Made by a program: the position numbers and the translations under genes. Shown piece by piece: positions 1 to 64,000 of a stretch of 64,000 nucleotides of DNA; positions within the stretch are counted from its first letter, which is position 1, and each line of letters opens with the position of its first letter. The notes below the pieces were generated by a model that was given only the letters and a program-made list of their open reading frames with translations, was not told where the DNA came from and searched no databases. The stretch comes from Halomarinibacterium sedimenti (GTDB taxonomy: Bacteria; Bacteroidota; Bacteroidia; Flavobacteriales; Flavobacteriaceae): the NCBI RefSeq assembly GCF_019312585.1, contig NZ_JAHWDP010000003.1, positions 124,001 to 188,000 of the forward strand. The letters run 5' to 3'.

Positions 1-565
1 TATGAGTAGTGATATATTTTCTCGTGAATTGGATTTTTCAAAATTTGATTTAATCTATGCCGGTGCCCAAAAGAATATGGGTCCTGCTGGAACTACTCTA
101 GTGGTTGTAAAAGAAGAAATTTTAGGGAAAGTAAGCAGAAATATCCCTTCTATGTTGGATTATAAAATTCATATTAATTCAGAGAGCATGTTTAATACGC
201 CTTCGGTTTTTGCAGTGTATGTTTCCATGCTCACCTTAGACTGGTTAAAAAATTTAGGAGGAATATCTGCAATTGAGAAGATTAACAACAAAAAAGCTGA
301 CACTATTTATACAGAAATTGATAGAAATCCTTTGTTTAAAGGCTTTGCGCAAAAAGAAGATCGATCAAAAATGAATGCTACTTTTACCTTGGTCGAAGGA
401 GCAAATCAAGAACTTTTTGATGGCCTCTGGAAAGCAGCAGGAATAAGCGGTATTAATGGTCACCGAAGTGTTGGTGGCTACCGCGCCTCTATGTACAATG
501 CACTGCCATTAGAAAGTGTACAAGTGCTCGTTGAAGTAATGAAAGAATTTGAAAGAAAATCATAA
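1..565 (+). CDS. serC: Phosphoserine aminotransferase, C-terminal part (cut by window edge)
   Basis: PLP enzyme converting 3-phosphohydroxypyruvate and glutamate to phosphoserine, the second step of serine synthesis. The visible 187 residues carry the PLP-lysine context AGAQKNMGP (Lys24 of the fragment), the INGHRSVGGYRASMYNA substrate-binding region and the normal C-terminal end VMKEFE. The N-terminal half lies before base 1, so the ATG at base 2 is internal and not the start. serA follows after 9 bases, so the two genes are almost certainly cotranscribed. The family assignment is secure; only the start is missing. Confidence 0.95.
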   Translation, partial: MSSDIFSRELDFSKFDLIYAGAQKNMGPAGTTLVVVKEEILGKVSRNIPSMLDYKIHINSESMFNTPSVFAVYVSMLTLDWLKNLGGISAIEKINNKKADTIYTEIDRNPLFKGFAQKEDRSKMNATFTLVEGANQELFDGLWKAAGISGINGHRSVGGYRASMYNALPLESVQVLVEVMKEFERKS

Positions 566-574
566 TTAGTAAGA

Positions 575-1528
575 ATGAAAGTATTAGCAAACGACGGGAT
601 CTCTCAAACGGGGATCGACGCTTTAGAAGCGGCTGGTATAAAGGTAATAACTACAAAAGTAGCTCAAGAGCAATTAATTAATTACATTAACGAACATCAA
701 ATAAATGTCATCTTAGTTCGCAGTGCCACTAAGGTGAGAAAAGATATTATTGATGCCTGCCCGAGCATTAAAATTATTGGTCGTGGAGGCGTTGGAATGG
801 ATAATATTGATGTAGAATATGCAAGGCAAAAAGGATTGCATGTAATTAACACACCAGCAGCCTCCTCTGCATCTGTAGCCGAATTGGTTTTTGCGCATCT
901 CTTTGGAGGAGTTCGCTTTTTATTTGACAGTAATAGAAATATGCCATTGGAAGGAGACACCAAATTTGGTGATCTAAAGAAAAGTTATGCCAAAGGAAAA
1001 GAGCTTCGTGGTAAAACCATGGGGATTGTTGGTTTTGGACGAATTGGTCGTGAAGTGGCAAAAATTGCTCTTGGCTGTGGAATGAAAGTAATTTATAGTG
1101 ATAGCTTTGTTGAAAATGCAGCTATTTCCTTAACTTTCTATGACGGACAAAAAGTAAATTTTTCATTTAAAACTCAGTCGTTAGAGAGTTTATTGAAAGA
1201 AAGTGATTTTATTTCTCTTCATGTTCCTGCACAAAAGGAGTATGTTATTGGAGCTTCAGAAATTTCTCTAATGAAGGATGGCGCAGCACTTATTAATGCG
1301 GCTCGTGGAGGTGTTATTGACGAAGTGGCTTTAATTGAAGCTTTGGAAAATAAAAAATTATCTTTTGCTGCACTAGATGTTTTTGAGAATGAGCCCACAC
1401 CCGAGATAAAAATTTTAATGAATACAAAAATTTCATTAAGTCCTCATATTGGTGCTGCTACATTAGAAGCACAAGATAGAATTGGAGAAGAGCTTGCAGA
1501 ACAAATTATTTCAATATCAAAAGCATAG
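575..1528 (+). CDS. serA: D-3-phosphoglycerate dehydrogenase
   Basis: NAD-dependent oxidation of 3-phosphoglycerate, the first committed step of serine synthesis. The 317-residue protein has the D-isomer-specific 2-hydroxyacid dehydrogenase layout: a substrate domain with GRGGVGMDNID, a Rossmann domain with GIVGFGRIGRE, and the catalytic Arg (NAARGG), Glu (DVFENEP) and His (SPHIGAAT). It lacks the C-terminal ACT serine-sensing domain of longer SerA proteins, so it is the short form and probably not inhibited by serine through ACT. It sits 9 bases after serC, in the same operon. A different 2-hydroxyacid specificity is possible but unlikely next to serC. Confidence 0.92.
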   Translation: MKVLANDGISQTGIDALEAAGIKVITTKVAQEQLINYINEHQINVILVRSATKVRKDIIDACPSIKIIGRGGVGMDNIDVEYARQKGLHVINTPAASSASVAELVFAHLFGGVRFLFDSNRNMPLEGDTKFGDLKKSYAKGKELRGKTMGIVGFGRIGREVAKIALGCGMKVIYSDSFVENAAISLTFYDGQKVNFSFKTQSLESLLKESDFISLHVPAQKEYVIGASEISLMKDGAALINAARGGVIDEVALIEALENKKLSFAALDVFENEPTPEIKILMNTKISLSPHIGAATLEAQDRIGEELAEQIISISKA

Positions 1529-1650
1529 ACGGTTATGACCAATTCTTTTTAACCTTAAAAGAATGAAATTCAACGAAAACGTAAATAAAGGACATACTTT
1601 ACATTGGCTTTATTTATTACTTTTAAACCAAACATTAAAATAAGTTACAA

Positions 1651-2292
1651 ATGTCAGGAATTCTAGATTTATTAAATAGCGAAGCAGGACGCCAAATTGT
1701 GATGGGTGTAAGCCAAGAAACTAAGCAACCAGCCGACAAAACAGCTTCTGTGCTACAAATGGCACTACCCTTGTTAATGGGAGCAATGAAAAGAAATGCT
1801 TCCACGCCAGAAGGTGCGGCAGGCTTATTAGGTGCTTTAAATAGTAAACACGATGGAAGTATCTTAGATAATTTAGGAGGTCTTTTTGGAGGAGGTGTAA
1901 ATGAGGAAGTTAAGCAAGATGGAATGGGAATTCTTGGTCACGTTTTAGGTGGATCTCAAGGAAATGTGGCAAATGCGTTGTCCCAAAAATCTGGAATGGA
2001 CTCTCAATCTGTAATGAATATTCTTCAAATCGCAGCACCCATTATATTAGGCTACCTTGGTAAGCAGAAACAACAACAAAATGTACAATCTCCAGATGCG
2101 CTTGGAGGTCTTTTAGGAGGCTTATTAGGTGGTGGAAGAAAGCAACAGAAACAGCAAAGTTTAATTGAATCTATTCTAGACGGAGACAACGATGGTAGTA
2201 TTGTAGATGACTTAGCAGGTATGGTATTTAGTAGTGGTAAAAAGAAAAGCGGACTTGGAGGTTTACTCGGAGGGCTTTTAGGTAGAAGGTAA
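1651..2292 (+). CDS. DUF937 domain-containing protein
   Basis: A 213-residue cytoplasmic protein of the DUF937 family, function unknown. It begins MSGILDLLNSEAGRQIV and contains repeated glycine-rich segments such as GLLGGLLGGG, together with acidic loops of the type DGDNDGSIVDDLAGM. No signal peptide or membrane segment is visible. It stands alone, 122 bases after serA, and is closed by a strong hairpin terminator. The low-complexity Gly/Leu repeats near residues 150-170 and at the C terminus are usual for the family. Family membership is fairly secure; the role is not known. Confidence 0.8.
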   Translation: MSGILDLLNSEAGRQIVMGVSQETKQPADKTASVLQMALPLLMGAMKRNASTPEGAAGLLGALNSKHDGSILDNLGGLFGGGVNEEVKQDGMGILGHVLGGSQGNVANALSQKSGMDSQSVMNILQIAAPIILGYLGKQKQQQNVQSPDALGGLLGGLLGGGRKQQKQQSLIESILDGDNDGSIVDDLAGMVFSSGKKKSGLGGLLGGLLGRR

Positions 2293-2309
2293 TTTTGCAA
2301 ACGAATCTA

Positions 2310-2336
2310 AATGCCCTTTTATAGGGCATTTTTTTT
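2310..2336 (+). terminator. Intrinsic terminator after the DUF937 gene
   Basis: Stem AATGCCCT/AGGGCATT (2310-2317 with 2323-2330), a 5-base loop and a T run. Confidence 0.85.
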
Positions 2337-2371
2337 GTTAAACACAGTTAAAATTAACAAGATAGCAGCAG

Positions 2372-2387
2372 TAATTTTGTAATTTTG
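2372..2387 (+). promoter_or_regulatory. Tandem Bacteroidota -7 boxes upstream of the DUF6146 gene
   Basis: TAATTTTG occurs twice end to end (2372-2379 and 2380-2387). Both match the Bacteroidota -7 consensus TANNTTTG. A TTG candidate start at 2385 would lie inside the second box, which supports the ATG at 2403. Confidence 0.5.
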
Positions 2388-2402
2388 ATAAAATACACTG
2401 CT

Positions 2403-2825
2403 ATGAAACACGTAATAATTATACTAGTAACGATTATTGCTTTTGCAAGTTGTAAAAGCACCTATTCCAATGGTGATAGTGATTCCAATGAAATTTCTAA
2501 CGATACAATTAAAATTAAAAATGATTCGCTGGAATATGAAATTATGATCATTGAGCCTGGCTTCAATAATTGGTTAGCAACGCAACCTCCAAGAGGGTAT
2601 TATGGACAAAGCTTTTTAGAATCTAGAAATCAACAATTTGTGCAACAGTATAATTACAGAGTCCAGAATCCTCAACAATTTGATCCACTACTCTATCAGC
2701 AGGAAATAAATTATAGGATGGGAGTAGATTATGGATATGAAGTTAATTACATGCTTTACAATTACTTTATTTATTTTCAAAGACAATACAAGCAAAATTT
2801 TATCGGTGGCAGGAGAAGAAACTAA
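2403..2825 (+). CDS. DUF6146 family lipoprotein
   Basis: Small predicted lipoprotein of about 140 residues. The start chosen is the ATG at 2403, giving MKHVIIILVTIIAFASCKS, a clear signal peptide II with lipobox FASC. The mature part is polar and rich in Asn, Gln and Tyr (for example MDYGYEVNYMLYNYFIYFQRQ near the end) and resembles the DUF6146 family of flavobacteria. A longer form beginning at TTG 2385 is rejected because it would start in the -7 box. It overlaps the next gene, which suggests translational coupling in a small envelope operon leading to the TonB receptor. Function unknown. Confidence 0.75.
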   Translation: MKHVIIILVTIIAFASCKSTYSNGDSDSNEISNDTIKIKNDSLEYEIMIIEPGFNNWLATQPPRGYYGQSFLESRNQQFVQQYNYRVQNPQQFDPLLYQQEINYRMGVDYGYEVNYMLYNYFIYFQRQYKQNFIGGRRRN

Positions 2826-3129
2826 TTTTGTAAAGCGGCTAAAAGCTAGATGGGGTGTTGATACAAATTGGCGAGTATTTGTCATTTTTACTGTATTTGC
2901 AATAACTGGGACAACATCTGCAAAGTTTGCTGGACCACTAACCGAAGTGCTAGGAATTACAAAAGAATTAAACCCATTTGTTTATTGGCCCATTCGAATT
3001 ATCATTATTTTACCCATTTACAAGATATTGTTGGTTATTTTTGGATGGCTTTTTGGAGAGTATACTTTTTTTAAGCAATTTGTATTAAAAATGTTACGAC
3101 ACTTAGGATTAGGGTTTTTAATGAAATGA
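2806..3129 (+). CDS. DUF6787-like small inner-membrane protein
   Basis: Small membrane protein with a conserved N-terminal motif KRLKARWGVDTNWRVFVIF, then two hydrophobic segments (around VIFTVFAITGTTSAKFAGPL and IRIIIILPIYKILLVIFGWLFG). This pattern matches the uncharacterised flavobacterial DUF6787 family. The start is uncertain. An ATG at 2731 would add residues encoded by an alternative frame of the DUF6146 gene, so I prefer the GTG at 2806, with a 20-base overlap. The stop overlaps the ATG of the next gene (ATGA arrangement at 3126-3129), so the two are translationally coupled. Function unknown. Confidence 0.65.
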   Translation: MAGEETNFVKRLKARWGVDTNWRVFVIFTVFAITGTTSAKFAGPLTEVLGITKELNPFVYWPIRIIIILPIYKILLVIFGWLFGEYTFFKQFVLKMLRHLGLGFLMK

Positions 3130-3458
3130 TTTTTTTAAAAAAACATACAGGTTTTTCATTTGTCATAACATTTGCGCTATGCCTTACGTTGCTATTGCCT
3201 TCTGCAATACAATTCACGCATTTATTTGAAAATCACAAACACGTCTCTTGTGGTGATACCACAACTCATTTTCATGAAAAAGAGCTAGATTGTTCTATTC
3301 AAAATTTTCATTTAAACATCTTTTCTTTTCATTTATTTGAATACCCAGATTTTTCAAAAAAAATCACCTTTACCGAAAGGATTAATCATTATGTTAGTCT
3401 TTATCTAAATCAATATTCTTCCTATTTTTACCTAAGAGGACCTCCGCATTTAGCTTAA
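3126..3458 (+). CDS. Small secreted His/Cys-rich protein, possible metal-binding partner of the receptor
   Basis: A 110-residue protein with an N-terminal hydrophobic export signal (FVITFALCLTLLLPSAIQF) followed by a compact set of potential metal ligands, HLFENHKHVSCG then THFHEKELDC. The C terminus is YFYLRGPPHLA. It is coupled by overlapping stop and start to the small membrane gene before it and lies 48 bases upstream of the TonB receptor. I infer a periplasmic or membrane-anchored role in metal (for example zinc or copper) handling with that receptor. No established family function is known to me. Confidence 0.6.
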   Translation: MIFLKKHTGFSFVITFALCLTLLLPSAIQFTHLFENHKHVSCGDTTTHFHEKELDCSIQNFHLNIFSFHLFEYPDFSKKITFTERINHYVSLYLNQYSSYFYLRGPPHLA

Positions 3459-3506
3459 TTTTTTAGATCAAATAAATTACTTTAATCATTTTAAAATTAA
3501 GACTAT

Positions 3507-5717
3507 ATGAAAAATATTTATAGCCTTTTTGGCCTGTTATTTATATCCCAATTAACTTTTTCTCAAGCTACTTTGGAAGGTAGTATTGTAGATGAAAACA
3601 ATCAATCCGTTTTAGCCACTGTTTATCTGCCTCAAATTGAAAAAGGGGCTGTAAGTGATGTAAATGGAAAATACTTAGTTACTCAAATTCCGAATGGAAA
3701 TTATACTGTAATTATTTCTGCATTGGGATACGAGACTTTATCGTTTAAGCTAAGTTTTTTAAAAAATGAAACTATTGCTAAACATATAGTACTAAAAGAA
3801 AGAGCTGTGGAAATGGAGGAAGTTATCATTTCCACTCCTTTTCATAAACTGCAAAGTGAAAATGTGATGAAAGTGGAGCGTATTACCACAGAGCAACTCA
3901 CCAAAAATGGCGCTGTTAACTTATCTCAAGGTATTTCAAATATGGCAGGAGTATCCACAGTGAGTACAGGCAATGGCATTGGAAAACCTGTAATACGAGG
4001 ATTGAGCAGCAACAGAGTCCTTACCTATACTCAAGGGGTTCGCCTTGAGAATCAACAGTTTGGAGATGAGCACGGACTCGGAATTAGCGGCAACGGGATT
4101 GAAAGCGTTGAAGTTATTAAAGGCCCCGCTTCTCTACTTTATGGAAGTGATGCCATAGGAGGTGTACTTTATTTAAACCCTGAAGGATTTGCTACCGATA
4201 ATGAAACGGAGGTAGACGGAACAGGATCTTATTTTTCAAACACAAAAGGTTTTAACAGTAGCATTGGCGCTAAAACTTCAGGAGAAAAAGTAAAATTCTT
4301 AGTGAGAGGAAGCCGAGCATCATTTTCAGATTATGAAACTGGAGACGAGTATCGAGTTACAAATACTCGTTATAATGAATACGATATAAAAACAGGTATA
4401 CGATTTCAAGATAAGAGACTAAAGTCAACTCTTCGTTATAATTATAATCGTTCTAATATTGGAATCCCAGAAGAAATAGGTGCTCAAAATACTTCAAAAG
4501 AATTACTCCTCCCTTTTCAGGAAATTGACAATCACATATTAAGCTTGGACAACACTTTGTTCTTGAACAACTCAAGTCTGGATATTAAAACCGGTTATCT
4601 CTTTAATGACCGAAGGGAATTTGAAGAATCAGCAGACGAAGCAGCTTTAAGATTAAAACTGAATACATTTACTTATGACGTAAAATACAACCTTCCAGAA
4701 TTGGGTCATTTTACTACTATTGTAGGAGTGCAAGGGATGCTTCAAGATAACAAAAATTTTGGGGAAGAGATTTTAATCCCTAATGCTAAGAAGGTAGATT
4801 TTGGGGTTTTTGCTACGACTCACTTACATTTGAAAGATTGGGATTTTCAAGGAGGACTCCGTCTAGACACTAGAAAAATAAAAACAGAAGATGCCCGCAA
4901 CCCTCAAGATGAAGATTTTATTCCTTCAATAGATAAAGATTACAATAGTTTTAATGTAGCATTAGGAGCTAAATATAATTTTTCAGAAACATTTACTGGG
5001 CGACTTAATTTGGCAAGTGGTTTTAGAGCACCTAATCTAGCTGAATTAACGTCAAACGGTGTCCATGAAGGAACCAATAGATATGAAATTGGAAACCCTG
5101 ATTTAAATAACGAACAAAGCTTCCAAACAGATTTGGCATTCGAATATCGCAGTGAACATTTTGAAGCTTTTGCCAATGGATTCTATAACACCATAAACAA
5201 TTACATATTTATTAGCCCAACGGGTGATGTTATTGAAGATAATCGTGTTTTTAACTATGTTCAAAATGGGGCGAAATTATTCGGAGGTGAGATTGGATTT
5301 CATTTACACCCACACCCGCTTGATTGGTTACATTGGGAGAGTAGTTATGAAACGGTTATAGGAGAGTTAAAGGAAGGTGGAAATTTACCTCTCATTCCAG
5401 CAAATACACTTAATAATACTATAAGATTAGAATTGAATGATGGAGGCTTTTTGAAATCACCCTATAGCTTTATTACACTTGAGAATATTTTTGCTCAAAA
5501 TAATGCAAGTGAATTTGAGACTACAACCAAAGGCTATAACTTGTTAAGTCTTGGTTTTGGTGCTACCGTAAAATGGAATAAAATTGAATTTAATTGGGGG
5601 GTAAATGCTACTAATATTACTAATGAAAGTTTTATCAATCATCTCTCTAGGCTAAAAGCAGACGAAATTCTTAATCCGGGAAGGAGTATCAATTTTAATT
5701 TAGGATTTACCCTTTAA
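3507..5717 (+). CDS. TonB-dependent outer-membrane receptor, possibly for a metal ion
   Basis: A 736-residue receptor. It has a signal peptide (MKNIYSLFGLLFISQLTFSQA), a CarboxypepD-regulatory-like domain (residues about 22-100), a plug domain (about 110-225, with GIGKPVIRGLSSNRVLTYTQG and VEVIKGPASLLYGSDAIGG) and a beta-barrel ending in phenylalanine-containing NFNLGFTL. A loop carries GFHLHPHPLDWLHWES, a His-rich stretch like those in ZnuD-type metal receptors. With the His/Cys-rich small protein just upstream, this suggests uptake of a transition metal or metal complex; that substrate call is inference. The gene ends at a bidirectional terminator. Confidence 0.85.
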   Translation: MKNIYSLFGLLFISQLTFSQATLEGSIVDENNQSVLATVYLPQIEKGAVSDVNGKYLVTQIPNGNYTVIISALGYETLSFKLSFLKNETIAKHIVLKERAVEMEEVIISTPFHKLQSENVMKVERITTEQLTKNGAVNLSQGISNMAGVSTVSTGNGIGKPVIRGLSSNRVLTYTQGVRLENQQFGDEHGLGISGNGIESVEVIKGPASLLYGSDAIGGVLYLNPEGFATDNETEVDGTGSYFSNTKGFNSSIGAKTSGEKVKFLVRGSRASFSDYETGDEYRVTNTRYNEYDIKTGIRFQDKRLKSTLRYNYNRSNIGIPEEIGAQNTSKELLLPFQEIDNHILSLDNTLFLNNSSLDIKTGYLFNDRREFEESADEAALRLKLNTFTYDVKYNLPELGHFTTIVGVQGMLQDNKNFGEEILIPNAKKVDFGVFATTHLHLKDWDFQGGLRLDTRKIKTEDARNPQDEDFIPSIDKDYNSFNVALGAKYNFSETFTGRLNLASGFRAPNLAELTSNGVHEGTNRYEIGNPDLNNEQSFQTDLAFEYRSEHFEAFANGFYNTINNYIFISPTGDVIEDNRVFNYVQNGAKLFGGEIGFHLHPHPLDWLHWESSYETVIGELKEGGNLPLIPANTLNNTIRLELNDGGFLKSPYSFITLENIFAQNNASEFETTTKGYNLLSLGFGATVKWNKIEFNWGVNATNITNESFINHLSRLKADEILNPGRSINFNLGFTL

Positions 5718-5744
5718 AAAAAGCCCCAATTGGGGCTTTTTTTT
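5716..5744. terminator. Bidirectional terminator between convergent genes
   Basis: A GCCCCAATTGGGGC palindrome flanked by an A run on the left and a T run on the right. It can stop the receptor transcript (+) and the small membrane gene transcript (-). Confidence 0.85.
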
Positions 5745-6051
5745 ATTCGTTTACCTTAACCTCGATGGCTTGCGGTGTTGGTTGTTTTTTTTCAGAAGAA
5801 AAAACATAGGTATATAACCACATTAAAGTAAATGTGGGGATAAAGTCAAAGGGTAAAATCTCTTCAATAAAAACTACTGCTGCAGCAATTTTACCAGTAG
5901 TCCCTTCATACATATCACTCATTTTTTTAGCAGCAATAGGCGCCCAAATAAGATCAAGAAAGGGTCCCGCAACTGGTATAAACATAGTAGCCATACCTAC
6001 AAGATCATATAAGATACTTTTTCTAAGTAATTTGAATTTGGTATTTTTCAT
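5743..6051 (-). CDS. Small membrane protein of unknown function
   Basis: About 102 residues from the ATG at 6051 (MKNTKFKLLRKSIL); a longer TTG start at 6057 is less likely. Hydrophobic segments lie around LVGMATMFIPVAGPFLDLIWAPIAA and in the FIPTFTLMWLYTYVF region. The motif PVAGPFLDLIWAPIAAKKMSDMYEGTTGK resembles a family of small flavobacterial inner-membrane proteins without known role. The C-terminal tail is polar. It is transcribed away from folE territory and ends inside the shared terminator. I do not recognise a function. Confidence 0.65.
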   Translation of the reverse strand: MKNTKFKLLRKSILYDLVGMATMFIPVAGPFLDLIWAPIAAKKMSDMYEGTTGKIAAAVVFIEEILPFDFIPTFTLMWLYTYVFSSEKKQPTPQAIEVKVNE

Positions 6052-6097
6052 TTTCAATTATTTAATTGTTTATAATAAAGCAATAAACATGCCAAAT

Positions 6098-6697
6098 TTA
6101 AGATAGTTCTGTTCCTATCAATTTTAGGAATTCGTTTCGCGTTTCAATCTTTTCAAATTGTCCTCGAAAACCAGAAGTTGTGGTAACACTATTCTGCTTT
6201 TGTACACCTCGCATCATCATACACATATGCGAAGCTTCAATAACTACGGCAACACCTTTTGGTTTTAACGTGGTATTAATACACTCTAGTATGTCATGCG
6301 TTAGGCGTTCCTGCACTTGTAATCTACGGGCAAAAACATCCACTACCCTTGGTATTTTGCTTAAACCAACTATATATCCATTTGGTATGTAGGCGATATG
6401 TGCCTTTCCAAAGAACGGTAAAATATGGTGTTCACAAAGGGAATAAAGCTCAATTTCTTTTACAATCACCATATCGTTATAACTTTCAGCAAACATAGCG
6501 CTGCGAAGAATTTCAGCTGGATCTTGACAATGTCCAGAAGTTAGAAATTGCATCGCTTTGGCAGCTCTTTCCGGTGTTTTTAAAATACCCTCCCTGTCCA
6601 CATCTTCTCCTATTCCTTTTAAAATTTCGGAAAAGTTATTTTTCAAGTCATCAGTCACATTTTCACTGTATTCTTCAAAGTATTTATACGATCCCAT
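6098..6697 (-). CDS. folE: GTP cyclohydrolase I
   Basis: Zinc enzyme converting GTP to 7,8-dihydroneopterin triphosphate, the entry to folate and pterin synthesis. The sequence shows the zinc and active-site signature [23 protein letters not shown], the substrate loop [24 protein letters not shown], and the second zinc Cys within [11 protein letters not shown]. The C-terminal [11 protein letters not shown] is typical. I chose the ATG at 6697 ([10 protein letters not shown]), which fits the usual flavobacterial N terminus; a start at 6736 would add 13 residues. Complete and about the usual length (199 aa). Its own transcription unit, ending 41 bases before the next gene. Confidence 0.95.
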
Positions 6698-6928
6698 ATT
6701 TTTTATTTCTATTAAAGTATTGCATTTTTTTTTCAATATGGCAATTTAATTTTACTAAATCTATAGCTATTTCAGTTTTTAACTTTTCGTTAGTAAACTA
6801 TGCCAAAGGATACTCTTAGTTTTGTTTAACAACCACCTTAACCAATCACTCCGCCTATTTTTCTGAAGTGATTTTGCAAATCAAAGCTTTACAAACTTTT
6901 TTTAGTTTGTAACAATTTAATTCGAAGC

Positions 6929-9385
6929 ATGTCTTTATTAAACAAAAAACAACCGTCAATGAAATTAGTAGTTTTGCTTCTTGCACTTTGCTTTTCCATT
7001 TCAATACAATCTCAAGAAAGAAAATCGCTCACTATTAGTAGAACTGATAATGCTCCCAAAATAGACGGAGTCTTGAATGACGACGCTTGGCAAAATGCAG
7101 ACGAGGCAAAGGATTTTACACAGTTTAGACCCGAAATGGGGCTGGCTGAAAAGCCACATCAAAAAAGCATTGTAAAAATGGTATATGATGACAATGCTAT
7201 TTATGTAGGAGCCTATTTGTACGACAATCCAGGAGACATAATGAAGCAATTTACCAGTAGGGATAACTTTGGGCAATCAGATTTTTTTGGTGTTGTGTTA
7301 AATCCAAATAATGATGCCCAAAATGATACAGAATTCTTCGTTTTTAGCTCAGGAACTCAGGCAGATGCTATTGCCAACCCTAGTAATGGAGAAGATTTTG
7401 GATGGAATGGAGTTTGGGATAGTAGCGTTCAAATTGTAGAAGATGGTTGGATTGTTGAAATGAAAATTCCTTATGCGAATTTGCGATTTGCTAATCAGGA
7501 AGTACAAACCTGGGGTTTACAGTTTCATAGAAGGTTTAGAACCGATAATTCACAATATTCTTGGAATCCCATTGATAGAACCAAAGGAAATATTGGGCTG
7601 TATCATGGCGTTCTTAACGGAATAGAAAATATATCACCCCCCACTCGCTTGAGTTTTTATCCCTTTGCATCGACATTAATTCGCACTTTTGACGGCGAAA
7701 CAACAGATGATTATAGTTTGGGGATGGATGTAAAATACGGACTTACAGAGAACTTTACACTAGATGCCACTTTAATTCCAGACTTTAGTCAAGCTGGGTT
7801 TGACAATGTACAACTTAATTTAGGTCCGTTTGAACAAACCTTTTCTGAGCAACGACAGTTTTTTACCGAAGGTGTTGATCTTTTTAGTAAAGGAAATCTA
7901 TTCTATTCACGTAGAATTGGTGGTCCCCCGTCAAGTTACCCTGAAATTGATGAGGATAATGAAAAATTAATTGGTCAACCTAATAAAGTGAAAGTGTTGA
8001 ATGCGGTAAAAGTTTCTGGTCGTACAAAAAAAGGGCTTGGAATTGGTTTTTTTAATGCTATTACCGAAAAGACATCTGCAAAAATTAAAAATATTAATAC
8101 GGGAGAAATACGCGAAGAAGTTGTGGAGCCTTTTACCAACTATAATATAATGGTTGTTGATCAGCAATTCAATAAAAACTCTTCAGTTAGTTTAATTAAT
8201 ACTAGTGTTATTCGAAACGGTGGATTTAGAGATGGTAATGTGACGGCTGCGTTATTCGATATTACAGACAAAGCAAATAAATGGAATGTTGATGGCGCTG
8301 TAAAGATGAGTAATCTGAACCTTCCCGAAGACAATAAAACAGGTTTTAGCACTTCACTTGAGGTAGAAAAAGTAAGTGGAAAATATCGCTATGGTATTGA
8401 AAATGTAACCGCAGACACCAAATATAATATTAACGATTTAGGGGTCTTATTCAGAAATAATTATAACAATTTTCATGCCTTCGGATCCTATCGAATTTTT
8501 GAACCTACGGAAACGTTTAACAACATTAATGTGTATATATGGGCTCAATACGAGTCGCTTTTTAAACCTAGTAAATATACTGGTAATGAAGTAGGTTTAG
8601 ACATTTATACTCAATCTACAAAACTTTGGGAATACGGGATGAATGTTAATTACAAAATAGGAAAACAACACGACTATTTTGAACCTAGACGCGAAGGCTA
8701 CTTTTTTACTTTTCAAAACGAAATGAATGTTTCTACCTATATGGGAACCAATTATGCTAAACGCCTAGCTAGTTTCGTTAATGCAGGTTTTGCAACTCAA
8801 TTTGACCCAGAAAGAGATTTATTCTATTATTGGATTGGAGCAGAACCAAGAATGCGTTTTACAGATAAATTCTCATTAAGTTATAGTATCAATTACCAAG
8901 GTGGCGGCGGGGGCCGGGGATTTGTCACAAATCTTGATGATGATATTATCTTTGGAGAACGAGATCAAAAAACTGTAACAAATAGCATTTCTGGAAGCTA
9001 CAATTTTAACCCTTTTCATGCACTATCACTTACTTTTCGAAATTATTGGGCCACCGTGACTTATGACAACCCTTTATTTGTGCTCCTAGAAGATGGTACG
9101 CTTTCCACAAAAGACAATATTTTAACAACCGATATTAGCGACCCTAATATCAATTTTAATACTTGGAATTTAGATTTTCGCTATACTTGGCAATTTGCTC
9201 CTGGAAGTCAATTAACAGCGCTTTACCGGAATTCTTTATTTAATTCAAATGCAGAGTCTTCTGCAACCTATTTTGAAAGTATTGAAAGACTTTTCGAACA
9301 GCCCATAGAGCACGTTTTCTCACTACGAGTCGTCTATTTTATAGATTATAACAACATTAAAAACGTATTCAAGAAAAACTCCTAA
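6929..9385 (+). CDS. DUF5916 outer-membrane protein with CBM9-like N-terminal domain
   Basis: An 818-residue exported protein. After a signal peptide (KLVVLLLALCFSISIQSQ) comes a carbohydrate-binding-module-9-like beta-sandwich (about residues 35-235, with APKIDGVLNDDAWQNA and DFFGVVLNPNNDAQNDTEFFVF). The rest matches the DUF5916 beta-barrel region, with the recurrent motif FSQAGFDNVQLNLGPFEQTFSEQRQFFTEG. The family is common in Bacteroidota outer membranes and has no firm function; a role in glycan binding or hydrolysis is often assumed. It is a single-gene unit. The start may alternatively be the internal Met11 directly before the signal peptide. Confidence 0.85.
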   Translation: MSLLNKKQPSMKLVVLLLALCFSISIQSQERKSLTISRTDNAPKIDGVLNDDAWQNADEAKDFTQFRPEMGLAEKPHQKSIVKMVYDDNAIYVGAYLYDNPGDIMKQFTSRDNFGQSDFFGVVLNPNNDAQNDTEFFVFSSGTQADAIANPSNGEDFGWNGVWDSSVQIVEDGWIVEMKIPYANLRFANQEVQTWGLQFHRRFRTDNSQYSWNPIDRTKGNIGLYHGVLNGIENISPPTRLSFYPFASTLIRTFDGETTDDYSLGMDVKYGLTENFTLDATLIPDFSQAGFDNVQLNLGPFEQTFSEQRQFFTEGVDLFSKGNLFYSRRIGGPPSSYPEIDEDNEKLIGQPNKVKVLNAVKVSGRTKKGLGIGFFNAITEKTSAKIKNINTGEIREEVVEPFTNYNIMVVDQQFNKNSSVSLINTSVIRNGGFRDGNVTAALFDITDKANKWNVDGAVKMSNLNLPEDNKTGFSTSLEVEKVSGKYRYGIENVTADTKYNINDLGVLFRNNYNNFHAFGSYRIFEPTETFNNINVYIWAQYESLFKPSKYTGNEVGLDIYTQSTKLWEYGMNVNYKIGKQHDYFEPRREGYFFTFQNEMNVSTYMGTNYAKRLASFVNAGFATQFDPERDLFYYWIGAEPRMRFTDKFSLSYSINYQGGGGGRGFVTNLDDDIIFGERDQKTVTNSISGSYNFNPFHALSLTFRNYWATVTYDNPLFVLLEDGTLSTKDNILTTDISDPNINFNTWNLDFRYTWQFAPGSQLTALYRNSLFNSNAESSATYFESIERLFEQPIEHVFSLRVVYFIDYNNIKNVFKKNS

Positions 9386-9443
9386 ACCACTTCCCTTGTG
9401 CATTCAATGCGAATATACTATTTTCACGAAGTAATTCTAGGAA

Positions 9444-10097
9444 ATGATTTCAGCAAACAACATTCATAAACATTTTGATACACTCCACGTATTAAAAGGA
9501 GTAGATTTATCCATTGAAAAAGGAGAAATTGTTTCCATTGTAGGGGCTTCAGGCGCGGGAAAAACAACCTTATTACAAATTATAGGGACTTTGGATAGTT
9601 TTTCAGAAGGCTCTTTGGAAATTGACGGAATTTCCATTGAAAGTTTAAATAGAAAAGCCGTGGCAAAATTCCGAAATGAAAAGTTGGGATTTATCTTTCA
9701 GTTTCATCAATTATTACCAGAGTTTACCGCCTTGGAAAATGTTTGTATTCCGGCATTCATTAAAAATACATCAAAGACCGAAGCCGAAAAAAGAGCCAAA
9801 GAACTACTCCACTTTTTAAGCTTATCACATCGCGAAAATCACAAACCTAATGAACTCTCTGGGGGAGAACAACAACGGGTTGCGGTTGCGAGAGCGCTTA
9901 TGAATAACCCTGCCATTATTCTTGCAGATGAGCCCAGCGGAAATCTTGACACAGAAAGTGCAGAAAATCTGCACAAATTGTTCTTCAAATTACGGGACGA
10001 ATTTGGCCAAACCTTTGTTATTGTAACCCACAATGAAGATTTAGCCGAAATGGCCGATAGAAAATTAGTGATGCAGGACGGGAAAATTATTTTGTAA
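9444..10097 (+). CDS. lolD: Lipoprotein-releasing ABC transporter ATP-binding protein
   Basis: ATPase subunit of a LolCDE-type or MacB-type ABC system that extracts lipoproteins from the inner membrane. The 217 residues include Walker [10 protein letters not shown], the Q-loop [19 protein letters not shown] signature LSGGEQQR, Walker [13 protein letters not shown] and the H-loop [10 protein letters not shown]. Length and the EFTALEN segment fit LolD best. No permease gene is adjacent, so the partner must be encoded elsewhere. The stop is one base before the next gene's ATG, which implies an operon with the TIGR02757 gene. Confidence 0.85.
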
Positions 10098-10098
10098 T

Positions 10099-10863
10099 AT
10101 GAAGCAAAGCGAGCTCAAAGAATTTCTAGACGAAAAAGCCGCCTTTTACAATCAGCCAAAATTTATTGAAAGCGATCCCATTCAAATTCCGCATCAATTT
10201 ACCCTAAAGGAGGATATTGAAATTGCAGGGTTTTTAACCGCCACCATTGCTTGGGGAAACCGAAAGAGTATTATAAACAATGCCCAAAGAATGGTACAAT
10301 TACTGGATAACGCTCCCTACGATTTTATAATAAATCATTCTGATGAAGATTTAACACCTCTCGCCTCTTTTGTGCATCGAACCTTTAATGGAGAGGATTT
10401 CATTTATTTTGTTAAGGCGCTTCAAAATATCTATGTAAATCATAAGGGCTTGGAAGCTATTTTTTTACAAAATGCAGAAAAGGAATCTCTTCAAAAATCA
10501 ATTTCTGAATTTAAAAAAATATTTTTCAGTATACCTCATTTTCCTAGAACGCAAAAGCATGTGAGTGATCCTTTAAAAAACTCTGCCGCAAAACGAATTA
10601 ATATGTTTTTACGGTGGATGGTTCGCAATGACCAAAGAGGAGTTGATTTTGGAATTTGGAATAGTTTAAATCCCAGTCAGCTTTCGTGTCCACTAGATGT
10701 TCATAGTGGGAATATAGCAAGAAAATTAGGCCTCTTAAAGCGAAAACAAAACGATGCCAAAGCGTTATTTGAACTCGACACCAACCTTAGGAAACTTGAT
10801 TCAAAAGATCCTGTTAAATATGATTTTGCGCTTTTTGGATTAGGCGTTTCCGAAAAGTTTTAA
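10099..10863 (+). CDS. TIGR02757 family protein
   Basis: A 254-residue soluble protein of the conserved TIGR02757 family, function unknown. Family features visible are IAGFLTATIAWGNRKSIINNAQRM, SDPLKNSAAKRINMFLRWMVRND and DFGIWNSLNPSQLSCPLDVHSGNIARKLGL. The arrangement, with a conserved basic patch followed by LDVHSGN, is reminiscent of the helix-hairpin-helix DNA glycosylase fold, but that is inference. It follows lolD with only one intervening base and is probably cotranscribed and translationally coupled. No membrane segment or signal peptide. Confidence 0.85.
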   Translation: MKQSELKEFLDEKAAFYNQPKFIESDPIQIPHQFTLKEDIEIAGFLTATIAWGNRKSIINNAQRMVQLLDNAPYDFIINHSDEDLTPLASFVHRTFNGEDFIYFVKALQNIYVNHKGLEAIFLQNAEKESLQKSISEFKKIFFSIPHFPRTQKHVSDPLKNSAAKRINMFLRWMVRNDQRGVDFGIWNSLNPSQLSCPLDVHSGNIARKLGLLKRKQNDAKALFELDTNLRKLDSKDPVKYDFALFGLGVSEKF

Positions 10864-10984
10864 TTATCACTCTTTTAACATAGATACATTACAATAAGTA
10901 ATAGTTTTAAAATTGTTTAAAAGAGATTTTTAAAGATGATACCTTTTAATAAAAAAAACCTATTATATATTCCTAAATAGTAAT

Positions 10985-11617
10985 ATGATTATCCCCAAAC
11001 TCCCCGCTAACGAATCCGAAAGACTAAACGAGGTGAAAAAATACAACCTCCTAGATACCTTACCCGAAGAATCATTGTTATACTTAAATTATATTGAAGA
11101 ATCTAGCCTTACATTAAAAAACTATATCGATGGAATGCTCCAATTTTACAAATCTACAGAGCTTCTTGACCAACAAAAAAATAGTATTTCGGTGGTTGGT
11201 CTTTTTGAAGAAATTAAAGAGATGCTTATTTTAAATAAAGCTGAATTTGTATATCCAAAAGACCCAACAATTTTACACATAAATAAACCAGCAATTAGTC
11301 AAATTCTTTTAAATTTAGTAGACAATGCATTTAAATTCAATGCTGTTGGTGCCATAAAAGTACAAGTTTCATTTTTTGAAACTACAGATTATTACATTTT
11401 TACAGTTGAGGATAATGGAATGGGAATCCCAAAAGAAAAACAAGATGACGTATTCGAAATTTTTAAAACGGGTGGCATTAAAGATCTAAATCGAAAAGAA
11501 GGTACTGGAATTGGATTGGCAACTGTAAAAAACTTAGTAAACAAATTAGGGGGAGAAATTACGTTAGAGTCTGAAATTGGTAAAGGCAGTATTTTTACGT
11601 TTACAATAAAAAAATAA
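10985..11617 (+). pseudogene. Histidine kinase with apparent internal deletion (no GAF domain, no phospho-acceptor His)
   Basis: A 210-residue open frame. Residues 1-29 (MIIPKLPANESERLNEVKKY...DTLPEE) are the usual N terminus of flavobacterial GAF-domain histidine kinases. From residue about 30 the sequence jumps into the second helix of the HisKA dimerisation domain (LLYLNYIEESSLTLKNYIDGM) and continues into an intact HATPase domain with N box (LLNLVDNAFKFN), G1 (VEDNGMGIP) and G2 (GTGIGLATV). The GAF domain and the H-box helix are missing although the frame is open, so an in-frame internal deletion near 11066-11077 is inferred. It cannot autophosphorylate on the normal His. It might still be expressed as an ATPase-domain protein, so the pseudogene label is my inference. 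Confidence 0.6.
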
Positions 11618-11669
11618 AAAGATTATTGTATTTTATCGTAAAAAAGTATCGCTTAGTCGATTATTTTTA

Positions 11670-11677
11670 TATATTTG
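11670..11677 (+). promoter_or_regulatory. -7 box for the 11705 lipoprotein gene
   Basis: TATATTTG matches TANNTTTG and ends 27 bases before the ATG. Confidence 0.55.
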
Positions 11678-11704
11678 GTTTCTTAACCCTTAAATAACCT
11701 ACTT

Positions 11705-12241
11705 ATGAAATCAAAAATTACTTTACTTTTTTTCCTTAGTGCCTTAATGATTAGTTGCTCTAAAGAAGCAAATGTTGACCAAGAGGCTATAAAAGATGGA
11801 AATGATATGGATACAAGGCGTGACGAGCCTGGAGGAGGTGAACCAATTGTATTATATGATGATTTACTTCTAGCTGGACAGCATATAGAATCAGGGACTA
11901 TTTCTGCAGTTCTTGTAGAGGGAGTTATTGAAGTCACATATAATACCAATAGTGATTGGGAAATAGAAGAAACTCATTTATTTGTGGGTGACTTAAGTGA
12001 TTTACCGACCAACGGTGGTGGAAACCCAAAAATTGGGCGGTTTCCATACAAAGGTAATCATGCTTCAGGAACAAGCACGGTAACTTACTCTACTATTGAA
12101 CTCCAACAAGGTGAATGTGTTTATGTGGCGGCCCATGCAGTGGTAACCAATGTGAACACTGGACAAACTGAAACAGCTTGGGGTAATGGTGTCCCAATTG
12201 GAGGTAATAGCTGGGCCATGATGTTTGAGGTCTGTTACTAG
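11705..12241 (+). CDS. Predicted lipoprotein, function unknown
   Basis: A 178-residue lipoprotein precursor with signal sequence MKSKITLLFFLSALMISC; the lipobox Cys is about residue 18. An acidic, Gly-rich linker (MDTRRDEPGGGEP) follows. The remainder is a beta-rich domain with IESGTISAVLVEGVIEVTYNT, EETHLFVGDLSDLPT, and a final segment WGNGVPIGGNSWAMMFEVCY. Domains of this look occur at the surface of Bacteroidota, but I cannot assign a role. It is a single-gene unit with its own -7 box and terminator. The acidic residues right after the lipidated Cys region may act in surface export (inference). Confidence 0.75.
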   Translation: MKSKITLLFFLSALMISCSKEANVDQEAIKDGNDMDTRRDEPGGGEPIVLYDDLLLAGQHIESGTISAVLVEGVIEVTYNTNSDWEIEETHLFVGDLSDLPTNGGGNPKIGRFPYKGNHASGTSTVTYSTIELQQGECVYVAAHAVVTNVNTGQTETAWGNGVPIGGNSWAMMFEVCY

Positions 12242-12260
12242 ATTTGATATAATATTATAA

Positions 12261-12292
12261 AAAAGTCTCCACCCAAGGAGGCTTTTTTTTTT
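12261..12292 (+). terminator. Intrinsic terminator after the lipoprotein gene
   Basis: AGTCTCC/GGAGGCT stem with one G-T pair, a short loop and a run of ten T. Confidence 0.8.
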
Positions 12293-12334
12293 GTTATATA
12301 ACTTTTTATCTATTCCTTATTTAAAATCTATGTT

Positions 12335-12342
12335 TATATTTG
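12335..12342 (+). promoter_or_regulatory. -7 box for the BatA-like operon
   Basis: TATATTTG matches TANNTTTG and ends 16 bases before the ATG at 12359, so the leader would be very short. Confidence 0.55.
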
Positions 12343-12358
12343 GCAAATAAAATTAGGA

Positions 12359-14284
12359 ATGCAGTTTAAACACCCAGAAATTCTATATGCCTTACTCCTA
12401 CTGCTTATCCCTATTTTTGTTCATCTTTTTCAATTACGTAGATTTCAAAAAATAGATTTTACCAATGTTGCTTTCCTTAAAAAAGCCACATTACAAACCC
12501 GCAAAAGTTCGCGCCTTAAAAAATGGCTCACACTTCTCACTCGCCTATTGGCATTGGCCTGTATTATTTTTGCTTTTGCACAGCCATTTTCTGCTTCAAA
12601 AAAAGCCTTAAATACCGAAAAGGAAACCGTTCTTTACATCGATAACTCCTTTAGTATGGAGGTCAAAGGAAGTAATGGACCTATGCTTAAAAAGGTTGTC
12701 CAAGATATTTATGAAAATGTAAATGGGGATATGAAACTTAGTTGGTTTACGAATGATGAGTCGAAAAAAAATGTTTCTCAAACCGATTTAAAAAATGAAG
12801 TCCTCTCTTTAAAGTATTCGCAAAATCAAATGGATTTGCAAGATGTTTTATTGAAAGCACAGCAATTATTTTCAAAAAGCACTACGGCAGATAAAAAATT
12901 AATCCTTGTTTCAGATTTTCAACAAAAAGGAAGTTTTCCAGCGGTGGATTCTACGTTTTCTATCAATGTCGTCCAAACGAAACCAGTTGTAACGGCTAAT
13001 TTAGCCATTGATACGGCCTATATTATTTCGAAAAACGCAAATAATATCCAGTTACAAGTAACGGTTTCAAAAACGGGAGAACTTCCAGAAACAGCTTCCA
13101 TATCGTTATTAAACGATGGGAAACTCATTGCCAAAACCGCCGTGGATTTTTCAGAAAGTACCAAAAACACAATTGTTTTTGACATTGAGAACACCCAGAA
13201 TTTTATTGGAGAAATTCAGATGGACGACACCCAACTTAGCTATGACAACTCACTGTTTTTCAGTATTAATTATAAAGAAAAAATAAAGGTATTATCTATT
13301 AACCAATCCAATTCAGATTTCTTGCGAAAACTATTCGATAATGAAGGATACGACTATGTTCAGCAGGAATTTAATCAGTTAAATTTTAGTGTTATTCCAT
13401 CGCAAAACTTTATCGTTCTAAATGAATTAAAATCCATCCCTGCATCTTTAACAACGACCCTAAGGGAATTTAGCAATCAAGGAGGAAGTATCTTTATTAT
13501 TCCTGCCAAGGATTTGGATATTGCTAGTTATAATCTTTTACTCAACACACTGCAAGTTGGAACCATAAATGGAGATGCTATTTCTGCAGAAAAGAAAATT
13601 GCAAAAATTAATTTCTCCCATCCTTTATATACTAATGTGTTTGAAAAAAGGGTTACTAACTTTCAGTTTCCCTCTGTACAATCATTTTTTCAAATGACAT
13701 CCAACGCTTCAAAAGTGTTGTCCTTTGAAGATGATAAGCCCTTTTTACTTCAAACTGGAAATACATTTGTTACAACTGCCGCTTTTAATCAACAAAACTC
13801 CAATTTTAAAACCTCTCCACTTATCGTGCCTACACTCATTAATATGGCTCAGCAAAGTTTGTCCCTCCCCAAATTATATTTTGATGCAGGGAAATTAAAC
13901 ACATTTGCCATTCCTGAAAAGCTTACCCAAGATGAAATTGTAACCTTAAAAGACAGTATTTCCTCTTTTATTCCGCTGCAGCAAACCAAAGCCAATAGTG
14001 TTGAAATTACTACTGAAAATGAGCCTGCCAAAGCTGGAAATTATGGAGTTTACCAAAATGAACAATTGTTGCAATACATAAGTTATAATTATCCAAGGAC
14101 CGAAAGCCGGCTAACCTATGCAAATGCTGAAGATTGGGAGGGGGTAGAAACCTTTTCTTCGGTTTCTGATTTGTTTAATTCTATAGCCGAAGAAAATAAT
14201 ACTACGAGTTTCTGGAAATGGTTTGTTATTTTTGCAGTGTTGTTCCTTTTAGTTGAAATGTTTATCCTAAAATTCTTTAAATGA
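12359..14284 (+). CDS. BatA domain / von Willebrand-like membrane protein
   Basis: A 641-residue inner-membrane protein. The N terminus has the double-transmembrane BatA signature (HPEILYALLLLLIPIFVHLFQLRRFQ, then KKWLTLLTRLLALACIIFAFAQPF). A vWA-like domain follows (VLYIDNSFSMEVKGSNG, a MIDAS-type DxSxS motif as DNSFS). A large periplasmic part leads to a C-terminal transmembrane helix (FWKWFVIFAVLFLLVEMFIL). Related proteins belong to the Bat aerotolerance family of Bacteroidota, but this one is not in a classical batABCDE locus. Its stop overlaps the start of the dihydroorotase-like gene (ATGA), so the two are coupled. Confidence 0.85.
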   Translation: MQFKHPEILYALLLLLIPIFVHLFQLRRFQKIDFTNVAFLKKATLQTRKSSRLKKWLTLLTRLLALACIIFAFAQPFSASKKALNTEKETVLYIDNSFSMEVKGSNGPMLKKVVQDIYENVNGDMKLSWFTNDESKKNVSQTDLKNEVLSLKYSQNQMDLQDVLLKAQQLFSKSTTADKKLILVSDFQQKGSFPAVDSTFSINVVQTKPVVTANLAIDTAYIISKNANNIQLQVTVSKTGELPETASISLLNDGKLIAKTAVDFSESTKNTIVFDIENTQNFIGEIQMDDTQLSYDNSLFFSINYKEKIKVLSINQSNSDFLRKLFDNEGYDYVQQEFNQLNFSVIPSQNFIVLNELKSIPASLTTTLREFSNQGGSIFIIPAKDLDIASYNLLLNTLQVGTINGDAISAEKKIAKINFSHPLYTNVFEKRVTNFQFPSVQSFFQMTSNASKVLSFEDDKPFLLQTGNTFVTTAAFNQQNSNFKTSPLIVPTLINMAQQSLSLPKLYFDAGKLNTFAIPEKLTQDEIVTLKDSISSFIPLQQTKANSVEITTENEPAKAGNYGVYQNEQLLQYISYNYPRTESRLTYANAEDWEGVETFSSVSDLFNSIAEENNTTSFWKWFVIFAVLFLLVEMFILKFFK

Positions 14285-15534
14285 AGATTTTACTGAAATC
14301 CGCTACCATTGTTGACCCCACCAGCAAACATCACTTAAAGAAAAGAGATGTCCTCATTGAAAAAGGAATCATTAAAAAAATAGCTACTGCTATCTCTGAA
14401 ACATCGGCAAATACCATTTCACTTAAAAATTTACATATTTCACAGGGTTGGTTCGATAGTAGTGTGTCTTTTGGAGAACCTGGATATGAAGAACGCGAAA
14501 CACTAGAAAACGGATTGCGAGTAGCTGCCAAAAGCGGATTTACAGCTGTAGCTGTAAATGCAAATACCAATCCCGTTACAGATTCGAAATCGGATATAAA
14601 ATTTCTAAAATCAAAAATTCACAATAGCCCTGTAGATTTATATCCTACGGGCGCACTCACAACAGGAAGCCAAGGAGTGGATTTAGCAGAGCTTTACGAT
14701 ATGCAAAATGAAGGCGCTGTGAGTTTCTATGACTATCAGAAGCCCATCACCAATGCCAACTTACTTAAAATTGCCTTGCAATATGTTCAAAATTTTAACG
14801 GATTGGTACAATCCTTTCCCTTAGAAGTTTCGGTAGCAAAAAACGGTATGGTCAACGAAGAGGTTAATGGAACAAAGCTTGGCCTTAAAGGAATTCCGGC
14901 CCTTTCAGAAGAATTACAAATAGCACGAGATTTATATTTACTCGAATACACTGGTGGAAGATTACACATCCCCACCATTTCTACAGCTGCCTCTGTACAA
15001 CTTATTAAAGAGGCCAAAAAGAAAGGATTGCAAGTAACGTGTAGTGTTTGTATAAATCATTTGTATTTAACAGACGACGTACTTGAAAGTTTCGACACAG
15101 ATTATAAAGTACTTCCACCACTTAGAACCGAAAAAGACAGAAGGGCATTGCTTAAAGGATTAAAAGATGGCATTATCGATGGAGTAACTAGCGACCACAA
15201 CCCTATTGATGTTGAGCATAAGCGTACCGAATTTGACCACGCACTCTTTGGAAGTATAGGCCTAGAAAGCTGTTTTGGGGCTTTGTTAAAAGTAACCGAC
15301 TTGGAAGCGGCCATAAACTCTCTTACCAGACTAAAAAGCACTTTTGGGGTAGTTTCGTCAAGTATAGCTGAAGGAGCACCAGCTAACTTGAGTCTTTTTA
15401 ACCCTGATGTTGAATGGATTTTTACAGAGGAGTCTATTCTTTCTACTTCAAAGAATACCGCGCTTAAAAATCAAACCATGAAAGGGAATGTGTATGGGAT
15501 TATTAACAACAATCAGTTGGTAATTAATGAATAA
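14281..15534 (+). CDS. Dihydroorotase-like amidohydrolase lacking the HxH metal ligands
   Basis: A 417-residue protein with the dihydroorotase/amidohydrolase layout: an N-terminal beta domain, then a TIM barrel with GYEERETLENGLRVAAKSGFTAV, ANTNPVTDS, a LHIPTIST segment and GVTSDHNPIDVEHK near residue 305. The metal-binding HxH after the first barrel strand is replaced: residues 59-63 read DSSVS where active enzymes read DxHVH. Known families include PyrC-like non-catalytic subunits that pair with aspartate transcarbamoylase, so a structural or pseudo-enzyme role is likely. It may be the usual flavobacterial paralogue beside a true PyrC elsewhere. It overlaps the BatA gene before it and the Tic20-like gene after it. 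Confidence 0.8.
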   Translation: MKILLKSATIVDPTSKHHLKKRDVLIEKGIIKKIATAISETSANTISLKNLHISQGWFDSSVSFGEPGYEERETLENGLRVAAKSGFTAVAVNANTNPVTDSKSDIKFLKSKIHNSPVDLYPTGALTTGSQGVDLAELYDMQNEGAVSFYDYQKPITNANLLKIALQYVQNFNGLVQSFPLEVSVAKNGMVNEEVNGTKLGLKGIPALSEELQIARDLYLLEYTGGRLHIPTISTAASVQLIKEAKKKGLQVTCSVCINHLYLTDDVLESFDTDYKVLPPLRTEKDRRALLKGLKDGIIDGVTSDHNPIDVEHKRTEFDHALFGSIGLESCFGALLKVTDLEAAINSLTRLKSTFGVVSSSIAEGAPANLSLFNPDVEWIFTEESILSTSKNTALKNQTMKGNVYGIINNNQLVINE

Positions 15535-15835
15535 TCCTTCAGCCAAAACAAAAGCCATTATTGCATACATCACTTTTATTGGATTACTCATCGCTATTTC
15601 GATGAATCAAGAAAAAAAAGAAGAATATACCCTTTGGCACATCAAAAATATGTTTGGGTTGCTAATCATTCTTTTTATTGCGGTAGCACTTCAAAATAGT
15701 TTTATTGGTTTCTACATTTACTGGACGTGTGCTATATTTTGGTTATTTTCTTTAATCATGGCTATCGTTGGAAGAAAAAAGGGAATTCCCTTTTTTAGTG
15801 AAAAATTTCAGCAATGGTTCACTTTTTTGGGTTAG
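15527..15835 (+). CDS. DUF4870/Tic20-like small membrane protein (copy 1)
   Basis: A 102-residue membrane protein with three to four hydrophobic helices (AIIAYITFIGLLIAI, MFGLLIILFIAVALQ, FYIYWTCAIFWLFSLIMAI) and the family-typical C terminus PFFSEKFQQWF. It resembles DUF4870 proteins, sometimes called Tic20-like or import component proteins; the cellular role is not known. It overlaps the dihydroorotase-like gene by 8 bases and is followed after 48 bases by a paralogue. The two copies share the EKFQQWF/EQFQQWF end and the same helix pattern. Confidence 0.8.
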   Translation: MNNPSAKTKAIIAYITFIGLLIAISMNQEKKEEYTLWHIKNMFGLLIILFIAVALQNSFIGFYIYWTCAIFWLFSLIMAIVGRKKGIPFFSEKFQQWFTFLG

Positions 15836-15883
15836 AAAGTTTATCTTTAACTAGTTAATCACTAACCTAAACCTTTTCATATT

Positions 15884-16213
15884 ATGTCAGAAACTGTTTC
15901 AGATAACGGAAAAACCGTTGCTATTGTTTCCTATTTAACACTAATAGGATGGATTGTTGCTTTTATAATGCACAATAATAACAAAACCGAACTAGGTGCT
16001 TACCACCTCCGTCAAATGTTAGGCCTTTTGCTTTTAGGAATTACACTCTCAATTATAGCTAGGGTGGTAGGTATTCCCGTGGTTGTTTGGGTATTACAAA
16101 TTGGAGTATTTGCACTATGGATAATGGGACTCATTGGTGCCTTTAATGGTGAAAAAAAACCAGTACCACTTCTTGGAGAGCAATTCCAGCAATGGTTTAA
16201 AGGAATAGGATAA
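15884..16213 (+). CDS. DUF4870/Tic20-like small membrane protein (copy 2)
   Basis: A 109-residue paralogue of the preceding gene. Its N-terminal VSDNGKTVAIVSYLTLIGW leads into helices HLRQMLGLLLLGITLSIIA, VVVWVLQIGVFALWIMGLIGA and the conserved tail PLLGEQFQQWFKGIG. The motif AYHLRQMLGL is the DUF4870 hallmark. The tandem arrangement suggests local duplication, although the pair has diverged well below half identity. It may be read from the BatA operon. Function unknown; a role in membrane protein handling is speculative. Confidence 0.82.
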   Translation: MSETVSDNGKTVAIVSYLTLIGWIVAFIMHNNNKTELGAYHLRQMLGLLLLGITLSIIARVVGIPVVVWVLQIGVFALWIMGLIGAFNGEKKPVPLLGEQFQQWFKGIG

Positions 16214-16234
16214 AAATATTTTCCTTGTAGAATA

Positions 16235-16264
16235 GATGCCGTATTTTTGCGGCATCTTTTTTTT
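16235..16264 (+). terminator. Terminator whose loop is a perfect -7 promoter box
   Basis: Stem GATGCCG/CGGCATC (16235-16241 with 16250-16256) and a T run. The eight-base loop is TATTTTTG (16242-16249), an exact TANNTTTG, so the same DNA may also start the esterase transcript. Confidence 0.7.
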
Positions 16265-16270
16265 ATACCC

Positions 16271-16924
16271 ATGAAACAAAATCTCTCTTTAGAACATAAT
16301 TATCGGCCAAGCTCTTTAACCGAAAATGCCCCAGTAATCATTATGCTTCATGGCTATGGGAGCGACGAAAACGATTTGTTTTCTTTTGCTTCCGAATTAC
16401 GGTCAGAATATGCTGTGATCGCATTAAAAGCACCACATAGGCTTCAGCCTTTTGGGAATGCTTGGTACCATATTTATTTTGACAATCCAAAAGACAAATG
16501 GAGCGATGACGCACAGGCTATTGAGTCCAGAGAGTTAGTTGTAACTGTAATTCATGAAATCATTGAGAAGTATCCAGTCGATAAAGACAATGTAACGCTC
16601 TTAGGTTTCAGTCAGGGAACGATTCTAAGTTTTGCTGTTGCACTAAGCTATCCCAAAAAGGTAAAAAATGTAATTGGTTTAAGTGGCTATGTCAACAAAG
16701 CCATTTTGAGAGAAAATTACACTGAAAATAATTTTAGCAATTTAAACATTTACAGTTCCCATGGAAGTGTCGATCAAGTTATCCCTGTAGAATGGGCACG
16801 AAAAACGAAGCCATTTCTACAAGACCTAAATATAGATTGCCATTATTCTGAATTTCCAGTAGGTCACGGAGTTGCCCCTCAAAATTTTTATGAATTTAAA
16901 GAATGGCTTAAAAACCATTCCTAA
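16271..16924 (+). CDS. Alpha/beta hydrolase, phospholipase/carboxylesterase family
   Basis: A 217-residue cytosolic serine hydrolase. Visible motifs are IMLHGYGSDENDLFSFASEL (oxyanion region), the nucleophile elbow LLGFSQGTILSF (Ser in GFSQG), SSHGSVDQVIPVEWA (acid region) and PVGHGVAPQNF (catalytic His). This matches the YpfH/acyl-protein-thioesterase-like carboxylesterase family; substrates are short-chain esters or phospholipids in relatives. I use the ATG at 16271; a start at 16247 would fall within the terminator stem. Its 3' end overlaps that of the convergent gene by three bases. Confidence 0.85.
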   Translation: MKQNLSLEHNYRPSSLTENAPVIIMLHGYGSDENDLFSFASELRSEYAVIALKAPHRLQPFGNAWYHIYFDNPKDKWSDDAQAIESRELVVTVIHEIIEKYPVDKDNVTLLGFSQGTILSFAVALSYPKKVKNVIGLSGYVNKAILRENYTENNFSNLNIYSSHGSVDQVIPVEWARKTKPFLQDLNIDCHYSEFPVGHGVAPQNFYEFKEWLKNHS

Positions 16925-17415
16925 TTTGGATACAATACTGAAGAAATTGGGGTTAGTTCCAATTCCATTTTATCATTATAAAAATATTCGATAATCATTT
17001 CTCCCCAGAATTTTCCGTCGCTAAAGTCGGCAAGAATCCAACGATGATTTAAAAACTTTACTTTATTCACGCGCATTTCCCCATACATGCCTTCTACTGG
17101 AATTAACGTATTTCCACCCTTTTCTAGATTTCTTTCATAAATCATTTCAGTCACTACTTTTTCTACTTCTGCTGCATCCAAGCCTAGATTTTCTAAATAG
17201 GTCATGGCGTTATCATTTCCTTGTAAAGTAAAATAGTTAAGATTTCCAATGTTATCTTGTAATACATTTATTGAATCATTTGCTGTTTTTACTTTTTCTG
17301 TAAGCGAATCAATTTTACTTTCTTGCGATTCAAAAATGGACTTTTCATTCATATATTGAAACAGGATAAATAAGACCGCAAAGAAAAATAGATACATAAA
17401 AATTTTAGACTTCAT
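16921..17415 (-). CDS. Conserved hypothetical, single N-terminal membrane anchor
   Basis: A 164-residue protein with one transmembrane segment (MKSKIFMYLFFFAVLFILFQYM), then a predicted coiled coil (residues about 25-60, SKIDSLTEKVKTANDSINVLQDNI), then a small alpha/beta domain with EGMYGEMRVNKVKFLNHRWILADFSDG. Members occur in many flavobacteria with no known role. It is two bases downstream of the MBL gene and surely cotranscribed with it. Its stop overlaps the stop of the convergent esterase gene. Confidence 0.65.
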   Translation of the reverse strand: MKSKIFMYLFFFAVLFILFQYMNEKSIFESQESKIDSLTEKVKTANDSINVLQDNIGNLNYFTLQGNDNAMTYLENLGLDAAEVEKVVTEMIYERNLEKGGNTLIPVEGMYGEMRVNKVKFLNHRWILADFSDGKFWGEMIIEYFYNDKMELELTPISSVLYPN

Positions 17416-17417
17416 AA

Positions 17418-18194
17418 CTATACAGTAATTTTTAAGGTGTCATACGCCAAATGAACATGTTTAGGAAGCTTGGCTTCTACTTCCTCATGGAAACCCATTA
17501 AATGACTTATATGTGTAAAATAGGTGGTTTCGGGTTGCAATTCTTTAATTAATTCTAAAGCTTCCTTTATATTTAAATGTGACTCGTGATGTTTTTCACG
17601 AAGCGCATTAATCACCAATACTTTTAGACCTTTTAACTTTTGCTTTTCAGTATCGTCAATGGTTTTCACATCAGTCATATACGCAAAATCATCTATTCTA
17701 AAACCTAAAACAGGTAAATTTGCGTGCATTGCTTCCACTGGAATCACTATTTTTCCACCTAACTCGAAGGAATGTTTCTTACTAATTTCAACTTCTTTAA
17801 TGGTTGGAGCTCCTGGATATTTATTTACCGTTTCAAAAACATAACTAAATCGCTGTTTTAATGCTTCAAACACTCTCTTTTCAGCATAAAAAGCTAGTTC
17901 GCCTTGTCTAAAATTAAAAGGTCGAATGTCGTCAATTCCAGCTACATGATCATTGTGCTCATGAGTTAACAAAACACCATTAATAAACGTAACGTTTTCT
18001 CGAAGCATTTGTTGTCGAAAATCGGGACCACAATCAATAACGTATTGGTAATCTCCCCAAGCAATCATTACCGAAACCCGCAATCTTTTATCTTTAAAAT
18101 CGTTACTTAGACAAACAGGATGCGAGCTTCCAATAACAGGAATTCCTTGGGAAGTACCAGTTCCTAAAAACGTAATAGTTAGGGGTAAATTCAT
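17418..18194 (-). CDS. MBL-fold metallo-hydrolase (PhnP-like)
   Basis: A 258-residue metallo-beta-lactamase-fold enzyme. The N terminus ITFLGTGTSQGIPVIG and the metal motif LLTHEHNDHVAGIDD are those of PhnP-like phosphodiesterases; later ligands are in YFTHISHLMGFHEE. The likely activity is hydrolysis of a cyclic nucleotide-like or phosphoribosyl cyclic phosphate, but in this Bacteroidota group the substrate is unproven. A -7 box occupies 18200-18207, so the GTG at 18200 is excluded and the ATG at 18194 is the start, with an almost leaderless transcript. It is divergent from the gene at 18276. Confidence 0.85.
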   Translation of the reverse strand: MNLPLTITFLGTGTSQGIPVIGSSHPVCLSNDFKDKRLRVSVMIAWGDYQYVIDCGPDFRQQMLRENVTFINGVLLTHEHNDHVAGIDDIRPFNFRQGELAFYAEKRVFEALKQRFSYVFETVNKYPGAPTIKEVEISKKHSFELGGKIVIPVEAMHANLPVLGFRIDDFAYMTDVKTIDDTEKQKLKGLKVLVINALREKHHESHLNIKEALELIKELQPETTYFTHISHLMGFHEEVEAKLPKHVHLAYDTLKITV

Positions 18195-18199
18195 TGGCA

Positions 18200-18207
18200 C
18201 AAAAATA
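18200..18207 (-). promoter_or_regulatory. -7 box for the MBL gene (minus strand)
   Basis: Reads TATTTTTG on the minus strand. The expected start point falls at about 18194, the first base of the ATG, so the transcript may be leaderless. Confidence 0.5.
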
Positions 18208-18218
18208 ACAGTATTTTT

Positions 18219-18248
18219 TTTGTTAGCCTATGGTATTTACTACCTTTG
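18219..18248 (+). promoter_or_regulatory. Promoter for the gene at 18276 (-33 TTTG, -7 TACCTTTG)
   Basis: TTTG at 18219-18222 and TACCTTTG at 18241-18248 are separated by 18 bases. Both elements match the Bacteroidota vegetative promoter. Confidence 0.6.
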
Positions 18249-18275
18249 TAAAAGGGTACTTAATATAAAATTGCT

Positions 18276-19733
18276 ATGCCAGAAATCATTCCAGGCGATA
18301 AGAATTTTGAGACCATTCCATCGATAAAGGATAAGGCTCTTAGAATTAATTTAAACGAAAATATTTACGGAACATTTGCAGAAATTGGGGCGGGTCAAGA
18401 GACTGTACGTAATTTCTTTAGAGCAGGAGGGGCTTCCGGGACCATTGCTAAGACTATGTCGGCTTACGACAAAGATTTTAGCGATGCTATTTATGGAGAA
18501 GAAGAGGACGGGCGTTATGTCACAGAATCACGCTTAAAGAAAATGTTGTCGCATGAAATTCAACTTATTGAAGAACGAATTGTAAGGGAAAAGCATCCTA
18601 ACAAAATGTTCTTTTCTTACGCCAACACGGTTACAACCATAGATTTTGCCAAACAATTTAAAGGCCATGGTTGGGTAGGAATACGCTTTCAAACCGATCC
18701 TAACGAAGATTACAGCGAAATAGTGCTTCATATTCGTTTTAAAGAAACCGAAGCCGTATTACAGCAGCAAACTCTTGGTATTCTTGGTGTAAATCTTATA
18801 TACGGTGCCTTTTATAAACATGATCAGCCTAAAAAGTTACTTCGTTATTTGTACGATCATATTGATAAAGATAAAATTGAAATTGATACCATTAATTTTG
18901 AAGGCCCAAAATTTGAAACAGTCGATAATCGATTGATGAGTCTTCAATTGATCAAAAATGAAATGACCGAGGCAGTTATCTTTGGCCCAGATGGAAATAA
19001 TATATTACCTGCGCGTATTCTTTATAAAAAGAATGTTCTTGCCTTACGTGGAAGTTTTAGACCAGTAACTAAGGTCAATATGGATATGTATGAAAGGTCG
19101 CTTCAAATGTTCCTAAATGAAAAGAAAGTTGATCCAGAAAAAACATTAGTAATTTTTGAAATTACATTATCCAATCTAAGAGCCGAAGGAGAAATAGATG
19201 AACAAGATTTTATGGATCGCGCCAGATTGCTTTGTTCGTTAGGGCAAACAGTAATGATTTCTAACTTTAAGGAATATTACAAACTTGTTGAATACTTTTC
19301 AAATTATACACGCGCCCGAATGGGACTAACCATGGGAGTCAATAATCTAGTAGATATATTTGACGAAAAATACTACCGCCATTTAAGCGGTGGTATCCTA
19401 GAGGCTTTTGGAAAACTATTCTTCAAAGATTTAAAAGTGTATCTCTACCCTATGCTTGACCCTGAAACAGGTGAATTGATAAACAGTGACAATTTAAAAG
19501 TTCACCCACGTATGAAAGAATTATACAAATTCTTTAAATACAACGGAAAGCTAGTGGATATTCAAGATTACAATCCAGAAATTTTAAGTGTATTCTCACG
19601 AGAAGTGCTCAAAAAGATTGAAGATAACGACTCTGGATGGGAGAAAATGCTTCCCGAAGGTGTCGCCAATCTTATTAAAGAAAAAGAATTATTTAATTAT
19701 CATAAGGACTCTAAAAAAGAAGTGACAAACTAG
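18276..19733 (+). CDS. Conserved Bacteroidota protein of unknown function
   Basis: A 485-residue soluble protein that is strongly conserved in flavobacteria. Landmarks are LRINLNENIYGTFAEIGAGQETVRNFFRAGGASGT (residues about 22-58), NTVTTIDFAKQFKGHGWVGIRFQ, and IDTINFEGPKFETVDNRLMSLQLIKN. No signal peptide, membrane segment or catalytic signature is apparent. Homologues have been labelled nicotinate-nucleotide adenylyltransferase or TonB receptor in databases, but I see neither an HxGH nucleotidyltransferase motif nor a barrel, so I would not use those names. The GAGQETVRNFFRAGGASGT segment may be a nucleotide-binding loop (inference). Convergent overlap of 4 bases with bcp. Confidence 0.8.
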   Translation: MPEIIPGDKNFETIPSIKDKALRINLNENIYGTFAEIGAGQETVRNFFRAGGASGTIAKTMSAYDKDFSDAIYGEEEDGRYVTESRLKKMLSHEIQLIEERIVREKHPNKMFFSYANTVTTIDFAKQFKGHGWVGIRFQTDPNEDYSEIVLHIRFKETEAVLQQQTLGILGVNLIYGAFYKHDQPKKLLRYLYDHIDKDKIEIDTINFEGPKFETVDNRLMSLQLIKNEMTEAVIFGPDGNNILPARILYKKNVLALRGSFRPVTKVNMDMYERSLQMFLNEKKVDPEKTLVIFEITLSNLRAEGEIDEQDFMDRARLLCSLGQTVMISNFKEYYKLVEYFSNYTRARMGLTMGVNNLVDIFDEKYYRHLSGGILEAFGKLFFKDLKVYLYPMLDPETGELINSDNLKVHPRMKELYKFFKYNGKLVDIQDYNPEILSVFSREVLKKIEDNDSGWEKMLPEGVANLIKEKELFNYHKDSKKEVTN

Positions 19734-20182
19734 TCCAATATTTGGGTAGCATGTTCTTTACTTTTAACTTTATCGATTACTCGATCGATAATTCCTTTTT
19801 CGTTTATCACAAATGTAATACGGTGGATGCCATCAAACTTACGTCCCATAAACTTTTTGGGTCCCCAAACACCAAAGGCATTAATAACTTGCTTATCCAC
19901 ATCCGCTAATAAAGGATAAGGAAATCCAAATTTTTTCTTGAAATTTCCTTGTTTTCTTTGTGTATCTGCACTTACCCCAAGAATCTCATAACCGGCTTTT
20001 TGAAGCTCACCATAATGATCACTTAAGTTACAGGCCTCCACAGTACAAGTAGGCGTGCTTGCAGCAGGGTAGAAAAAAACAACCAGTTTTTTCCCTTTAT
20101 AGTCTGCCATAGAAATGGTATTGCCATCTTGATCTTTGGCCGTAAAATTTGGTGCTTTGTCTCCCAGTTTTAGTGTATTCAT
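19730..20182 (-). CDS. bcp: Thioredoxin-dependent thiol peroxidase (Bcp/peroxiredoxin Q type)
   Basis: A 150-residue cytosolic peroxiredoxin that reduces hydroperoxides using thioredoxin. It has the family start LGDKAPNFTAKDQDGN and the peroxidatic region VVFFYPAASTPTCTVEACNL, with the peroxidatic Cys in PTCT and the resolving Cys five residues later, as in Bcp. Arg and Gly of the later FGVWGPKKFMGRKFDGIHRITFVI are typical. AAST replaces the usual KDNT or KAMT after FYP. Its stop overlaps the 3' end of the convergent gene at 18276-19733. Confidence 0.92.
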   Translation of the reverse strand: MNTLKLGDKAPNFTAKDQDGNTISMADYKGKKLVVFFYPAASTPTCTVEACNLSDHYGELQKAGYEILGVSADTQRKQGNFKKKFGFPYPLLADVDKQVINAFGVWGPKKFMGRKFDGIHRITFVINEKGIIDRVIDKVKSKEHATQILD

Positions 20183-20249
20183 TTATGTATTTTTGTTGGA
20201 TTAAATAGAAATAGTTGGCTTTACTAAAGCGAATGTAAATTTACTGAAA

Positions 20250-20906
20250 ATGACTAAGAAGGAAAAGGTACAATTTGTTATATCTACGTTAAAAGACTTA
20301 TACCCCCAAATTCCTATTCCTCTTGATCATAAAGACCCCTACACGCTTCTTATTGCTGTGTTACTTTCTGCCCAAAGCACCGATGTTCGCGTAAACCAAA
20401 TTACCCCACTCCTTTTTGAAGTTGCAGACAATCCCCACGATATGGTAAAACTGACCGTGGAAGAAATACGAGAAATTATAAAACCTGTAGGTCTTTCCCC
20501 TATGAAAAGTAAAGGCATCCACGGACTTTCAAAAATATTAATTGAAAAACACAACGGAAAAGTACCTAAAAGTTTTGAAGCCTTAGAAGAACTTCCTTCT
20601 GTGGGGCATAAAACGGCAAGTGTAGTGATGTCGCAAGTATTTCATGTTCCTGCCTTTCCTGTAGATACCCATATCCACCGATTAATGTATCGGTGGGGTT
20701 TAAGCAATGGTAAAAATGTAGTCCAAACCGAAAAAGATGCCAAACGCCTCTTCCCTAAAGACCTTTGGAATGAGTTACACTTACAAATAATTTGGTATGG
20801 TCGTCAATACTCACCAGCACGCGGTTGGGACTTAGAAAAGGATGTAATTACAAAAACAGTGGGGAGAAAGAGTGTTATTAATGAGTATTTGAAAAAGAAA
20901 AAATAA
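20250..20906 (+). CDS. nth: Endonuclease III without the iron-sulfur cluster
   Basis: DNA glycosylase/AP lyase for oxidised pyrimidines. The helix-hairpin-helix reads LPSVGHKTASVVMSQVF with catalytic Lys121, and the catalytic Asp is Asp139 in FPVDTHIHRLMYRWG. Length is 218 residues. The usual C-terminal four-cysteine 4Fe-4S loop is absent; the tail reads HLQIIWYGRQYSPARGWDLE, and the whole protein has no cysteine. Cluster-less Nth proteins appear to be usual in flavobacteria as far as I recall. Catalytic residues are retained, so activity is expected. Single gene, divergent from bcp. Confidence 0.9.
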   Translation: MTKKEKVQFVISTLKDLYPQIPIPLDHKDPYTLLIAVLLSAQSTDVRVNQITPLLFEVADNPHDMVKLTVEEIREIIKPVGLSPMKSKGIHGLSKILIEKHNGKVPKSFEALEELPSVGHKTASVVMSQVFHVPAFPVDTHIHRLMYRWGLSNGKNVVQTEKDAKRLFPKDLWNELHLQIIWYGRQYSPARGWDLEKDVITKTVGRKSVINEYLKKKK

Positions 20907-20992
20907 AGCTCTTAATCTATCATCATATTAATAATACTCATAAAAAAACTTAAAAATAAACTTCCCTTATAAGAATCTTTCCAAAAAGTAAA

Positions 20993-23410
20993 TTAATTAA
21001 CACGTCTTCTCTCATCTTCAGAGCCCGTTTCTCTATTCCTTGAAGACTTAAGTTTACTATTTCCAAAATTACGAGAATATGTGATCAAAAAGGTTCTGTT
21101 ACTGAAATCAAACACATTTTTTGTAAATATATTTTGATCTGGCAAATTGGTACCACCAACAAATTCAACAGAATCCAATGCGTCATTAATTGAGAACTTA
21201 AGAGTACCCCACTTGTCATTAAACTTTTTCTGAAAACCTATATTAATGCCATAAACCTCCTCGTAACGAGCGGTTCCAAAAAAGCTTGGGCCACTATAAA
21301 AACCAGACAATTCTGCTGTAAAACTCTCCGTAATTTTAAATGAATGAGTGCTATTTGCAGAAAAGTTTCCTAAATCCTGAACGACTGGCTCTCCTAAATA
21401 AAAAGCTCTCACTTTTTGTTTAATAAAGGTTAGATTATTTTGTGTACGCCACCAACTAGCTATCTTAACTGGTACTCCTGCAATCACTGAAAAGGTCCTA
21501 GTATAGTCCAAATTATCTGCTACAAAAAAAAGCCTTCCTGTTTCTTCGTCTATAGTTTCTTGAAAACTGGCTATTGAAGCATCCTGATTGGTATAACCAA
21601 AGGATAAAAAATATGATTTATAATTAATGTCATATTTAAAGCTATTTGAAATAGCGGGCTGTAATGAGGCATTCCCCGAAATAAATGTGGAAGGATCAAA
21701 AAATATTACAAAAGGTGCCAAATCATTAAAAGTAGGACGGGTTATTCGTTTTGAATAGGATAAATTCATGGTTAAATCATCAGTGATTTTCCGATTAAAA
21801 AAAACACTTGGAAACCATATTCCGTAGTTTCTATCTACAACAACACCTTGAGTATTTGTAACTAATAGGGAATTTGTATGCTCATATCGCAGGCCTACTT
21901 TAGCTGATGTTTTATCATTAAATGAATAATCGACAGCAGTATATGCCGCTAGTATACTTTCATCCAAATTACTAAAATTGGTTAATGTAGGATCAAGGAT
22001 ATAAACACCATTTACTTTATCTTCAACAGAAACGTCATTCTCAAGTGCTGAATTGGTCCCCTTTATTCCTGCTTCATAACTAAATTTATCATTCACTTTT
22101 TTACTATAATCTATTTTTCCAACCAAGGTGGTAATAGGAGTCGTTTTATCGCTTCTTAGCAATGCATTGAACAAAAAGTTTTCGTTTTCATCAAAAAAAG
22201 AATTAGTATAATTGGTTGGGTTTTCAAATTTATAATAGAGATAATCCAAGTCCATACTTATGTATTCATCTGCTGTAAAATTGTGTTTTATATTATAGTT
22301 GGCTCCAAAATGTCTTAAATGATTTATTTCATCGTTTACAATATCCACAAACGATATGGGAGATCCATTAACTGTTTCAACGTTTTCATTAAACGCATCC
22401 ATGCTCCATCGATTATCAAATCCATTTAGCAAAACTCCCATAATAGTTTTTTCTGAAATTTGCACATCCAGGCCAAGTCGGAGGTTATGATTTCGCTGTC
22501 TGGGATCTCTATTCGTTTTGGTCGCAACCCCTTTAAGTGTATCATTTTCTAAATACTGACGAGTTGTTTCGAAAAATTGTGATCGTTTGTCTATTGAAAA
22601 GGAATAACTCCCAAAAAGATTAATCTTATCCTTTCGATAGTTAAAATTTATATTATCCGAAGTTGTTTCGCCATCACCATATCCTCCCGATAAAGAATAA
22701 GACCCGTTAAGTCCTAAATCTGCTGTTTTCTTTAGTACAATGTTAATAAAACCAGCATTTCCTTCTGCATCAAAATTGGCAGGTGGCGTAGTAATAAGTT
22801 CAATTGATTCAATATTATCTGAACTCATACTACCTAACAATTGAACAAGAGAATCTGTTGGAACATAACTTGTCTTCCCATTAATCATGACCACAACCCC
22901 ATCCTTTCCAACTACTGAGATATTATTGCTCTGTCTATTAACAACGACACCCGGAGAACGTTCGAGAACTTCCAATGCAGTCCCGCCAGAAGACACAATA
23001 CTTCCTTCTACATTAATTACCAAACGGTCTACTTTTTGAGTAAATAAAGGTTTTTCAGCAATAATTAGAACTTCCTCTAATGATTCACCTTCCTGCATAA
23101 ATAACACAGGTAGTTCAAAATTAGATTTTAAATCAAACACCTCAGATTGGGTTCCTTGATAACCAATAACTGAACTTTTTATATAATACTTTCCTTCTAA
23201 CACATTTTCTATAATAAAACTCCCAGTTTCAGAGGTTAGCGCACCTTTTACAAGTGTAGAATCACTTGCCCTTAGTAATAGTACATTTGCAAAAGCAATA
23301 CCTTCATTATTAGCATCCTTAACATCACCCGTTACTTGATAGGTAGCTTGTGAAAATAATTGTAGTGGTATAAATAAAAGAGTTATTGCAAGACAATAAA
23401 TAGTCCTCAT
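20993..23410 (-). CDS. Outer-membrane beta-barrel family protein with CarboxypepD-like domain (TonB receptor type)
   Basis: About 805 residues. The ATG at 23410 (MRTIYCLAITLLFIPLQLFSQ) begins a clear signal peptide; an upstream start at 23449 would add a tail before the signal and is rejected. Domains are a carboxypeptidase-regulatory-like beta sandwich (VTGDVKDANNEGIAFANVLLL), a plug-like domain (TALEVLERSPGVVVNRQ, TTPPANFDAEGNAGFINIVLKK) and a long barrel (OMP_b-brl family). The plug contains the GNAGFINIVLKK signature shared with the receptor at 60998. The ligand is unknown. The C terminus is charged and low in complexity (SSRNRETGSEDERRRVN). Confidence 0.82.
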   Translation of the reverse strand: MRTIYCLAITLLFIPLQLFSQATYQVTGDVKDANNEGIAFANVLLLRASDSTLVKGALTSETGSFIIENVLEGKYYIKSSVIGYQGTQSEVFDLKSNFELPVLFMQEGESLEEVLIIAEKPLFTQKVDRLVINVEGSIVSSGGTALEVLERSPGVVVNRQSNNISVVGKDGVVVMINGKTSYVPTDSLVQLLGSMSSDNIESIELITTPPANFDAEGNAGFINIVLKKTADLGLNGSYSLSGGYGDGETTSDNINFNYRKDKINLFGSYSFSIDKRSQFFETTRQYLENDTLKGVATKTNRDPRQRNHNLRLGLDVQISEKTIMGVLLNGFDNRWSMDAFNENVETVNGSPISFVDIVNDEINHLRHFGANYNIKHNFTADEYISMDLDYLYYKFENPTNYTNSFFDENENFLFNALLRSDKTTPITTLVGKIDYSKKVNDKFSYEAGIKGTNSALENDVSVEDKVNGVYILDPTLTNFSNLDESILAAYTAVDYSFNDKTSAKVGLRYEHTNSLLVTNTQGVVVDRNYGIWFPSVFFNRKITDDLTMNLSYSKRITRPTFNDLAPFVIFFDPSTFISGNASLQPAISNSFKYDINYKSYFLSFGYTNQDASIASFQETIDEETGRLFFVADNLDYTRTFSVIAGVPVKIASWWRTQNNLTFIKQKVRAFYLGEPVVQDLGNFSANSTHSFKITESFTAELSGFYSGPSFFGTARYEEVYGINIGFQKKFNDKWGTLKFSINDALDSVEFVGGTNLPDQNIFTKNVFDFSNRTFLITYSRNFGNSKLKSSRNRETGSEDERRRVN

Positions 23411-23601
23411 GGAGTAGTTAATTAGTTGATTCAACTGCAATTTAGTCAAATGATATAAGAAATCTGAAGAAGGTACTCGTAAATTATATTAGCTAAAGCG
23501 CAATATATCAGTATATGAAGCAATATATTAATATACAAAATGGTAAAAAATGTTCTTAGATATATTTTGTAGTAAGAGAGGGTAGAAAAATAAAGCATAA
23601 A

Positions 23602-23634
23602 AAAACCCCAGAAACAATCGGGTTCTGGGGTTTT
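23602..23634 (-). terminator. Terminator of the sigma factor operon
   Basis: Perfect 12-bp stem AAAACCCCAGAA/TTCTGGGGTTTT with a 9-base loop, directly downstream (minus strand) of the 50-codon gene. Minus-strand T run follows. Confidence 0.85.
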
Positions 23635-23641
23635 CCAAAGT

Positions 23642-23794
23642 TTAGTTTAGAAGTGCTTCAAACTTCAATTTATTATAATCTATAACACTTAAAGCCTTCG
23701 AGTAATCCAGAAGGAACCTAATGGTTTCTTCTTTTGGAACTAAGTTTTTATTCACGCGTTCCGGACGTGAAGTTTCAGAGTACAAGTTTGCCAT
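23642..23794 (-). CDS. Conserved 50-residue protein downstream of the ECF sigma factor
   Basis: A short reading frame of 50 codons plus stop on the minus strand, beginning MANLYSETSRPERVNKNLVP and ending YNKLKFEALLN. I recall near-identical small proteins in other flavobacteria at the same place after this sigma gene. It lies 57 bases after the sigma factor and is followed 7 bases later by a strong terminator, so it belongs to the same transcript. No signal peptide, membrane segment or cysteine. Possible roles, such as modulating the sigma factor or an mRNA-linked function, are speculation. Confidence 0.7.
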   Translation of the reverse strand: MANLYSETSRPERVNKNLVPKEETIRFLLDYSKALSVIDYNKLKFEALLN

Positions 23795-23851
23795 AGAGCG
23801 TTGTTTTGAGGTTAATGTTAAAAAATAACGCAGGCTTTTGTACTTTATTGT

Positions 23852-24442
23852 TTAATTCGTCAATATAATGTTATGTTTTTCAATTATTTTGCGCATATTA
23901 ATAAGGGCGTAACGCATACGACCCAGCGCAGTGTTAATACTCACGCCTGTTTGCTCGCTTATTTCCTTAAAACTCATATCACGATACATTCGCATCATTA
24001 AAACCTCTTTTTGATCATCTGGAAGCTCTTCAATTAACTTTCGTACGTCTTCTTCTACCTGTCCTTTAATAATTTGCTTTTCAGCATTTAAAGCACCATC
24101 ACTTAATACCGAAAAAATATTGAAGTCATCATTGTTTTCAAACTTAGGCATGCGGTTATTCTTTCTAAAGTGATCAATAACCAAATTATGTGCAATACGC
24201 ATCACCCAGGGTAAAAATTTACCCTCTTCGTTATAGGCGCCACGTTTGAGGGTTCTAATAACTTTAATAAAAGTGTCTTGAAAAATATCTTCAGCAACGT
24301 CTTTATCATACACTTTAGAGTAGATAAAACGAAATATTCTGTCTTTGTGGCGGGTGATTAATTCACACAGTGCAGCTTCGTTACCATTCATGTAATCGCT
24401 TACCAAAAGCGCATCACAACTTGTGCTTTGTTTCATATCCAT
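23852..24442 (-). CDS. ECF-type RNA polymerase sigma-70 family factor
   Basis: A 196-residue sigma factor of the ECF group. Region 2 is seen as ALCELITRHKDRIFRFIYSKVYDKDVAEDIFQDTFIKV and LPWVMRIAHNLVIDHFRKN; region 4 as ELPDDQKEVLMMRMYRDMSFKEISEQTGVSINTALGRMRYAL. No anti-sigma gene is adjacent; instead a conserved 50-residue protein follows in the same transcript. This arrangement matches a broadly conserved flavobacterial sigma locus, and the factor may be a housekeeping-like ECF rather than a stress-specific one (inference). Confidence 0.9.
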   Translation of the reverse strand: MDMKQSTSCDALLVSDYMNGNEAALCELITRHKDRIFRFIYSKVYDKDVAEDIFQDTFIKVIRTLKRGAYNEEGKFLPWVMRIAHNLVIDHFRKNNRMPKFENNDDFNIFSVLSDGALNAEKQIIKGQVEEDVRKLIEELPDDQKEVLMMRMYRDMSFKEISEQTGVSINTALGRMRYALINMRKIIEKHNIILTN

Positions 24443-24749
24443 ACTTTTTTAATAAATAAACAACTATTGGTTTTTGGTTGTCTAGTAAATCTGTTTATTT
24501 AAAAGTAATGGTATGCTATAGGCAACGGTTTTTGTGTTACTGGAGGTAAATATAACAACAAAGATTTTACAAATACAAAAAAAAGTGCGTTTTTTCTGAA
24601 AAATATATCGTTAAACCTCCTATTCTACTGTTAAATTACCTTAATAAATACAATAGGTCATAAAACTCATCGTTACCGTTTTCTTTATGAAGCAGTCACT
24701 TATTTTTCTCCTTCTGAAATAGTATCTTTGCAAAAATTGCCATAAGAAA
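24443..24749. other. Divergent intergenic region between the sigma factor and uvrA
   Basis: 307 AT-rich bases without an open frame. Only a -7 box close to uvrA (24723-24730) stands out. I see no tRNA, riboswitch or clear repeat. A matching minus-strand promoter for the sigma gene was not obvious. Confidence 0.6.
24723..24730 (+). promoter_or_regulatory. -7 box for uvrA
   Basis: TATCTTTG, exact TANNTTTG, ends 19 bases before the TTG start. The leader would be only about a dozen bases, which fixes the start near 24750. Confidence 0.6.
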
Positions 24750-27527
24750 TTGATCGAAACTGCCGTAGATATTAAAAAAAATATCCTTATTCAAGGAGCT
24801 AAATTACACAACCTTAAAAATATTACGGTTGCTATTCCACGAAATAAACTTGTTGTAATAACTGGTCTTTCAGGTAGCGGAAAATCGAGTTTAGCGTTCG
24901 ATACGTTATATGCCGAAGGCCAACGACGTTATGTAGAAAGCTTATCTTCCTACGCACGTCAGTTCTTAGGAAGGTTGGACAAACCCAAAGTAGATGCCAT
25001 TAAAGGGATTGCGCCTGCCATTGCCATTGAACAAAAAGTAAATGCAACCAACCCACGTTCCACGGTTGGCACATCTACAGAAATTTACGACTACCTTAAG
25101 CTCCTTTATACTCGTATTGGTACTACCTACTCACCTGTGTCAGGAAAATTGGTGAAAAAAGATACCGTGACCGATGTCGTCACCTACATTAAAACAATTC
25201 CTGAAGGTGAAAAGCTTCTTCTCCTCGCTCCTATCCATTTGGAGGATGGAAGAACCATGGAGAATAAACTGAAAACACTGGCACAACAAGGATATGCGCG
25301 TGTAAAAATGGAAAGACAAGTGGTTCGTCTTGACGAGTTAAAAGGAAAATCCTTTCCGAAGGAAATTCAATTGGTTATAGATCGAGTCATCACACAAAAT
25401 GATGAAGATTTCTATAATCGATTAGCCGATGCCATCCAAATTGCCTTTTTTGAGGGAAAGGGCGAATTATATATCGAGCACCTTTCAGACGGTAGCCAAA
25501 AAGAGTTCAACAACCGTTTTGAAGCCGATGGAATTACTTTTATGGAGCCCAACGTGCATCTATTCAGTTTTAATAATCCTTATGGGGCCTGCCCTACCTG
25601 TGAAGGGTATGGAGATGTTATTGGAATTGATGAGGATTTAGTGATACCCAATACAGGGCTTTCTATTTATGAAAATGCCATCTTCCCTTGGCGGGGCGAA
25701 AGCATGGGATGGTATCGAGATACTTTGGTAAATAATGCCTATAAATTTGACTTCCCAATACACAAACCTTGGTTCGAACTTACTGAAGAACAACAAAAGC
25801 TCGTTTGGGAAGGAAATCAGTATTTTGAAGGACTCAACGATTTCTTTTCTTTTTTAGAATCGAAAAGCTATAAAATTCAAAATCGAGTGATGTTATCTCG
25901 CTATCGAGGTAAAACTAAATGCGTAACTTGTAAAGGGAAACGACTTCGCCCTGAAGCAGGATATGTAAAAATTAATGGGAAATCCCTTCAAGAATTGGTG
26001 GAACTTCCGCTCGATAAAGTCGCCGATTTCTTCAAAAACATAGAACTCAACGAGTATGAGCAAAAAGTAGCAAAACGTTTGCTTATAGAAATTAATAACC
26101 GTCTTCGTTTTTTAATGGACGTAGGACTAAGCTATCTCACCCTGAACAGGAAGAGCAATACTCTTTCGGGAGGGGAATCCCAACGAATTAATTTAGCCAC
26201 TTCGTTGGGGAGTAGTTTAGTGGGGTCTATGTATATCCTCGATGAGCCTAGTATTGGATTACATCCAAAAGACACTGAAAGACTCATTGGCGTCTTAAAA
26301 TCCCTACGAGATTTAGGAAACACAGTGATTGTTGTGGAACATGACGAAGAAATAATGAAAGCCGCCGATGCCATTATTGATATTGGCCCCGAGGCCGGAA
26401 CCTTTGGTGGTGAAATTGTGGCTGAAGGAACTTTTGAAGATATTTTAAAAAGTGATTCTCTTACGGCAAAATATCTAAACGGCGAGATGCAAATTAAAGT
26501 ACCCGTCAAGCGACGTACTTCAAAATCGGCTATAGAAATTATTGGGGCACGTCATAATAACTTAAAAAATATTAATGTACGGTTCCCGTTGGGTGTGTTT
26601 ACAGCCGTTACAGGAGTTTCTGGTAGCGGAAAAAGTACGTTGGTAAAAAAGATAGTGTATCCTGCTTTGCTTCGAGAAATTGGAGGCTATGGGGAAAAGC
26701 CCGGACAGTTTAGTGAGTTAAAAGGAAACTTCAGCAGTATAAAAACAGTGGAGTTTATAGACCAAAACCCCATTGGTCGTTCTAGCCGATCCAATCCGGT
26801 GACCTATATAAAGGCGTATGATGATATTCGGAATTTATATGCTTCTCAAAAATTAAGCGATATACGTGGCTATCAAGCCAAGCATTTCAGTTTTAATGTA
26901 GATGGCGGACGTTGCGAAACTTGTAAAGGTGAAGGTGAAGTCACTATCGAAATGCAGTTTATGGCCGATGTGCATTTGGAGTGTGATACGTGTAATGGAA
27001 GACGTTTCAAAAAAGAAGTATTGGAAGTACAATTCCACGAAAAAAACATACACGACGTGCTTTCGATGACCGTGGATGATGCTATTGCATTCTTTTCATT
27101 ACATAACGAAACTAAAATTACCAATAAATTGCAACCGCTTCAAGATGTGGGATTGGGTTATGTGCAGTTAGGGCAGAGCTCCTCTACCCTCTCAGGCGGG
27201 GAAGCGCAACGGATTAAATTGGCATCTTTTTTAATTAAAGGAAATACCAAAGATAAAGCACTGTTTATATTTGATGAGCCTACTACGGGATTGCATTTTC
27301 ACGATATCCAAAAACTATTGGCTTCCTTTTATGCGCTTCTAGACAAAGGACACACCGTCATCGTGGTGGAGCACAATCTCGATTTAATTAAATGCGCCGA
27401 CCACATTATTGACTTAGGGTTAGAAGGCGGGGAAAAAGGTGGCGAGGTCATTGCCCAAGGGACTCCAGAAGAAGTGTCAAAAAACACAAAATCCTACACA
27501 GCCAGCTATTTAAAGGAAAAGATTTAA
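24750..27527 (+). CDS. uvrA: Excinuclease ABC subunit A
   Basis: DNA damage sensor ATPase of nucleotide excision repair. The 925 residues contain two ABC modules: Walker [13 protein letters not shown] (N-terminal) and [13 protein letters not shown] (C-terminal), signatures [14 protein letters not shown] and [14 protein letters not shown], Walker [12 protein letters not shown] and [11 protein letters not shown]. Zinc-finger cysteine pairs are at [17 protein letters not shown] and [17 protein letters not shown]. The start is a TTG codon at 24750 in the context [13 protein letters not shown]; no ATG gives the usual N terminus and a -7 box lies immediately upstream. It stands as its own transcription unit. 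Confidence 0.97.
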
Positions 27528-27573
27528 GTTAATTCAAAAGCTTTAAGAAAACTTTAATACGTACCAAAAACTT

Positions 27574-27589
27574 TGGCACGCCAATTGCT
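27574..27589 (+). promoter_or_regulatory. Consensus sigma-54 promoter
   Basis: TGGCACG-CCAA-TTGCT matches the RpoN consensus TGGCACG-N4-TTGCW exactly (-24 GG at 27575-27576, -12 GC at 27587-27588). Transcription would start near 27600. The next feature downstream is a terminator and not a gene. Confidence 0.75.
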
Positions 27590-27647
27590 TTATATATATC
27601 AGTTGCAGTTTTAGTTAACGTTCACTGCAGCGACTTAAAAAATATAG

Positions 27648-27664
27648 TTTTTTGGTTGGTTAGT
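27648..27664 (+). repeat. 17-base direct repeat, copy 1
   Basis: TTTTTTGGTTGGTTAGT, identical to 29125-29141. Both copies lie shortly before a terminator hairpin. Confidence 0.8.
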
Positions 27665-27674
27665 TTTTTAATTA

Positions 27675-27708
27675 CCCGTCGATTGTTCTAAAACAACGGC
27701 GGGTTTTT
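27675..27708 (+). terminator. Intrinsic terminator of the orphan transcript
   Basis: CCCGTCG...CGGCGGG stem of about 12 bp with one bulged A, and a T run. Confidence 0.8.
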
Positions 27709-27788
27709 ATTTTTCACACCTACCTCAAAAAGTATCTTTTCAATATCCCTCCTTTCGAAACCCCTTCAAAATCAGAGGCTTTCATTTT

Positions 27789-27804
27789 TGGCACGGTCGT
27801 TGGT
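27789..27804 (+). promoter_or_regulatory. Second sigma-54-like site, upstream of the Tyr/Arg-rich protein gene
   Basis: TGGCACG-GTCG-TTGGT has a perfect -24 half and correct spacing, but TTGG in place of TTGC at -12. It lies 85 bases before the ATG at 27889. Confidence 0.45.
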
Positions 27805-27888
27805 TATTTATAAAATGTACACGGCAACCAAAAAAGAATGCAAGTACAAACCCTCCCTGTTGCAAAACAGGCTTTAAAAATTAAGATT

Positions 27889-29121
27889 ATGAAAAAAGTA
27901 ACAGCACTCGTACTCGGACTCTTCGTAGCAGTCTTTTCAGTAAACGCTGCTAGCGAAAATGCAAACCATTATTATGGAAGTTTAAACAACGGTCAATCCT
28001 ATATTTTTGTGGAAGGCGGTGTAGAATTTTCAGTATTTCCAGATGGTCAATTCGACTTTGTTTACGTTGGACCTAATCAAGGAAGCAATGTAAACGTAAG
28101 TATTAATTCGCCCAACGTAAGTATCTCCTACAACTCAGGGTATAATTATGATGCTTATGTACAGTACGATGATTATGGTGCTGTGATACAAGTAGAAGAA
28201 GTTCCTATTTATTATGACGAATACGGAAGGATTGTTCAAGCAGGTAGCGTAGAAATTCGATATACCAACAGACGGATTGTGCGTGTAGGCGGAATGCATA
28301 TATACTATAACCACTATGGCTATTACTCACATTACACTGGATTTATTAGCCCTTGGTATACAACCTACGTGTATCGCCCATGGCACGTGTATTATGCGAG
28401 ACCTTTTTACAGTCACTGTATTGTATATGATTACCCTTACCGTAGATATTATAGCCCTGTAAGATATTCGTATCACCATCACAGAGATTACTATAGAAGA
28501 GGATTTAAAAACTACAGAAACGGTCGGAGAGAATTTGCTCGTGTAGGAAGTAGAGTTCATTATAAAGACGGAAGAACTGTGGCTAACAGAGATTATAAGC
28601 CAAACCGTGAAAATACAGCGGCGCGCTATAACAAACGAAATGATAGAGATGGTATTGCTAGTAATTCAAGACCAAGTACTTATGGGAATACCTCCAAGGG
28701 AAGACCTGTAACAACAAACGCACGACCTAAGGTTGATAAAGAAAACAAAGGTCGTCCAACGGTAAATCGTGGGAATCTTTCTAACGCTAGACCAAAGTAT
28801 GATGGCAATGTGTCAAGAGAAAAACCTAAAGTTGATAGCGCTAGACCTAGCTATAGTGGTAATTCCTCCAAAGGGAGACCTAATTCAAATACCACACGTC
28901 CAAAAGTAACAAAGGATTATGGTAAGAGTCGCCCAACTGTAAATAGAGGAAAACTTTCTACATATTCAAAACCAAAGGCAAGTAGAACAAAGCCTACAGT
29001 TACAAGTAGAAGCACAACGGTTAAACGTAGTTCAAATAAAAGCACCCGATCTACTACAAGTAGTAGAAAGACCACTACTTCAAACTCAAAAAGTACCGTA
29101 CAAAAAAGAGGTCGCGGATAA
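27889..29121 (+). CDS. Secreted Tyr-rich protein with basic repetitive C-terminal half
   Basis: About 410 residues from the ATG at 27889, which begins the signal peptide MKKVTALVLGLFVAVFSVNA. The N-terminal half is very rich in Tyr and His (YYNHYGYYSHYTG, RPWHVYYARPFYSH, YSYHHHRDYYRRG). The C-terminal half is basic, with approximate repeats of about 60 residues built on SKGRP, RPKV and GRPTVNRG or SRPTVNRGKLS, followed by a Ser/Thr/Arg/Lys-rich tail. It is probably an exported cell-surface or matrix protein; I recognise no enzymatic domain. Its promoter region carries a sigma-54-like site, and a 17-base repeat shared with the orphan transcript follows the stop. Confidence 0.65.
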   Translation: MKKVTALVLGLFVAVFSVNAASENANHYYGSLNNGQSYIFVEGGVEFSVFPDGQFDFVYVGPNQGSNVNVSINSPNVSISYNSGYNYDAYVQYDDYGAVIQVEEVPIYYDEYGRIVQAGSVEIRYTNRRIVRVGGMHIYYNHYGYYSHYTGFISPWYTTYVYRPWHVYYARPFYSHCIVYDYPYRRYYSPVRYSYHHHRDYYRRGFKNYRNGRREFARVGSRVHYKDGRTVANRDYKPNRENTAARYNKRNDRDGIASNSRPSTYGNTSKGRPVTTNARPKVDKENKGRPTVNRGNLSNARPKYDGNVSREKPKVDSARPSYSGNSSKGRPNSNTTRPKVTKDYGKSRPTVNRGKLSTYSKPKASRTKPTVTSRSTTVKRSSNKSTRSTTSSRKTTTSNSKSTVQKRGRG

Positions 29122-29124
29122 AGA

Positions 29125-29141
29125 TTTTTTGGTTGGTTAGT
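29125..29141 (+). repeat. 17-base direct repeat, copy 2
   Basis: TTTTTTGGTTGGTTAGT, identical to 27648-27664, between the stop of the Tyr-rich gene and its terminator. Confidence 0.8.
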
Positions 29142-29143
29142 GA

Positions 29144-29190
29144 GAAACCCTCGCCGAAGCGTAACAGCCTAGGTGGGGGTTTCGCTTTTT
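29144..29190 (+). terminator. Terminator after the Tyr-rich protein gene
   Basis: GAAACCC/GGGTTTC (29144-29150 with 29177-29183) then GCTTTTT. It overlaps the final codons of the convergent glycosyltransferase gene. Confidence 0.6.
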
Positions 29191-30470
29191 AAGTCCTTTA
29201 ATAATGCTGCCATTTTCTGTGTGAGGGATTTTCGGCTATACCCATCAATACTCGATTTGGTCACAGCAAGTTTTCCGCTTTTGTAACGATTGTATTTTTC
29301 TGCTATAGATTTTTTCAAAGCAACTTCATTAGTATAAGTGAAGTACTCTCCTGCTTTCGTTTCCTTCAAGATTCCTTCTATATCACTTTTTTCAGGTACT
29401 ATGGCTACAATAGGACGCTTGGAGCGAAGGTATTCAAACAACTTTCCGGGAATAATAGCACTGGTTTCTTCCTTGTTCATTTCAATTAACAACAAAACTT
29501 GTGCGCTATTCTGAAAGGAAATAGCCTCCTGATGCGATACATATCCCGGTAATACAACATTTTCAGAAAGGTGATATTTCTGAATTTCTTCTTTAACATC
29601 TTTTGAAACTAAACCCACCAATTTTAGTTCTAAATCATTTGAAAAACCATTGACTTCATTTTTTAATTCTGAAAGTACTTTCCATAACAATTTTGGGTTT
29701 CGATTGCTCAACAACGAACCAATGTGTACCAAACTAAATTTTGAATCCAATACCACCTCTTTATTTTCAGAAGTATCAAATCCGTTCGTAATCACTTCCA
29801 CAGGTTTTGACGTGAGTTCCCTAAAATCTTGTTGGGTGGTTGGGCTGGTTACAACAACCAAATCTGCCGCTTGCAACACCTCCTTTTCTAGCTTTTCGTG
29901 TTTTTTTTGAGCCGATTTACTCAATCGAAGGGATTTATGGTAATGAATTGTCGTCCACGGGTCTCTAAAATCGGCAATCCATTTGAGTTTTAATTGCTCT
30001 TTTAATTCCATCCCAATTAAATGAAGACTATGGGGTGGTCCGGTTGTTATAAGGGTATCAATATCTTTATTCTCTGAAAGGTACTTCGTTAAAACTTTTA
30101 CTGAAGGGGCTACCCAGCCGATACGTGCATCAGGGATAAAAAGGTTTCCACGAGCATATAAAAGGAGTTTTTCTATCACCGATGGCTTTTTTTCATCAAT
30201 GATACCGCTACTTATCTTTTTGGTTTTCTTTTTGGAAAGCAGTCGAGCGTATTTATATGGCTCCTTTATGGGATGTCTTATAATTTCAAGATCTTTGGGA
30301 ATCTCTGCCAACAGGCTTTCATCTATGATAGGATAATGCGGATTTTTTGGAATAAATAAAACAGGTTCAACCTCAAAATTCCGAAAATATTTCACAAATT
30401 TTAGCCAACGTTGTACTCCAGGTCCTCCAGCTGGCGGCCAGTAGTAGCATATGATGAGCACACGTTTCAT
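29169..30470 (-). CDS. Glycosyltransferase (GT4-like)
   Basis: A 433-residue GT-B-fold transferase. The N-terminal acceptor domain starts MKRVLIICYYWPPAGGPGVQRW, the classic Gly-rich start of flavobacterial GT4 enzymes. The C-terminal donor domain shows LVHIGSLLSNRNPKLLW, VVLPGYVSHQEAISFQNSAQVLLLIEMN and IIPGKLFEYLRSKRPIVAIVPEKSDIE, with the ExG-like EYL region. It probably acts in cell-surface polysaccharide or lipid glycan synthesis; donor and acceptor are unknown. It follows YfhO by one base, which suggests they act in the same glycan pathway. Confidence 0.85.
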   Translation of the reverse strand: MKRVLIICYYWPPAGGPGVQRWLKFVKYFRNFEVEPVLFIPKNPHYPIIDESLLAEIPKDLEIIRHPIKEPYKYARLLSKKKTKKISSGIIDEKKPSVIEKLLLYARGNLFIPDARIGWVAPSVKVLTKYLSENKDIDTLITTGPPHSLHLIGMELKEQLKLKWIADFRDPWTTIHYHKSLRLSKSAQKKHEKLEKEVLQAADLVVVTSPTTQQDFRELTSKPVEVITNGFDTSENKEVVLDSKFSLVHIGSLLSNRNPKLLWKVLSELKNEVNGFSNDLELKLVGLVSKDVKEEIQKYHLSENVVLPGYVSHQEAISFQNSAQVLLLIEMNKEETSAIIPGKLFEYLRSKRPIVAIVPEKSDIEGILKETKAGEYFTYTNEVALKKSIAEKYNRYKSGKLAVTKSSIDGYSRKSLTQKMAALLKDLKSETPT

Positions 30471-30471
30471 A

Positions 30472-32913
30472 CTAAGTTTCTCTTACAGATTTAGATTTTC
30501 TCCACTGAAAAAAGAGACCACCTAAAAGTAGTAATAATAACAATACAAAACTTATCAAACTATAGGTACTGCCTTTAGCTATTACTTCGGGTTCAAATTT
30601 AAATTCAATGGTATGAATTCCAGCTGGAATCACCATCGCCCTTAGGACGTAATTCGCTCTAAAATGTTCTGCTGGCTCACCATCGATATAGGCATTCCAT
30701 CCCTTGGGATAGTACACTTCAGAAAATATCGCTAATTGATCTGATTCTGTTGCCGTTTCGTATACAAGTCGGTTGGGTTTGAATTCAGTAATATCAATTG
30801 TAGCTAATGTATCTCGGGTAACTTCCTTCACAGGAATTTTATCTAAATAGTCTTTATGAATCACTGCAATTTTTTTGGTATCCAGACTATCCAAGTTTAA
30901 AATTTCTTCGTTGGCACTATTGGCTGGCATCACCCCTTCTACAAACCAAGAAGGCCCATTTACATAAGGATTTTCCTGTGCATCAATCCCTCCTTTTTTA
31001 TCGGGAACCAAAATGTATTTTACATTAAACATGCTCAAAATTTCGATATTTCCTCGATCAAGATAAAAATCGTACAAATCGCGCATTCTTCCCATTTTTG
31101 CTGCGTGATACCCACCTAAGGCATTGTAAAAGAAACTGGCGCGCCCACTATTAAATGCATCAGTAGTGGCGTCATATACTCTAAAGTAATCCGAATCTTT
31201 TTGAATTTTAGAATCTCCTTCCGTTACCTGAAACGGTTGTTCCATCACTCTTTTCGATACGAAGTCTTCATTGTTAACATATCGTTTGTCCACTCCTACT
31301 AAGTCTATAACAACTAATAGTGCTAAAACGGCAACTGCAAGGGTTTCTTTTAGTTTCTTCTGAAGCAACAACCATAAAGTTCCTGCGGTAAGTAAAACAA
31401 AAACTAAGGAACGTATGGCGTCTGTAGTAAACAGACTCATTCTATCTGCTCTTATGGCATCGACAAACTCCATTCCCATTTCGTCAATGAAGAAAGAATC
31501 GTACGGACTTGAAAAACTGAATAACAACGATTTCCCAAGAAGAAAAATGACTCCTAATCCTCCTACAATATAAGTGCTAAGCAGTAAGGCCTTCTTTTTC
31601 TTTTCTTTTGAGTTGACATCATTAAAAAATTGATGAAGACCTACGACCGCAATAATTGGAACTACTAATTCTATAATCACTTGAATGGAAGAAACCGCTC
31701 GAAACTTATTGTATAATGGAATATAGTTGATAAAAAATTCGGTGAGAAATTTAAAATTATCACCCCAGGAAAGGAACAAGCTTAACAATAGTCCCGAAAC
31801 AGCCCACCATTTTAACCTTCCTCTAATTAAAAACAATCCAATGACCGCCAAAAATATGACAACAGCTCCAATATAGGCAGGTGCGGCTACAATGGGTTGT
31901 TCCCCCCAATACATTGGAATTTGATTTAAAATCTGATTGGCTTCCTGCTGGTTGGCACCCATTTTTAGGAGCTCGTTAATTGTTTCAGAATCTTCTGGAA
32001 ACGCTTCCGAAGTTCCACCACCCATAAAACGAGGAATAAATAGATTAAAACTTTCTGCTATTCCATAGCTATATTGAGTGATATATTCATAATCTAAACC
32101 ATCTGTTGAAACTTTTTGAGTACGGTCTGGATTTATAGTTAATTCACTTTTCCCTCGAGTGGAAACATCTGCATACTCTTTTGTTGCCATTAAATTAGTG
32201 CTGTTTAATCCTAAAGCAAGGATTACGGCTACCATCATTATTCCCACCGACTTGAAAAAATGTGGCAGCATCTTCTTTTTGTAAGCATCAATAAAATAGG
32301 CAACTCCCAAGCATAGTACCAGTAGTAATAAATAGTAGGTCATTTGAAAGTGATTCGCTACCAATTCTAGTCCCATGGCTATTGTTGTTAACAAAAATCC
32401 TTGTAAATATTTCCTTTTAAAGGTGAGAATAATACCACTTAAAACCAAAGGCATATAAGCAATGGCGTGGGCTTTTGCATTGTGTCCAACGCCCAAAATA
32501 ATGATGAGATAGGTGGAAAACCCGAAGGCTAAGGCCCCTAAAAAGGCCAATTTATAATCAATTTTCATGACCATAAATAAAATATACATCCCTATAAAAT
32601 AAAGGAAGAGATAATCGGCAGGGCGTGGTAAAAACCGAAGCGTTAAGTCCAGTTTTTTGATATAATTATGAGGGTATTGCGCTCCCAATTGGTAAGTGGG
32701 CATTCCCCCAAAGGCACTATTAGTCCAATACGTTTCTTCACCCGTCTGTTTTCGGAAATCATTTTGCTGTTTCGCCATTCCCGTATATTGCACAATATCG
32801 CTCTGGAAAATAGTTTTTCCTTTTAAAACAGGGCTGAAATAAGCTAGCGAAGCAATAATAAATAAGACGACAACAACTAAATGCGGAATAAATCGCTTGA
32901 AATTAAAAGCCAT
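30472..32913 (-). CDS. YfhO family membrane protein
   Basis: An 813-residue multi-pass membrane protein of the YfhO/GT-C-like family. The N terminus has a hydrophobic segment (LVVVVLFIIASLAYFSPVL) then KGKTIFQSDIVQYTGMAKQQNDF; many hydrophobic helices follow (for example LAFLGALAFGFSTYLIIILGVGHNAKAHAIAYMPLVLSGIIL). A large soluble C-terminal domain contains NALGGYHAAKMGRM and a beta-rich part, and a last helix ends the protein. In Gram-positives YfhO glycosylates lipoteichoic acid; the substrate in Bacteroidota is unproven. It is upstream of, and in one operon with, the glycosyltransferase. Confidence 0.85.
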   Translation of the reverse strand: MAFNFKRFIPHLVVVVLFIIASLAYFSPVLKGKTIFQSDIVQYTGMAKQQNDFRKQTGEETYWTNSAFGGMPTYQLGAQYPHNYIKKLDLTLRFLPRPADYLFLYFIGMYILFMVMKIDYKLAFLGALAFGFSTYLIIILGVGHNAKAHAIAYMPLVLSGIILTFKRKYLQGFLLTTIAMGLELVANHFQMTYYLLLLVLCLGVAYFIDAYKKKMLPHFFKSVGIMMVAVILALGLNSTNLMATKEYADVSTRGKSELTINPDRTQKVSTDGLDYEYITQYSYGIAESFNLFIPRFMGGGTSEAFPEDSETINELLKMGANQQEANQILNQIPMYWGEQPIVAAPAYIGAVVIFLAVIGLFLIRGRLKWWAVSGLLLSLFLSWGDNFKFLTEFFINYIPLYNKFRAVSSIQVIIELVVPIIAVVGLHQFFNDVNSKEKKKKALLLSTYIVGGLGVIFLLGKSLLFSFSSPYDSFFIDEMGMEFVDAIRADRMSLFTTDAIRSLVFVLLTAGTLWLLLQKKLKETLAVAVLALLVVIDLVGVDKRYVNNEDFVSKRVMEQPFQVTEGDSKIQKDSDYFRVYDATTDAFNSGRASFFYNALGGYHAAKMGRMRDLYDFYLDRGNIEILSMFNVKYILVPDKKGGIDAQENPYVNGPSWFVEGVMPANSANEEILNLDSLDTKKIAVIHKDYLDKIPVKEVTRDTLATIDITEFKPNRLVYETATESDQLAIFSEVYYPKGWNAYIDGEPAEHFRANYVLRAMVIPAGIHTIEFKFEPEVIAKGSTYSLISFVLLLLLLLGGLFFQWRKSKSVRET

Positions 32914-32989
32914 AAAGGGATTTTTAAGTACTTGGGGAAATTATAAAAAATATCGCGATGCCGATGAAAAAGTTAGCAGAAATTAGGTT

Positions 32990-33253
32990 TTATTCTACTT
33001 CTTCAAAATCGATGTACTCACCCACTACTTTTTTCGACTTTGGGTTATTGTTGGAAGTTTTAGTAAACTGTGCACTTTCATCTGTATTGGTATGGTTTGG
33101 CTGAAAGGGATTTTGCCCAAACGCACTTTCAAAACGTTGATTCATTTTTTTTGCCAAAAAACGAAGTAAATAGGGTTTTGCCAGCCTAAGGAGAAACTTA
33201 AGCCCGAGATATACCAAAAGGATGATTAAAACCGTTTTCAGAAAAGAAATCAT
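32990..33253 (-). CDS. DUF4834 family small membrane protein
   Basis: An 87-residue protein from the ATG at 33253 (MISFLKTVLIILLVYLGLKFLLRLAKPYLLRFLAKKMNQRF). One N-terminal transmembrane helix is followed by a polar linker and the conserved end KKVVGEYIDFEEVE, the hallmark of DUF4834 in flavobacteria. An alternative TTG start at 33265 would add four residues. The function is not known. It lies immediately upstream of the YfhO/glycosyltransferase genes and may be in the same transcription unit, with a 76-base gap. Confidence 0.85.
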   Translation of the reverse strand: MISFLKTVLIILLVYLGLKFLLRLAKPYLLRFLAKKMNQRFESAFGQNPFQPNHTNTDESAQFTKTSNNNPKSKKVVGEYIDFEEVE

Positions 33254-33350
33254 AATACTACTCAATTATCAATAATCTAACACTTTTCAAAAGTACGCAT
33301 TGTAATATAAAAAGTGTAATTTCAACTATTAAATAAATGATAAAATCTTA

Positions 33351-33358
33351 TATCTTTG
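33351..33358 (+). promoter_or_regulatory. -7 box that fixes the start of the transporter-like gene
   Basis: TATCTTTG, exact TANNTTTG, 17 bases before the ATG at 33376. An open frame starting at 33337 would run through this box, so that start is unlikely. Confidence 0.6.
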
Positions 33359-33375
33359 GCTTAAACCTAAACTCT

Positions 33376-34401
33376 ATGCGTTTCCTTCTTGCTCTGCTTG
33401 TTTTCCTACCCATTTCGGCTAATTCTCAATACACCGATATGATTAACACCAATCAGCCGGGAGGTTCTCAAGGGGCGTTTGCAGTAGGTAAAAAAGTACT
33501 TCAGTTTGAAAGCGGTATTACCTTAGGACAGGAAAAGCACAATTTATTATTTACCGAAACCAATCTTTTTAATTGGGATTATAGCATTCGATACGGGTTG
33601 TTTAAAGAAGAACTTGAGGTGAGTTTAATGGGTTCTTTTCAAAGAAATAAAGTAACCTATACGCAAGGATTTACAGGTGAAGATGCCTATTCTAACTTTA
33701 AAAGCAACACCCTAGGAGCAAAGTATTTACTATACGATCCTTACCGAAAAAGAGATTTAGAAGGTCCCAATTTATACAGTTGGAAAGCTAATAATAGATT
33801 TCAATGGGAAGATTTAATTCCGGCGGTTTCTATTTATGCAGGAGCCAATTTTGATTTTGCAGACAATCCTTTTCTCCCTTACCAGGAGAGTACTATCTCT
33901 CCAAAAGTAGTTTTGTCTACTCAAAACAATTTTGTGGGAAGCTTGGTGCTCGTGACTAACATTTTTGCCGATAGGATCACTACCGATTTCCCAACCTACG
34001 GATACATTGTTACGTTAACACATGCCACAAACCGATACTTTTCCATTTTTGTAGAAAATCAAGGGTTTAAGAGTGATTTTTATTCAGATCAATTATTGCG
34101 TGCAGGAGCCGCTGTGCTTATTTATGAAGATTTACACATAGATGTCTCGCTAACCAAAGGATTTAAAGATACTCCATCTGTTTTCTACGGAAGAGTGGGT
34201 GTTGCCTACCGGTTTGACATGCACGGCGATGATGAATTCTTGGAAGAAAAAGGAAAAGCAGGTAGAGAATTAAAACGTGCCGAAAAAGACAAAAACAAAG
34301 CCCTGAAAAAAGCTTTAAAAGAAAAGAAAAAGAATAAAAAGAAAAGAAAAGACAGTTTTGAAATTGATGACAACGAAGGAGATGATAATGGTGGAATATA
34401 G
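33376..34401 (+). CDS. Outer-membrane transporter-like protein
   Basis: About 341 residues from the ATG at 33376 (MRFLLALLVFLPISANSQY, a signal peptide). The body is beta-strand rich and looks like the Bacteroidota 'transporter' porin-type family: TDMINTNQPGGSQGAFAVGKKVLQFESG, then alternating amphipathic strands and FYGRVGVAYRFDM as a terminal strand. The last 50 residues form a strongly basic, lysine-rich coiled tail (about residues 295-325) ending in an acidic stretch (SFEIDDNEGDD), unusual for a barrel. Substrate unknown. The GNAT gene begins 12 bases downstream. Confidence 0.7.
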   Translation: MRFLLALLVFLPISANSQYTDMINTNQPGGSQGAFAVGKKVLQFESGITLGQEKHNLLFTETNLFNWDYSIRYGLFKEELEVSLMGSFQRNKVTYTQGFTGEDAYSNFKSNTLGAKYLLYDPYRKRDLEGPNLYSWKANNRFQWEDLIPAVSIYAGANFDFADNPFLPYQESTISPKVVLSTQNNFVGSLVLVTNIFADRITTDFPTYGYIVTLTHATNRYFSIFVENQGFKSDFYSDQLLRAGAAVLIYEDLHIDVSLTKGFKDTPSVFYGRVGVAYRFDMHGDDEFLEEKGKAGRELKRAEKDKNKALKKALKEKKKNKKKRKDSFEIDDNEGDDNGGI

Positions 34402-34413
34402 TTTGAATAGCTT

Positions 34414-35532
34414 ATGATTGAAATTTTACCTGTTACCAACCAAACTCAACTGAAACAATTTGTTACCTTTCCGTTTCAGTTATACAAGAACAATCCGTAT
34501 TGGGTACCACCTTTAATAAAAGATGAGTTGGAAACCCTTGATAAATCCAAAAATCCCGTTTTTAAAAATGCGGAAGCCAACTATTTTTTAGCTAAAAAAG
34601 ACGGCAACATCGTGGGCAGAATTGCAGTGATTATCAATCATTTGGAAGTCAATGAAATTGGCAAAAAGAAAGTTCGCTTTGGATGGTTTGATGTGATAGA
34701 TGACATTAAAGTAACCGAAGCCCTATTAGACAAAGTTTTTGAAATTGGACGTGCTCACAACCTTGAATATGCCGAAGGTCCCGTAGGTTTTTCCAATATG
34801 GAAAAAGCTGGGATTTTAACCAAAGGTTTTGACGAAATGAATACCATGATTACCTGGTATCATCATCCCTACTATGCAGCGCATTTTGAAAAGCTTGGCT
34901 TCAAAAAGCAAGCCACTTGGGTAGAATTTAAATTAAGTATCCCAGAATCTATCAAAGATAAAGTAGCCAAATTTTCAAGTATTGTACGAGAACGATACGG
35001 ACTTTCGGTGATTCGCTTTAAAAATAAAAAAGAAATCCTTCCATATGTAGATGAAATGTTCGATTTGCTGAATAAAACCTACAACACCCTACAAACTTTT
35101 GTGCCTATTCAGCAATACCAAATAGATTATTACAAAGAGAAATACTTTAATTTTATTCATCCAGATTATATTACGTGTATTAAGGACAAAGAAGGAAAAC
35201 TCATTGCCTTTTCTATCGTCATGCCTTCCTTTACCAAAGCCCTTAAAAAAGCTAACGGAAGCTTATTTCCCTTTGGGTGGTATCATTTATGGCAAGCGCA
35301 GCGTAAAAACGATCGTGCTGCCTTTTATTTAATTGGCATCGACCCTAAATACCAAGGAAAAGGGGTGACTGCGATTATCTTTGAAGAAATGCAATACTTG
35401 TTTAACAGTAAAGGTATTGACAAAGTGGAAACCAACCCCGAGTTAAAAGAAAACACAGCCGTACAACAACTTTGGAAAGACTACGACCCTATCCAACATA
35501 AAGAGCGGAGTACGTTTAGGAAAAATCTATAA
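34414..35532 (+). CDS. GNAT-family N-acetyltransferase (large Bacteroidota type)
   Basis: A 372-residue protein with a GNAT fold. Motif A-like sequence is LIGIDPKYQGKGVTAIIFEEM (acetyl-CoA binding, Q/RxxGxG/A variant QGKGVT) near residue 310-330, followed by KVETNPELKENTAVQQLWKDY. The first half (LYKNNPYWVPPLIKDE, ANYFLAKKDGNIVGRIAVIIN, YAEGPVGFSNMEKAGIL) is a second GNAT-like lobe, typical of this flavobacterial family. The substrate is not known. It may be cotranscribed with the gene at 33376 and is closed by a strong terminator. Confidence 0.8.
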   Translation: MIEILPVTNQTQLKQFVTFPFQLYKNNPYWVPPLIKDELETLDKSKNPVFKNAEANYFLAKKDGNIVGRIAVIINHLEVNEIGKKKVRFGWFDVIDDIKVTEALLDKVFEIGRAHNLEYAEGPVGFSNMEKAGILTKGFDEMNTMITWYHHPYYAAHFEKLGFKKQATWVEFKLSIPESIKDKVAKFSSIVRERYGLSVIRFKNKKEILPYVDEMFDLLNKTYNTLQTFVPIQQYQIDYYKEKYFNFIHPDYITCIKDKEGKLIAFSIVMPSFTKALKKANGSLFPFGWYHLWQAQRKNDRAAFYLIGIDPKYQGKGVTAIIFEEMQYLFNSKGIDKVETNPELKENTAVQQLWKDYDPIQHKERSTFRKNL

Positions 35533-35565
35533 AAAAAACCACCCTTTTGGGTGGTCTTTTTTTAT
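35531..35565 (+). terminator. Terminator after the GNAT gene
   Basis: ACCACCC/GGGTGGT stem with a TTTT loop and A and T runs on either side (usable in both directions). Confidence 0.85.
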
Positions 35566-35583
35566 TTTATGATTCCTCGTCTT

Positions 35584-35607
35584 CACTTCGACAAGCTCAG
35601 TGTGACA
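35584..35607. repeat. Interspersed intergenic repeat common in Bacteroidota
   Basis: CACTTCGACAAGCTCAGTG followed by TGACA. I recognise this as one of the short interspersed palindrome-like repeats in flavobacterial intergenic regions (REP-like). Only one copy lies in this window. CACT and AGTG at its ends are inverted. Confidence 0.6.
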
Positions 35608-35624
35608 TTTCGAGATGACACTTT

Positions 35625-36890
35625 TTATTCTCCCATTGCCGCAGCAACTGCCGCAGATAGGCGTTTATAGGTTCCGTTTTCTAATCGTTCTCTAATAGCA
35701 GAAAAGGCATCTAAAGTTTCATTAATGTCTTCCAGAGTATGAGATGCGGTAGGGATTAAACGCAATAAGATTAACCCTTTAGGAATCACCGGATAAACAA
35801 CAATAGAGCAGAAGATTCCGTGATTTTCACGTAAATCTTTTACCAACGCCATGGCTTCTGGAATACTTCCTTTTAAATAGACCGGAGTTACACAACTTTG
35901 TGTAGTTCCTAAGTCAAATCCACGTTCGCGTAATCCGCCTTGTAGCGCATTTACGTTCTCCCAAAGCTTGTTTTTAAGCTCTGGCATGGTACGTATCATA
36001 TCTAGACGTTTCAATGCACCTTCCACCAATTGCATTTGCAATGATTTGGCAAACATTTGAGAACGTAGGTTGTATTTTAAGTAATTGATGATTTCTTCAT
36101 CGGCAGCAATAAATGCACCTGTACTTGCCATAGACTTAGCAAAGGTGGCAAAATACACATCGATATCGTCTTGCACTCCTTGCTCCTCACCTGCTCCAGC
36201 ACCTGTTTTACCAAGAGTTCCAAAACCGTGGGCGTCATCCACAAACAGTCTAAAATTGAATTTTTTCTTCAGCGCAACGATTTCTTTTAGTTTTCCTTGC
36301 TCACCACGCATACCAAAAACACCTTCAGAAATTAAAAGAATTCCCCCGCCTGTTTTTTCAGCTACTTTTTCGGCACGTCTTAAGTTTTTCTCAATGCTTT
36401 CCATATCGTTGTGCTTATAGGTGAAACGCTGACCTAAATGCAAACGTACTCCGTCTATAATACATGCATGTGCATCTACATCATACACAATTACATCATC
36501 TTTAGATACCAAGGCATCGATGGTAGAAACCATTCCCTGATATCCAAAGTTTAACAGATAAGCTGCTTCTTTTTGAACAAATGCCGCTAACTCTCTTTGA
36601 AGTTTTTCGTGAAGGTCTGTGTGACCGCTCATCATTCGGGCTCCCATTGGGTATGCCGAACCATATTTTACGCCAGCTTCGGCATCTACCTTTCGTACTT
36701 CCGGGTGGTTTGCTAGCCCTAAGTAATCATTGATACTCCAAGTGATTACTTCCTTCCCTTGGAATTTCATTCGGTTAGAAATTTCACCTTCCAATTTTGG
36801 GAATACAAAGTAGCCTTCCGCTTGTTCGGCCCATTTTCCTAATGGTCCTTTGTCTTTATAAATTTTGTCGAATAAATCTTTCATCAACAT
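35625..36890 (-). CDS. Alpha-oxoamine synthase, likely cysteate/serine fatty acyltransferase
   Basis: A 421-residue PLP enzyme of fold type I that condenses an amino acid with an acyl thioester, with loss of CO2. PLP Lys252 is in FATFAKSMASTGAF, the Asp-His pair in FVDDAHGFG, and the stacking His in DVDAHACIIDG. Possible activities are glycine C-acetyltransferase, serine palmitoyltransferase or cysteate fatty acyltransferase. In gliding Bacteroidota, homologues make the capnine base of sulfonolipids; the adjacent cysteine-synthase-like gene makes that the favoured reading. Its own -7 box (36911-36918) and a terminator upstream show it is a separate transcription unit from that gene. Long alanine-rich C terminus. 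Confidence 0.85.
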   Translation of the reverse strand: MLMKDLFDKIYKDKGPLGKWAEQAEGYFVFPKLEGEISNRMKFQGKEVITWSINDYLGLANHPEVRKVDAEAGVKYGSAYPMGARMMSGHTDLHEKLQRELAAFVQKEAAYLLNFGYQGMVSTIDALVSKDDVIVYDVDAHACIIDGVRLHLGQRFTYKHNDMESIEKNLRRAEKVAEKTGGGILLISEGVFGMRGEQGKLKEIVALKKKFNFRLFVDDAHGFGTLGKTGAGAGEEQGVQDDIDVYFATFAKSMASTGAFIAADEEIINYLKYNLRSQMFAKSLQMQLVEGALKRLDMIRTMPELKNKLWENVNALQGGLRERGFDLGTTQSCVTPVYLKGSIPEAMALVKDLRENHGIFCSIVVYPVIPKGLILLRLIPTASHTLEDINETLDAFSAIRERLENGTYKRLSAAVAAAMGE

Positions 36891-36910
36891 CTATAGGTTA
36901 GAATAAGTTG

Positions 36911-36918
36911 CAAAAATA
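36911..36918 (-). promoter_or_regulatory. -7 box for the alpha-oxoamine synthase gene (minus strand)
   Basis: Reads TATTTTTG on the minus strand, exact TANNTTTG, 20 bases before the ATG at 36890. Confidence 0.5.
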
Positions 36919-36970
36919 GTTATTTTCAAGATGATAGCCATATTCTTTTTCAGAAAGAAATAGGTATAAA

Positions 36971-36998
36971 AAAACCGTTACATTTCTGTAACGGTTTT
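36971..36998 (-). terminator. Terminator between the cysteine-synthase-like and oxoamine-synthase genes
   Basis: Perfect 12-bp stem AAAACCGTTACA/TGTAACGGTTTT with a 4-base loop; T run on both strands. Confidence 0.88.
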
Positions 36999-37016
36999 TG
37001 ATTATTTTCTGAATTG

Positions 37017-38051
37017 TTATTTTACATAAGTTATTGGCTTTTGTGCTTCTTTTTCAGCATCCATAAAGCCTTGTTGCTCCATCCACTCATCTTTGTAGAT
37101 TTTGCTCATATATCGAGAGCCGTGATCAGGAAAGATAACCACTACCACACTCTCATCTGTAAACATTTTTTCTTCATCAAACTGCTTTATTCCCTGCATC
37201 GCTGCACCACTGGTGTACCCAAGAAATAATCCTTCTTTAGTGGCTAACTCCCGTGCTGTATGCGCACTATCTTCATCGGTCACTTTCATAAAACGATCGA
37301 TACAGTCAAAATCTGTCGCCGAAGGAATTAAGTTTTTACCCAATCCTTCAATACGGTATGGATAAATTTCGTCTTTATCCAATTCACGCGTTTCGTGATA
37401 TTTCTGAATTACAGAACCATAGGCATCTATTCCTAAAATTTGAATATTTGGGTTTTGCTCTTTTAAATACTTTGCGGTTCCAGAAATAGTACCACCCGTA
37501 CCACTACAAGCCACTAAATGCGTGATTTGCCCACCAGTTTGTTCCCAAATTTCGGGACCCGTGGAGTGATAATGAGCATCTATATTTAATTGATTAAAAT
37601 ACTGATTGATATAAATAGAGCCTGGTGTTTCTTCGTGTATTCTTTTTGCTACTTCGTAATACGATCGATGATCATCTGCAGGAACGTGTGCAGGACACAC
37701 ATGAACCTCAGCTCCCATAGCTTTTAGCATATCTATTTTATCTTCAGAAGATTTTGAAGAAACCGCTAAAATACATTTGTATCCTTTTAAAATACTAACC
37801 ATCGCAATACTGAAGCCTGTGTTTCCACTCGTGGTTTCAATGATGGTATCTCCAGGATTTAAAATTCCTTGCTTTTCAGCTTCGTTTATAATGTATAGTG
37901 CTATTCTATCTTTAGCAGAATGCCCAGGGTTAAATGCTTCTACTTTAGCGTAAAAGCTCCCTTTCATTCCTGAAGTAATGTGGTTGAGTTTTATTAATGG
38001 TGTGTTACCTATTAACTCCAACACACTCTCGTGGGCCTGAATGTTCTTCAT
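37017..38051 (-). CDS. Cysteine-synthase-family PLP enzyme, possible cysteate synthase
   Basis: A 344-residue fold-type II PLP enzyme. PLP Lys47 is in NPGHSAKDR (the family usually reads NPxxSVKDR) and the substrate loop is TTSGNTGFS. The phosphate loop is [15 protein letters not shown]. Family members are O-acetylserine sulfhydrylase, cystathionine beta-synthase and cysteate synthase. The extended C-terminal 35 residues ([22 protein letters not shown]) match the CBS-like group of Bacteroidota. The location beside the oxoamine synthase favours production of cysteate or another amino acid for sulfonolipid synthesis, but ordinary cysteine synthesis remains possible. A -7 box lies upstream at 38100-38107. 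Confidence 0.8.
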
Positions 38052-38099
38052 ATAGAAAGTTTAATTAGCTACGTGAGCGAACCCACGATTAAAACCGCA

Positions 38100-38107
38100 C
38101 AAAGTTA
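38100..38107 (-). promoter_or_regulatory. -7 box for the cysteine-synthase-like gene (minus strand)
   Basis: Reads TAACTTTG on the minus strand, exact TANNTTTG, 48 bases before the ATG at 38051. Confidence 0.45.
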
Positions 38108-38122
38108 CGGCAAAAAATTTAA

Positions 38123-40261
38123 TTACTCCTTAATTCCTTCCAAATCAAGTAAAAAAGCATAATCCATAGCGACTTCCTTAAGTGATTCAAATCGACCTGA
38201 AGCTCCCCCGTGACCAGCATCCATATTGGTTTGCAACAATAAGATATTTTCATCGGTCTTCATTTCACGAAGTTTTGCCACCCATTTTGCAGGTTCCCAA
38301 TACTGAACTTGAGAATCGTGCAACCCTGTGGTCACTAACATATTTGGATAGGCCTTCGCTTCAACATTGTCGTAGGGTGAATACGATTTCATATAATCGT
38401 AATATATTTTATCATTAGGATTTCCCCATTCGTCATATTCTCCGGTTGTTAGGGGAATACTGTCATCAAGCATAGTTGTTACCACATCTACAAAAGGAAC
38501 CGAAGCAACTACTCCATTATATAATTCAGGCGCTATATTTACCACCGCTCCCATCAACAACCCTCCAGCAGAACCTCCCATGGCATATAAATGCTTAGGC
38601 GACGTGTATTTTTCTTCAATTAAAAATTTTGAAGCATCCACAAAATCTGTAAAAGTGTTTTTCTTTTTAAGAAGCTTTCCATTTTCGTACCATGCTCTTC
38701 CTAAATATTCACTTCCACGAATATGTGCAATGGCAAATACAAAACCTCTGTCCAATAAACTTAAGCGAGTAATGGAAAAATAAGGATCTACAATGGCTCC
38801 ATAAGACCCATAACCGTAAAGCAACACTGGGTTCTTGCCATTTTGTTTCATTCCTTTTCGATACACCATCGAAATTGGAATTTTAGTCCCGTCTGCGGCT
38901 GTTGCCCACACTCTTTTCGATTCGTAATTCTCTTTTTTGAACTTTCCTCCCAATACTTCGGTTTCCTTCATCACCACTTTCTCTTTGGTTTCCATATTGA
39001 AATCGATTACCGAAGCCGGAGTGGTTAATGAGTTATAACTATACCGAAGCGTTTTTGTATCGTACTCTATATTCTGTGAAGGGTAAGCGGTATATGTTTC
39101 ACTCTTAAATGGTAAATAATAATCATCTTTTCCATCCCAACGTTTGATTCGTATTTTATTTAATCCATTGCTACGTTCACTTATTACCAAATATTCTTTG
39201 AAAATATCAATATCTTCAAGAAGCACTTCGCCACGATGTCCAATCACCTCTTCCCAATTATCCATGGTAGTTTTGTTTTGAGAAGTTTTCATTAATTTGA
39301 AATTAGTGGCATTATCTTTATTTGTGACAATGTAAAAGTCATTACCAAAATGAAAAATATTATACTCCAAGCCTTTTGTACGTGGCTGAAAGACTTTAAA
39401 AGCCCCTTCAGGCGAATCGGCATCTAAAATCTGAAACTCAGACGTTAGTGTGCTATAACTTCCTATAACGATAAACTTATGCGATTTTGTTTTATACACA
39501 TAGGTTCCAAAGGTTTCATCTTTTTCTTCAAAAACGAGTACATCTTTTTCTGGTTCTGTTCCTACGGTATGTCTATAAATTTTATCGGCTCGAAGGGTTT
39601 GTTCGTCTTTTAAAGTATAAAATAAGGTCTTGTTATCGTTTCCCCAAGTAGAGCTCCCAGTAGTATTACTGATTTCGTCTTTTAGGATCTCGCCCGTTTC
39701 TAAATTTTTAATATAAATATTGTATTGCCTACGGCTTAGGGTATCTACTCCAAAAGCTGCCCATTTATTATCTGGACTTACATTTACACCTCGCAAACTG
39801 TAATAGGCATATTCTTCTGCCATTTCATTTACGTTGAACATAATTTCCTCTTCTGCGTCCAGCGATCCTTTTTTACGAGAATGTATAGGATAATCTTTTC
39901 CAGCTTCATAACGCGTGATATAATAGTACCCATTATAGAAATAAGGCACCGAGGCATCGTCTTCCTTAATACGACCTTTCATTTCTTCAAATAAATCATT
40001 TTGAAAATCCTTTGTATGAGCCGTCATTTTATTATAGTAATCATTTTCACGCTCTAGATAATCTATCACTTCTTCATTATCACGTTCGTTTAACCAATAA
40101 TAATTATCAATACGAACATCGCCGTGAATTTCAAGATGTTTTTCCTTTTTGTCTGCTTTTGGGGGGATTATATTCATAGGTTTCTCTGAAGTTTCAGAAT
40201 TTATACACGAAGCCGCAAAAATAAGGCATATCAATAAAATAGAGGGATAAATTTTCATCAT
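38123..40261 (-). CDS. S9 family serine peptidase, oligopeptidase B-like lipoprotein
   Basis: A 712-residue exported peptidase. The signal sequence ends in the lipobox FAASC (Cys19), so it is likely anchored in a membrane. A beta-propeller domain (about 75-415) is followed by a prolyl-oligopeptidase-type hydrolase domain with LLYGYGSYGAIVDP, GGSAGGLLMG (nucleophile Ser around residue 565), LHDSQVQYWEPAKW (Asp region) and MDAGHGGASGRF (catalytic His). The DIHGDVRIDNYYWLNERD start and general order are those of protease II/oligopeptidase B, which cleaves after basic residues. It converges on nothing and is a single gene. Confidence 0.9.
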   Translation of the reverse strand: MMKIYPSILLICLIFAASCINSETSEKPMNIIPPKADKKEKHLEIHGDVRIDNYYWLNERDNEEVIDYLERENDYYNKMTAHTKDFQNDLFEEMKGRIKEDDASVPYFYNGYYYITRYEAGKDYPIHSRKKGSLDAEEEIMFNVNEMAEEYAYYSLRGVNVSPDNKWAAFGVDTLSRRQYNIYIKNLETGEILKDEISNTTGSSTWGNDNKTLFYTLKDEQTLRADKIYRHTVGTEPEKDVLVFEEKDETFGTYVYKTKSHKFIVIGSYSTLTSEFQILDADSPEGAFKVFQPRTKGLEYNIFHFGNDFYIVTNKDNATNFKLMKTSQNKTTMDNWEEVIGHRGEVLLEDIDIFKEYLVISERSNGLNKIRIKRWDGKDDYYLPFKSETYTAYPSQNIEYDTKTLRYSYNSLTTPASVIDFNMETKEKVVMKETEVLGGKFKKENYESKRVWATAADGTKIPISMVYRKGMKQNGKNPVLLYGYGSYGAIVDPYFSITRLSLLDRGFVFAIAHIRGSEYLGRAWYENGKLLKKKNTFTDFVDASKFLIEEKYTSPKHLYAMGGSAGGLLMGAVVNIAPELYNGVVASVPFVDVVTTMLDDSIPLTTGEYDEWGNPNDKIYYDYMKSYSPYDNVEAKAYPNMLVTTGLHDSQVQYWEPAKWVAKLREMKTDENILLLQTNMDAGHGGASGRFESLKEVAMDYAFLLDLEGIKE

Positions 40262-40292
40262 AAAAAGACTATGGTTTGCACTCGCAAAATAC

Positions 40293-40300
40293 TAAATTTG
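40293..40300 (+). promoter_or_regulatory. -7 box for the YbaB-like gene
   Basis: TAAATTTG, exact TANNTTTG. An open frame beginning at 40276 would overlap it, which supports the ATG at 40327. Confidence 0.5.
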
Positions 40301-40326
40301 CAGCGATAAATTTTAAACTGAAAAAT

Positions 40327-40650
40327 ATGTTTGGAGATTTAATGGGAATGATGGGAAAATTAAAAGAAACCCAAGCCAAAGTGGAAGCTACTAAAGAACG
40401 CCTTAATACTGTTTTGGTAGATGAAAAAAGTAGTGATGGACTTCTAAAGATTACCATTACGGCAAACCGGGAAATTAAAAGCATTGTCATAGATGAGGAA
40501 CTTTTAAAAGATAAAGAACAACTGGAAGATTATCTTATTCTCAATTTAAATAAAGCCATTGAAAAAGCTACAAAAATTAATGAAGCCGAAATTGCTGCGG
40601 TAGCAAAAGAAGGGATGCCAAATATTCCTGGAATGGATCTATTTAAGTAA
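40327..40650 (+). CDS. YbaB/EbfC nucleoid-associated family protein
   Basis: A 107-residue DNA-binding protein. Starting at the ATG at 40327 gives [19 protein letters not shown], the normal YbaB start; the longer frame from 40276 passes through the -7 box. The sequence continues with the conserved core [30 protein letters not shown]-like pattern and ends in [11 protein letters not shown]. Members bind DNA as dimers and influence nucleoid structure. It is usually near recR/dnaX in other phyla, but here it stands alone. Its stop touches that of the convergent thioredoxin-like gene. Confidence 0.88.
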
Positions 40651-41100
40651 TTATTGAAGTATCTTTTCAATAAAATGGAAATGATGCGTTGTGTCTCGCA
40701 ACGGACTATACCCAGAAATGTGAGCTAACACCTTCCCTTTGTAATTGAGTCCCAGTAATTTTGGAAAGGTTTTTTCGGCATTATACTTCTCCATAACCTG
40801 TTTGTTATATTCCATTTGTGCTTCGGAAATAATATCCACTCTTCGGGGATAATCAATCATAACCAGGACCAAATTTTCTGCCTTCTGCTGGAATTCTTCA
40901 GAATTAAAGAAATCCTCTTTAAGCATTTTACAAGGAGCGCACCAATCACTTCCATTAAAGTACACCAAAATAGATTTATCCTGTTTCTTAGCAATTTTTT
41001 GAGCCTCTTCAAGATTTGTTAACCAATGAAGGGTATCTTCTTCCTGACTTAAAACCAAAATGGATGGAAAAAATAAGATAAAAAATAGAAAGTTTCTCAT
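40651..41100 (-). CDS. Secreted thioredoxin-family protein
   Basis: A 149-residue protein with a signal peptide (MRNFLFFILFFPSILVLSQ) and a thioredoxin-like fold. The active site is DWCAPCKMLKEDFF (CAPC), preceded by KQDKSILVYFNGS. It is therefore likely a periplasmic disulfide reductase or a thioredoxin-like protein of the DUF255/thiol-disulfide interchange group. The cis-Pro region is TFPKLLGLNYKGKVLAHISGY. It is a short single gene upstream of the OmpA terminator, and converges on the YbaB gene with adjacent stops. Confidence 0.85.
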   Translation of the reverse strand: MRNFLFFILFFPSILVLSQEEDTLHWLTNLEEAQKIAKKQDKSILVYFNGSDWCAPCKMLKEDFFNSEEFQQKAENLVLVMIDYPRRVDIISEAQMEYNKQVMEKYNAEKTFPKLLGLNYKGKVLAHISGYSPLRDTTHHFHFIEKILQ

Positions 41101-41150
41101 ACATTAGTTTTATTGTGTATTTAACACAATGTGTGCCAAATATCATAAAA

Positions 41151-41184
41151 AAAAGAGATTCTCAAAAATATGAGAATCTCTTTT
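41151..41184 (-). terminator. Terminator of the OmpA-family gene
   Basis: Perfect 14-bp stem AAAAGAGATTCTCA/TGAGAATCTCTTTT with a 6-base loop, just downstream of the minus-strand gene. Confidence 0.88.
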
Positions 41185-41213
41185 CAATTTTAATAATTAA
41201 TAATTGGAGATAA

Positions 41214-42317
41214 TTAATTGTTAATTAATCTGAACTCTGTTCTACGGTTTACTGCATGCTCTCTCTCTGTACAAGATACACCGTCTGCACATCTATTTTT
41301 TAATCTAGACTCACCGTATCCGTTTGCCACTAGCAAGCTTGAGTTAATTCCTTTTGTTTGAAGATAAGCAACCACAGCCTGGGCACGTCTTTCTGAAAGG
41401 TCTTGATTGGATCCGTTAGATCCTCTCGAATCTGTGTGAGAGGCTATTTCTAATTTAACCCCTGGATTTTGAGCTAAAACTGGCATTAAGCGAGTATCAA
41501 TTAGTCTTTTTGCTTCTTCGGTTAATGTAGCACTACCTAGATTCCAATTAATTGGAAGGGCTTGGTACTCTACTAAAGCACATTCAACTTCTTTCCAAGT
41601 TGTTAATCCTCCTTTAGATTGTAATACTTCTTTAGTCACAGACTTATATTCTGCAGGTACCGTTTCTTCAACTACTTGAGCATCTTTTACCATCACTGTA
41701 CGAGTAATAGTAGCATACTCTGCTGGTACTTCTTCTTCAACCACACTAGCTGGTTCTGTTACAACTCTTTTTGTATAAGATCCAGATTGCTCTGCAATAG
41801 GAGAACGATTAAATGAAGCATCGTTAGCCAAACGAGTTACAGAAACAGTTGTGTACTCTGCTGGGTACCCTTTGTAACACCAGTAGCGACAATCGTTTGG
41901 ATTTCCAGAAGCACAATCGGGTGCAGGAGCTCCTAATTCCCATTGAGCATAAGCTGGCTTTATTTCAAGGGTTTCGTTCACACTTCTAAAAGACGCTGGA
42001 TTTATACTTAATGTAGAGGCTCCTTGCTTCTTTACATAAGAAACTGTTTCAGTTCCCCATTTTTCAGGAATTACTCTAAGTCTTTTCCCTGCTTCTTTCA
42101 CCAATACTCTTTCCGTTACCGTTTCATATTCTGCTGGAATCGTACGAAGTTTTTTGTATGCTGGACGAGTCATTACTTGTACAGTTTCATTCACATATAC
42201 ATCTGGGGTGGTACAACGTACATAACATTTTCCTGGTTCTGGATTGGTAGGTAAATCTTGTGCAAATGCAAATGCAGAGATAAAGAGCGCACATGCAAAT
42301 AGGATAGTTTTTTTCAT
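41214..42317 (-). CDS. OmpA-family protein with PAEY repeats
   Basis: A 367-residue exported protein (signal peptide MKKTILFACALFISAFAFAQ). Residues about 40-240 consist of beta-strand units with a recurring pattern PAEYxxVTxxVxVK (AEYETVTERVLVKEAG, PAEYATITRTVMVKDA, PAEYKSVTKEVLQS). Two Cys pairs lie in CYVRCTT and CASGNPNDCRYWC. The C-terminal OmpA peptidoglycan-binding domain (residues about 250-367) has LEIASHTDSRGSNGSNQDLSERRAQAVVAYL. It is likely anchored to peptidoglycan in the outer membrane or periplasm. A minus-strand -7 box at 42358-42365 precedes it. Confidence 0.88.
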   Translation of the reverse strand: MKKTILFACALFISAFAFAQDLPTNPEPGKCYVRCTTPDVYVNETVQVMTRPAYKKLRTIPAEYETVTERVLVKEAGKRLRVIPEKWGTETVSYVKKQGASTLSINPASFRSVNETLEIKPAYAQWELGAPAPDCASGNPNDCRYWCYKGYPAEYTTVSVTRLANDASFNRSPIAEQSGSYTKRVVTEPASVVEEEVPAEYATITRTVMVKDAQVVEETVPAEYKSVTKEVLQSKGGLTTWKEVECALVEYQALPINWNLGSATLTEEAKRLIDTRLMPVLAQNPGVKLEIASHTDSRGSNGSNQDLSERRAQAVVAYLQTKGINSSLLVANGYGESRLKNRCADGVSCTEREHAVNRRTEFRLINN

Positions 42318-42357
42318 TTTTAATGAGGTTTTTGTGTTAATATTTAATTTGACTATT

Positions 42358-42365
42358 CAAACTTA
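42358..42365 (-). promoter_or_regulatory. -7 box for the OmpA-family gene (minus strand)
   Basis: Reads TAAGTTTG on the minus strand, exact TANNTTTG, 40 bases before the ATG at 42317. Confidence 0.45.
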
Positions 42366-42537
42366 TAACTAAATGAATGCTCACTAAAATCTCAAACTTT
42401 GGTTTTCGCTCAATCGTTTTCTAAATTCGTTAAAGAACACTTTATTTTAATTAATTGATAGTAAACAAATTACCCTACATTATTTTTTTTTCGGATATTT
42501 GTAATATCAAAATGTATAACTCTAAATCATAAAAAAT

Positions 42538-42858
42538 ATGTTTGAATTAAAGAAAAGTGGTGATAAATTTCATTTCGTTTTAAAAGCAGGAAATGGACAA
42601 GTAATTTTAACTAGCCAAATGTACGCTTCAAAAGCTTCTGCCATGAATGGTATTGAGTCTGTAAAGAAAAACTGTGGAGACGAGAAATGTTGGGAAACTA
42701 AAACAGCAAAAAATGGAAAATTCCATTTTAACTTGAAGTCAACTAATGGACAAATAGTAGGAAGTAGCCAAATGTATAAGGACGAGAGTGGAATGAAAAA
42801 CGGTATTGCTTCTGTTCAAAAAAATGCTCCAGGTGCCGATGTTAAAGAAGTAGAATAA
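42538..42858 (+). CDS. DUF1508/YegP family protein with two tandem domains
   Basis: A 106-residue soluble protein made of two copies of the DUF1508 (YegP) beta-domain. The first copy has FHFVLKAGNGQVILTSQMY and MNGIESVKKN, the second FHFNLKSTNGQIVGSSQMY and KNGIASVQKNA. YegP-type proteins are stress-associated and of unclear biochemical role. A short palindrome (GATATT-TGT-AATATC at 42494-42508) lies upstream and may be an operator. The gene ends before a bidirectional terminator. Confidence 0.88.
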   Translation: MFELKKSGDKFHFVLKAGNGQVILTSQMYASKASAMNGIESVKKNCGDEKCWETKTAKNGKFHFNLKSTNGQIVGSSQMYKDESGMKNGIASVQKNAPGADVKEVE

Positions 42859-42876
42859 TTATCAGATAATTAGTAC

Positions 42877-42905
42877 AAAAAAGCCCTTGTTTAAGGGCTT
42901 TTTTT
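42877..42905. terminator. Bidirectional terminator between convergent genes
   Basis: AAAAAAGCCCTT/AAGGGCTTTTTT stem; stops the DUF1508 gene (+) and the threonine aldolase gene (-). Confidence 0.85.
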
Positions 42906-43929
42906 ATACGTTGTAGTTTTCAAGAATACTCAAAAAGGTTTGGTGCATTTCCTCTGTATAATCGAGATGGGTAACAATGCGTAATTTCCCTTGCCCCATA
43001 GTACTAATTTTTACATTCCTTTTAAGCAAATCGTTTATAAACAAGTCTTCGGAAATAGATTCGTTTAAATAGAAAATAACAATATTGGTTTCGGTGGGTT
43101 CCACCTTTTGTACATAGTCTTGTTTTTCTAAAGTTTCAGCAATTTCGGAAGCTCTTTGGTGATCTTCTTTTAGTCGTTCTAGGTTATTATCTAAAGCAAA
43201 CAATCCTGCCGCAGCAATATATCCTATTTGGCGCATCCCTCCTCCTAATACTTTGCGAACACGCATGGCGTTTTTCATAGCTTCTCTAGTCCCAACCAAT
43301 ACCGTCCCAAGAGGTGTCCCCAATCCTTTACTAAAACATAATGAAATAGTATCAAACATAGCACCGTATTGCCTTGGATCTTCCTTTTTTTCAATAATTG
43401 CGTTCCACAATCTAGCACCGTCAAGATGGTATTTTAACCCATGTTTTACGGTAACGGCTTTAATTTCATGTAATGTTTTAAAATCATAGCAAGCACCACC
43501 CCCTTTATTGGTTGTGTTTTCCACACAAACCAATGAGGTTAACGGACTGTGATAAAAATCGGGTGGATTGATGGCTTCTTCAACTAATTTGGCGTTTAAG
43601 ATACCGCTTTTACCAGGTAGTAACTTACATGAGACACCGCTATTAAACGACGCACCGCCTCCTTCATAATTATAAACGTGCGCCCACTCGTGGCAGATTA
43701 ATTGTTCTCCTGGTTGCGTATGCAATTTTATAGCCGCTTGGTTTGCCATACTCCCCGTTGGAAAAAACAATGCTTCATCTGCACCAAACATTGCTGCAAC
43801 GCGTTGTTCCAATTCATTTACTGTGGGGTCTTCTTTGTAAACATCGTCACCAACTTTGGCGTGAAGCATAGCCTCCAACATTTCCTTTGAAGGTTTGGTA
43901 ACCGTATCACTTCGTAAATCAATCGTCAT
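42904..43929 (-). CDS. Low-specificity threonine aldolase-type PLP enzyme
   Basis: A 341-residue fold-type I PLP enzyme that cleaves L-threonine or allo-threonine to glycine and acetaldehyde. Family features are the start MTIDLRSDTVTKPSKEML, FFPTGSMANQAAIKLH, HLDGARLWNA and the PLP Lys201 in LCFSKGLGTPLG. It gives acetaldehyde and glycine in the usual threonine degradation route, or glycine supply. The name ltaE is plausible but not certain. It is 25 bases downstream of the exported protein at 43955 and may form an operon with it. Confidence 0.9.
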   Translation of the reverse strand: MTIDLRSDTVTKPSKEMLEAMLHAKVGDDVYKEDPTVNELEQRVAAMFGADEALFFPTGSMANQAAIKLHTQPGEQLICHEWAHVYNYEGGGASFNSGVSCKLLPGKSGILNAKLVEEAINPPDFYHSPLTSLVCVENTTNKGGGACYDFKTLHEIKAVTVKHGLKYHLDGARLWNAIIEKKEDPRQYGAMFDTISLCFSKGLGTPLGTVLVGTREAMKNAMRVRKVLGGGMRQIGYIAAAGLFALDNNLERLKEDHQRASEIAETLEKQDYVQKVEPTETNIVIFYLNESISEDLFINDLLKRNVKISTMGQGKLRIVTHLDYTEEMHQTFLSILENYNV

Positions 43930-43954
43930 AGAAATAAAAACAAATGATTAAAGG

Positions 43955-44563
43955 TTATTGTCTTTGAAAGCCAGCAGCCGCAATAAATGCTTTTGCTTTA
44001 TTATTGAGCCTAACAATGGCCAAAGATTGGTTGTATTCAAAATTTAAGTTATCCCCTTCAAACCTATTGGTTAAATGAAAGAGATTAAAGCTTTTTTCAA
44101 AACGTTCATCATCATTCCAAAAGGTAAAGCTTCTATAGCAAGGTTGCACGGGAGCACTAAGTTCTGGCCCGTCAGACGGATTGGAAGGCTCATAGTTTTT
44201 AACCTCATTTTCTTTAAGCTCTTCAAAGTTGTTGGATACAAACTGAAATATGCTATCATTGGAAAGCAATACTGTTCTAAACAATCCGCAATTATCAATT
44301 TTTTTCATTAACGGCCTACCATCTTCTTGCCAAAATATATAGACTTCGTAATACGTTTCTTTTGAAGTACACATTTTTCCATCAATCATAAACATTTCAA
44401 TAGTACCAGAACAATAATGCTTGGTTGTAAAAAATTGCGCTATGCCTCGTTCTTGAAGTTTTGAGGTAAATTCATTTGTTAATTCGGTAACATAGGTTTC
44501 ATCGTTTTGAGAATAACCTGAAACAGCTATAAAGAAGCTTAAAAAAAGGAGTATTGTTTTCAT
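43955..44563 (-). CDS. Secreted protein of unknown function
   Basis: A 202-residue protein with a signal peptide (MKTILLFLSFFIAVSGYSQ). The mature part has several Cys (HYCSGTIEMFMIDGKMC, IDNCGLF, QPCYRSF) that could form disulfides in the periplasm or outside, and repeated FxxFxxLxxRF-like hydrophobic segments near the end. I recognise no domain. The context is a metalloprotease gene upstream (on the same strand) and the aldolase downstream, with gaps of 43 and 25 bases, so an operon is possible. Function unknown. Confidence 0.65.
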   Translation of the reverse strand: MKTILLFLSFFIAVSGYSQNDETYVTELTNEFTSKLQERGIAQFFTTKHYCSGTIEMFMIDGKMCTSKETYYEVYIFWQEDGRPLMKKIDNCGLFRTVLLSNDSIFQFVSNNFEELKENEVKNYEPSNPSDGPELSAPVQPCYRSFTFWNDDERFEKSFNLFHLTNRFEGDNLNFEYNQSLAIVRLNNKAKAFIAAAGFQRQ

Positions 44564-44606
44564 AAGTGAGGTGTTTTCTGAATTGCTAATTTACACAAAG
44601 AAGCTT

Positions 44607-47015
44607 TTAATATCCCATATCGCATTGAAAACTTCCAATGGGGCTTCCATCTGGGATTTTGGAAACTTCCACTTTTTTGAAATCGTCTGGATCTTCTTCA
44701 AAGGCATCAATTTCTAATAATAGTTGCTTTGCAAAAGGACTTTTATCTCTTTTTAATTCGGAGGCGATATCTTCAATAGCTTCCAAAGAGCTTCCTTTAA
44801 CTTGCGGTAAAGCATCTTTATTTAATGAAAGTGCAAACAAATGTTGAAGCATTTGATACTGGATAATATGTTGCACCTCTTTCTGATAAGGAGATTTTAA
44901 ATCGTCCTCAAAAACTGTATTAAGCAAGTCTTCTAAAACTTCGTCAAATCCTAAATTATCTTGTTGCAAGGCTTTTTGTTGCACCAATCTATTGGCTCTT
45001 TCAGTATGTAAAAGTAATTCTAAAGTCATATCACTTGCTGTTGCCGCAGCTCCTAAAGCATCAAAAGCTACACCTATATCGCTTTTAAAAGATTCACGTG
45101 TTCTACTATACCCAAAAGCTCTTGGTGGAAATAATTTTAATTGCGTTTCTGGAATACTTAAATTTTTTGAAGTAAGGGTTTTTAAAACTGCATGTAGTGC
45201 CTTTTTTTGCTCAGGTTTTGGTAAATAATTGTGTTGTACTCCTGCATAATCTTTTACCAAATAATCATATTCCATTCCGCCAATTAACTTAACTGTAGCT
45301 TCGGTTTGGTAACGATGTAAAAAATATAGTGGTACAAAAACATCCTCTAACATAGAGTAAGCTTCTCCTGTTCGAATATTATCTTCAGAAAAATTATTAA
45401 TAGCTACTTCTCTAATTTTTAATAAATTTTCCAATTCCTCCCAAGCGCTTTCACCATTATCCCAAAGATGAGCTTTCCCGTGAGCTCCTCCCTTTGCCCG
45501 TGCATCGCCGTCTGTGATATAACGTAACCCATTAGCAAAAGCGCCCTCCAACAATGCTTTTAAATAGGTTTTTTCATCGCCATTGGGTGCTTCTCCATAA
45601 CTATAAGCTACTGTTACTTTGTCCCACGCTCCTATTCCTGTAGCGTAGGCATTGTTTAAATTAACTTCACCATTAATAAGTTGTAACGTAGGGTGTGGAT
45701 AATCCATAACACTCGCTCTATTAGAAATACTCGCTGCAAAATTATGTGCAAAACCTAGCGTATGCCCTACTTCATGTGCAGACAATTGTCTAATTCTAGC
45801 CAATGCCATTTCTAACATAGGTCCATAATTATCGTCACTGACAGCAAAAGGTTTATTTAATAAGGCTTGCGCAATCATAAAATCCTGACGAATTCTCAAG
45901 CTACCTAAGCTCACATGCCCTTTTATAATTTCACCGGTTCGTGGATCATTGATTGTGGAACCATAACTCCATCCCCTTGTAGAGCGATGCACCCACTGAA
46001 TCACATTATACCGAACATCCATTGGGTCTGCATTTTCGGGTAATATTTTTACTTGAAATGCATCCTTATATCCTATGGCTTCAAATGCTTGGTTCCACCA
46101 ACTTGCACCTTCCAATAGCGCCGATCGAATAGGCTCCGGCGTTCCTGGGTCTAAATAATAGACTATAGGCTCCTTTGCTTCACTCATTGCAGCCGTAGGG
46201 TCTTTCTTTTCAAGTCGGTGACGAGTAATATAACGCTTGGTAATGGGTTCTTGTACTGGGGTTGCAAAATCCATATAGGTCATGGGGTAAGAACCACTAC
46301 GTGGGTCAAATTCACGCGGAATGTATCCAGCTTCGGGTAACTCCACAAAACTATGATGTTGTATTACAGATATAGCTCGTGAATTAGGTGCCACACTACG
46401 TAAATCCCAACCCGTTGAGTCCCCTACATACGTAAGCATAGCTTCAAACTCTACATTTTTTGGGAATGCTTTGGTACGTTCCATCCAAACAGTATTTCGA
46501 GTTTTATCTAGTTTATAAGTCCCTTGTTTATTCCGTTTAAGGGTTTGTGCCACATTGTGTGCATCTTCCATTAAAAATGGAGTTAAATCTATTAGGTAAA
46601 CCCCTTGTTTATTCTCTTTTATTTCAAAACCAAATAAGACCGAACGTGCAAAAGCTTCTTCAATGGACTTCTTTTCTAATAAGTTATCAGTATTAGCACG
46701 ATAATTCATGTTGGGTTGCAACAATAATATCTTGTTACCACTTTTTATAAACTTCACCAATTCTCCTCCTCCAAGCTGACCGCGATCCAATCCGATGTCA
46801 TTAGAACCTAATCCGGTTCTTAAGGAATGTACGTATAAAAATTCAGTGTTGAGCGTTGCAGCAGGAATTTCGAGGTATATATTTCCCTCATCTTCAACGT
46901 AATGAAAATTAAAATATCCTTCAAAATGTTGAACATTTTTCTTTCCGTCCAAAAACTGTGCGTGAACGTAGGTCATTCCGAAGGTAAAAATTAAGGCAAG
47001 TAGTAGGTTTCTCAT
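44607..47015 (-). CDS. Zinc-dependent metalloprotease (DUF5117/DUF4953 type)
   Basis: About 802 residues from the ATG at 47015 (MRNLLLALIFTFGMTYVHAQ, signal peptide); a TTG at 47030 would add five residues. The N-terminal part matches DUF5118 (EGYFNFHYVEDEGNIYLEIP) and DUF5117 (NTEFLYVHSLRTGLGSNDIGLDRGQLGGG). The metzincin-type zinc motif SAHEVGHTLGFAHNFAAS (HExxHxxGxxH) lies about residue 412, and SVMDYPHPTLQ (Met-turn) follows. These are exported peptidases of unknown substrate that are common in Bacteroidota. Its own promoter was not obvious. It leads the minus-strand group that includes the secreted protein and the aldolase. Confidence 0.88.
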   Translation of the reverse strand: MRNLLLALIFTFGMTYVHAQFLDGKKNVQHFEGYFNFHYVEDEGNIYLEIPAATLNTEFLYVHSLRTGLGSNDIGLDRGQLGGGELVKFIKSGNKILLLQPNMNYRANTDNLLEKKSIEEAFARSVLFGFEIKENKQGVYLIDLTPFLMEDAHNVAQTLKRNKQGTYKLDKTRNTVWMERTKAFPKNVEFEAMLTYVGDSTGWDLRSVAPNSRAISVIQHHSFVELPEAGYIPREFDPRSGSYPMTYMDFATPVQEPITKRYITRHRLEKKDPTAAMSEAKEPIVYYLDPGTPEPIRSALLEGASWWNQAFEAIGYKDAFQVKILPENADPMDVRYNVIQWVHRSTRGWSYGSTINDPRTGEIIKGHVSLGSLRIRQDFMIAQALLNKPFAVSDDNYGPMLEMALARIRQLSAHEVGHTLGFAHNFAASISNRASVMDYPHPTLQLINGEVNLNNAYATGIGAWDKVTVAYSYGEAPNGDEKTYLKALLEGAFANGLRYITDGDARAKGGAHGKAHLWDNGESAWEELENLLKIREVAINNFSEDNIRTGEAYSMLEDVFVPLYFLHRYQTEATVKLIGGMEYDYLVKDYAGVQHNYLPKPEQKKALHAVLKTLTSKNLSIPETQLKLFPPRAFGYSRTRESFKSDIGVAFDALGAAATASDMTLELLLHTERANRLVQQKALQQDNLGFDEVLEDLLNTVFEDDLKSPYQKEVQHIIQYQMLQHLFALSLNKDALPQVKGSSLEAIEDIASELKRDKSPFAKQLLLEIDAFEEDPDDFKKVEVSKIPDGSPIGSFQCDMGY

Positions 47016-47092
47016 AAGATTGTCTCCCAAGGTTATAGGGGATAAATCTATTAAAATTCTTTGAAAGTGTTTCGGCTTATGTTCTTAAATTC

Positions 47093-47100
47093 TATTTTTG
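47093..47100 (+). promoter_or_regulatory. -7 box for prfB
   Basis: TATTTTTG, exact TANNTTTG, 20 bases before the ATG at 47121. Confidence 0.5.
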
Positions 47101-47120
47101 TATAAAATCCTATCTTAGTT

Positions 47121-48228
47121 ATGACAACCATAGATCAACTTAAAGATCTCAGAAATCGCCTGGATGCGTTAAGGAGGTATCTTTGACGTAGATGGCAAAC
47201 GTATTACCATCTCAAACGACGAAGAAAAAACCTTCGATCCTAATTTTTGGAACAATCCACAGGAGGCCGAAGCCTTTATGAAACAACTTCGTACCCTTAA
47301 AAAATGGGTTGAAGATTACGAAAAAGCGACTGCACTAACTGAAGAAGCCGAAATTCTGTTTGAATTTTTTAAAGAAGGTGAAGGCACACAGAACAATGTC
47401 GATACTGCCTTTTTAAAAGCCGAAGAAGCCATAGAAGCCCTCGAATTTAGAAATATGCTAAGTAGTGAGGGTGACGACCTCTCCGCAGTACTTCAAATAA
47501 CTGCTGGTGCAGGCGGTACAGAAAGTTGTGATTGGGCAAGCATGCTCATGCGTATGTATATGATGTGGGCTCAAAAAAATGGATATAAAGTAAAAGAACT
47601 CAACTTTCAAGCGGGAGATGTTGCTGGAGTAAAAACCGTAACGCTAGAAATTGATGGCGAATTTGCCTTTGGCTGGTTAAAAGGTGAAAATGGTGTGCAT
47701 CGTTTGGTACGTATCTCCCCTTTTGATAGCAACGCGAAGCGTCATACCAGTTTTGCAAGTGTATATGTTTATCCTTTAGCCGATGACAGTATTGAAATTG
47801 ACATAAATCCTGCGGATATCTCTTGGGACTTTGCCCGTAGTAGCGGTGCTGGAGGTCAAAATGTGAATAAGGTAGAGACAAAAGCCATCCTTACCCACCA
47901 CCCTAGTGGTATAGTAATACACAATAGCGAAACCCGATCGCAATTAGAAAATCGCGAAAAGGCCATGCAAATGTTAAAGTCTCAATTGTATGAAATCGAA
48001 CTTCGTAAACAACAAGCTCAACGCGACGAAATTGAAGCCAGTAAAATGGCTATTGAATGGGGTAGTCAAATACGGAACTATGTGTTACATCCATATAAAT
48101 TAATTAAAGATGTACGCTCATTACATGAAACAGGTAATACCGATGCTGTGCTGGATGGCGATTTAGATGGTTTCCTAAAAGCCTATCTCATGATGACTGG
48201 GCAAGGTGAGAAAAGTGAGGAATTATAA
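47121..48228 (+). CDS. prfB: Peptide chain release factor 2, made by programmed +1 frameshift
   Basis: Reads UGA and UAA stop codons. Frame 1 runs from the ATG at 47121 (MTTIDQLKDLRNRLDALRRY) to an in-frame TGA at 47184-47186. The context AGGAGG-TAT-CTT-TGA-C is the classic RF2 autoregulatory frameshift site, with an internal Shine-Dalgarno-like AGGAGG. A +1 slip at CTT lets translation continue at GAC 47185 to 48228. The second frame contains the specificity motif SPF (RISPFDSNAKRHTSF) and the catalytic GGQ (SSGAGGQNVNKVET). Automated calls may start wrongly at the later ATG 47278. alkB follows after 8 bases. Confidence 0.95.
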
Positions 48229-48236
48229 GATATAAA

Positions 48237-48824
48237 ATGGAATTACCCTTAAATTGTAATGTTCAGTATTATGACGCTTTCTTAACAAAAGAAATTGCGC
48301 AAAAAGCCTTTGAGTATTTAATGAGTGATCCTGAACTAACACAAAACTTTTCCATAAAAACACCAACAGGAGAAATCTTTGAGGAACAATTTGGCAAAAT
48401 AATGTTCGTTACTCAAACACTTTTTAATGAAAATGTCTTTTCAGAAATTCAGTGGGGTAAAATAAAGGTTTGGCCAAAAGAACTTCTCTCCATTAAAAAC
48501 AAAGTAGAAAGTTTAACTGGTAATAGATTTGAAACCTGTGTTTGTATCTATTACCCTAATGGAAACTCGGGAGTCGACTTTCATTCAGATTATGTTGCTT
48601 TTGGAGATACTTCCATTATACCTTCGCTTAGTTTAGGAGCAGAACGTAACTTTATATTTAGAGAAAATCAATCCCAAAAGGACTACTCAATAACACTAGC
48701 CCATGGAAGCTTATTAATTATGGGGAAACACAGTCAAGAGCGTTATGAACATTGTCTTCCTTTAGACCCAACCTGTATTAAAGGTCGTATTAATATCACT
48801 TTTCGAAAATATGGTTTTTATTAA
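48237..48824 (+). CDS. AlkB-type 2-oxoglutarate/Fe(II)-dependent dioxygenase
   Basis: A 195-residue DNA/RNA repair dioxygenase that removes alkyl groups oxidatively. The metal triad is His116 and Asp118 (VDFHSDYV) with His172 (ERYEHCLPLD). The 2-oxoglutarate-binding arginines are in GRINITFR (Arg184, Arg190). The motif LSLGAERNFIFRE is characteristic. It lies 8 bases after prfB and is probably cotranscribed. It is alkB-like; I would not choose a closer subfamily name from sequence alone. Confidence 0.9.
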   Translation: MELPLNCNVQYYDAFLTKEIAQKAFEYLMSDPELTQNFSIKTPTGEIFEEQFGKIMFVTQTLFNENVFSEIQWGKIKVWPKELLSIKNKVESLTGNRFETCVCIYYPNGNSGVDFHSDYVAFGDTSIIPSLSLGAERNFIFRENQSQKDYSITLAHGSLLIMGKHSQERYEHCLPLDPTCIKGRINITFRKYGFY

Positions 48825-48948
48825 TAAAGGAATTACTAACCTTTCTTTTTACTAGTTCACTTTTTTTATGGTTTTAAATACTTGGGAAGTTTTGCATATT
48901 TTCACACTTTTTTGACATCCATTTTACAGTATTGAAAAGCGAACCTTC

Positions 48949-48956
48949 TACATTTG
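48949..48956 (+). promoter_or_regulatory. -7 box for the 48984 lipoprotein gene
   Basis: TACATTTG, exact TANNTTTG, 27 bases before the ATG. Confidence 0.5.
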
Positions 48957-48983
48957 GTCATCATTAATTAAAAACAAACAGTT

Positions 48984-49778
48984 ATGAAAAATCAAATAGT
49001 AGGACTCTCTTTTATAGTCGCAATTCTTTTAAGTTGTCAGGATAAAAATGATATCAAAAAAGAGGATCTAGCAGTTGTAACAAATGACCAAGTTACAAAC
49101 AACACGAAAACCATAAACAAATCGAAAACAAAAGTTTTTGACGATTTTATTTATGAAATTGGACCTCGATTTAGTTCCATTAAAAAAAGTGAGGTAGAAA
49201 ACGCTAAAACCATCAACGCTTTTTTTAGTGAAGAAGAATTAGAAAAGATGGAGGCCATTACCTCCATTAAAATAATTCGTGTTATTGATGATAAACAATC
49301 TGAAATTAGAGAGGTAGGAACCACCAAAGATTTAACAAAGGCACAATTAAATTTGCTGAAAAACTTTGAATATGACGCTAATTTTGTGGTTAGAGCCGAT
49401 TTTAAACAGAGAAATGAAATTACGGGAGAATTAGAAAATAACTATGCCTCTCCCCACCTAACCATCGTTCCAGAAAAGGAAGCCACTTTTGTAGATGGTA
49501 AAGATGCATTAAAAGCATTCTTAAAAATGAGCACCGAAGAAGTTCGGAAGGATGCCGACCTAGAAAAATTTCAAGCTGCCAAATTGTACTTTACAGTTTC
49601 AAAGGATGGAACCATTAAAAATGTGCATCTAGACCGATCTTGTGGCTACCCCGAGATAGATAAAAAAATGATTGAACTAATTACACAAATACCAGGCACT
49701 TGGCTTCCCGCCGAAAATGCTAAAGGAGAACAAGTGAACCAAGAATTAGTTGTCTCTTTCGGGCTATTAGGCTGTTAA
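48984..49778 (+). CDS. Lipoprotein with TonB-like C-terminal domain
   Basis: A 264-residue predicted lipoprotein with signal MKNQIVGLSFIVAILLSC (lipobox Cys18). A charged linker (residues 20-60) leads to a mixed middle region. The last 80 residues resemble a TonB C-terminal domain (AKLYFTVSKDGTIKNVHLDRSCGYPEIDKKMIELI, then WLPAENAKGEQVNQELVVSFGL). Similar single-domain proteins are annotated as energy-transducer TonB-like in Bacteroidota; without a membrane-spanning N terminus it probably is not an energy transducer. Function unknown. Single gene with its own -7 box and terminator. Confidence 0.7.
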   Translation: MKNQIVGLSFIVAILLSCQDKNDIKKEDLAVVTNDQVTNNTKTINKSKTKVFDDFIYEIGPRFSSIKKSEVENAKTINAFFSEEELEKMEAITSIKIIRVIDDKQSEIREVGTTKDLTKAQLNLLKNFEYDANFVVRADFKQRNEITGELENNYASPHLTIVPEKEATFVDGKDALKAFLKMSTEEVRKDADLEKFQAAKLYFTVSKDGTIKNVHLDRSCGYPEIDKKMIELITQIPGTWLPAENAKGEQVNQELVVSFGLLGC

Positions 49779-49798
49779 AAAATAAAATTTAGCATAGT

Positions 49799-49834
49799 AA
49801 AAAGGCTTCTTCAGGTTATGAGGAAGCTTTTTTA
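49799..49834 (+). terminator. Terminator after the TonB-like lipoprotein gene
   Basis: AAAGGCTTC/GAAGCTTTT stem with a short loop and T run. Confidence 0.8.
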
Positions 49835-49896
49835 TTGAATATAATTTTAGTCCTTCTATTTTTATCCTTTTAATATCTTTACTAAAAAGAAAACTA

Positions 49897-50247
49897 ATGC
49901 AATCAGAAACTACCCCAACCCTTACTTGGGAAGACTTTATGAAAGTAGAAATGCGTGTAGGCACCATCATTTCGGCAGAAGTGTTTAAGGAAGTAAGAAA
50001 TCCTGCTTATAAAATGACAGTAGACTTTGGTCCCTTCGGAATACGAAAAACATCAGCGCAAATCACTACACTTTACCAACCCGATGAACTCATAGGAAAA
50101 CAAGTTGTTGCCGTTATAAACTTTCCTCCCAAACAAATAGCAACCATGATGAGTGAATGTCTTGTCCTTGGCGGTGTTGGTGAAAGCAAAGAAGTCACCC
50201 TACTTCAACCTGAAAGAAATTTAGGAAATGGAACTCGTATTGGGTAA
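49897..50247 (+). CDS. tRNA-binding-domain protein (CsaA/YgjH-like)
   Basis: A 116-residue protein with an OB-fold tRNA-binding domain. Visible family motifs are WEDFMKVEMRVGTIISAEVFKEVRNPAYKMTVDFG, the SAQITTLY loop and VVAVINFPPKQIATMMSECLVLGG. CsaA-like proteins bind tRNA and may act as export chaperones in Bacillus, but the function in Bacteroidota is unproven. Complete and of normal length. A near-match -7 box (TATCTTTA) lies upstream. The following 218 bases before the Rrf2 gene hold no gene but contain the Rrf2 operator candidate. Confidence 0.85.
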   Translation: MQSETTPTLTWEDFMKVEMRVGTIISAEVFKEVRNPAYKMTVDFGPFGIRKTSAQITTLYQPDELIGKQVVAVINFPPKQIATMMSECLVLGGVGESKEVTLLQPERNLGNGTRIG

Positions 50248-50405
50248 CAATAACAATCACTAACAAACAACCCTATTAAATACTGTTAAACCCTATTGTA
50301 TAAAAAACAAAAAAACACAATCACTTCATTAGTAAGACTAAAACTGCATCACATTATATTATTAGGAATAACACACTACTAAAAATTTAATAATAATTTT
50401 TATAT

Positions 50406-50421
50406 CGGATATTTTTGTCCG
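50406..50421 (+). promoter_or_regulatory. Candidate Rrf2 operator, site 1 (16-bp inverted repeat)
   Basis: CGGATA-TTTT-TGTCCG with 5 of 6 arm positions symmetric. It overlaps the -33 element (TTTG at 50414-50417) of the promoter with -7 box 50437-50444, so binding would block RNA polymerase. A second copy with identical spacing is upstream of ric (50919-50934). Confidence 0.6.
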
Positions 50422-50444
50422 TTATGAATAAAAGATTATCTTTG
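50414..50444 (+). promoter_or_regulatory. Promoter of the Rrf2 regulator gene (-33 TTTG, -7 TATCTTTG)
   Basis: TTTG at 50414-50417 and TATCTTTG at 50437-50444, spaced 19 bases. The -7 box lies inside a longer reading frame from 50415, so translation must start later, at ATG 50466. Confidence 0.65.
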
Positions 50445-50465
50445 TACTTATATAAAACCCAAGGT

Positions 50466-50900
50466 ATGTTTTCAAAAGCTTGTGAATATGGCATTAGAGC
50501 AACCATTCATATCTCACATCAGTCTCAAAAAGGACAGCGTGTAAGCCTAAAGGAAGTTGCAAAAGCCATAGATTCTCCAGTTGCCTTTACTGCAAAAATT
50601 TTACAATCCTTAGCAAATAACAACATCATTGTTTCTACAAAAGGGGCAACAGGTGGTTATGAAATCCCACAAAGTAACCATGACATAGTAACCCTACTAC
50701 AAATTGTAGAAGCTATTGACGGAGACAATATTTACAATGGTTGTGGCTTAGGCTTAAATCAATGTAACGAACTGAAACCTTGCCCTATTCATTTTCAATT
50801 TAAAGCCATTAGAGATAATTTAAAAAATATGTTACAAACCACCAATATAAACGAATTGGCAAACGGATTGCACAACGGTGTAGCATTCCTAAAAAGATAA
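50466..50900 (+). CDS. Rrf2-family Fe-S cluster-sensing regulator (NsrR/IscR-like)
   Basis: A 144-residue winged-helix repressor starting at ATG 50466 (MFSKACEYGIRATIHISHQS, the typical Rrf2 start); the ORF can be extended to 50415 but that part contains the promoter. The DNA-binding helices are followed by a cysteine motif GCGLGLNQCNELKPC (Cys93, Cys100, Cys106; C-x6-C-x5-C), the likely Fe-S ligands. NsrR-like proteins sense nitric oxide and IscR-like proteins sense cluster status. The context of ric, hemerythrin and an NO-type operator favours a nitrosative-stress sensor. It should repress its own gene and ric. Confidence 0.85.
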   Translation: MFSKACEYGIRATIHISHQSQKGQRVSLKEVAKAIDSPVAFTAKILQSLANNNIIVSTKGATGGYEIPQSNHDIVTLLQIVEAIDGDNIYNGCGLGLNQCNELKPCPIHFQFKAIRDNLKNMLQTTNINELANGLHNGVAFLKR

Positions 50901-50918
50901 AAAAATTTATATCTAAAT

Positions 50919-50934
50919 CGGATACTTTTATCCA
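50919..50934 (+). promoter_or_regulatory. Candidate Rrf2 operator, site 2, upstream of ric
   Basis: CGGATA-CTTT-TATCCA, arms symmetric at 5 of 6 positions. It shares the CGGATA half, the 4-base spacer and flanking AT with site 1; across 22 bases the two sites agree at 18. Confidence 0.6.
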
Positions 50935-50994
50935 CTATAAAACATAATAAAAACCATAAACCTTAAATAATAATCATTAGTAAAATCTATAATT

Positions 50995-51732
50995 ATGAAT
51001 ACACAAGAAAATAAAATAATTGGAGAGTTAGTAGCGCAAGATTACCGCACCGCATCAATATTTAAAAAATACGGAATAGACTTTTGCTGTCAAGGAAATC
51101 GAACCATTAACGAGGCCTGTAAAAAGAAAAAAATAGATTCTCAAAAAGTATTAGAAGAAATCGATATGCTAACACAAACATCTACTGAATCTAGTATCGA
51201 CTACCTATCTTGGCCTCTCGACTTAATCACAGATTATATCGAAAAAAAACACCATCGCTATGTAGCAGAAAAAACAAACGAAATAATCCCTTTTTTAGAC
51301 AAAGTATGTAAAGTCCATGGAGCCCACAACCCAGAGTTATTTGAAATAAGCCAACATTTTAAATCGTCTGCTCAAGAACTAGCAAAGCATATGAAAAAAG
51401 AAGAACTGCTACTATTTCCATTCATCCGAAAAATGGAAAAAGCAACTCAAGAAAACAACTCGTTAGAGTCTCCCCTTTTTGGCACTGTTCTTAACCCTAT
51501 TAATAAAATGATGTTAGAACACTCTAGCGAGGGAGAACGTTTCTTAAAAATTCAAGAACTAACAAACAATTATACACCACCCCCCCATGCATGCAATACC
51601 TATAAAGTGACTTTCGCCCTACTTAAAGAATTTGAAGAAGACCTACACCTACACATCCACCTAGAAAACAACATCCTGTTTCCAAGAGCAATAAAACTTG
51701 AACAAGAATTAAATCATGTCTCAACCTATTAA
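50995..51732 (+). CDS. ric: Iron-sulfur cluster repair di-iron protein (Ric/ScdA/YtfE)
   Basis: A 245-residue protein that repairs Fe-S clusters damaged by NO or oxidants. The N-terminal DUF542 domain has the conserved pair in IFKKYGIDFCCQGNRTINEAC. The hemerythrin-like domain (from about residue 80) provides His/Glu ligands: HHRYVAEKTNEIIPFL, HGAHNPEL, KHMKKEELLLFPFI, LEHSSEGERF and LHLHIHLENNILFPRA. It overlaps the next hemerythrin gene by 17 bases and is preceded by the Rrf2 operator, so it is the core of a stress operon. Confidence 0.93.
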   Translation: MNTQENKIIGELVAQDYRTASIFKKYGIDFCCQGNRTINEACKKKKIDSQKVLEEIDMLTQTSTESSIDYLSWPLDLITDYIEKKHHRYVAEKTNEIIPFLDKVCKVHGAHNPELFEISQHFKSSAQELAKHMKKEELLLFPFIRKMEKATQENNSLESPLFGTVLNPINKMMLEHSSEGERFLKIQELTNNYTPPPHACNTYKVTFALLKEFEEDLHLHIHLENNILFPRAIKLEQELNHVSTY

Positions 51733-52192
51733 ACGTGACCCATCCCTGCAACCCCTTAGTAGAGAACATCATTATGGACTACTACTTTCTTGGAAAATTA
51801 GAGAAGGGTTTAAACGTGAAGTTCCCCCAGAACGAATTAAAAAATACACAAATTGGTTCTGGGAGAACCATCTCGCCCCTCATTTTCAATTTGAAGAGTC
51901 CTACATATTTCCTATACTAGGTAATAAACACAAAGACATCAAAAGAGCAGTAAAAGAGCACCGACGATTAACAAGACTATTTACAAACACAGAAAAACCT
52001 AAAAAAAATCTTTCACTAATTGTAGAAGAACTCGCCGCACATATACGTTTTGAAGAACGCATTTTATTTAAAGAAGTAGAAAAAATAGCAACCCCCACAC
52101 AACTCAACATCATTGAAAAAGAACACTCAAAAAGTATCATAGAATCTTGGGAAGATAAATTCTGGATTAAAGAAGAAAATTATTTCTTGTAA
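51716..52192 (+). CDS. Hemerythrin-domain protein
   Basis: A 158-residue all-helical protein with a hemerythrin HHE pattern: PLSREHHYGLLLSW (His16-type start), WENHLAPHFQFEESYIFPIL, KEHRRLTRLF and IRFEERILFKEVEKI. It should bind a di-iron site and may carry or sense oxygen or NO, or donate iron. It overlaps ric by 17 bases (ATG inside the ric 3' end), showing translational coupling. No signal peptide. It is followed by about 180 bases before the histidine kinase gene, which hold only a near-match -7 box. Confidence 0.88.
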   Translation: MSQPIKRDPSLQPLSREHHYGLLLSWKIREGFKREVPPERIKKYTNWFWENHLAPHFQFEESYIFPILGNKHKDIKRAVKEHRRLTRLFTNTEKPKKNLSLIVEELAAHIRFEERILFKEVEKIATPTQLNIIEKEHSKSIIESWEDKFWIKEENYFL

Positions 52193-52369
52193 ACCTCCAT
52201 CAACTTAAAATCTACTCGAGGTCAAACCTAGACTTAATTCTGGTATCATTCAGGTTAAAGGGCAGTCAAAGCAAAGTAATGCCATAATCTCTTCACACGA
52301 CTCACTACTCACTACTTTTACTATCTTTACCAATAACTAGATTTGCAATAGTAGAGCTTAAAGTATCCC

Positions 52370-53449
52370 ATGAATAGTACAGAAGAAACACTTAAAGAAC
52401 GGATTAAAGAGCTCACTTGTCTTTATGAGGTTTCATCTATTATTGTTAATGTAGATGCAAAGCAATTACCGGAGACCCTTTTAGCCATTGCAAAAAGTTT
52501 AAAAAAAGGGTTTCAGTTTCCAAATCATACTGAAATTACTATTAATTCACCTGGAAATACGATTAAAACTGGGAATAGTAATGAATTGTTAAGTATTACT
52601 TCAAACATATATGCATTCAATAAGAAAAAGGGTGAGATTATTGCCTCATTAAATAATGGGAAAGGAAGTTTTTTAAAAGAGGAACAGCAGCTTCTTGACA
52701 ACGTTGCCCTAAAAATTGGAAACTTATTGGAGCGAATTGAGATATTTCAAAACGAAATTTCTTTAAAAAGACAAATGGAACGAGCCGATAGGCTTTCTAT
52801 TATAGGTGAATTAACAGCTGGAATTGCCCATGAATTAAATACCCCTCTAGCAAATATTTTGGGTTTCGCAGAGCTATTAAAAGACAATTTAAAATTCAGT
52901 AACCAATCAGCCGAAGACCTAGACAAGATTATCCAAAATGCAATATTTTCACGTGAAGTTGTAAAAAAGTTAATGTTTTTTGCTTGTGAAATGCCTCAGG
53001 AAATGAAAGAGGTTAATATTGTACCAAGAATTAAAAATGCTATTACTTTACTGGATGCCTCTTTCAAAAAAGCTGAAGTAAAGTATATTGTAAAAATTGA
53101 AGATGAAGAACTCTTATTACGTGCAGACACCATTCAACTTACACAAATCATTTTTAATCTAATTATCAATGCAATATACTTTTCGCCCAAAAATAGCCTT
53201 GTAACCATTGAAGCATTTCAAACGAATAGTCATATTGTATTAAAAATCTCAGATCAAGGATCGGGACTATCTGATGAAGCATTATTAAAGGTCTTTCAAC
53301 CCTTTTTTACAACAAAGCCTACGGGAGATGGCTCAGGTTTAGGTTTAAGTGTAGTACATGGAATTGTATCAAGTCATAATGGTATCATAACAGCAGAAAA
53401 CAACCCTGAGAAAGGTGCTACTTTTACTGTAAAACTGCCTAAATATTAA
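52370..53449 (+). CDS. Sensor histidine kinase (soluble)
   Basis: A 359-residue kinase with no membrane segment, suggesting an intracellular signal. Residues 1-120 form a GAF-like sensor region (KERIKELTCLYEVSSIIVNVDA). HisKA: GIAHELNTPLANILGFAELL with phospho-acceptor His154. HATPase: N box LTQIIFNLIINAIYFSP, G1 SDQGSGLSDEALLKVFQPFF, G2 GDGSGLGLSVVHGIVSS. The response-regulator gene begins 16 bases after the stop, so they form a pair. A near-match -7 box (TATCTTTA) lies at about 52323. Partner genes for the signal are probably the adjacent NO-response genes. Confidence 0.9.
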   Translation: MNSTEETLKERIKELTCLYEVSSIIVNVDAKQLPETLLAIAKSLKKGFQFPNHTEITINSPGNTIKTGNSNELLSITSNIYAFNKKKGEIIASLNNGKGSFLKEEQQLLDNVALKIGNLLERIEIFQNEISLKRQMERADRLSIIGELTAGIAHELNTPLANILGFAELLKDNLKFSNQSAEDLDKIIQNAIFSREVVKKLMFFACEMPQEMKEVNIVPRIKNAITLLDASFKKAEVKYIVKIEDEELLLRADTIQLTQIIFNLIINAIYFSPKNSLVTIEAFQTNSHIVLKISDQGSGLSDEALLKVFQPFFTTKPTGDGSGLGLSVVHGIVSSHNGIITAENNPEKGATFTVKLPKY

Positions 53450-53465
53450 TTACTTTGTAAGGGCT

Positions 53466-54794
53466 ATGCAACTTAAAAAAGAAAATATATTAATTGTAGA
53501 TGATGACATCAACATTTTAGAGTTGTTACAACGCCATTTACAATCTTGGGACTATCACGCTTATAAGGCAATATCGGTTAGGGAAGCAGTTCAAATTTTA
53601 CGAGATACAACTATAGATTTACTCATTACTGACCTTAAAATGCCCGAAGTGGATGGTTTTGAACTTATTAAATTTGTGTCCGAACACTATCCAAAACTTC
53701 CAAAACTTGTCGTAACTGGATATCCTTCGGTTCAGGACTCACTTGTGGCTATAAAGTCTGGCGTAGTTGATTATTTAACCAAACCATTTACCAAGGAAGA
53801 ATTAAAAAGAGCCATAGATAAATCTTTAAACAATAGTAATAACTCTAACTCTTCTTCGCCAAAAACCGAAACACAATTTAACAAGTCCTATGGTGAAATC
53901 ATCGGAAATTCAGAAAAAATCAATGATGTTTTCCAAATAATAGAACGTGTTAAGGATAATAAAGCGACTATTTTCATTAAAGGTGAAAGTGGAACTGGGA
54001 AAGAGCTAGTGGCACGTGCCATCCATTATCAGGGAAAATTTTCTAGAGCACCCTTTATTTCAGTTAATTGCGGCGGTATTCCTGAAAATTTATTGGAATC
54101 AGAATTATTTGGATATACAAAAGGAGCTTTTACGGGTGCCGAAAAAGACCGTGCCGGATTCTTTCAAGCGGCAAACGGGGGTACTATTTTCCTTGATGAA
54201 ATTGGAAATGCTTCTACAGCAGTACAATCACGACTATTGCGTGTGCTGCAGGAAAAAGAGGTTGTAAAGGTGGGGGCTCAAAAGGCCGAAAAAATTGATG
54301 TGCGTATTATTGCTGCAACTAACAGTGATTTAAAGGAGATGATTAAAAAGGAAGCTTTTAGAGAGGACCTCTATTACCGATTAACTGTAGTTGAAATTGA
54401 GGTAGCTCCTTTACGCGAACGTAAGGAGGACATTCCTCTATTGGTGGAGAAATTTCTTTTTAAATACGGTGTAGAATACAAAGACCGTTTTATAAAAATA
54501 AGCGCCGAAGCTTCTACTCTATTACAACGATACGACTGGCCTGGAAATATTCGAGAACTGGAAAACGTGATTCAACGTGCTGTCATAATGTGCGACAAAG
54601 TTATTGAGGTTGAACATCTCCCCGATTCGCTTAAATACATTATTGCTTTTCCTGAAGACACTTTACTACCTTTAAAAGAAATAGAAAAAAGGTATATTCA
54701 AAAAGTACTCAACGCCACTAATAATAACAAAACCAAAGCCGCTGAAATTTTAGGAATTGACCGTAAGACCATCCGGCAAAAACTAACCGATTAA
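53466..54794 (+). CDS. NtrC-type sigma-54-dependent response regulator
   Basis: A 442-residue transcription activator. Receiver domain (residues 1-120) with phospho-acceptor Asp56 (LLITDLKMPEVDGFE). AAA+ domain with Walker A GESGTGKE (173-180) and the sigma-54 contact motif GAFTGA (220-225), and Walker B TIFLDEIG. The C-terminal Fis-type HTH is in NNKTKAAEILGIDRKTIRQKL. It is paired with the soluble histidine kinase upstream. The only good sigma-54 promoter nearby lies 139 bases beyond its stop, ahead of the small-protein/gdhA cluster, making that cluster its likely target. Confidence 0.95.
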   Translation: MQLKKENILIVDDDINILELLQRHLQSWDYHAYKAISVREAVQILRDTTIDLLITDLKMPEVDGFELIKFVSEHYPKLPKLVVTGYPSVQDSLVAIKSGVVDYLTKPFTKEELKRAIDKSLNNSNNSNSSSPKTETQFNKSYGEIIGNSEKINDVFQIIERVKDNKATIFIKGESGTGKELVARAIHYQGKFSRAPFISVNCGGIPENLLESELFGYTKGAFTGAEKDRAGFFQAANGGTIFLDEIGNASTAVQSRLLRVLQEKEVVKVGAQKAEKIDVRIIAATNSDLKEMIKKEAFREDLYYRLTVVEIEVAPLRERKEDIPLLVEKFLFKYGVEYKDRFIKISAEASTLLQRYDWPGNIRELENVIQRAVIMCDKVIEVEHLPDSLKYIIAFPEDTLLPLKEIEKRYIQKVLNATNNNKTKAAEILGIDRKTIRQKLTD

Positions 54795-54809
54795 GTATAA
54801 CTGATAATG

Positions 54810-54843
54810 ATACAAATTCTCCCAACTGGGTAAATTTGTATCA
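54810..54843 (+). terminator. Hairpin after the sigma-54 regulator gene
   Basis: GATACAAATT (54810-54819) pairs with AATTTGTATC (54834-54843), perfect over 10 bp, with an inner CCC/GGG. There is no strong T run, so terminator function is tentative; it could also be an activator-binding region. Confidence 0.4.
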
Positions 54844-54932
54844 GTTATCATTCCTTTCTTTTATTTCATAATAATCAATAAACCCTACAACAGTAAGGGT
54901 TTTCCTCATTTAATTTTTTTTGGCACAACCAC

Positions 54933-54948
54933 TGGCATACAGGTTGCC
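54933..54948 (+). promoter_or_regulatory. Sigma-54 promoter of the gdhA/small-protein cluster
   Basis: TGGCATA-CAGG-TTGCC has the -24 GG and -12 GC correctly spaced and differs from TGGCACG-N4-TTGCW only at C6, G7 and the last base. Transcription would begin at about 54959, 19 bases before the first small gene. Confidence 0.65.
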
Positions 54949-54977
54949 TTTAGGTAATTGAATTATAACAATGCACT

Positions 54978-55157
54978 ATGAAAACAAATACATTTAACAT
55001 ATGTCCAACTTGCACTCACAGGGAATTCTGTGTACTTACGGATCTAAAAAATCAAGTGTGGTCATGTAGTGAGTATGAAGAATTAGCACCCGAAACACGG
55101 GTTGAACTCCCTCCTTCAATAAATAAAAAAGACCAACCAGAAATGGCAATGGCATAA
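54978..55157 (+). CDS. 59-residue Cys-rich small protein
   Basis: Too short for most gene finders. Begins MKTNTFNICPTCTHREFCVL. It has a cysteine set C9-x2-C12-x5-C18 and C30 (VWSCSEYEE), which could form a zinc ribbon or Fe-S site. Similar Cys-rich mini-proteins occur in flavobacteria next to NO or redox genes (recollection only). It is the first gene after the sigma-54 promoter and is followed by two more very small genes. Function unknown. Confidence 0.6.
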   Translation: MKTNTFNICPTCTHREFCVLTDLKNQVWSCSEYEELAPETRVELPPSINKKDQPEMAMA

Positions 55158-55175
55158 CTCTTAAAACAAAAAGAA

Positions 55176-55322
55176 ATGATTTTTAATGAATTAGAAACTA
55201 TCCTATTAGGAAAGAAAAAAAAGCAAACAAGATTAAAATTTGATTCAATACGAATGAGCCCTTATAGGTTTTCTAACAAACGCCACTTAAGAAATAGGGG
55301 TTTAATAATTAATCCTTTTTAA
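55176..55322 (+). CDS. 48-residue basic small protein
   Basis: Open frame of 48 codons plus stop. Starts MIFNELETILLGKKKKQTRL and ends RNRGLIINPF. It is strongly basic with a KKKK cluster. No signal peptide or cysteine. It lies 18 bases after the 59-residue gene and 10 bases before the next small frame, so the three may be cotranscribed. Coding status rests on context and intact frame only. Confidence 0.45.
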   Translation: MIFNELETILLGKKKKQTRLKFDSIRMSPYRFSNKRHLRNRGLIINPF

Positions 55323-55332
55323 ATCCTAACAT

Positions 55333-55455
55333 ATGAATACACAAGCAATTGTAACAAGTAAGACTTTTAAAAAGTCCGAAATCAAGAAACGAATTAACAA
55401 ATATATAAGAGAAAGATACAACGAGAGAAGTATCATTAATCGTCTTTTTAAATAA
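55333..55455 (+). CDS. 40-residue very basic small protein
   Basis: Begins MNTQAIVTSKTFKKSEIKKR and ends ERSIINRLFK; about 30 percent Lys plus Arg, so nucleic-acid or ribosome binding is conceivable. Short spacing to its neighbours (10 bases before, 37 to gdhA after) fits one transcript. It may not be translated; I assign it because the frame is closed and the context is tight. Function unknown. Confidence 0.45.
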   Translation: MNTQAIVTSKTFKKSEIKKRINKYIRERYNERSIINRLFK

Positions 55456-55492
55456 AAACAACTAATAAAATCCATATTAACGGTATATAATT

Positions 55493-56797
55493 ATGACAAC
55501 AATAACAGCAACTTTAAATAATAAGAAAAAGAAAGCACCTTTAAAAGGCATGATGGATAATGTGATGGAACAGTTTAACAGTGCTGCAGATCATATTGGA
55601 CTTCATCCAAATATTAGAAAGATCTTGAGTATCACAAACAACGAAATCGTCGTTCACTTTCCAGTAAAAATGGACAATGGTGAAGTAGAAATATTCACGG
55701 GTTACAGAGTTCAACATAACAATGCACTTGGCCCTTACAAAGGTGGTTTACGTTATCATCCTACAGTTGATATAGATGCGGCTAGGGCACTTGCCATGTG
55801 GATGACCTGGAAATCATCTTTAGCCGGATTACCTTATGGTGGTGGCAAGGGAGGTATCAAATTAGATCCCTCAAAATACTCACAAGGCGAATTAGAACGC
55901 ATTACACGTAGATTTACATTTGCCCTTGCAGATAATATTGGCCCTGAACACGACATTCCTGCACCGGACGTAAATACAAACAGCCAAACCATGGCTTGGA
56001 TTGCAGATACGTATATGAGCACAAGGCCTCCTGCCGAAAGGACTGCAAATCAGCATGTGGTTACTGGAAAACCCGATGGTAGTGGCGGTTTAGAAGGCCG
56101 TGACCGTGCCACTGGGTATGGTGTTTTTTTAAATATTAAATTCTGGGCAGAGCGCAACCATGAATCCCTAAATAATAAAAAGTTTATAGTACAAGGTTTC
56201 GGAAATGTGGGTTATTGGGCAGCACATTTCTTAGAAAAGGAGGGTGCAAAATTAGTGGCTGTTCAGGATGCTTTTGGAAGTATTAAAAATATTCATGGAA
56301 TTAAGGTGGAAGATTTGTTTAACTATACAAAAGCTAATAATGGTAGTGTCGCAGGTTTTCCAGAAGCATTAGATCTAGACAATGAAAAGTTTTTTGGAAT
56401 CGAATGTGACATCTGTATTCCAGCTGCACTCGGTAATCAAATAACCAAGCAAAATGCTTCAAAAATAAAAGCACGCCTAATAGCCGAAGGTGCTAACGGT
56501 CCTACCAATGTGGAAGGTGAAAAAGTTCTTTTGGAAAAAGGAATTACCATTATTCCAGATATCCTTTGCAATTCGGGAGGTGTTGTAGGAAGTTATTTTG
56601 AATGGTTGCAAAACCGTAATGGAGAACTTTGGCAACTTGACGAGGTAATGGTAAAGCTTGATAAGAAGATGAAAGAATCCTTTGATAAGGTTTATGAATA
56701 TTCCGAAAAAGAAGGAATGGACCTACGCACAGCAGCTTATTGCATCGCTATTAAGCGTATAGAAAAAGCATATTTACAAAGAGGGATATTCCCTTAA
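55493..56797 (+). CDS. gdhA: Glutamate dehydrogenase (Glu/Leu/Phe/Val dehydrogenase family)
   Basis: A 434-residue oxidoreductase that interconverts glutamate with 2-oxoglutarate and ammonia. The substrate-binding Lys region is GPYKGGLRYHPTVDIDAARALAMWMTWKSSLAGLPYGGGKGGI, and the Rossmann motif FIVQGFGNVGYWAAHFL. The signature is INPADLxGNVTNPxxVxGE-like here as AEGANGPTNVEGEKVL, with NSGGVVGSYFEW near the end. The NAD or NADP preference cannot be read with confidence. It sits inside the sigma-54-promoted cluster, linking the stress response to nitrogen metabolism. Confidence 0.92.
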   Translation: MTTITATLNNKKKKAPLKGMMDNVMEQFNSAADHIGLHPNIRKILSITNNEIVVHFPVKMDNGEVEIFTGYRVQHNNALGPYKGGLRYHPTVDIDAARALAMWMTWKSSLAGLPYGGGKGGIKLDPSKYSQGELERITRRFTFALADNIGPEHDIPAPDVNTNSQTMAWIADTYMSTRPPAERTANQHVVTGKPDGSGGLEGRDRATGYGVFLNIKFWAERNHESLNNKKFIVQGFGNVGYWAAHFLEKEGAKLVAVQDAFGSIKNIHGIKVEDLFNYTKANNGSVAGFPEALDLDNEKFFGIECDICIPAALGNQITKQNASKIKARLIAEGANGPTNVEGEKVLLEKGITIIPDILCNSGGVVGSYFEWLQNRNGELWQLDEVMVKLDKKMKESFDKVYEYSEKEGMDLRTAAYCIAIKRIEKAYLQRGIFP

Positions 56798-56822
56798 ATA
56801 AAAAACAATTAAAACAAAAGAA

Positions 56823-57242
56823 ATGAAATACGGAAGTTTAATAATTGAAAAAAAGGAGTATGTGTATGTAAAGCGTGTACTCAATATTTCGGGATATGCC
56901 GAAGATTTTGAAACACAAAAATCCTTACAAAGGTTAAGTGATGAACTTAAAAATGCTCAAATAGTAGATGAAGAAGAAATGCCTGAAGACGTAATTCGCT
57001 TCAATAGTAGGATAATGGTATATTCTGAAAATGGATGGGAGAGAGTAATACAGCTTGTTATCCCATCTGAAAAAGATACTAAACAAAGTAAAATATCCAT
57101 TCTTACACCCATGGGAGCTGCGCTTTTTGGTTATTCTGAAGGAGATTCTATAGAATGGGACTTTCCTTCTGGAAAACAACAACTCAAAATTGTAACGGTA
57201 GCTCAAACTGAAAAGCAAACCAATAAAGAAATATTTACTTAA
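56823..57242 (+). CDS. GreA/GreB-like C-terminal domain protein (Rnk-like)
   Basis: A 139-residue protein. The C-terminal half is the FKBP-like domain of GreA/GreB or Rnk (WERVIQLVIPSEKDTKQSKISILTPMGAALFGYSEGDSIEWDFPSG). It lacks the long N-terminal coiled coil of true Gre factors; the first 60 residues are a short helical region. Rnk-type proteins contact RNA polymerase without transcript cleavage. It lies 26 bases after gdhA. In this setting a modulation of transcription during stress is likely, but that is inference. Confidence 0.8.
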   Translation: MKYGSLIIEKKEYVYVKRVLNISGYAEDFETQKSLQRLSDELKNAQIVDEEEMPEDVIRFNSRIMVYSENGWERVIQLVIPSEKDTKQSKISILTPMGAALFGYSEGDSIEWDFPSGKQQLKIVTVAQTEKQTNKEIFT

Positions 57243-57252
57243 AAACATACAA

Positions 57253-57681
57253 ATGAAAGCTTTACAAACAGAAATCTATCATCACGACTCTGATGTTGAT
57301 GTGACTCATAAAATCAACTCTATAGAATTAGACAATTGGATTAATCATCTTAATTACATTAAAAAAGAGCTAAAAAATTTAATTGCCCTTTGTGGAGTAG
57401 ACTTAAGTAACAAATTGAACGATGAAAGTGTTGTGCAAAAATTTAAAAAAAAGGATGCCGAAAATGATATTCTTTTAAATACGCTTCACAACTATATGAA
57501 CTTAAGAAAGAGCATCATTGAATGTGAAGACACACAATGTGATATGGCTTACATTAATGAACATGAAAGTTATAGAAGGGGTTATTTATACCATTTGGAA
57601 AAATATAGAAAAGTAAAGGATGAATTTTTTATTAAAATTCAAGGCCAATTTTCTTTATTGAGCAAAACTTCCACTTCATAG
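57253..57681 (+). CDS. Helical protein of unknown function, copy 1
   Basis: A 142-residue protein, largely helical, with IELDNWINHLNYIKKELKNLI and YRRGYLYHLEKYRKVKDEFF. Three Cys (LIALCG, IIECEDTQC). It resembles the next gene (see 57685) in length and helix pattern (IELxxWIxxLxxIxxEL), so the two are probably diverged duplicates. No known domain. Ten bases after the Gre-like gene; part of the cluster. Confidence 0.6.
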   Translation: MKALQTEIYHHDSDVDVTHKINSIELDNWINHLNYIKKELKNLIALCGVDLSNKLNDESVVQKFKKKDAENDILLNTLHNYMNLRKSIIECEDTQCDMAYINEHESYRRGYLYHLEKYRKVKDEFFIKIQGQFSLLSKTSTS

Positions 57682-57684
57682 TAT

Positions 57685-58077
57685 ATGGTGGATATTGAAT
57701 TATCATACAAGACAGATGTCCATAGAAGACTTTGTATCAAAAAGGATCTAATAGAGTTAAGTCACTGGATTGATGTTCTTTCTGTTATCAGTTCGGAGTT
57801 AGAACAATTAAAATTAATAGAGAAGCAGCTATTAAAAAATAGTCGCATTGAAACCAATATTCTAGGATTAAGAAGAAAAAACACTTTGGTAATGGGAATG
57901 CTTTGCAAATATGAGCAAGAGCTAAAAATAGAATACCAATATGGAAAAACAGAATACACTCTAACCCGTGCAAAATTGCACGAAAATAAACGAGATATTC
58001 ATGTATCCTTAATACAAGAATTCAATCAACTAAAAAAAACAATTTACTCCCATTTGATAAAATATCAACTCAAATAA
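57685..58077 (+). CDS. Helical protein of unknown function, copy 2
   Basis: A 130-residue helical protein sharing the LIELSHWIDVLSVISSELEQL motif with copy 1 (IELxxWIxxLxxIxxEL) and a similar C-terminal long helix. It begins 3 bases after the stop of copy 1. Basic overall. Possibly a small dimeric regulator, but there is no evidence beyond the sequence pattern. Confidence 0.6.
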   Translation: MVDIELSYKTDVHRRLCIKKDLIELSHWIDVLSVISSELEQLKLIEKQLLKNSRIETNILGLRRKNTLVMGMLCKYEQELKIEYQYGKTEYTLTRAKLHENKRDIHVSLIQEFNQLKKTIYSHLIKYQLK

Positions 58078-58104
58078 ATCTTAAATAAATACATTAAAAT
58101 CGAA

Positions 58105-58293
58105 ATGAAAACAATCTTAAAAAATTTTAAGTTTAATGCACTTGATAATATAGATTTGGAAAATACTGGAGAAGATGCTATTTATAAAACGGAATCGAAA
58201 ATTGACGAGAATAGTTGTGTATTCAAGCTAAACACTATTACATTTTATGAAAATATTTCATATTGTACTGACTGCGGTTTCCATCATAGATAA
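58105..58293 (+). CDS. 62-residue small protein with C-terminal Cys/His motif
   Basis: Begins MKTILKNFKFNALDNIDLEN; ends SYCTDCGFHHR. The CTDC and HH at the end could bind a metal. It is the last frame of the cluster, 27 bases after copy 2. Function unknown. Coding status is moderate because of short length. Confidence 0.5.
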   Translation: MKTILKNFKFNALDNIDLENTGEDAIYKTESKIDENSCVFKLNTITFYENISYCTDCGFHHR

Positions 58294-58382
58294 AATCCAA
58301 AACACTTTTACATATTGGATTAGCACCAGGTAAGACATTAAAACAATTCCCGAACGTTTGTTATCTTTACCAAAAACCCTAT

Positions 58383-59000
58383 ATGCCTAACATAAAAACC
58401 ATCATCTTCGACCTTGGCGGCGTCCTTATCGATTGGAATCCTGAATATGTTTTTCTGAAAGAATTCCGTGGAAACCGAGAAAAAATGGATTGGTTTCTTA
58501 ATGAAATTTGTGCTTGGGAGTGGAATATGAACCAAGACGCTGGGTATCCCCTAGCACAAGCTACCGAAGATCGGGTTGCCATGTTTCCAGAATACGAAAA
58601 GCTTATACGAATGTATTATGGACGCTGGGAAGAAATGCTGGGCTATACACACGAGGATACCTTGGAGATTTTAGAAAGTGTCGTGCAAAATCCAAACTAT
58701 AATGTGTTTGCATTAACTAATTGGAGCGGGGAAACGTTTCCTAAAGCCTTACAAAAATTTCCTTGGCTACAATGGTTCGAAGGAATCTTGGTGAGTGGTA
58801 ATGAAGGCATTCGAAAACCCCATAAAGAAATATACGAGTTAATGCTTCAGCGCTACAGCATCAATCCCAATGAAGCAGTCTTTATTGATGACAGTCTGAA
58901 AAATGTACAAGGAGGCGAAACTGTTGGAATTAAAGGCATTCATTATATCGACGCTTCTTCTCTTAAAAAAGAACTCATAGCATTGGGTGTGGTATTATAA
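58383..59000 (+). CDS. HAD-superfamily phosphatase
   Basis: A 205-residue haloacid dehalogenase-like hydrolase. Motif I is IIFDLGGVLIDWN (nucleophile Asp10), motif II NWSGETF region, motif III RKPHKEIYELM and motif IV VFIDDSLKNVQGGETVG. The DLGGV variant, without the second Asp, is as in YihX-like phosphatases of small phosphorylated metabolites (for example sugar phosphates). Substrate unknown. A near-match -7 box (TATCTTTA) precedes the ATG by about 15 bases. Confidence 0.85.
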   Translation: MPNIKTIIFDLGGVLIDWNPEYVFLKEFRGNREKMDWFLNEICAWEWNMNQDAGYPLAQATEDRVAMFPEYEKLIRMYYGRWEEMLGYTHEDTLEILESVVQNPNYNVFALTNWSGETFPKALQKFPWLQWFEGILVSGNEGIRKPHKEIYELMLQRYSINPNEAVFIDDSLKNVQGGETVGIKGIHYIDASSLKKELIALGVVL

Positions 59001-59073
59001 TTAAAAAGCCACAATCCTCTCTATCTGCAACTTTTTTTGTAGTTTTCTGTTTTACTTCAACTGTTAGAAAAAT

Positions 59074-60060
59074 ATGACCCATTATAAAGTTGCCGTTTTA
59101 GGCCCTATTCCAAGAGACCATATAATTACCCATAATAACGAGGTTATTCAAAAGTATGGTGGTGCTACGCACACTGCCATTGCAATTTCAAATTTATTAG
59201 AGAATAAGGGTGTTGTGTATCCCGTTACACACGTTAGAAAGCAAGATGCACAGGGAATAAAGGATCTTTTCGCACCTTATGACAATATCGATACGGATTA
59301 TATTTCTTCGGAAGCAGATCAAGGAGATGTTATCCAGTTAAAATTTGTAGATCAAAATAAACGTATCGAAACCCAAACGGCATTTATGAAACCCATTGGC
59401 CCAGAAGATGTAAAACCCCTCCTCGATTGCGAAGTATTTGTGTGTGTTCCCGTAACCGATTTTGAAGTCCCTCTCGAAACACTTATTTATATAAAAGAAA
59501 ACAGCAACGCATCGATTGTTTTTGATGCCCACGGTCCTACTACGGCACTTACGGTACGCGGACAGCGAGTGACCAAGTTTTGGGTAGATAGAGATTTGTG
59601 GCTTCCGTATATAGACGTCCTAAAAATGAATTTGGAAGAAGCTAATTGCAGTTGGTTTCAAAACGAATATAGCCTAGAAGAACTAGAACACAATGAAGAA
59701 ATTGACCCAGAACAACTTCCCAAGTTTGCAGAATATTGCCTTCAACACGGACTCAAAGCCTTATATGTAACATTAGACTCACGAGGCACCATGGTTTATA
59801 CGCTTCAAAATGGGGTGTTGCATCAAGAATTGGTTCCTTCGGTTCCAGTTGAAAATGTCATAGACACCACGGGCTGTGGAGACTCGTTTGCAGGTGGAAT
59901 AGCTTTCAGTTTACTTGATAACCCAACGGATTTTATTAAAGCGGCTCAATTTGGAAATGCCATGGGTGCACAACGTACACAAGGAAAAACCTTCGAAGTT
60001 TTTAAATCACTTTTAGAAACTAAAAAAATTCTTGCCAATACTTATAAATCATCCATTTGA
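59074..60060 (+). CDS. PfkB-family carbohydrate kinase
   Basis: A 328-residue ribokinase-like sugar kinase. Visible: the VLGPIPRDHIITHNNEVIQKYGGATHTAIAISNLL start and the catalytic signature DTTGCGDSFAGGIAF (about residues 263-275) with the anion hole GCGDS and catalytic Asp. Sugar specificity unknown; ribokinase-like relatives phosphorylate fructose, ribose or adenosine. Its stop overlaps the TTG start of the next gene (TTGA at 60057-60060). Confidence 0.85.
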   Translation: MTHYKVAVLGPIPRDHIITHNNEVIQKYGGATHTAIAISNLLENKGVVYPVTHVRKQDAQGIKDLFAPYDNIDTDYISSEADQGDVIQLKFVDQNKRIETQTAFMKPIGPEDVKPLLDCEVFVCVPVTDFEVPLETLIYIKENSNASIVFDAHGPTTALTVRGQRVTKFWVDRDLWLPYIDVLKMNLEEANCSWFQNEYSLEELEHNEEIDPEQLPKFAEYCLQHGLKALYVTLDSRGTMVYTLQNGVLHQELVPSVPVENVIDTTGCGDSFAGGIAFSLLDNPTDFIKAAQFGNAMGAQRTQGKTFEVFKSLLETKKILANTYKSSI

Positions 60061-60542
60061 AAGCAGCTAGTTTAGCACAGTTACGAAAAGAATTAAAACT
60101 TCGTTCGAACGAAGAATTACAGGAGTTATGCTTAAAATTGGTGCGATACAAAACCGACAATAAAGAACTCCTCTCCTATTTACTTTTTGAAGTCGAGGAT
60201 GAGGCTCATTATATTGCTGGAATTGAATCCTATATTACCGAAGCTTTTTCAGAAATAAACACTCATAGCTATTTCTATATTCGAAAAAGTATTAGAAAAA
60301 TACTTCGCGTTACAAAACGGTTCATCCGTTATTCTTCCGAAAAGGAAACCGAAGTCATTCTGTTGCTCCATTTTTGCAAAACTCTAGAAAACTTTACTCC
60401 TTCCATTAAAGAAAGTGCTGCCATGATGAACCTTTATCACAGACAAATTACGCTTATTGAAAAGAAATTGGAAGGACTCCACGAAGACCTCCAGTACGAT
60501 TACAGCCAAGTTTTACAACAATTGGCATTTCGAGATGAGTAG
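60057..60542 (+). CDS. Conserved hypothetical protein
   Basis: A 161-residue, mainly helical protein that starts with a TTG overlapping the pfkB-type gene stop. No signal peptide or transmembrane segment. Start MKAASLAQLRKELKLRSNEELQELCLKL, then a long helical region. It is found in flavobacteria as an uncharacterised family. The overlap suggests it acts with or is regulated together with the kinase. Start codon uncertain (TTG). Confidence 0.7.
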   Translation: MKAASLAQLRKELKLRSNEELQELCLKLVRYKTDNKELLSYLLFEVEDEAHYIAGIESYITEAFSEINTHSYFYIRKSIRKILRVTKRFIRYSSEKETEVILLLHFCKTLENFTPSIKESAAMMNLYHRQITLIEKKLEGLHEDLQYDYSQVLQQLAFRDE

Positions 60543-60553
60543 CCGTATCTTTG
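60522..60553 (+). promoter_or_regulatory. Promoter candidate for the ArsC-like gene (-33 TTG, -7 TATCTTTG)
   Basis: TTG at 60522-60524 and TATCTTTG at 60546-60553, spaced 21 bases. It overlaps the end of the previous gene. Confidence 0.45.
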
Positions 60554-60581
60554 TATTTTTTAATATGTTAATATTCAAGCA

Positions 60582-60923
60582 TTGACCACCATTTATCACA
60601 ATCCTCGCTGTTCCAAATCGAGGGAAGCCCTTCAAATTTTAGAAGCACATAATGAAGCTGTTGAAATTATACATTATTTAGATACCCCACCCACAGTGGA
60701 GGAGCTTCAAAGTTTACTGACACTGCTTCATAAAAAACCAAAGGATATTGTACGTAAAAATGAAACGCTTTGGAAAGAGAAATATCGAGATAAGAAACTA
60801 AGTGGAAAAAGATTACTAAAAATCCTTGCCAAAAATCCTCAATTAATTGAGCGTCCAATCGTTATAAAAAAGGATAAGGCTATTGTGGCTAGACCTCCCG
60901 AAAGCGTTAAGGAAATTCTATAA
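60582..60923 (+). CDS. ArsC/Spx-family (glutaredoxin-like) reductase
   Basis: A 113-residue ArsC-family protein with IYHNPRCSKSREALQIL; catalytic Cys10 lies in the NPRCSKSR motif of arsenate reductases, and the third Arg element appears in LIERPIVIKK. Members reduce arsenate with glutathione or act as Spx-like regulators; the exact role cannot be decided here. Translation starts at TTG 60582, for no ATG fits. It is not in an arsenic operon. Confidence 0.82.
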   Translation: MTTIYHNPRCSKSREALQILEAHNEAVEIIHYLDTPPTVEELQSLLTLLHKKPKDIVRKNETLWKEKYRDKKLSGKRLLKILAKNPQLIERPIVIKKDKAIVARPPESVKEIL

Positions 60924-60997
60924 AAAGTTTAACAGAATATTAGCATTCAAAGCTTAAACCTAAAGTTATTTTCGTAGTCGAACTGGAAAAATTCACT

Positions 60998-63463
60998 ATG
61001 AAGAAAATCTTATTTGCCCTTTCCTTACTGATTGGTTTTGGGTCTTGGTCACAAAATGGAGGAACAACCGAAGTTACAATCACAGGAAAAGTGCTTGAAG
61101 AAGGTTCAAATTTTCCCTTAGAATATGCAACGGTAGCTTTTTCTGATACCAATGGAAACATTATTGGTGGAGGAATAACAGACGCAAATGGAAATTACAA
61201 CATTGATGTAAAAGCAGGTGTTTATAATGTTCAATTTGAGTTTATATCTTATAAAACCGAAACGTTAAGCAATCAGCGATTATTTAAAAATACATCGCTA
61301 CCTACTATGGCATTAGCCCTAGACTCGGAAAGTCTGGCAGAGGTGGTGGTTCGAGCGGAAACGACAGAGGTTCAAATTCGATTAGATAAAAAAATATACA
61401 ATATTGGGAAGGACCTAACTACAAGCGGTGCGACCGTAAGTGATGCCTTGAATAATGTCCCTTCTGTTACAGTAGATGTAGACGGTGCCATTGCACTTAG
61501 AGGAAATGAAAACGTGCGTATTTTAATCAATGGTAAACCCTCCGCCATTGCTGGATTTGGTGATACCGATGCCCTGCGCCAACTTCCTGCCGAAGCTATA
61601 GAACGTGTGGAAGTAATTACGTCCCCTTCAGCTCGCTATGACGCTGAAGGAACCGCTGGAATTCTGAATATTATTCTTAGAAAGGAAAAAACTTTAGGAT
61701 TTAATGGATCCATTCAAACCAACTTTAGTTATCCACTAGGAAGTAGTGCCACAGCGAATTTAAATATTAGAACAGATAAATTCAATATATTTAATACTAC
61801 TGGAGTTCGTTACAATGAAAGCCCTGGAAATGCCACTTTTGAAAATGTATATTTCAGTGATGACATTGACAATCCCTTTGTTGATGAAACTCGTAAATAC
61901 AACCGAAAAAGACAAGGTTTTAATACCAATCTAGGTATGGAGTATTTCATTACAGACCGCTCTTCTATTACTGCCTCGGGCTTTTATAGAATGAGTGACG
62001 ATAATGATCTTACCACCAACCTTACCAGCGAATTTGATGCAGATAGGAATTTAGCAGTCTCTCGATCCAGAAATGAAGACGAAACTGAAGATGATGAAAA
62101 CTTTCAATTTTCTTTAAATTATGTAAATGAGTTTAATACAGATGGACATAAACTTACGGCCGATTTCCAATGGGAAACAGGTTCAGAAACCCAAATAGGG
62201 TTAATTGAAGAATTTAATACCTTCCCTGAAAACGAAACACTTCCTTCTGAATATATTACCGAAGTTCAAGACGATACCGAATATTTATTCCAAGCAGATT
62301 ACGTTTTACCCATTGGAGAAAGCGCTCAATTTGAAGCAGGTTTCCGAAGTACTTTAGAAAATACCATAACAGATTACACCTTAGAAGAACAATTAGTAGC
62401 GGGAGGTGCCTTTGTGCGAAATGACAGCCTTTCCAACATCTTTGATTACACCGAAAATGTTCATGCCATATATAGTCAATATGGAAATAAATTTGGAGAC
62501 TTTTCCTTTTTATTAGGCTTGCGAATGGAAAACACCGTTTTAAAAGGAGAAGTTACTGCAACCGATGTTACGGCAAACAATGCGGCTTTAAACATTAATT
62601 TCGACAAAAATTTTCTAGGGCTATTCCCCACAGTAAATTTGGTATATGAGCTTTCAGAAAGAGAAAATGTTACCCTTGGTTATAACCGAAGAATTAACCG
62701 TCCTAGAAATTGGTTTGTAAACCCCTTCCCTTCGCGTTCCAGTGAAGCCAATGTGTTTCAAGGAAATCCTGACTTGAATCCTGCCTATGCAAGCGCTTTC
62801 GATTTGGGCTATTTAAAACGTTGGAAACAATTAACATTAACAACCTCAATTTACTACCAATACGAAACCGATTCTTTTGAAAGAGTACAGGAAGAAACGG
62901 GATTGGTAACGCCTAATGGAATTCCTATTATTAGAACCATTCCTATTAACCTTTCTACAAATACACGTATAGGTTTTGAAGCGGGAGTACTATATAATCC
63001 TGCCAAGTGGTTGCGATTAAACGGAAGTTTTAATTTCTTTCAGTTTGAAACCGAAGGAGATTTTAACGGTGTGGATTATGGTGCAAAAAATACAAGTTGG
63101 TTTACACGTGGTAGTGCTAAGGTTACCTTACCTGCTAAAATTGATTGGCAGACCAATGTTTTTTATCGCGGCCCTTATAATAATGCACAAACAGAGTTTG
63201 AAGGTATTCTCTCGGTCGATTTAGCGTTCAGTAAAGACATTATTAATGACAATGCAACCATTGGATTTAATGTAAGTGATTTATTTAACAGCAGAAAACG
63301 TCGTTCTTTAACCGAAACAAGTAGCTTTACAAGTAATAGTGAGTTTCAATGGAGAGAGCGCCAATTTAATTTATCGTTCACGTATCGTTTTAACCAGAAA
63401 AAAGAAAGACAACGAAATCGTGGTGGCGATGGAGATTTTGATGGTGAAGGATTTGAAGGATAA
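60998..63463 (+). CDS. Outer-membrane beta-barrel family receptor with CarboxypepD-like domain
   Basis: An 821-residue exported barrel. Signal peptide MKKILFALSLLIGFGSWSQN; CarboxypepD-regulatory-like domain (ITGKVLEEGSNFPLEYATVAF); plug-like domain (SDALNNVPSVTVDVDGAIALRGNENVRILINGKPS, VEVITSPSARYDAEGTAGILNIILRK); barrel region to the C terminus. It belongs to the same family as the protein at 20993-23410 (shared YDAEGTAGILNI/FDAEGNAGFINI). The ligand is unknown. The C-terminal RNRGGDGDFDGEGFEG is Gly/Asp-rich. The TerC-like gene begins 15 bases later. Confidence 0.85.
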   Translation: MKKILFALSLLIGFGSWSQNGGTTEVTITGKVLEEGSNFPLEYATVAFSDTNGNIIGGGITDANGNYNIDVKAGVYNVQFEFISYKTETLSNQRLFKNTSLPTMALALDSESLAEVVVRAETTEVQIRLDKKIYNIGKDLTTSGATVSDALNNVPSVTVDVDGAIALRGNENVRILINGKPSAIAGFGDTDALRQLPAEAIERVEVITSPSARYDAEGTAGILNIILRKEKTLGFNGSIQTNFSYPLGSSATANLNIRTDKFNIFNTTGVRYNESPGNATFENVYFSDDIDNPFVDETRKYNRKRQGFNTNLGMEYFITDRSSITASGFYRMSDDNDLTTNLTSEFDADRNLAVSRSRNEDETEDDENFQFSLNYVNEFNTDGHKLTADFQWETGSETQIGLIEEFNTFPENETLPSEYITEVQDDTEYLFQADYVLPIGESAQFEAGFRSTLENTITDYTLEEQLVAGGAFVRNDSLSNIFDYTENVHAIYSQYGNKFGDFSFLLGLRMENTVLKGEVTATDVTANNAALNINFDKNFLGLFPTVNLVYELSERENVTLGYNRRINRPRNWFVNPFPSRSSEANVFQGNPDLNPAYASAFDLGYLKRWKQLTLTTSIYYQYETDSFERVQEETGLVTPNGIPIIRTIPINLSTNTRIGFEAGVLYNPAKWLRLNGSFNFFQFETEGDFNGVDYGAKNTSWFTRGSAKVTLPAKIDWQTNVFYRGPYNNAQTEFEGILSVDLAFSKDIINDNATIGFNVSDLFNSRKRRSLTETSSFTSNSEFQWRERQFNLSFTYRFNQKKERQRNRGGDGDFDGEGFEG

Positions 63464-63478
63464 TTTGTAGTTTTACAT

Positions 63479-64000
63479 ATGACCGAACATTATGTCCCTT
63501 GGGTAGTTTTAATAGCCTACGTGCTATTTCTTCTCCTTTTAGATTTCTTTGTCTTACACAAAAAAGGGACAACTCCTACTTCCAAAAAAGCCTTATACGA
63601 AACTTTATTCTTTGTAGCTAATGCACTGCTCTTCTCAGGAGTGGTGTTTTGGTTTTTTAAGCAGGGATTAGTGGACAACCCAAACAACTACACTCCCACT
63701 AAAGCTTGGCTAAGCTATCTCACGGGATATATCATAGAACTTTCGTTAAGTGTGGATAACCTATTTGTAATTGCCGTTATTTTTACTTCCTTTAAAATTC
63801 CAAGTAAATACCAGCATAGACTTTTATTTCTAGGGATTTTGGGAGCATTGATATTTAGGGCTATCCTTATAAGTGTTGGTATTGTGCTTATTAACAAGTT
63901 TCATCAAATGAGTATCATTTTTGGATTATTCTTGTTATTTACAGCCTTCAAAATGCTCAAAAAAGAAGCCGAACACGAAGATCCCAAACAACCCAAAGGA
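63479..64000 (+). CDS. TerC-family integral membrane protein (cut by window edge)
   Basis: Frame open from the ATG at 63479 to the end of the window, 174 codons. The visible sequence has hydrophobic helices with the TerC signature SYLTGYIIELSLSVDNLFVIAVIFTSFKIP, LLFLGILGALIFRAILI and the acidic segment KKEAEHEDPKQP. TerC proteins are linked to tellurite resistance and to manganese or other metal export. Overlaps nothing; 15 bases after the receptor. The C terminus lies outside the window. Confidence 0.9.
   Translation, partial: MTEHYVPWVVLIAYVLFLLLLDFFVLHKKGTTPTSKKALYETLFFVANALLFSGVVFWFFKQGLVDNPNNYTPTKAWLSYLTGYIIELSLSVDNLFVIAVIFTSFKIPSKYQHRLLFLGILGALIFRAILISVGIVLINKFHQMSIIFGLFLLFTAFKMLKKEAEHEDPKQPKG

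Follow-up and report, generated by a model that had tools for sequence, protein, structure and literature searches.

In the available part of the report on RsrR (PMC5015018), this [2Fe-2S] Rrf2-family regulator of Streptomyces venezuelae was assayed with the EMSA probes ACTCGGATA-N5-TGTCCGAGT and ACTCGGATA-N5-TGTCCGAG, its operator was described as an 11-3-11 repeat, and its targets were taken to suggest a role in NAD(P)H and glutamate metabolism. By the title of another paper, its cluster is held by Cys, Glu and His. NsrR, another Fe-S protein of the family, recognises gATGyAT-N5-ATrCATc according to the accessible part of PMC1274295, and NsrR of S. coelicolor carries Cys93, Cys99 and Cys105 according to that of PMC9338935. 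Nitrosative stress has also been studied in Bacteroides, where the portion available of PMC13370916 describes HcpR, a Crp-family regulator unrelated to Rrf2 proteins, with hcp as its main target. Coastal-sediment Bacteroidota are reported to carry Rrf2 genes in their clade II nosZ clusters, and the role of these genes was called difficult to predict in the part of PMC6264515 at hand. Within the openly available portions of the literature on Rrf2 and NsrR proteins in Bacteroidota and flavobacteria (including PMC9268430 and PMC6950321, with subscription journals and RegPrecise aside), we recognised no description of the regulator or the motif that we report here.

The window, the whole stretch of 64,000 nucleotides of Halomarinibacterium sedimenti DNA that we analysed, holds an Rrf2-family gene (henceforth rrf2) followed by ric and a hemerythrin-domain gene, with one palindrome in front of rrf2 and another behind it (Table 1). 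A sequence-only reading had placed two palindromes here, CGGATATTTTTGTCCG (operator A) and CGGATACTTTTATCCA (operator B), and both are present at the positions it gave; its figure of 18 agreeing bases in 22 across the extended sites is correct for 50404-50425 against 50917-50938 and becomes 17/22 if the frame starts one base earlier. That reading also noted CGGATA as a half-site not familiar from NsrR or IscR. It is indeed not that of NsrR (PMC1274295), but it is known for another Fe-S Rrf2 protein: the RsrR probes in the accessible text of PMC5015018 (CGGATA/TGTCCG) contain the same half-site CGGATA as both window sites. The two systems differ in spacing, N5 for RsrR and N4 for the window sites and their relatives, and resemble each other in that RsrR likely also regulates itself through operators over its own promoter (PMC5015018, as far as available).

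Table 1. Features of the rrf2-ric locus, in window coordinates.
Feature	Position	Strand	Details
Operator A	50406..50421	.	CGGATA-TTTT-TGTCCG (CGGATATTTTTGTCCG); overlaps the -33 box of the rrf2 promoter
-33 box TTTG	50414..50417	+	Inside operator A; read from the sequence; 19-bp spacing to the -7 box
-7 box TATCTTTG of the rrf2 promoter	50437..50444	+	19 bp from TTTG
rrf2, Rrf2-family regulator, 144 aa	50466..50900	+	PF02082, 79.3 bits (cut-off 30); start ATG 50466
Codons of Cys93, Cys100 and Cys106	50742..50783	+	Invariant in 26/26 aligned relatives; likely Fe-S ligands
A7-TTTA block	50899..50909	+	Starts within the stop codon of rrf2, ahead of operator B; conserved in the average of 65 non-redundant relatives
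Operator B	50919..50934	.	CGGATA-CTTT-TATCCA (CGGATACTTTTATCCA); between rrf2 and ric
ric, ScdA/YtfE-type di-iron Fe-S repair protein	50995..51732	+	Presumed target; TIGR03652, 245.7 bits (cut-off 204.7)
Hemerythrin-domain gene	51716..52192	+	Overlaps ric, presumed same operon; PF01814, 42 bits (cut-off 25.3)

By number alone the palindromes do not stand out. Allowing at most two mismatches, CGGATANNNNTRTCCR has 10 matches in the 64-kb window against 8.2 expected, and no excess is seen. The exact pattern occurs twice in the whole genome, both times at the rrf2-ric locus, against three occurrences of a reversed control, while looser patterns are rarer than their controls (84 vs 131 and 42 vs 76). 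The motif search of the organism's own genome that the sequence-only reading had proposed therefore gave no enrichment over controls. With no excess over chance in window or genome, the argument depends on comparison with relatives. Out of 523 relatives in named contigs of Bacteroidota we took the best 80, hence the closest ones, and added 30 loci of the same family and the window's own locus. We dropped three repeated upstream regions, a paralog and a duplicate copy of the window's own locus; after repeat removal 109 upstream regions were left, 108 of them scorable (that of L082 is too short), and for non-redundant counts near-identical proteins were also removed.

A palindrome with the core GGAYA-N4-TRTCC, scoring at least 10, was found in 101 of the 108 upstream regions, against 2/540 shuffled sequences and 1/108 with a reversed matrix, the matrix having been refined on the same regions that it scored; the other seven regions score below 10. 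These are the further copies in relatives on which the sequence-only reading had staked its proposal. With proteins at least 85% identical removed, the site is present in 71/75 upstream regions. Because the matrix had been refined on first-set sequences, we took a later set, leaving out rows with fewer than 60 bases upstream or with a repeated protein. Here the site was found in 35/42 regions at 50% or higher identity to the regulator and in 10/15 at 45-50%, and at score 10 or higher in 4/16 at 40-45% and 4/15 below 40% (8/31 below 45%); only 2 of the 88 later sites are identical letter for letter to a first-set site. Because its frequency falls with identity, the motif belongs to the closer relatives rather than to Rrf2 proteins at large.

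What lies beyond chance is placement and conservation. We scanned all bases of the 80 named loci (best 80 of 523) with a symmetric matrix at score 13: 69 sites lie in front of rrf2, 44 directly behind it and nine elsewhere, none of the nine within an ORF of more than 150 aa. Twenty dyad-preserving permuted matrices gave 0-1 sites before rrf2, none after it and 0-4 elsewhere in the same loci. Operator A is also fixed relative to the promoter. Its spacing of TTTG, 19 bp and TATCTTTG is what we take to be the canonical Bacteroidota -33/-7 arrangement. TTTG occupies the equivalent place in 62/105 aligned sites, 91 of the 101 sites start 57-64 bp before the start codon, and 87/108 upstream regions have a TAnnTTTG -7 box at +30 to +35 from the start of site A, so that the operator covers the -33 box. 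Negative autoregulation is therefore likely, and the twin operators and autoregulatory placement suggested by the sequence-only reading gain support from this comparison, as does its second operator before ric. Site A is also kept where ric is not the next gene (37/41 scorable loci).

The form of the motif is strict in its spacing: GGAYA-N4-TRTCC was found in 62/109 upstream regions, and spacers of 1-3 or 5-9 bp in 0/109. We predict that the regulator would bind the palindrome TWNGGAYA-N4-TRTCCNAW. Of the 73 non-redundant A sites, 51 have complementary bases at the outermost core pair, against 29.8 after shuffling (0/1000 shuffles as high), and 53 at the next pair, against 45.7 (9/1000 as high), in shuffles that ignore the relatedness of the sites. 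The inner core pairs of these 73 sites do not covary, and the same pairs at 47 second (B) sites show no clear covariation above shuffles. Judged from these alignments, the covariation of the outer arms at A fits a symmetric dimer. More distant Rrf2 paralogs (L263-L268) have weak sites near their own genes that are related but different, such as AGGATAAAAAGGTCTT in L266.

Operator B is likewise tied to the end of rrf2. Among 111 downstream regions, 76 carry a site at score 8 or higher and 68 at score 13, and for 66 of these 76 the start of the 22-bp site falls 16-23 bp past the end of the aligned protein. Where ric is linked to rrf2, a score-13 site precedes it in 18/19 cases. Downstream of operator B we recognised no -7 box or canonical promoter. 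On the average of 65 non-redundant relatives, operator B is preceded at near-fixed spacing by A7-TTTR-N5-AAAT (50899-50918 and equivalents), a block that to our knowledge matches no promoter element. The sites, their overlap with the promoter, their conservation, dyad symmetry and linkage are all legible in the DNA itself, and the conserved operator pair at rrf2 is likely autoregulatory. The 4-bp spacer, the second operator just past the stop codon and the wide reach are what is distinctive here.

The regulator belongs to the Rrf2 superfamily (PF02082, and TIGR00738 at 76.8 vs 73.3 bits), and it is at this level only that it exceeds a cut-off. It scores 43.8 vs 207.55 and 30.1 vs 275 bits against curated models of IscR, with which it shares the Rrf2 fold and whose half-site is not known to be CGGATA; 43.4 vs 195 bits against that of CymR, also of shared fold; and 31.7 vs 193 bits against that of RirA. 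Against the NsrR equivalog model NF008240 it reaches 21.3 vs 182 bits, a model that we believe to describe the E. coli type, so that a distant NsrR might also fall short of it. Its best matches among solved structures come from the Rrf2 family, and several of these contain Fe-S clusters. With a profile built from 26 relatives, RsrR ranked first (E 3.8e-8), IscR and CymR followed, and NsrR came last of 12 (E 0.0019). An AlphaFold2 model (pLDDT 85) puts the predicted recognition helix at residues 39-51, and Foldseek with this model also ranks RsrR first, yet the likeness is weak, VIA-align giving close Z values for CymR (16.5), IscR (15.0), RsrR (14.7) and NsrR (14.0).

The start at ATG 50466 is supported by an N-terminus (MFSK, in MFSKAC) invariant in 26/26 aligned relatives. 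It is also favoured by the position of the promoter, with the -33 box in site A and the -7 box at 50437-50444, since the -7 box comes after the other in-frame starts, at 50415 and 50424. With this start the cysteine numbering of the sequence-only reading is right, whereas its view of C-x6-C-x5-C as unusual does not hold: the pattern is the usual one among Bacteroidota relatives (108/109 and 88/88). It differs from the Cys93/99/105 of S. coelicolor NsrR. Glu7 is nearly invariant in the 26 aligned relatives, and three Cys are invariant here where RsrR is described with Cys, Glu and His. The genome holds two other Rrf2 genes, G000:C1:272535-272942 (L139) and G000:C1:492094-492495 (L140), one with C-x6-C-x5-C and the other with a different cysteine pattern; near these two genes nothing above score 6 was found.

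We next turn to the genes linked to rrf2. In the best 80 of 523 relatives, ric lies at most 400 bp after rrf2 in 37/80 loci and within the locus in 60/80, and a hemerythrin relative is present in 38/80. We scanned 40 other proteins, picked for their place in clusters or behind sites, many of which have no family assignment. NorB-type NO reductases were found in L078 (28 bp after a B site that scores only 10.2), in L068 (as second gene after a B site) and in L013; a copper nitrite reductase (NirK, 357 vs 296 bits) lies 48 bp behind a site of score 25.1 (L103); and globins lie behind sites in L059, L062, L081 and L118 and within clusters in L071, L079 and L132. A Crp-type regulator lies behind a site in L065, an anaerobic ribonucleotide reductase was found in L072, and COX1 accompanies a FixO/cytochrome c subunit in the L071 cluster. 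By linkage, then, ric, NorB, NirK and globins are candidate targets of the NsrR type (NO detoxification, denitrification).

Some neighbours are of interest in their own right. Two proteins, L071 6482-9301 and L095 6522-8330, resemble CcoN at 243.7 and 259.3 bits, against a CcoN cut-off of 583 bits, and are candidates for unusual NO reductases; the gene in L071 lies in an rrf2-led cluster with a FixO/cytochrome c fusion, a globin and ric. Tryptophan-dioxygenase-like proteins of 310-320 aa are encoded near rrf2 in L070 (6534-7493), L118 (9716-10654, with its own site 166 bp upstream) and L119 (7654-8583) and are possibly heme proteins linked to NO. In the window, a histidine kinase and an NtrC-type sigma-54 regulator lie directly after the ric operon (52370-54794), and matches to each occur in 5/80 rrf2 loci, both together in 4/80 (best 80 of 523). 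The own genome has two COX1-family genes, with open frames of 610 and 734 aa, which by their size we take to be ordinary oxidases; rrf2, ric and the hemerythrin gene may therefore be the whole local regulon.

Based on the linked genes and the invariant cysteines, the regulator is likely an NO-responsive repressor, and our preferred reading, which we hold with good though not full confidence, is that of an autoregulated Fe-S Rrf2 repressor of NO defence, similar to NsrR, that controls ric through operator B and is released by NO. The rrf2 product would act as a dimeric repressor, with a probable Fe-S cluster on Cys93, Cys100 and Cys106. At operator A it would cover its own -33 box and so repress itself; at operator B it would control the ric-hemerythrin gene pair, presumably by repression rather than activation. 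Its release would come from NO itself or from damage that NO does to the cluster, and would be followed by synthesis of the repair protein and, among relatives, of NO reductase, globins or nitrite reductase. Like NsrR, it would be an Fe-S-type Rrf2 protein encoded beside genes for ric, NO reductase and nitrite reductase that it probably controls. The same repressor and operators could instead answer to redox state or Fe-S supply, in the manner of RsrR or IscR, with NO acting only indirectly. RsrR chains are indeed the nearest solved relatives by sequence and by Foldseek, the half-site is shared with RsrR in the available text of PMC5015018, and some clusters hold genes not named for NO (cbb3-like oxidase subunits, a Trp-dioxygenase-like gene, an anaerobic ribonucleotide reductase). 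We nevertheless regard such a signal as unlikely: the clusters repeatedly contain ric, NorB, NirK and globins, the likeness to RsrR is weak by E value and by the close VIA-align scores, and the RsrR targets named in that text point to NAD(P)H and glutamate metabolism. Among the genes that we examined, those near rrf2 and at a few other sites, the named ones are mostly NO-related.

A further question is whether the Rrf2 protein is itself the binder. That another DNA-binding protein uses the palindromes, with rrf2 merely one of its targets, is conceivable in that the pairing of Rrf2 protein and palindrome is our own deduction and that the histidine kinase and NtrC-type regulator lie downstream here and in the few loci counted above. 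Many loci have the site and lack both of these genes, the site stays with rrf2 where ric is not adjacent, and the type of operator shifts with the rrf2 clade, which together make a different binder very improbable. Indeed, all nine regulators of a clade with Ser43 in the predicted recognition helix have operators with TGG..CCA outer bases, and 0/87 regulators with Ala43 have both of these bases. Three of the nine (L297, L299 and L300) were found after the rule had been set, in a search whose six Ala43 proteins lacked TGG..CCA. One genome has both regulator types (L297 and L306) with different operators, the L306 site being weak (core score 5.4/19.1). Operator and regulator thus appear to change together, the Ser43 clade counting as a single origin. 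Ser43 does not by itself decide the outer base, since L088, which carries Ser43 independently of the clade, has an operator of the CGG type; at six distant relatives that also have Ser at position 43, no operator could be recognised. Finally, the idea that the palindromes are hairpins or terminators of a transcript, which the position of operator B, intergenic and a short way before the following start codon, might suggest, is hardly tenable, since operator A lies upstream of the -7 box and therefore outside the transcript of that promoter, A and B have similar consensus sequences, and no T-run after B is conserved in the 65 non-redundant relatives.

We also asked how far the repressor proposed here might act on genes away from rrf2, in an analysis that took in 59/72 ric places. 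A score-13 site precedes ric in 3/20 cases in which the regulator is present and ric counted as unlinked, and in 2/20 cases in genomes with no close relative of it; at score 10 the figures are 6/20 and 3/20, and neither difference is significant (Fisher p 0.23 at score 10). The comparison is itself flawed, since 10 of the 20 unlinked cases lie within 10 kb of rrf2 and one piece is only 109 bases long, and weaker Rrf2 matches (E 1e-21 to 6e-28) are frequent in the genomes counted as lacking the regulator. That the regulator also controls ric genes not linked to it is thus weakly supported. AAGA-type sites stand before ric in some genomes that lack the regulator; sites of this type also occur at the genes of more distant Rrf2 paralogs, which possibly account for those before ric. 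Across 149 genomes of the family, the strict pattern gave 22 sites in 20 genomes against 12 in a reversed control. Eight lie before rrf2, one upstream of a NorB cluster, two between genes (L169 and L349) and three in other ORFs. The remaining eight, matching CGGAYA-N4-TRTCCG, fall within the coding sequence of what by eye we take to be murG (L006, L159, L162, L166, L168 and L170-L172). Given the sites in murG and other ORFs, the bare pattern is a poor predictor. The best candidate for a target in trans is the NorB cluster of L013, about 1 Mb from its rrf2, where a site of score 27.0 is found 339 bp upstream of the cluster's first ORF, with a divergent ORF 193 bp away.

Taken more broadly, and only tentatively, the regulator might represent an NO-sensing Rrf2 subfamily of the Bacteroidota's own that replaces NsrR across the phylum, combining the half-site of RsrR with a 4-bp spacer and controlling NO detoxification and the denitrification steps from nitrite reductase to NO reductase, including the cbb3-like proteins that may be NO reductases. 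To judge from the conserved sites and their neighbours, this would be a widespread and apparently unstudied switch by which Bacteroidota cope with NO. With a defined operator, the NO regulon around rrf2 in such genomes would be easier to foresee, and the genes behind the operator acquire candidate functions. The two Rrf2 lineages also offer a natural case in which a common half-site is used at spacings one base apart, which can be tested directly by spacer swaps.
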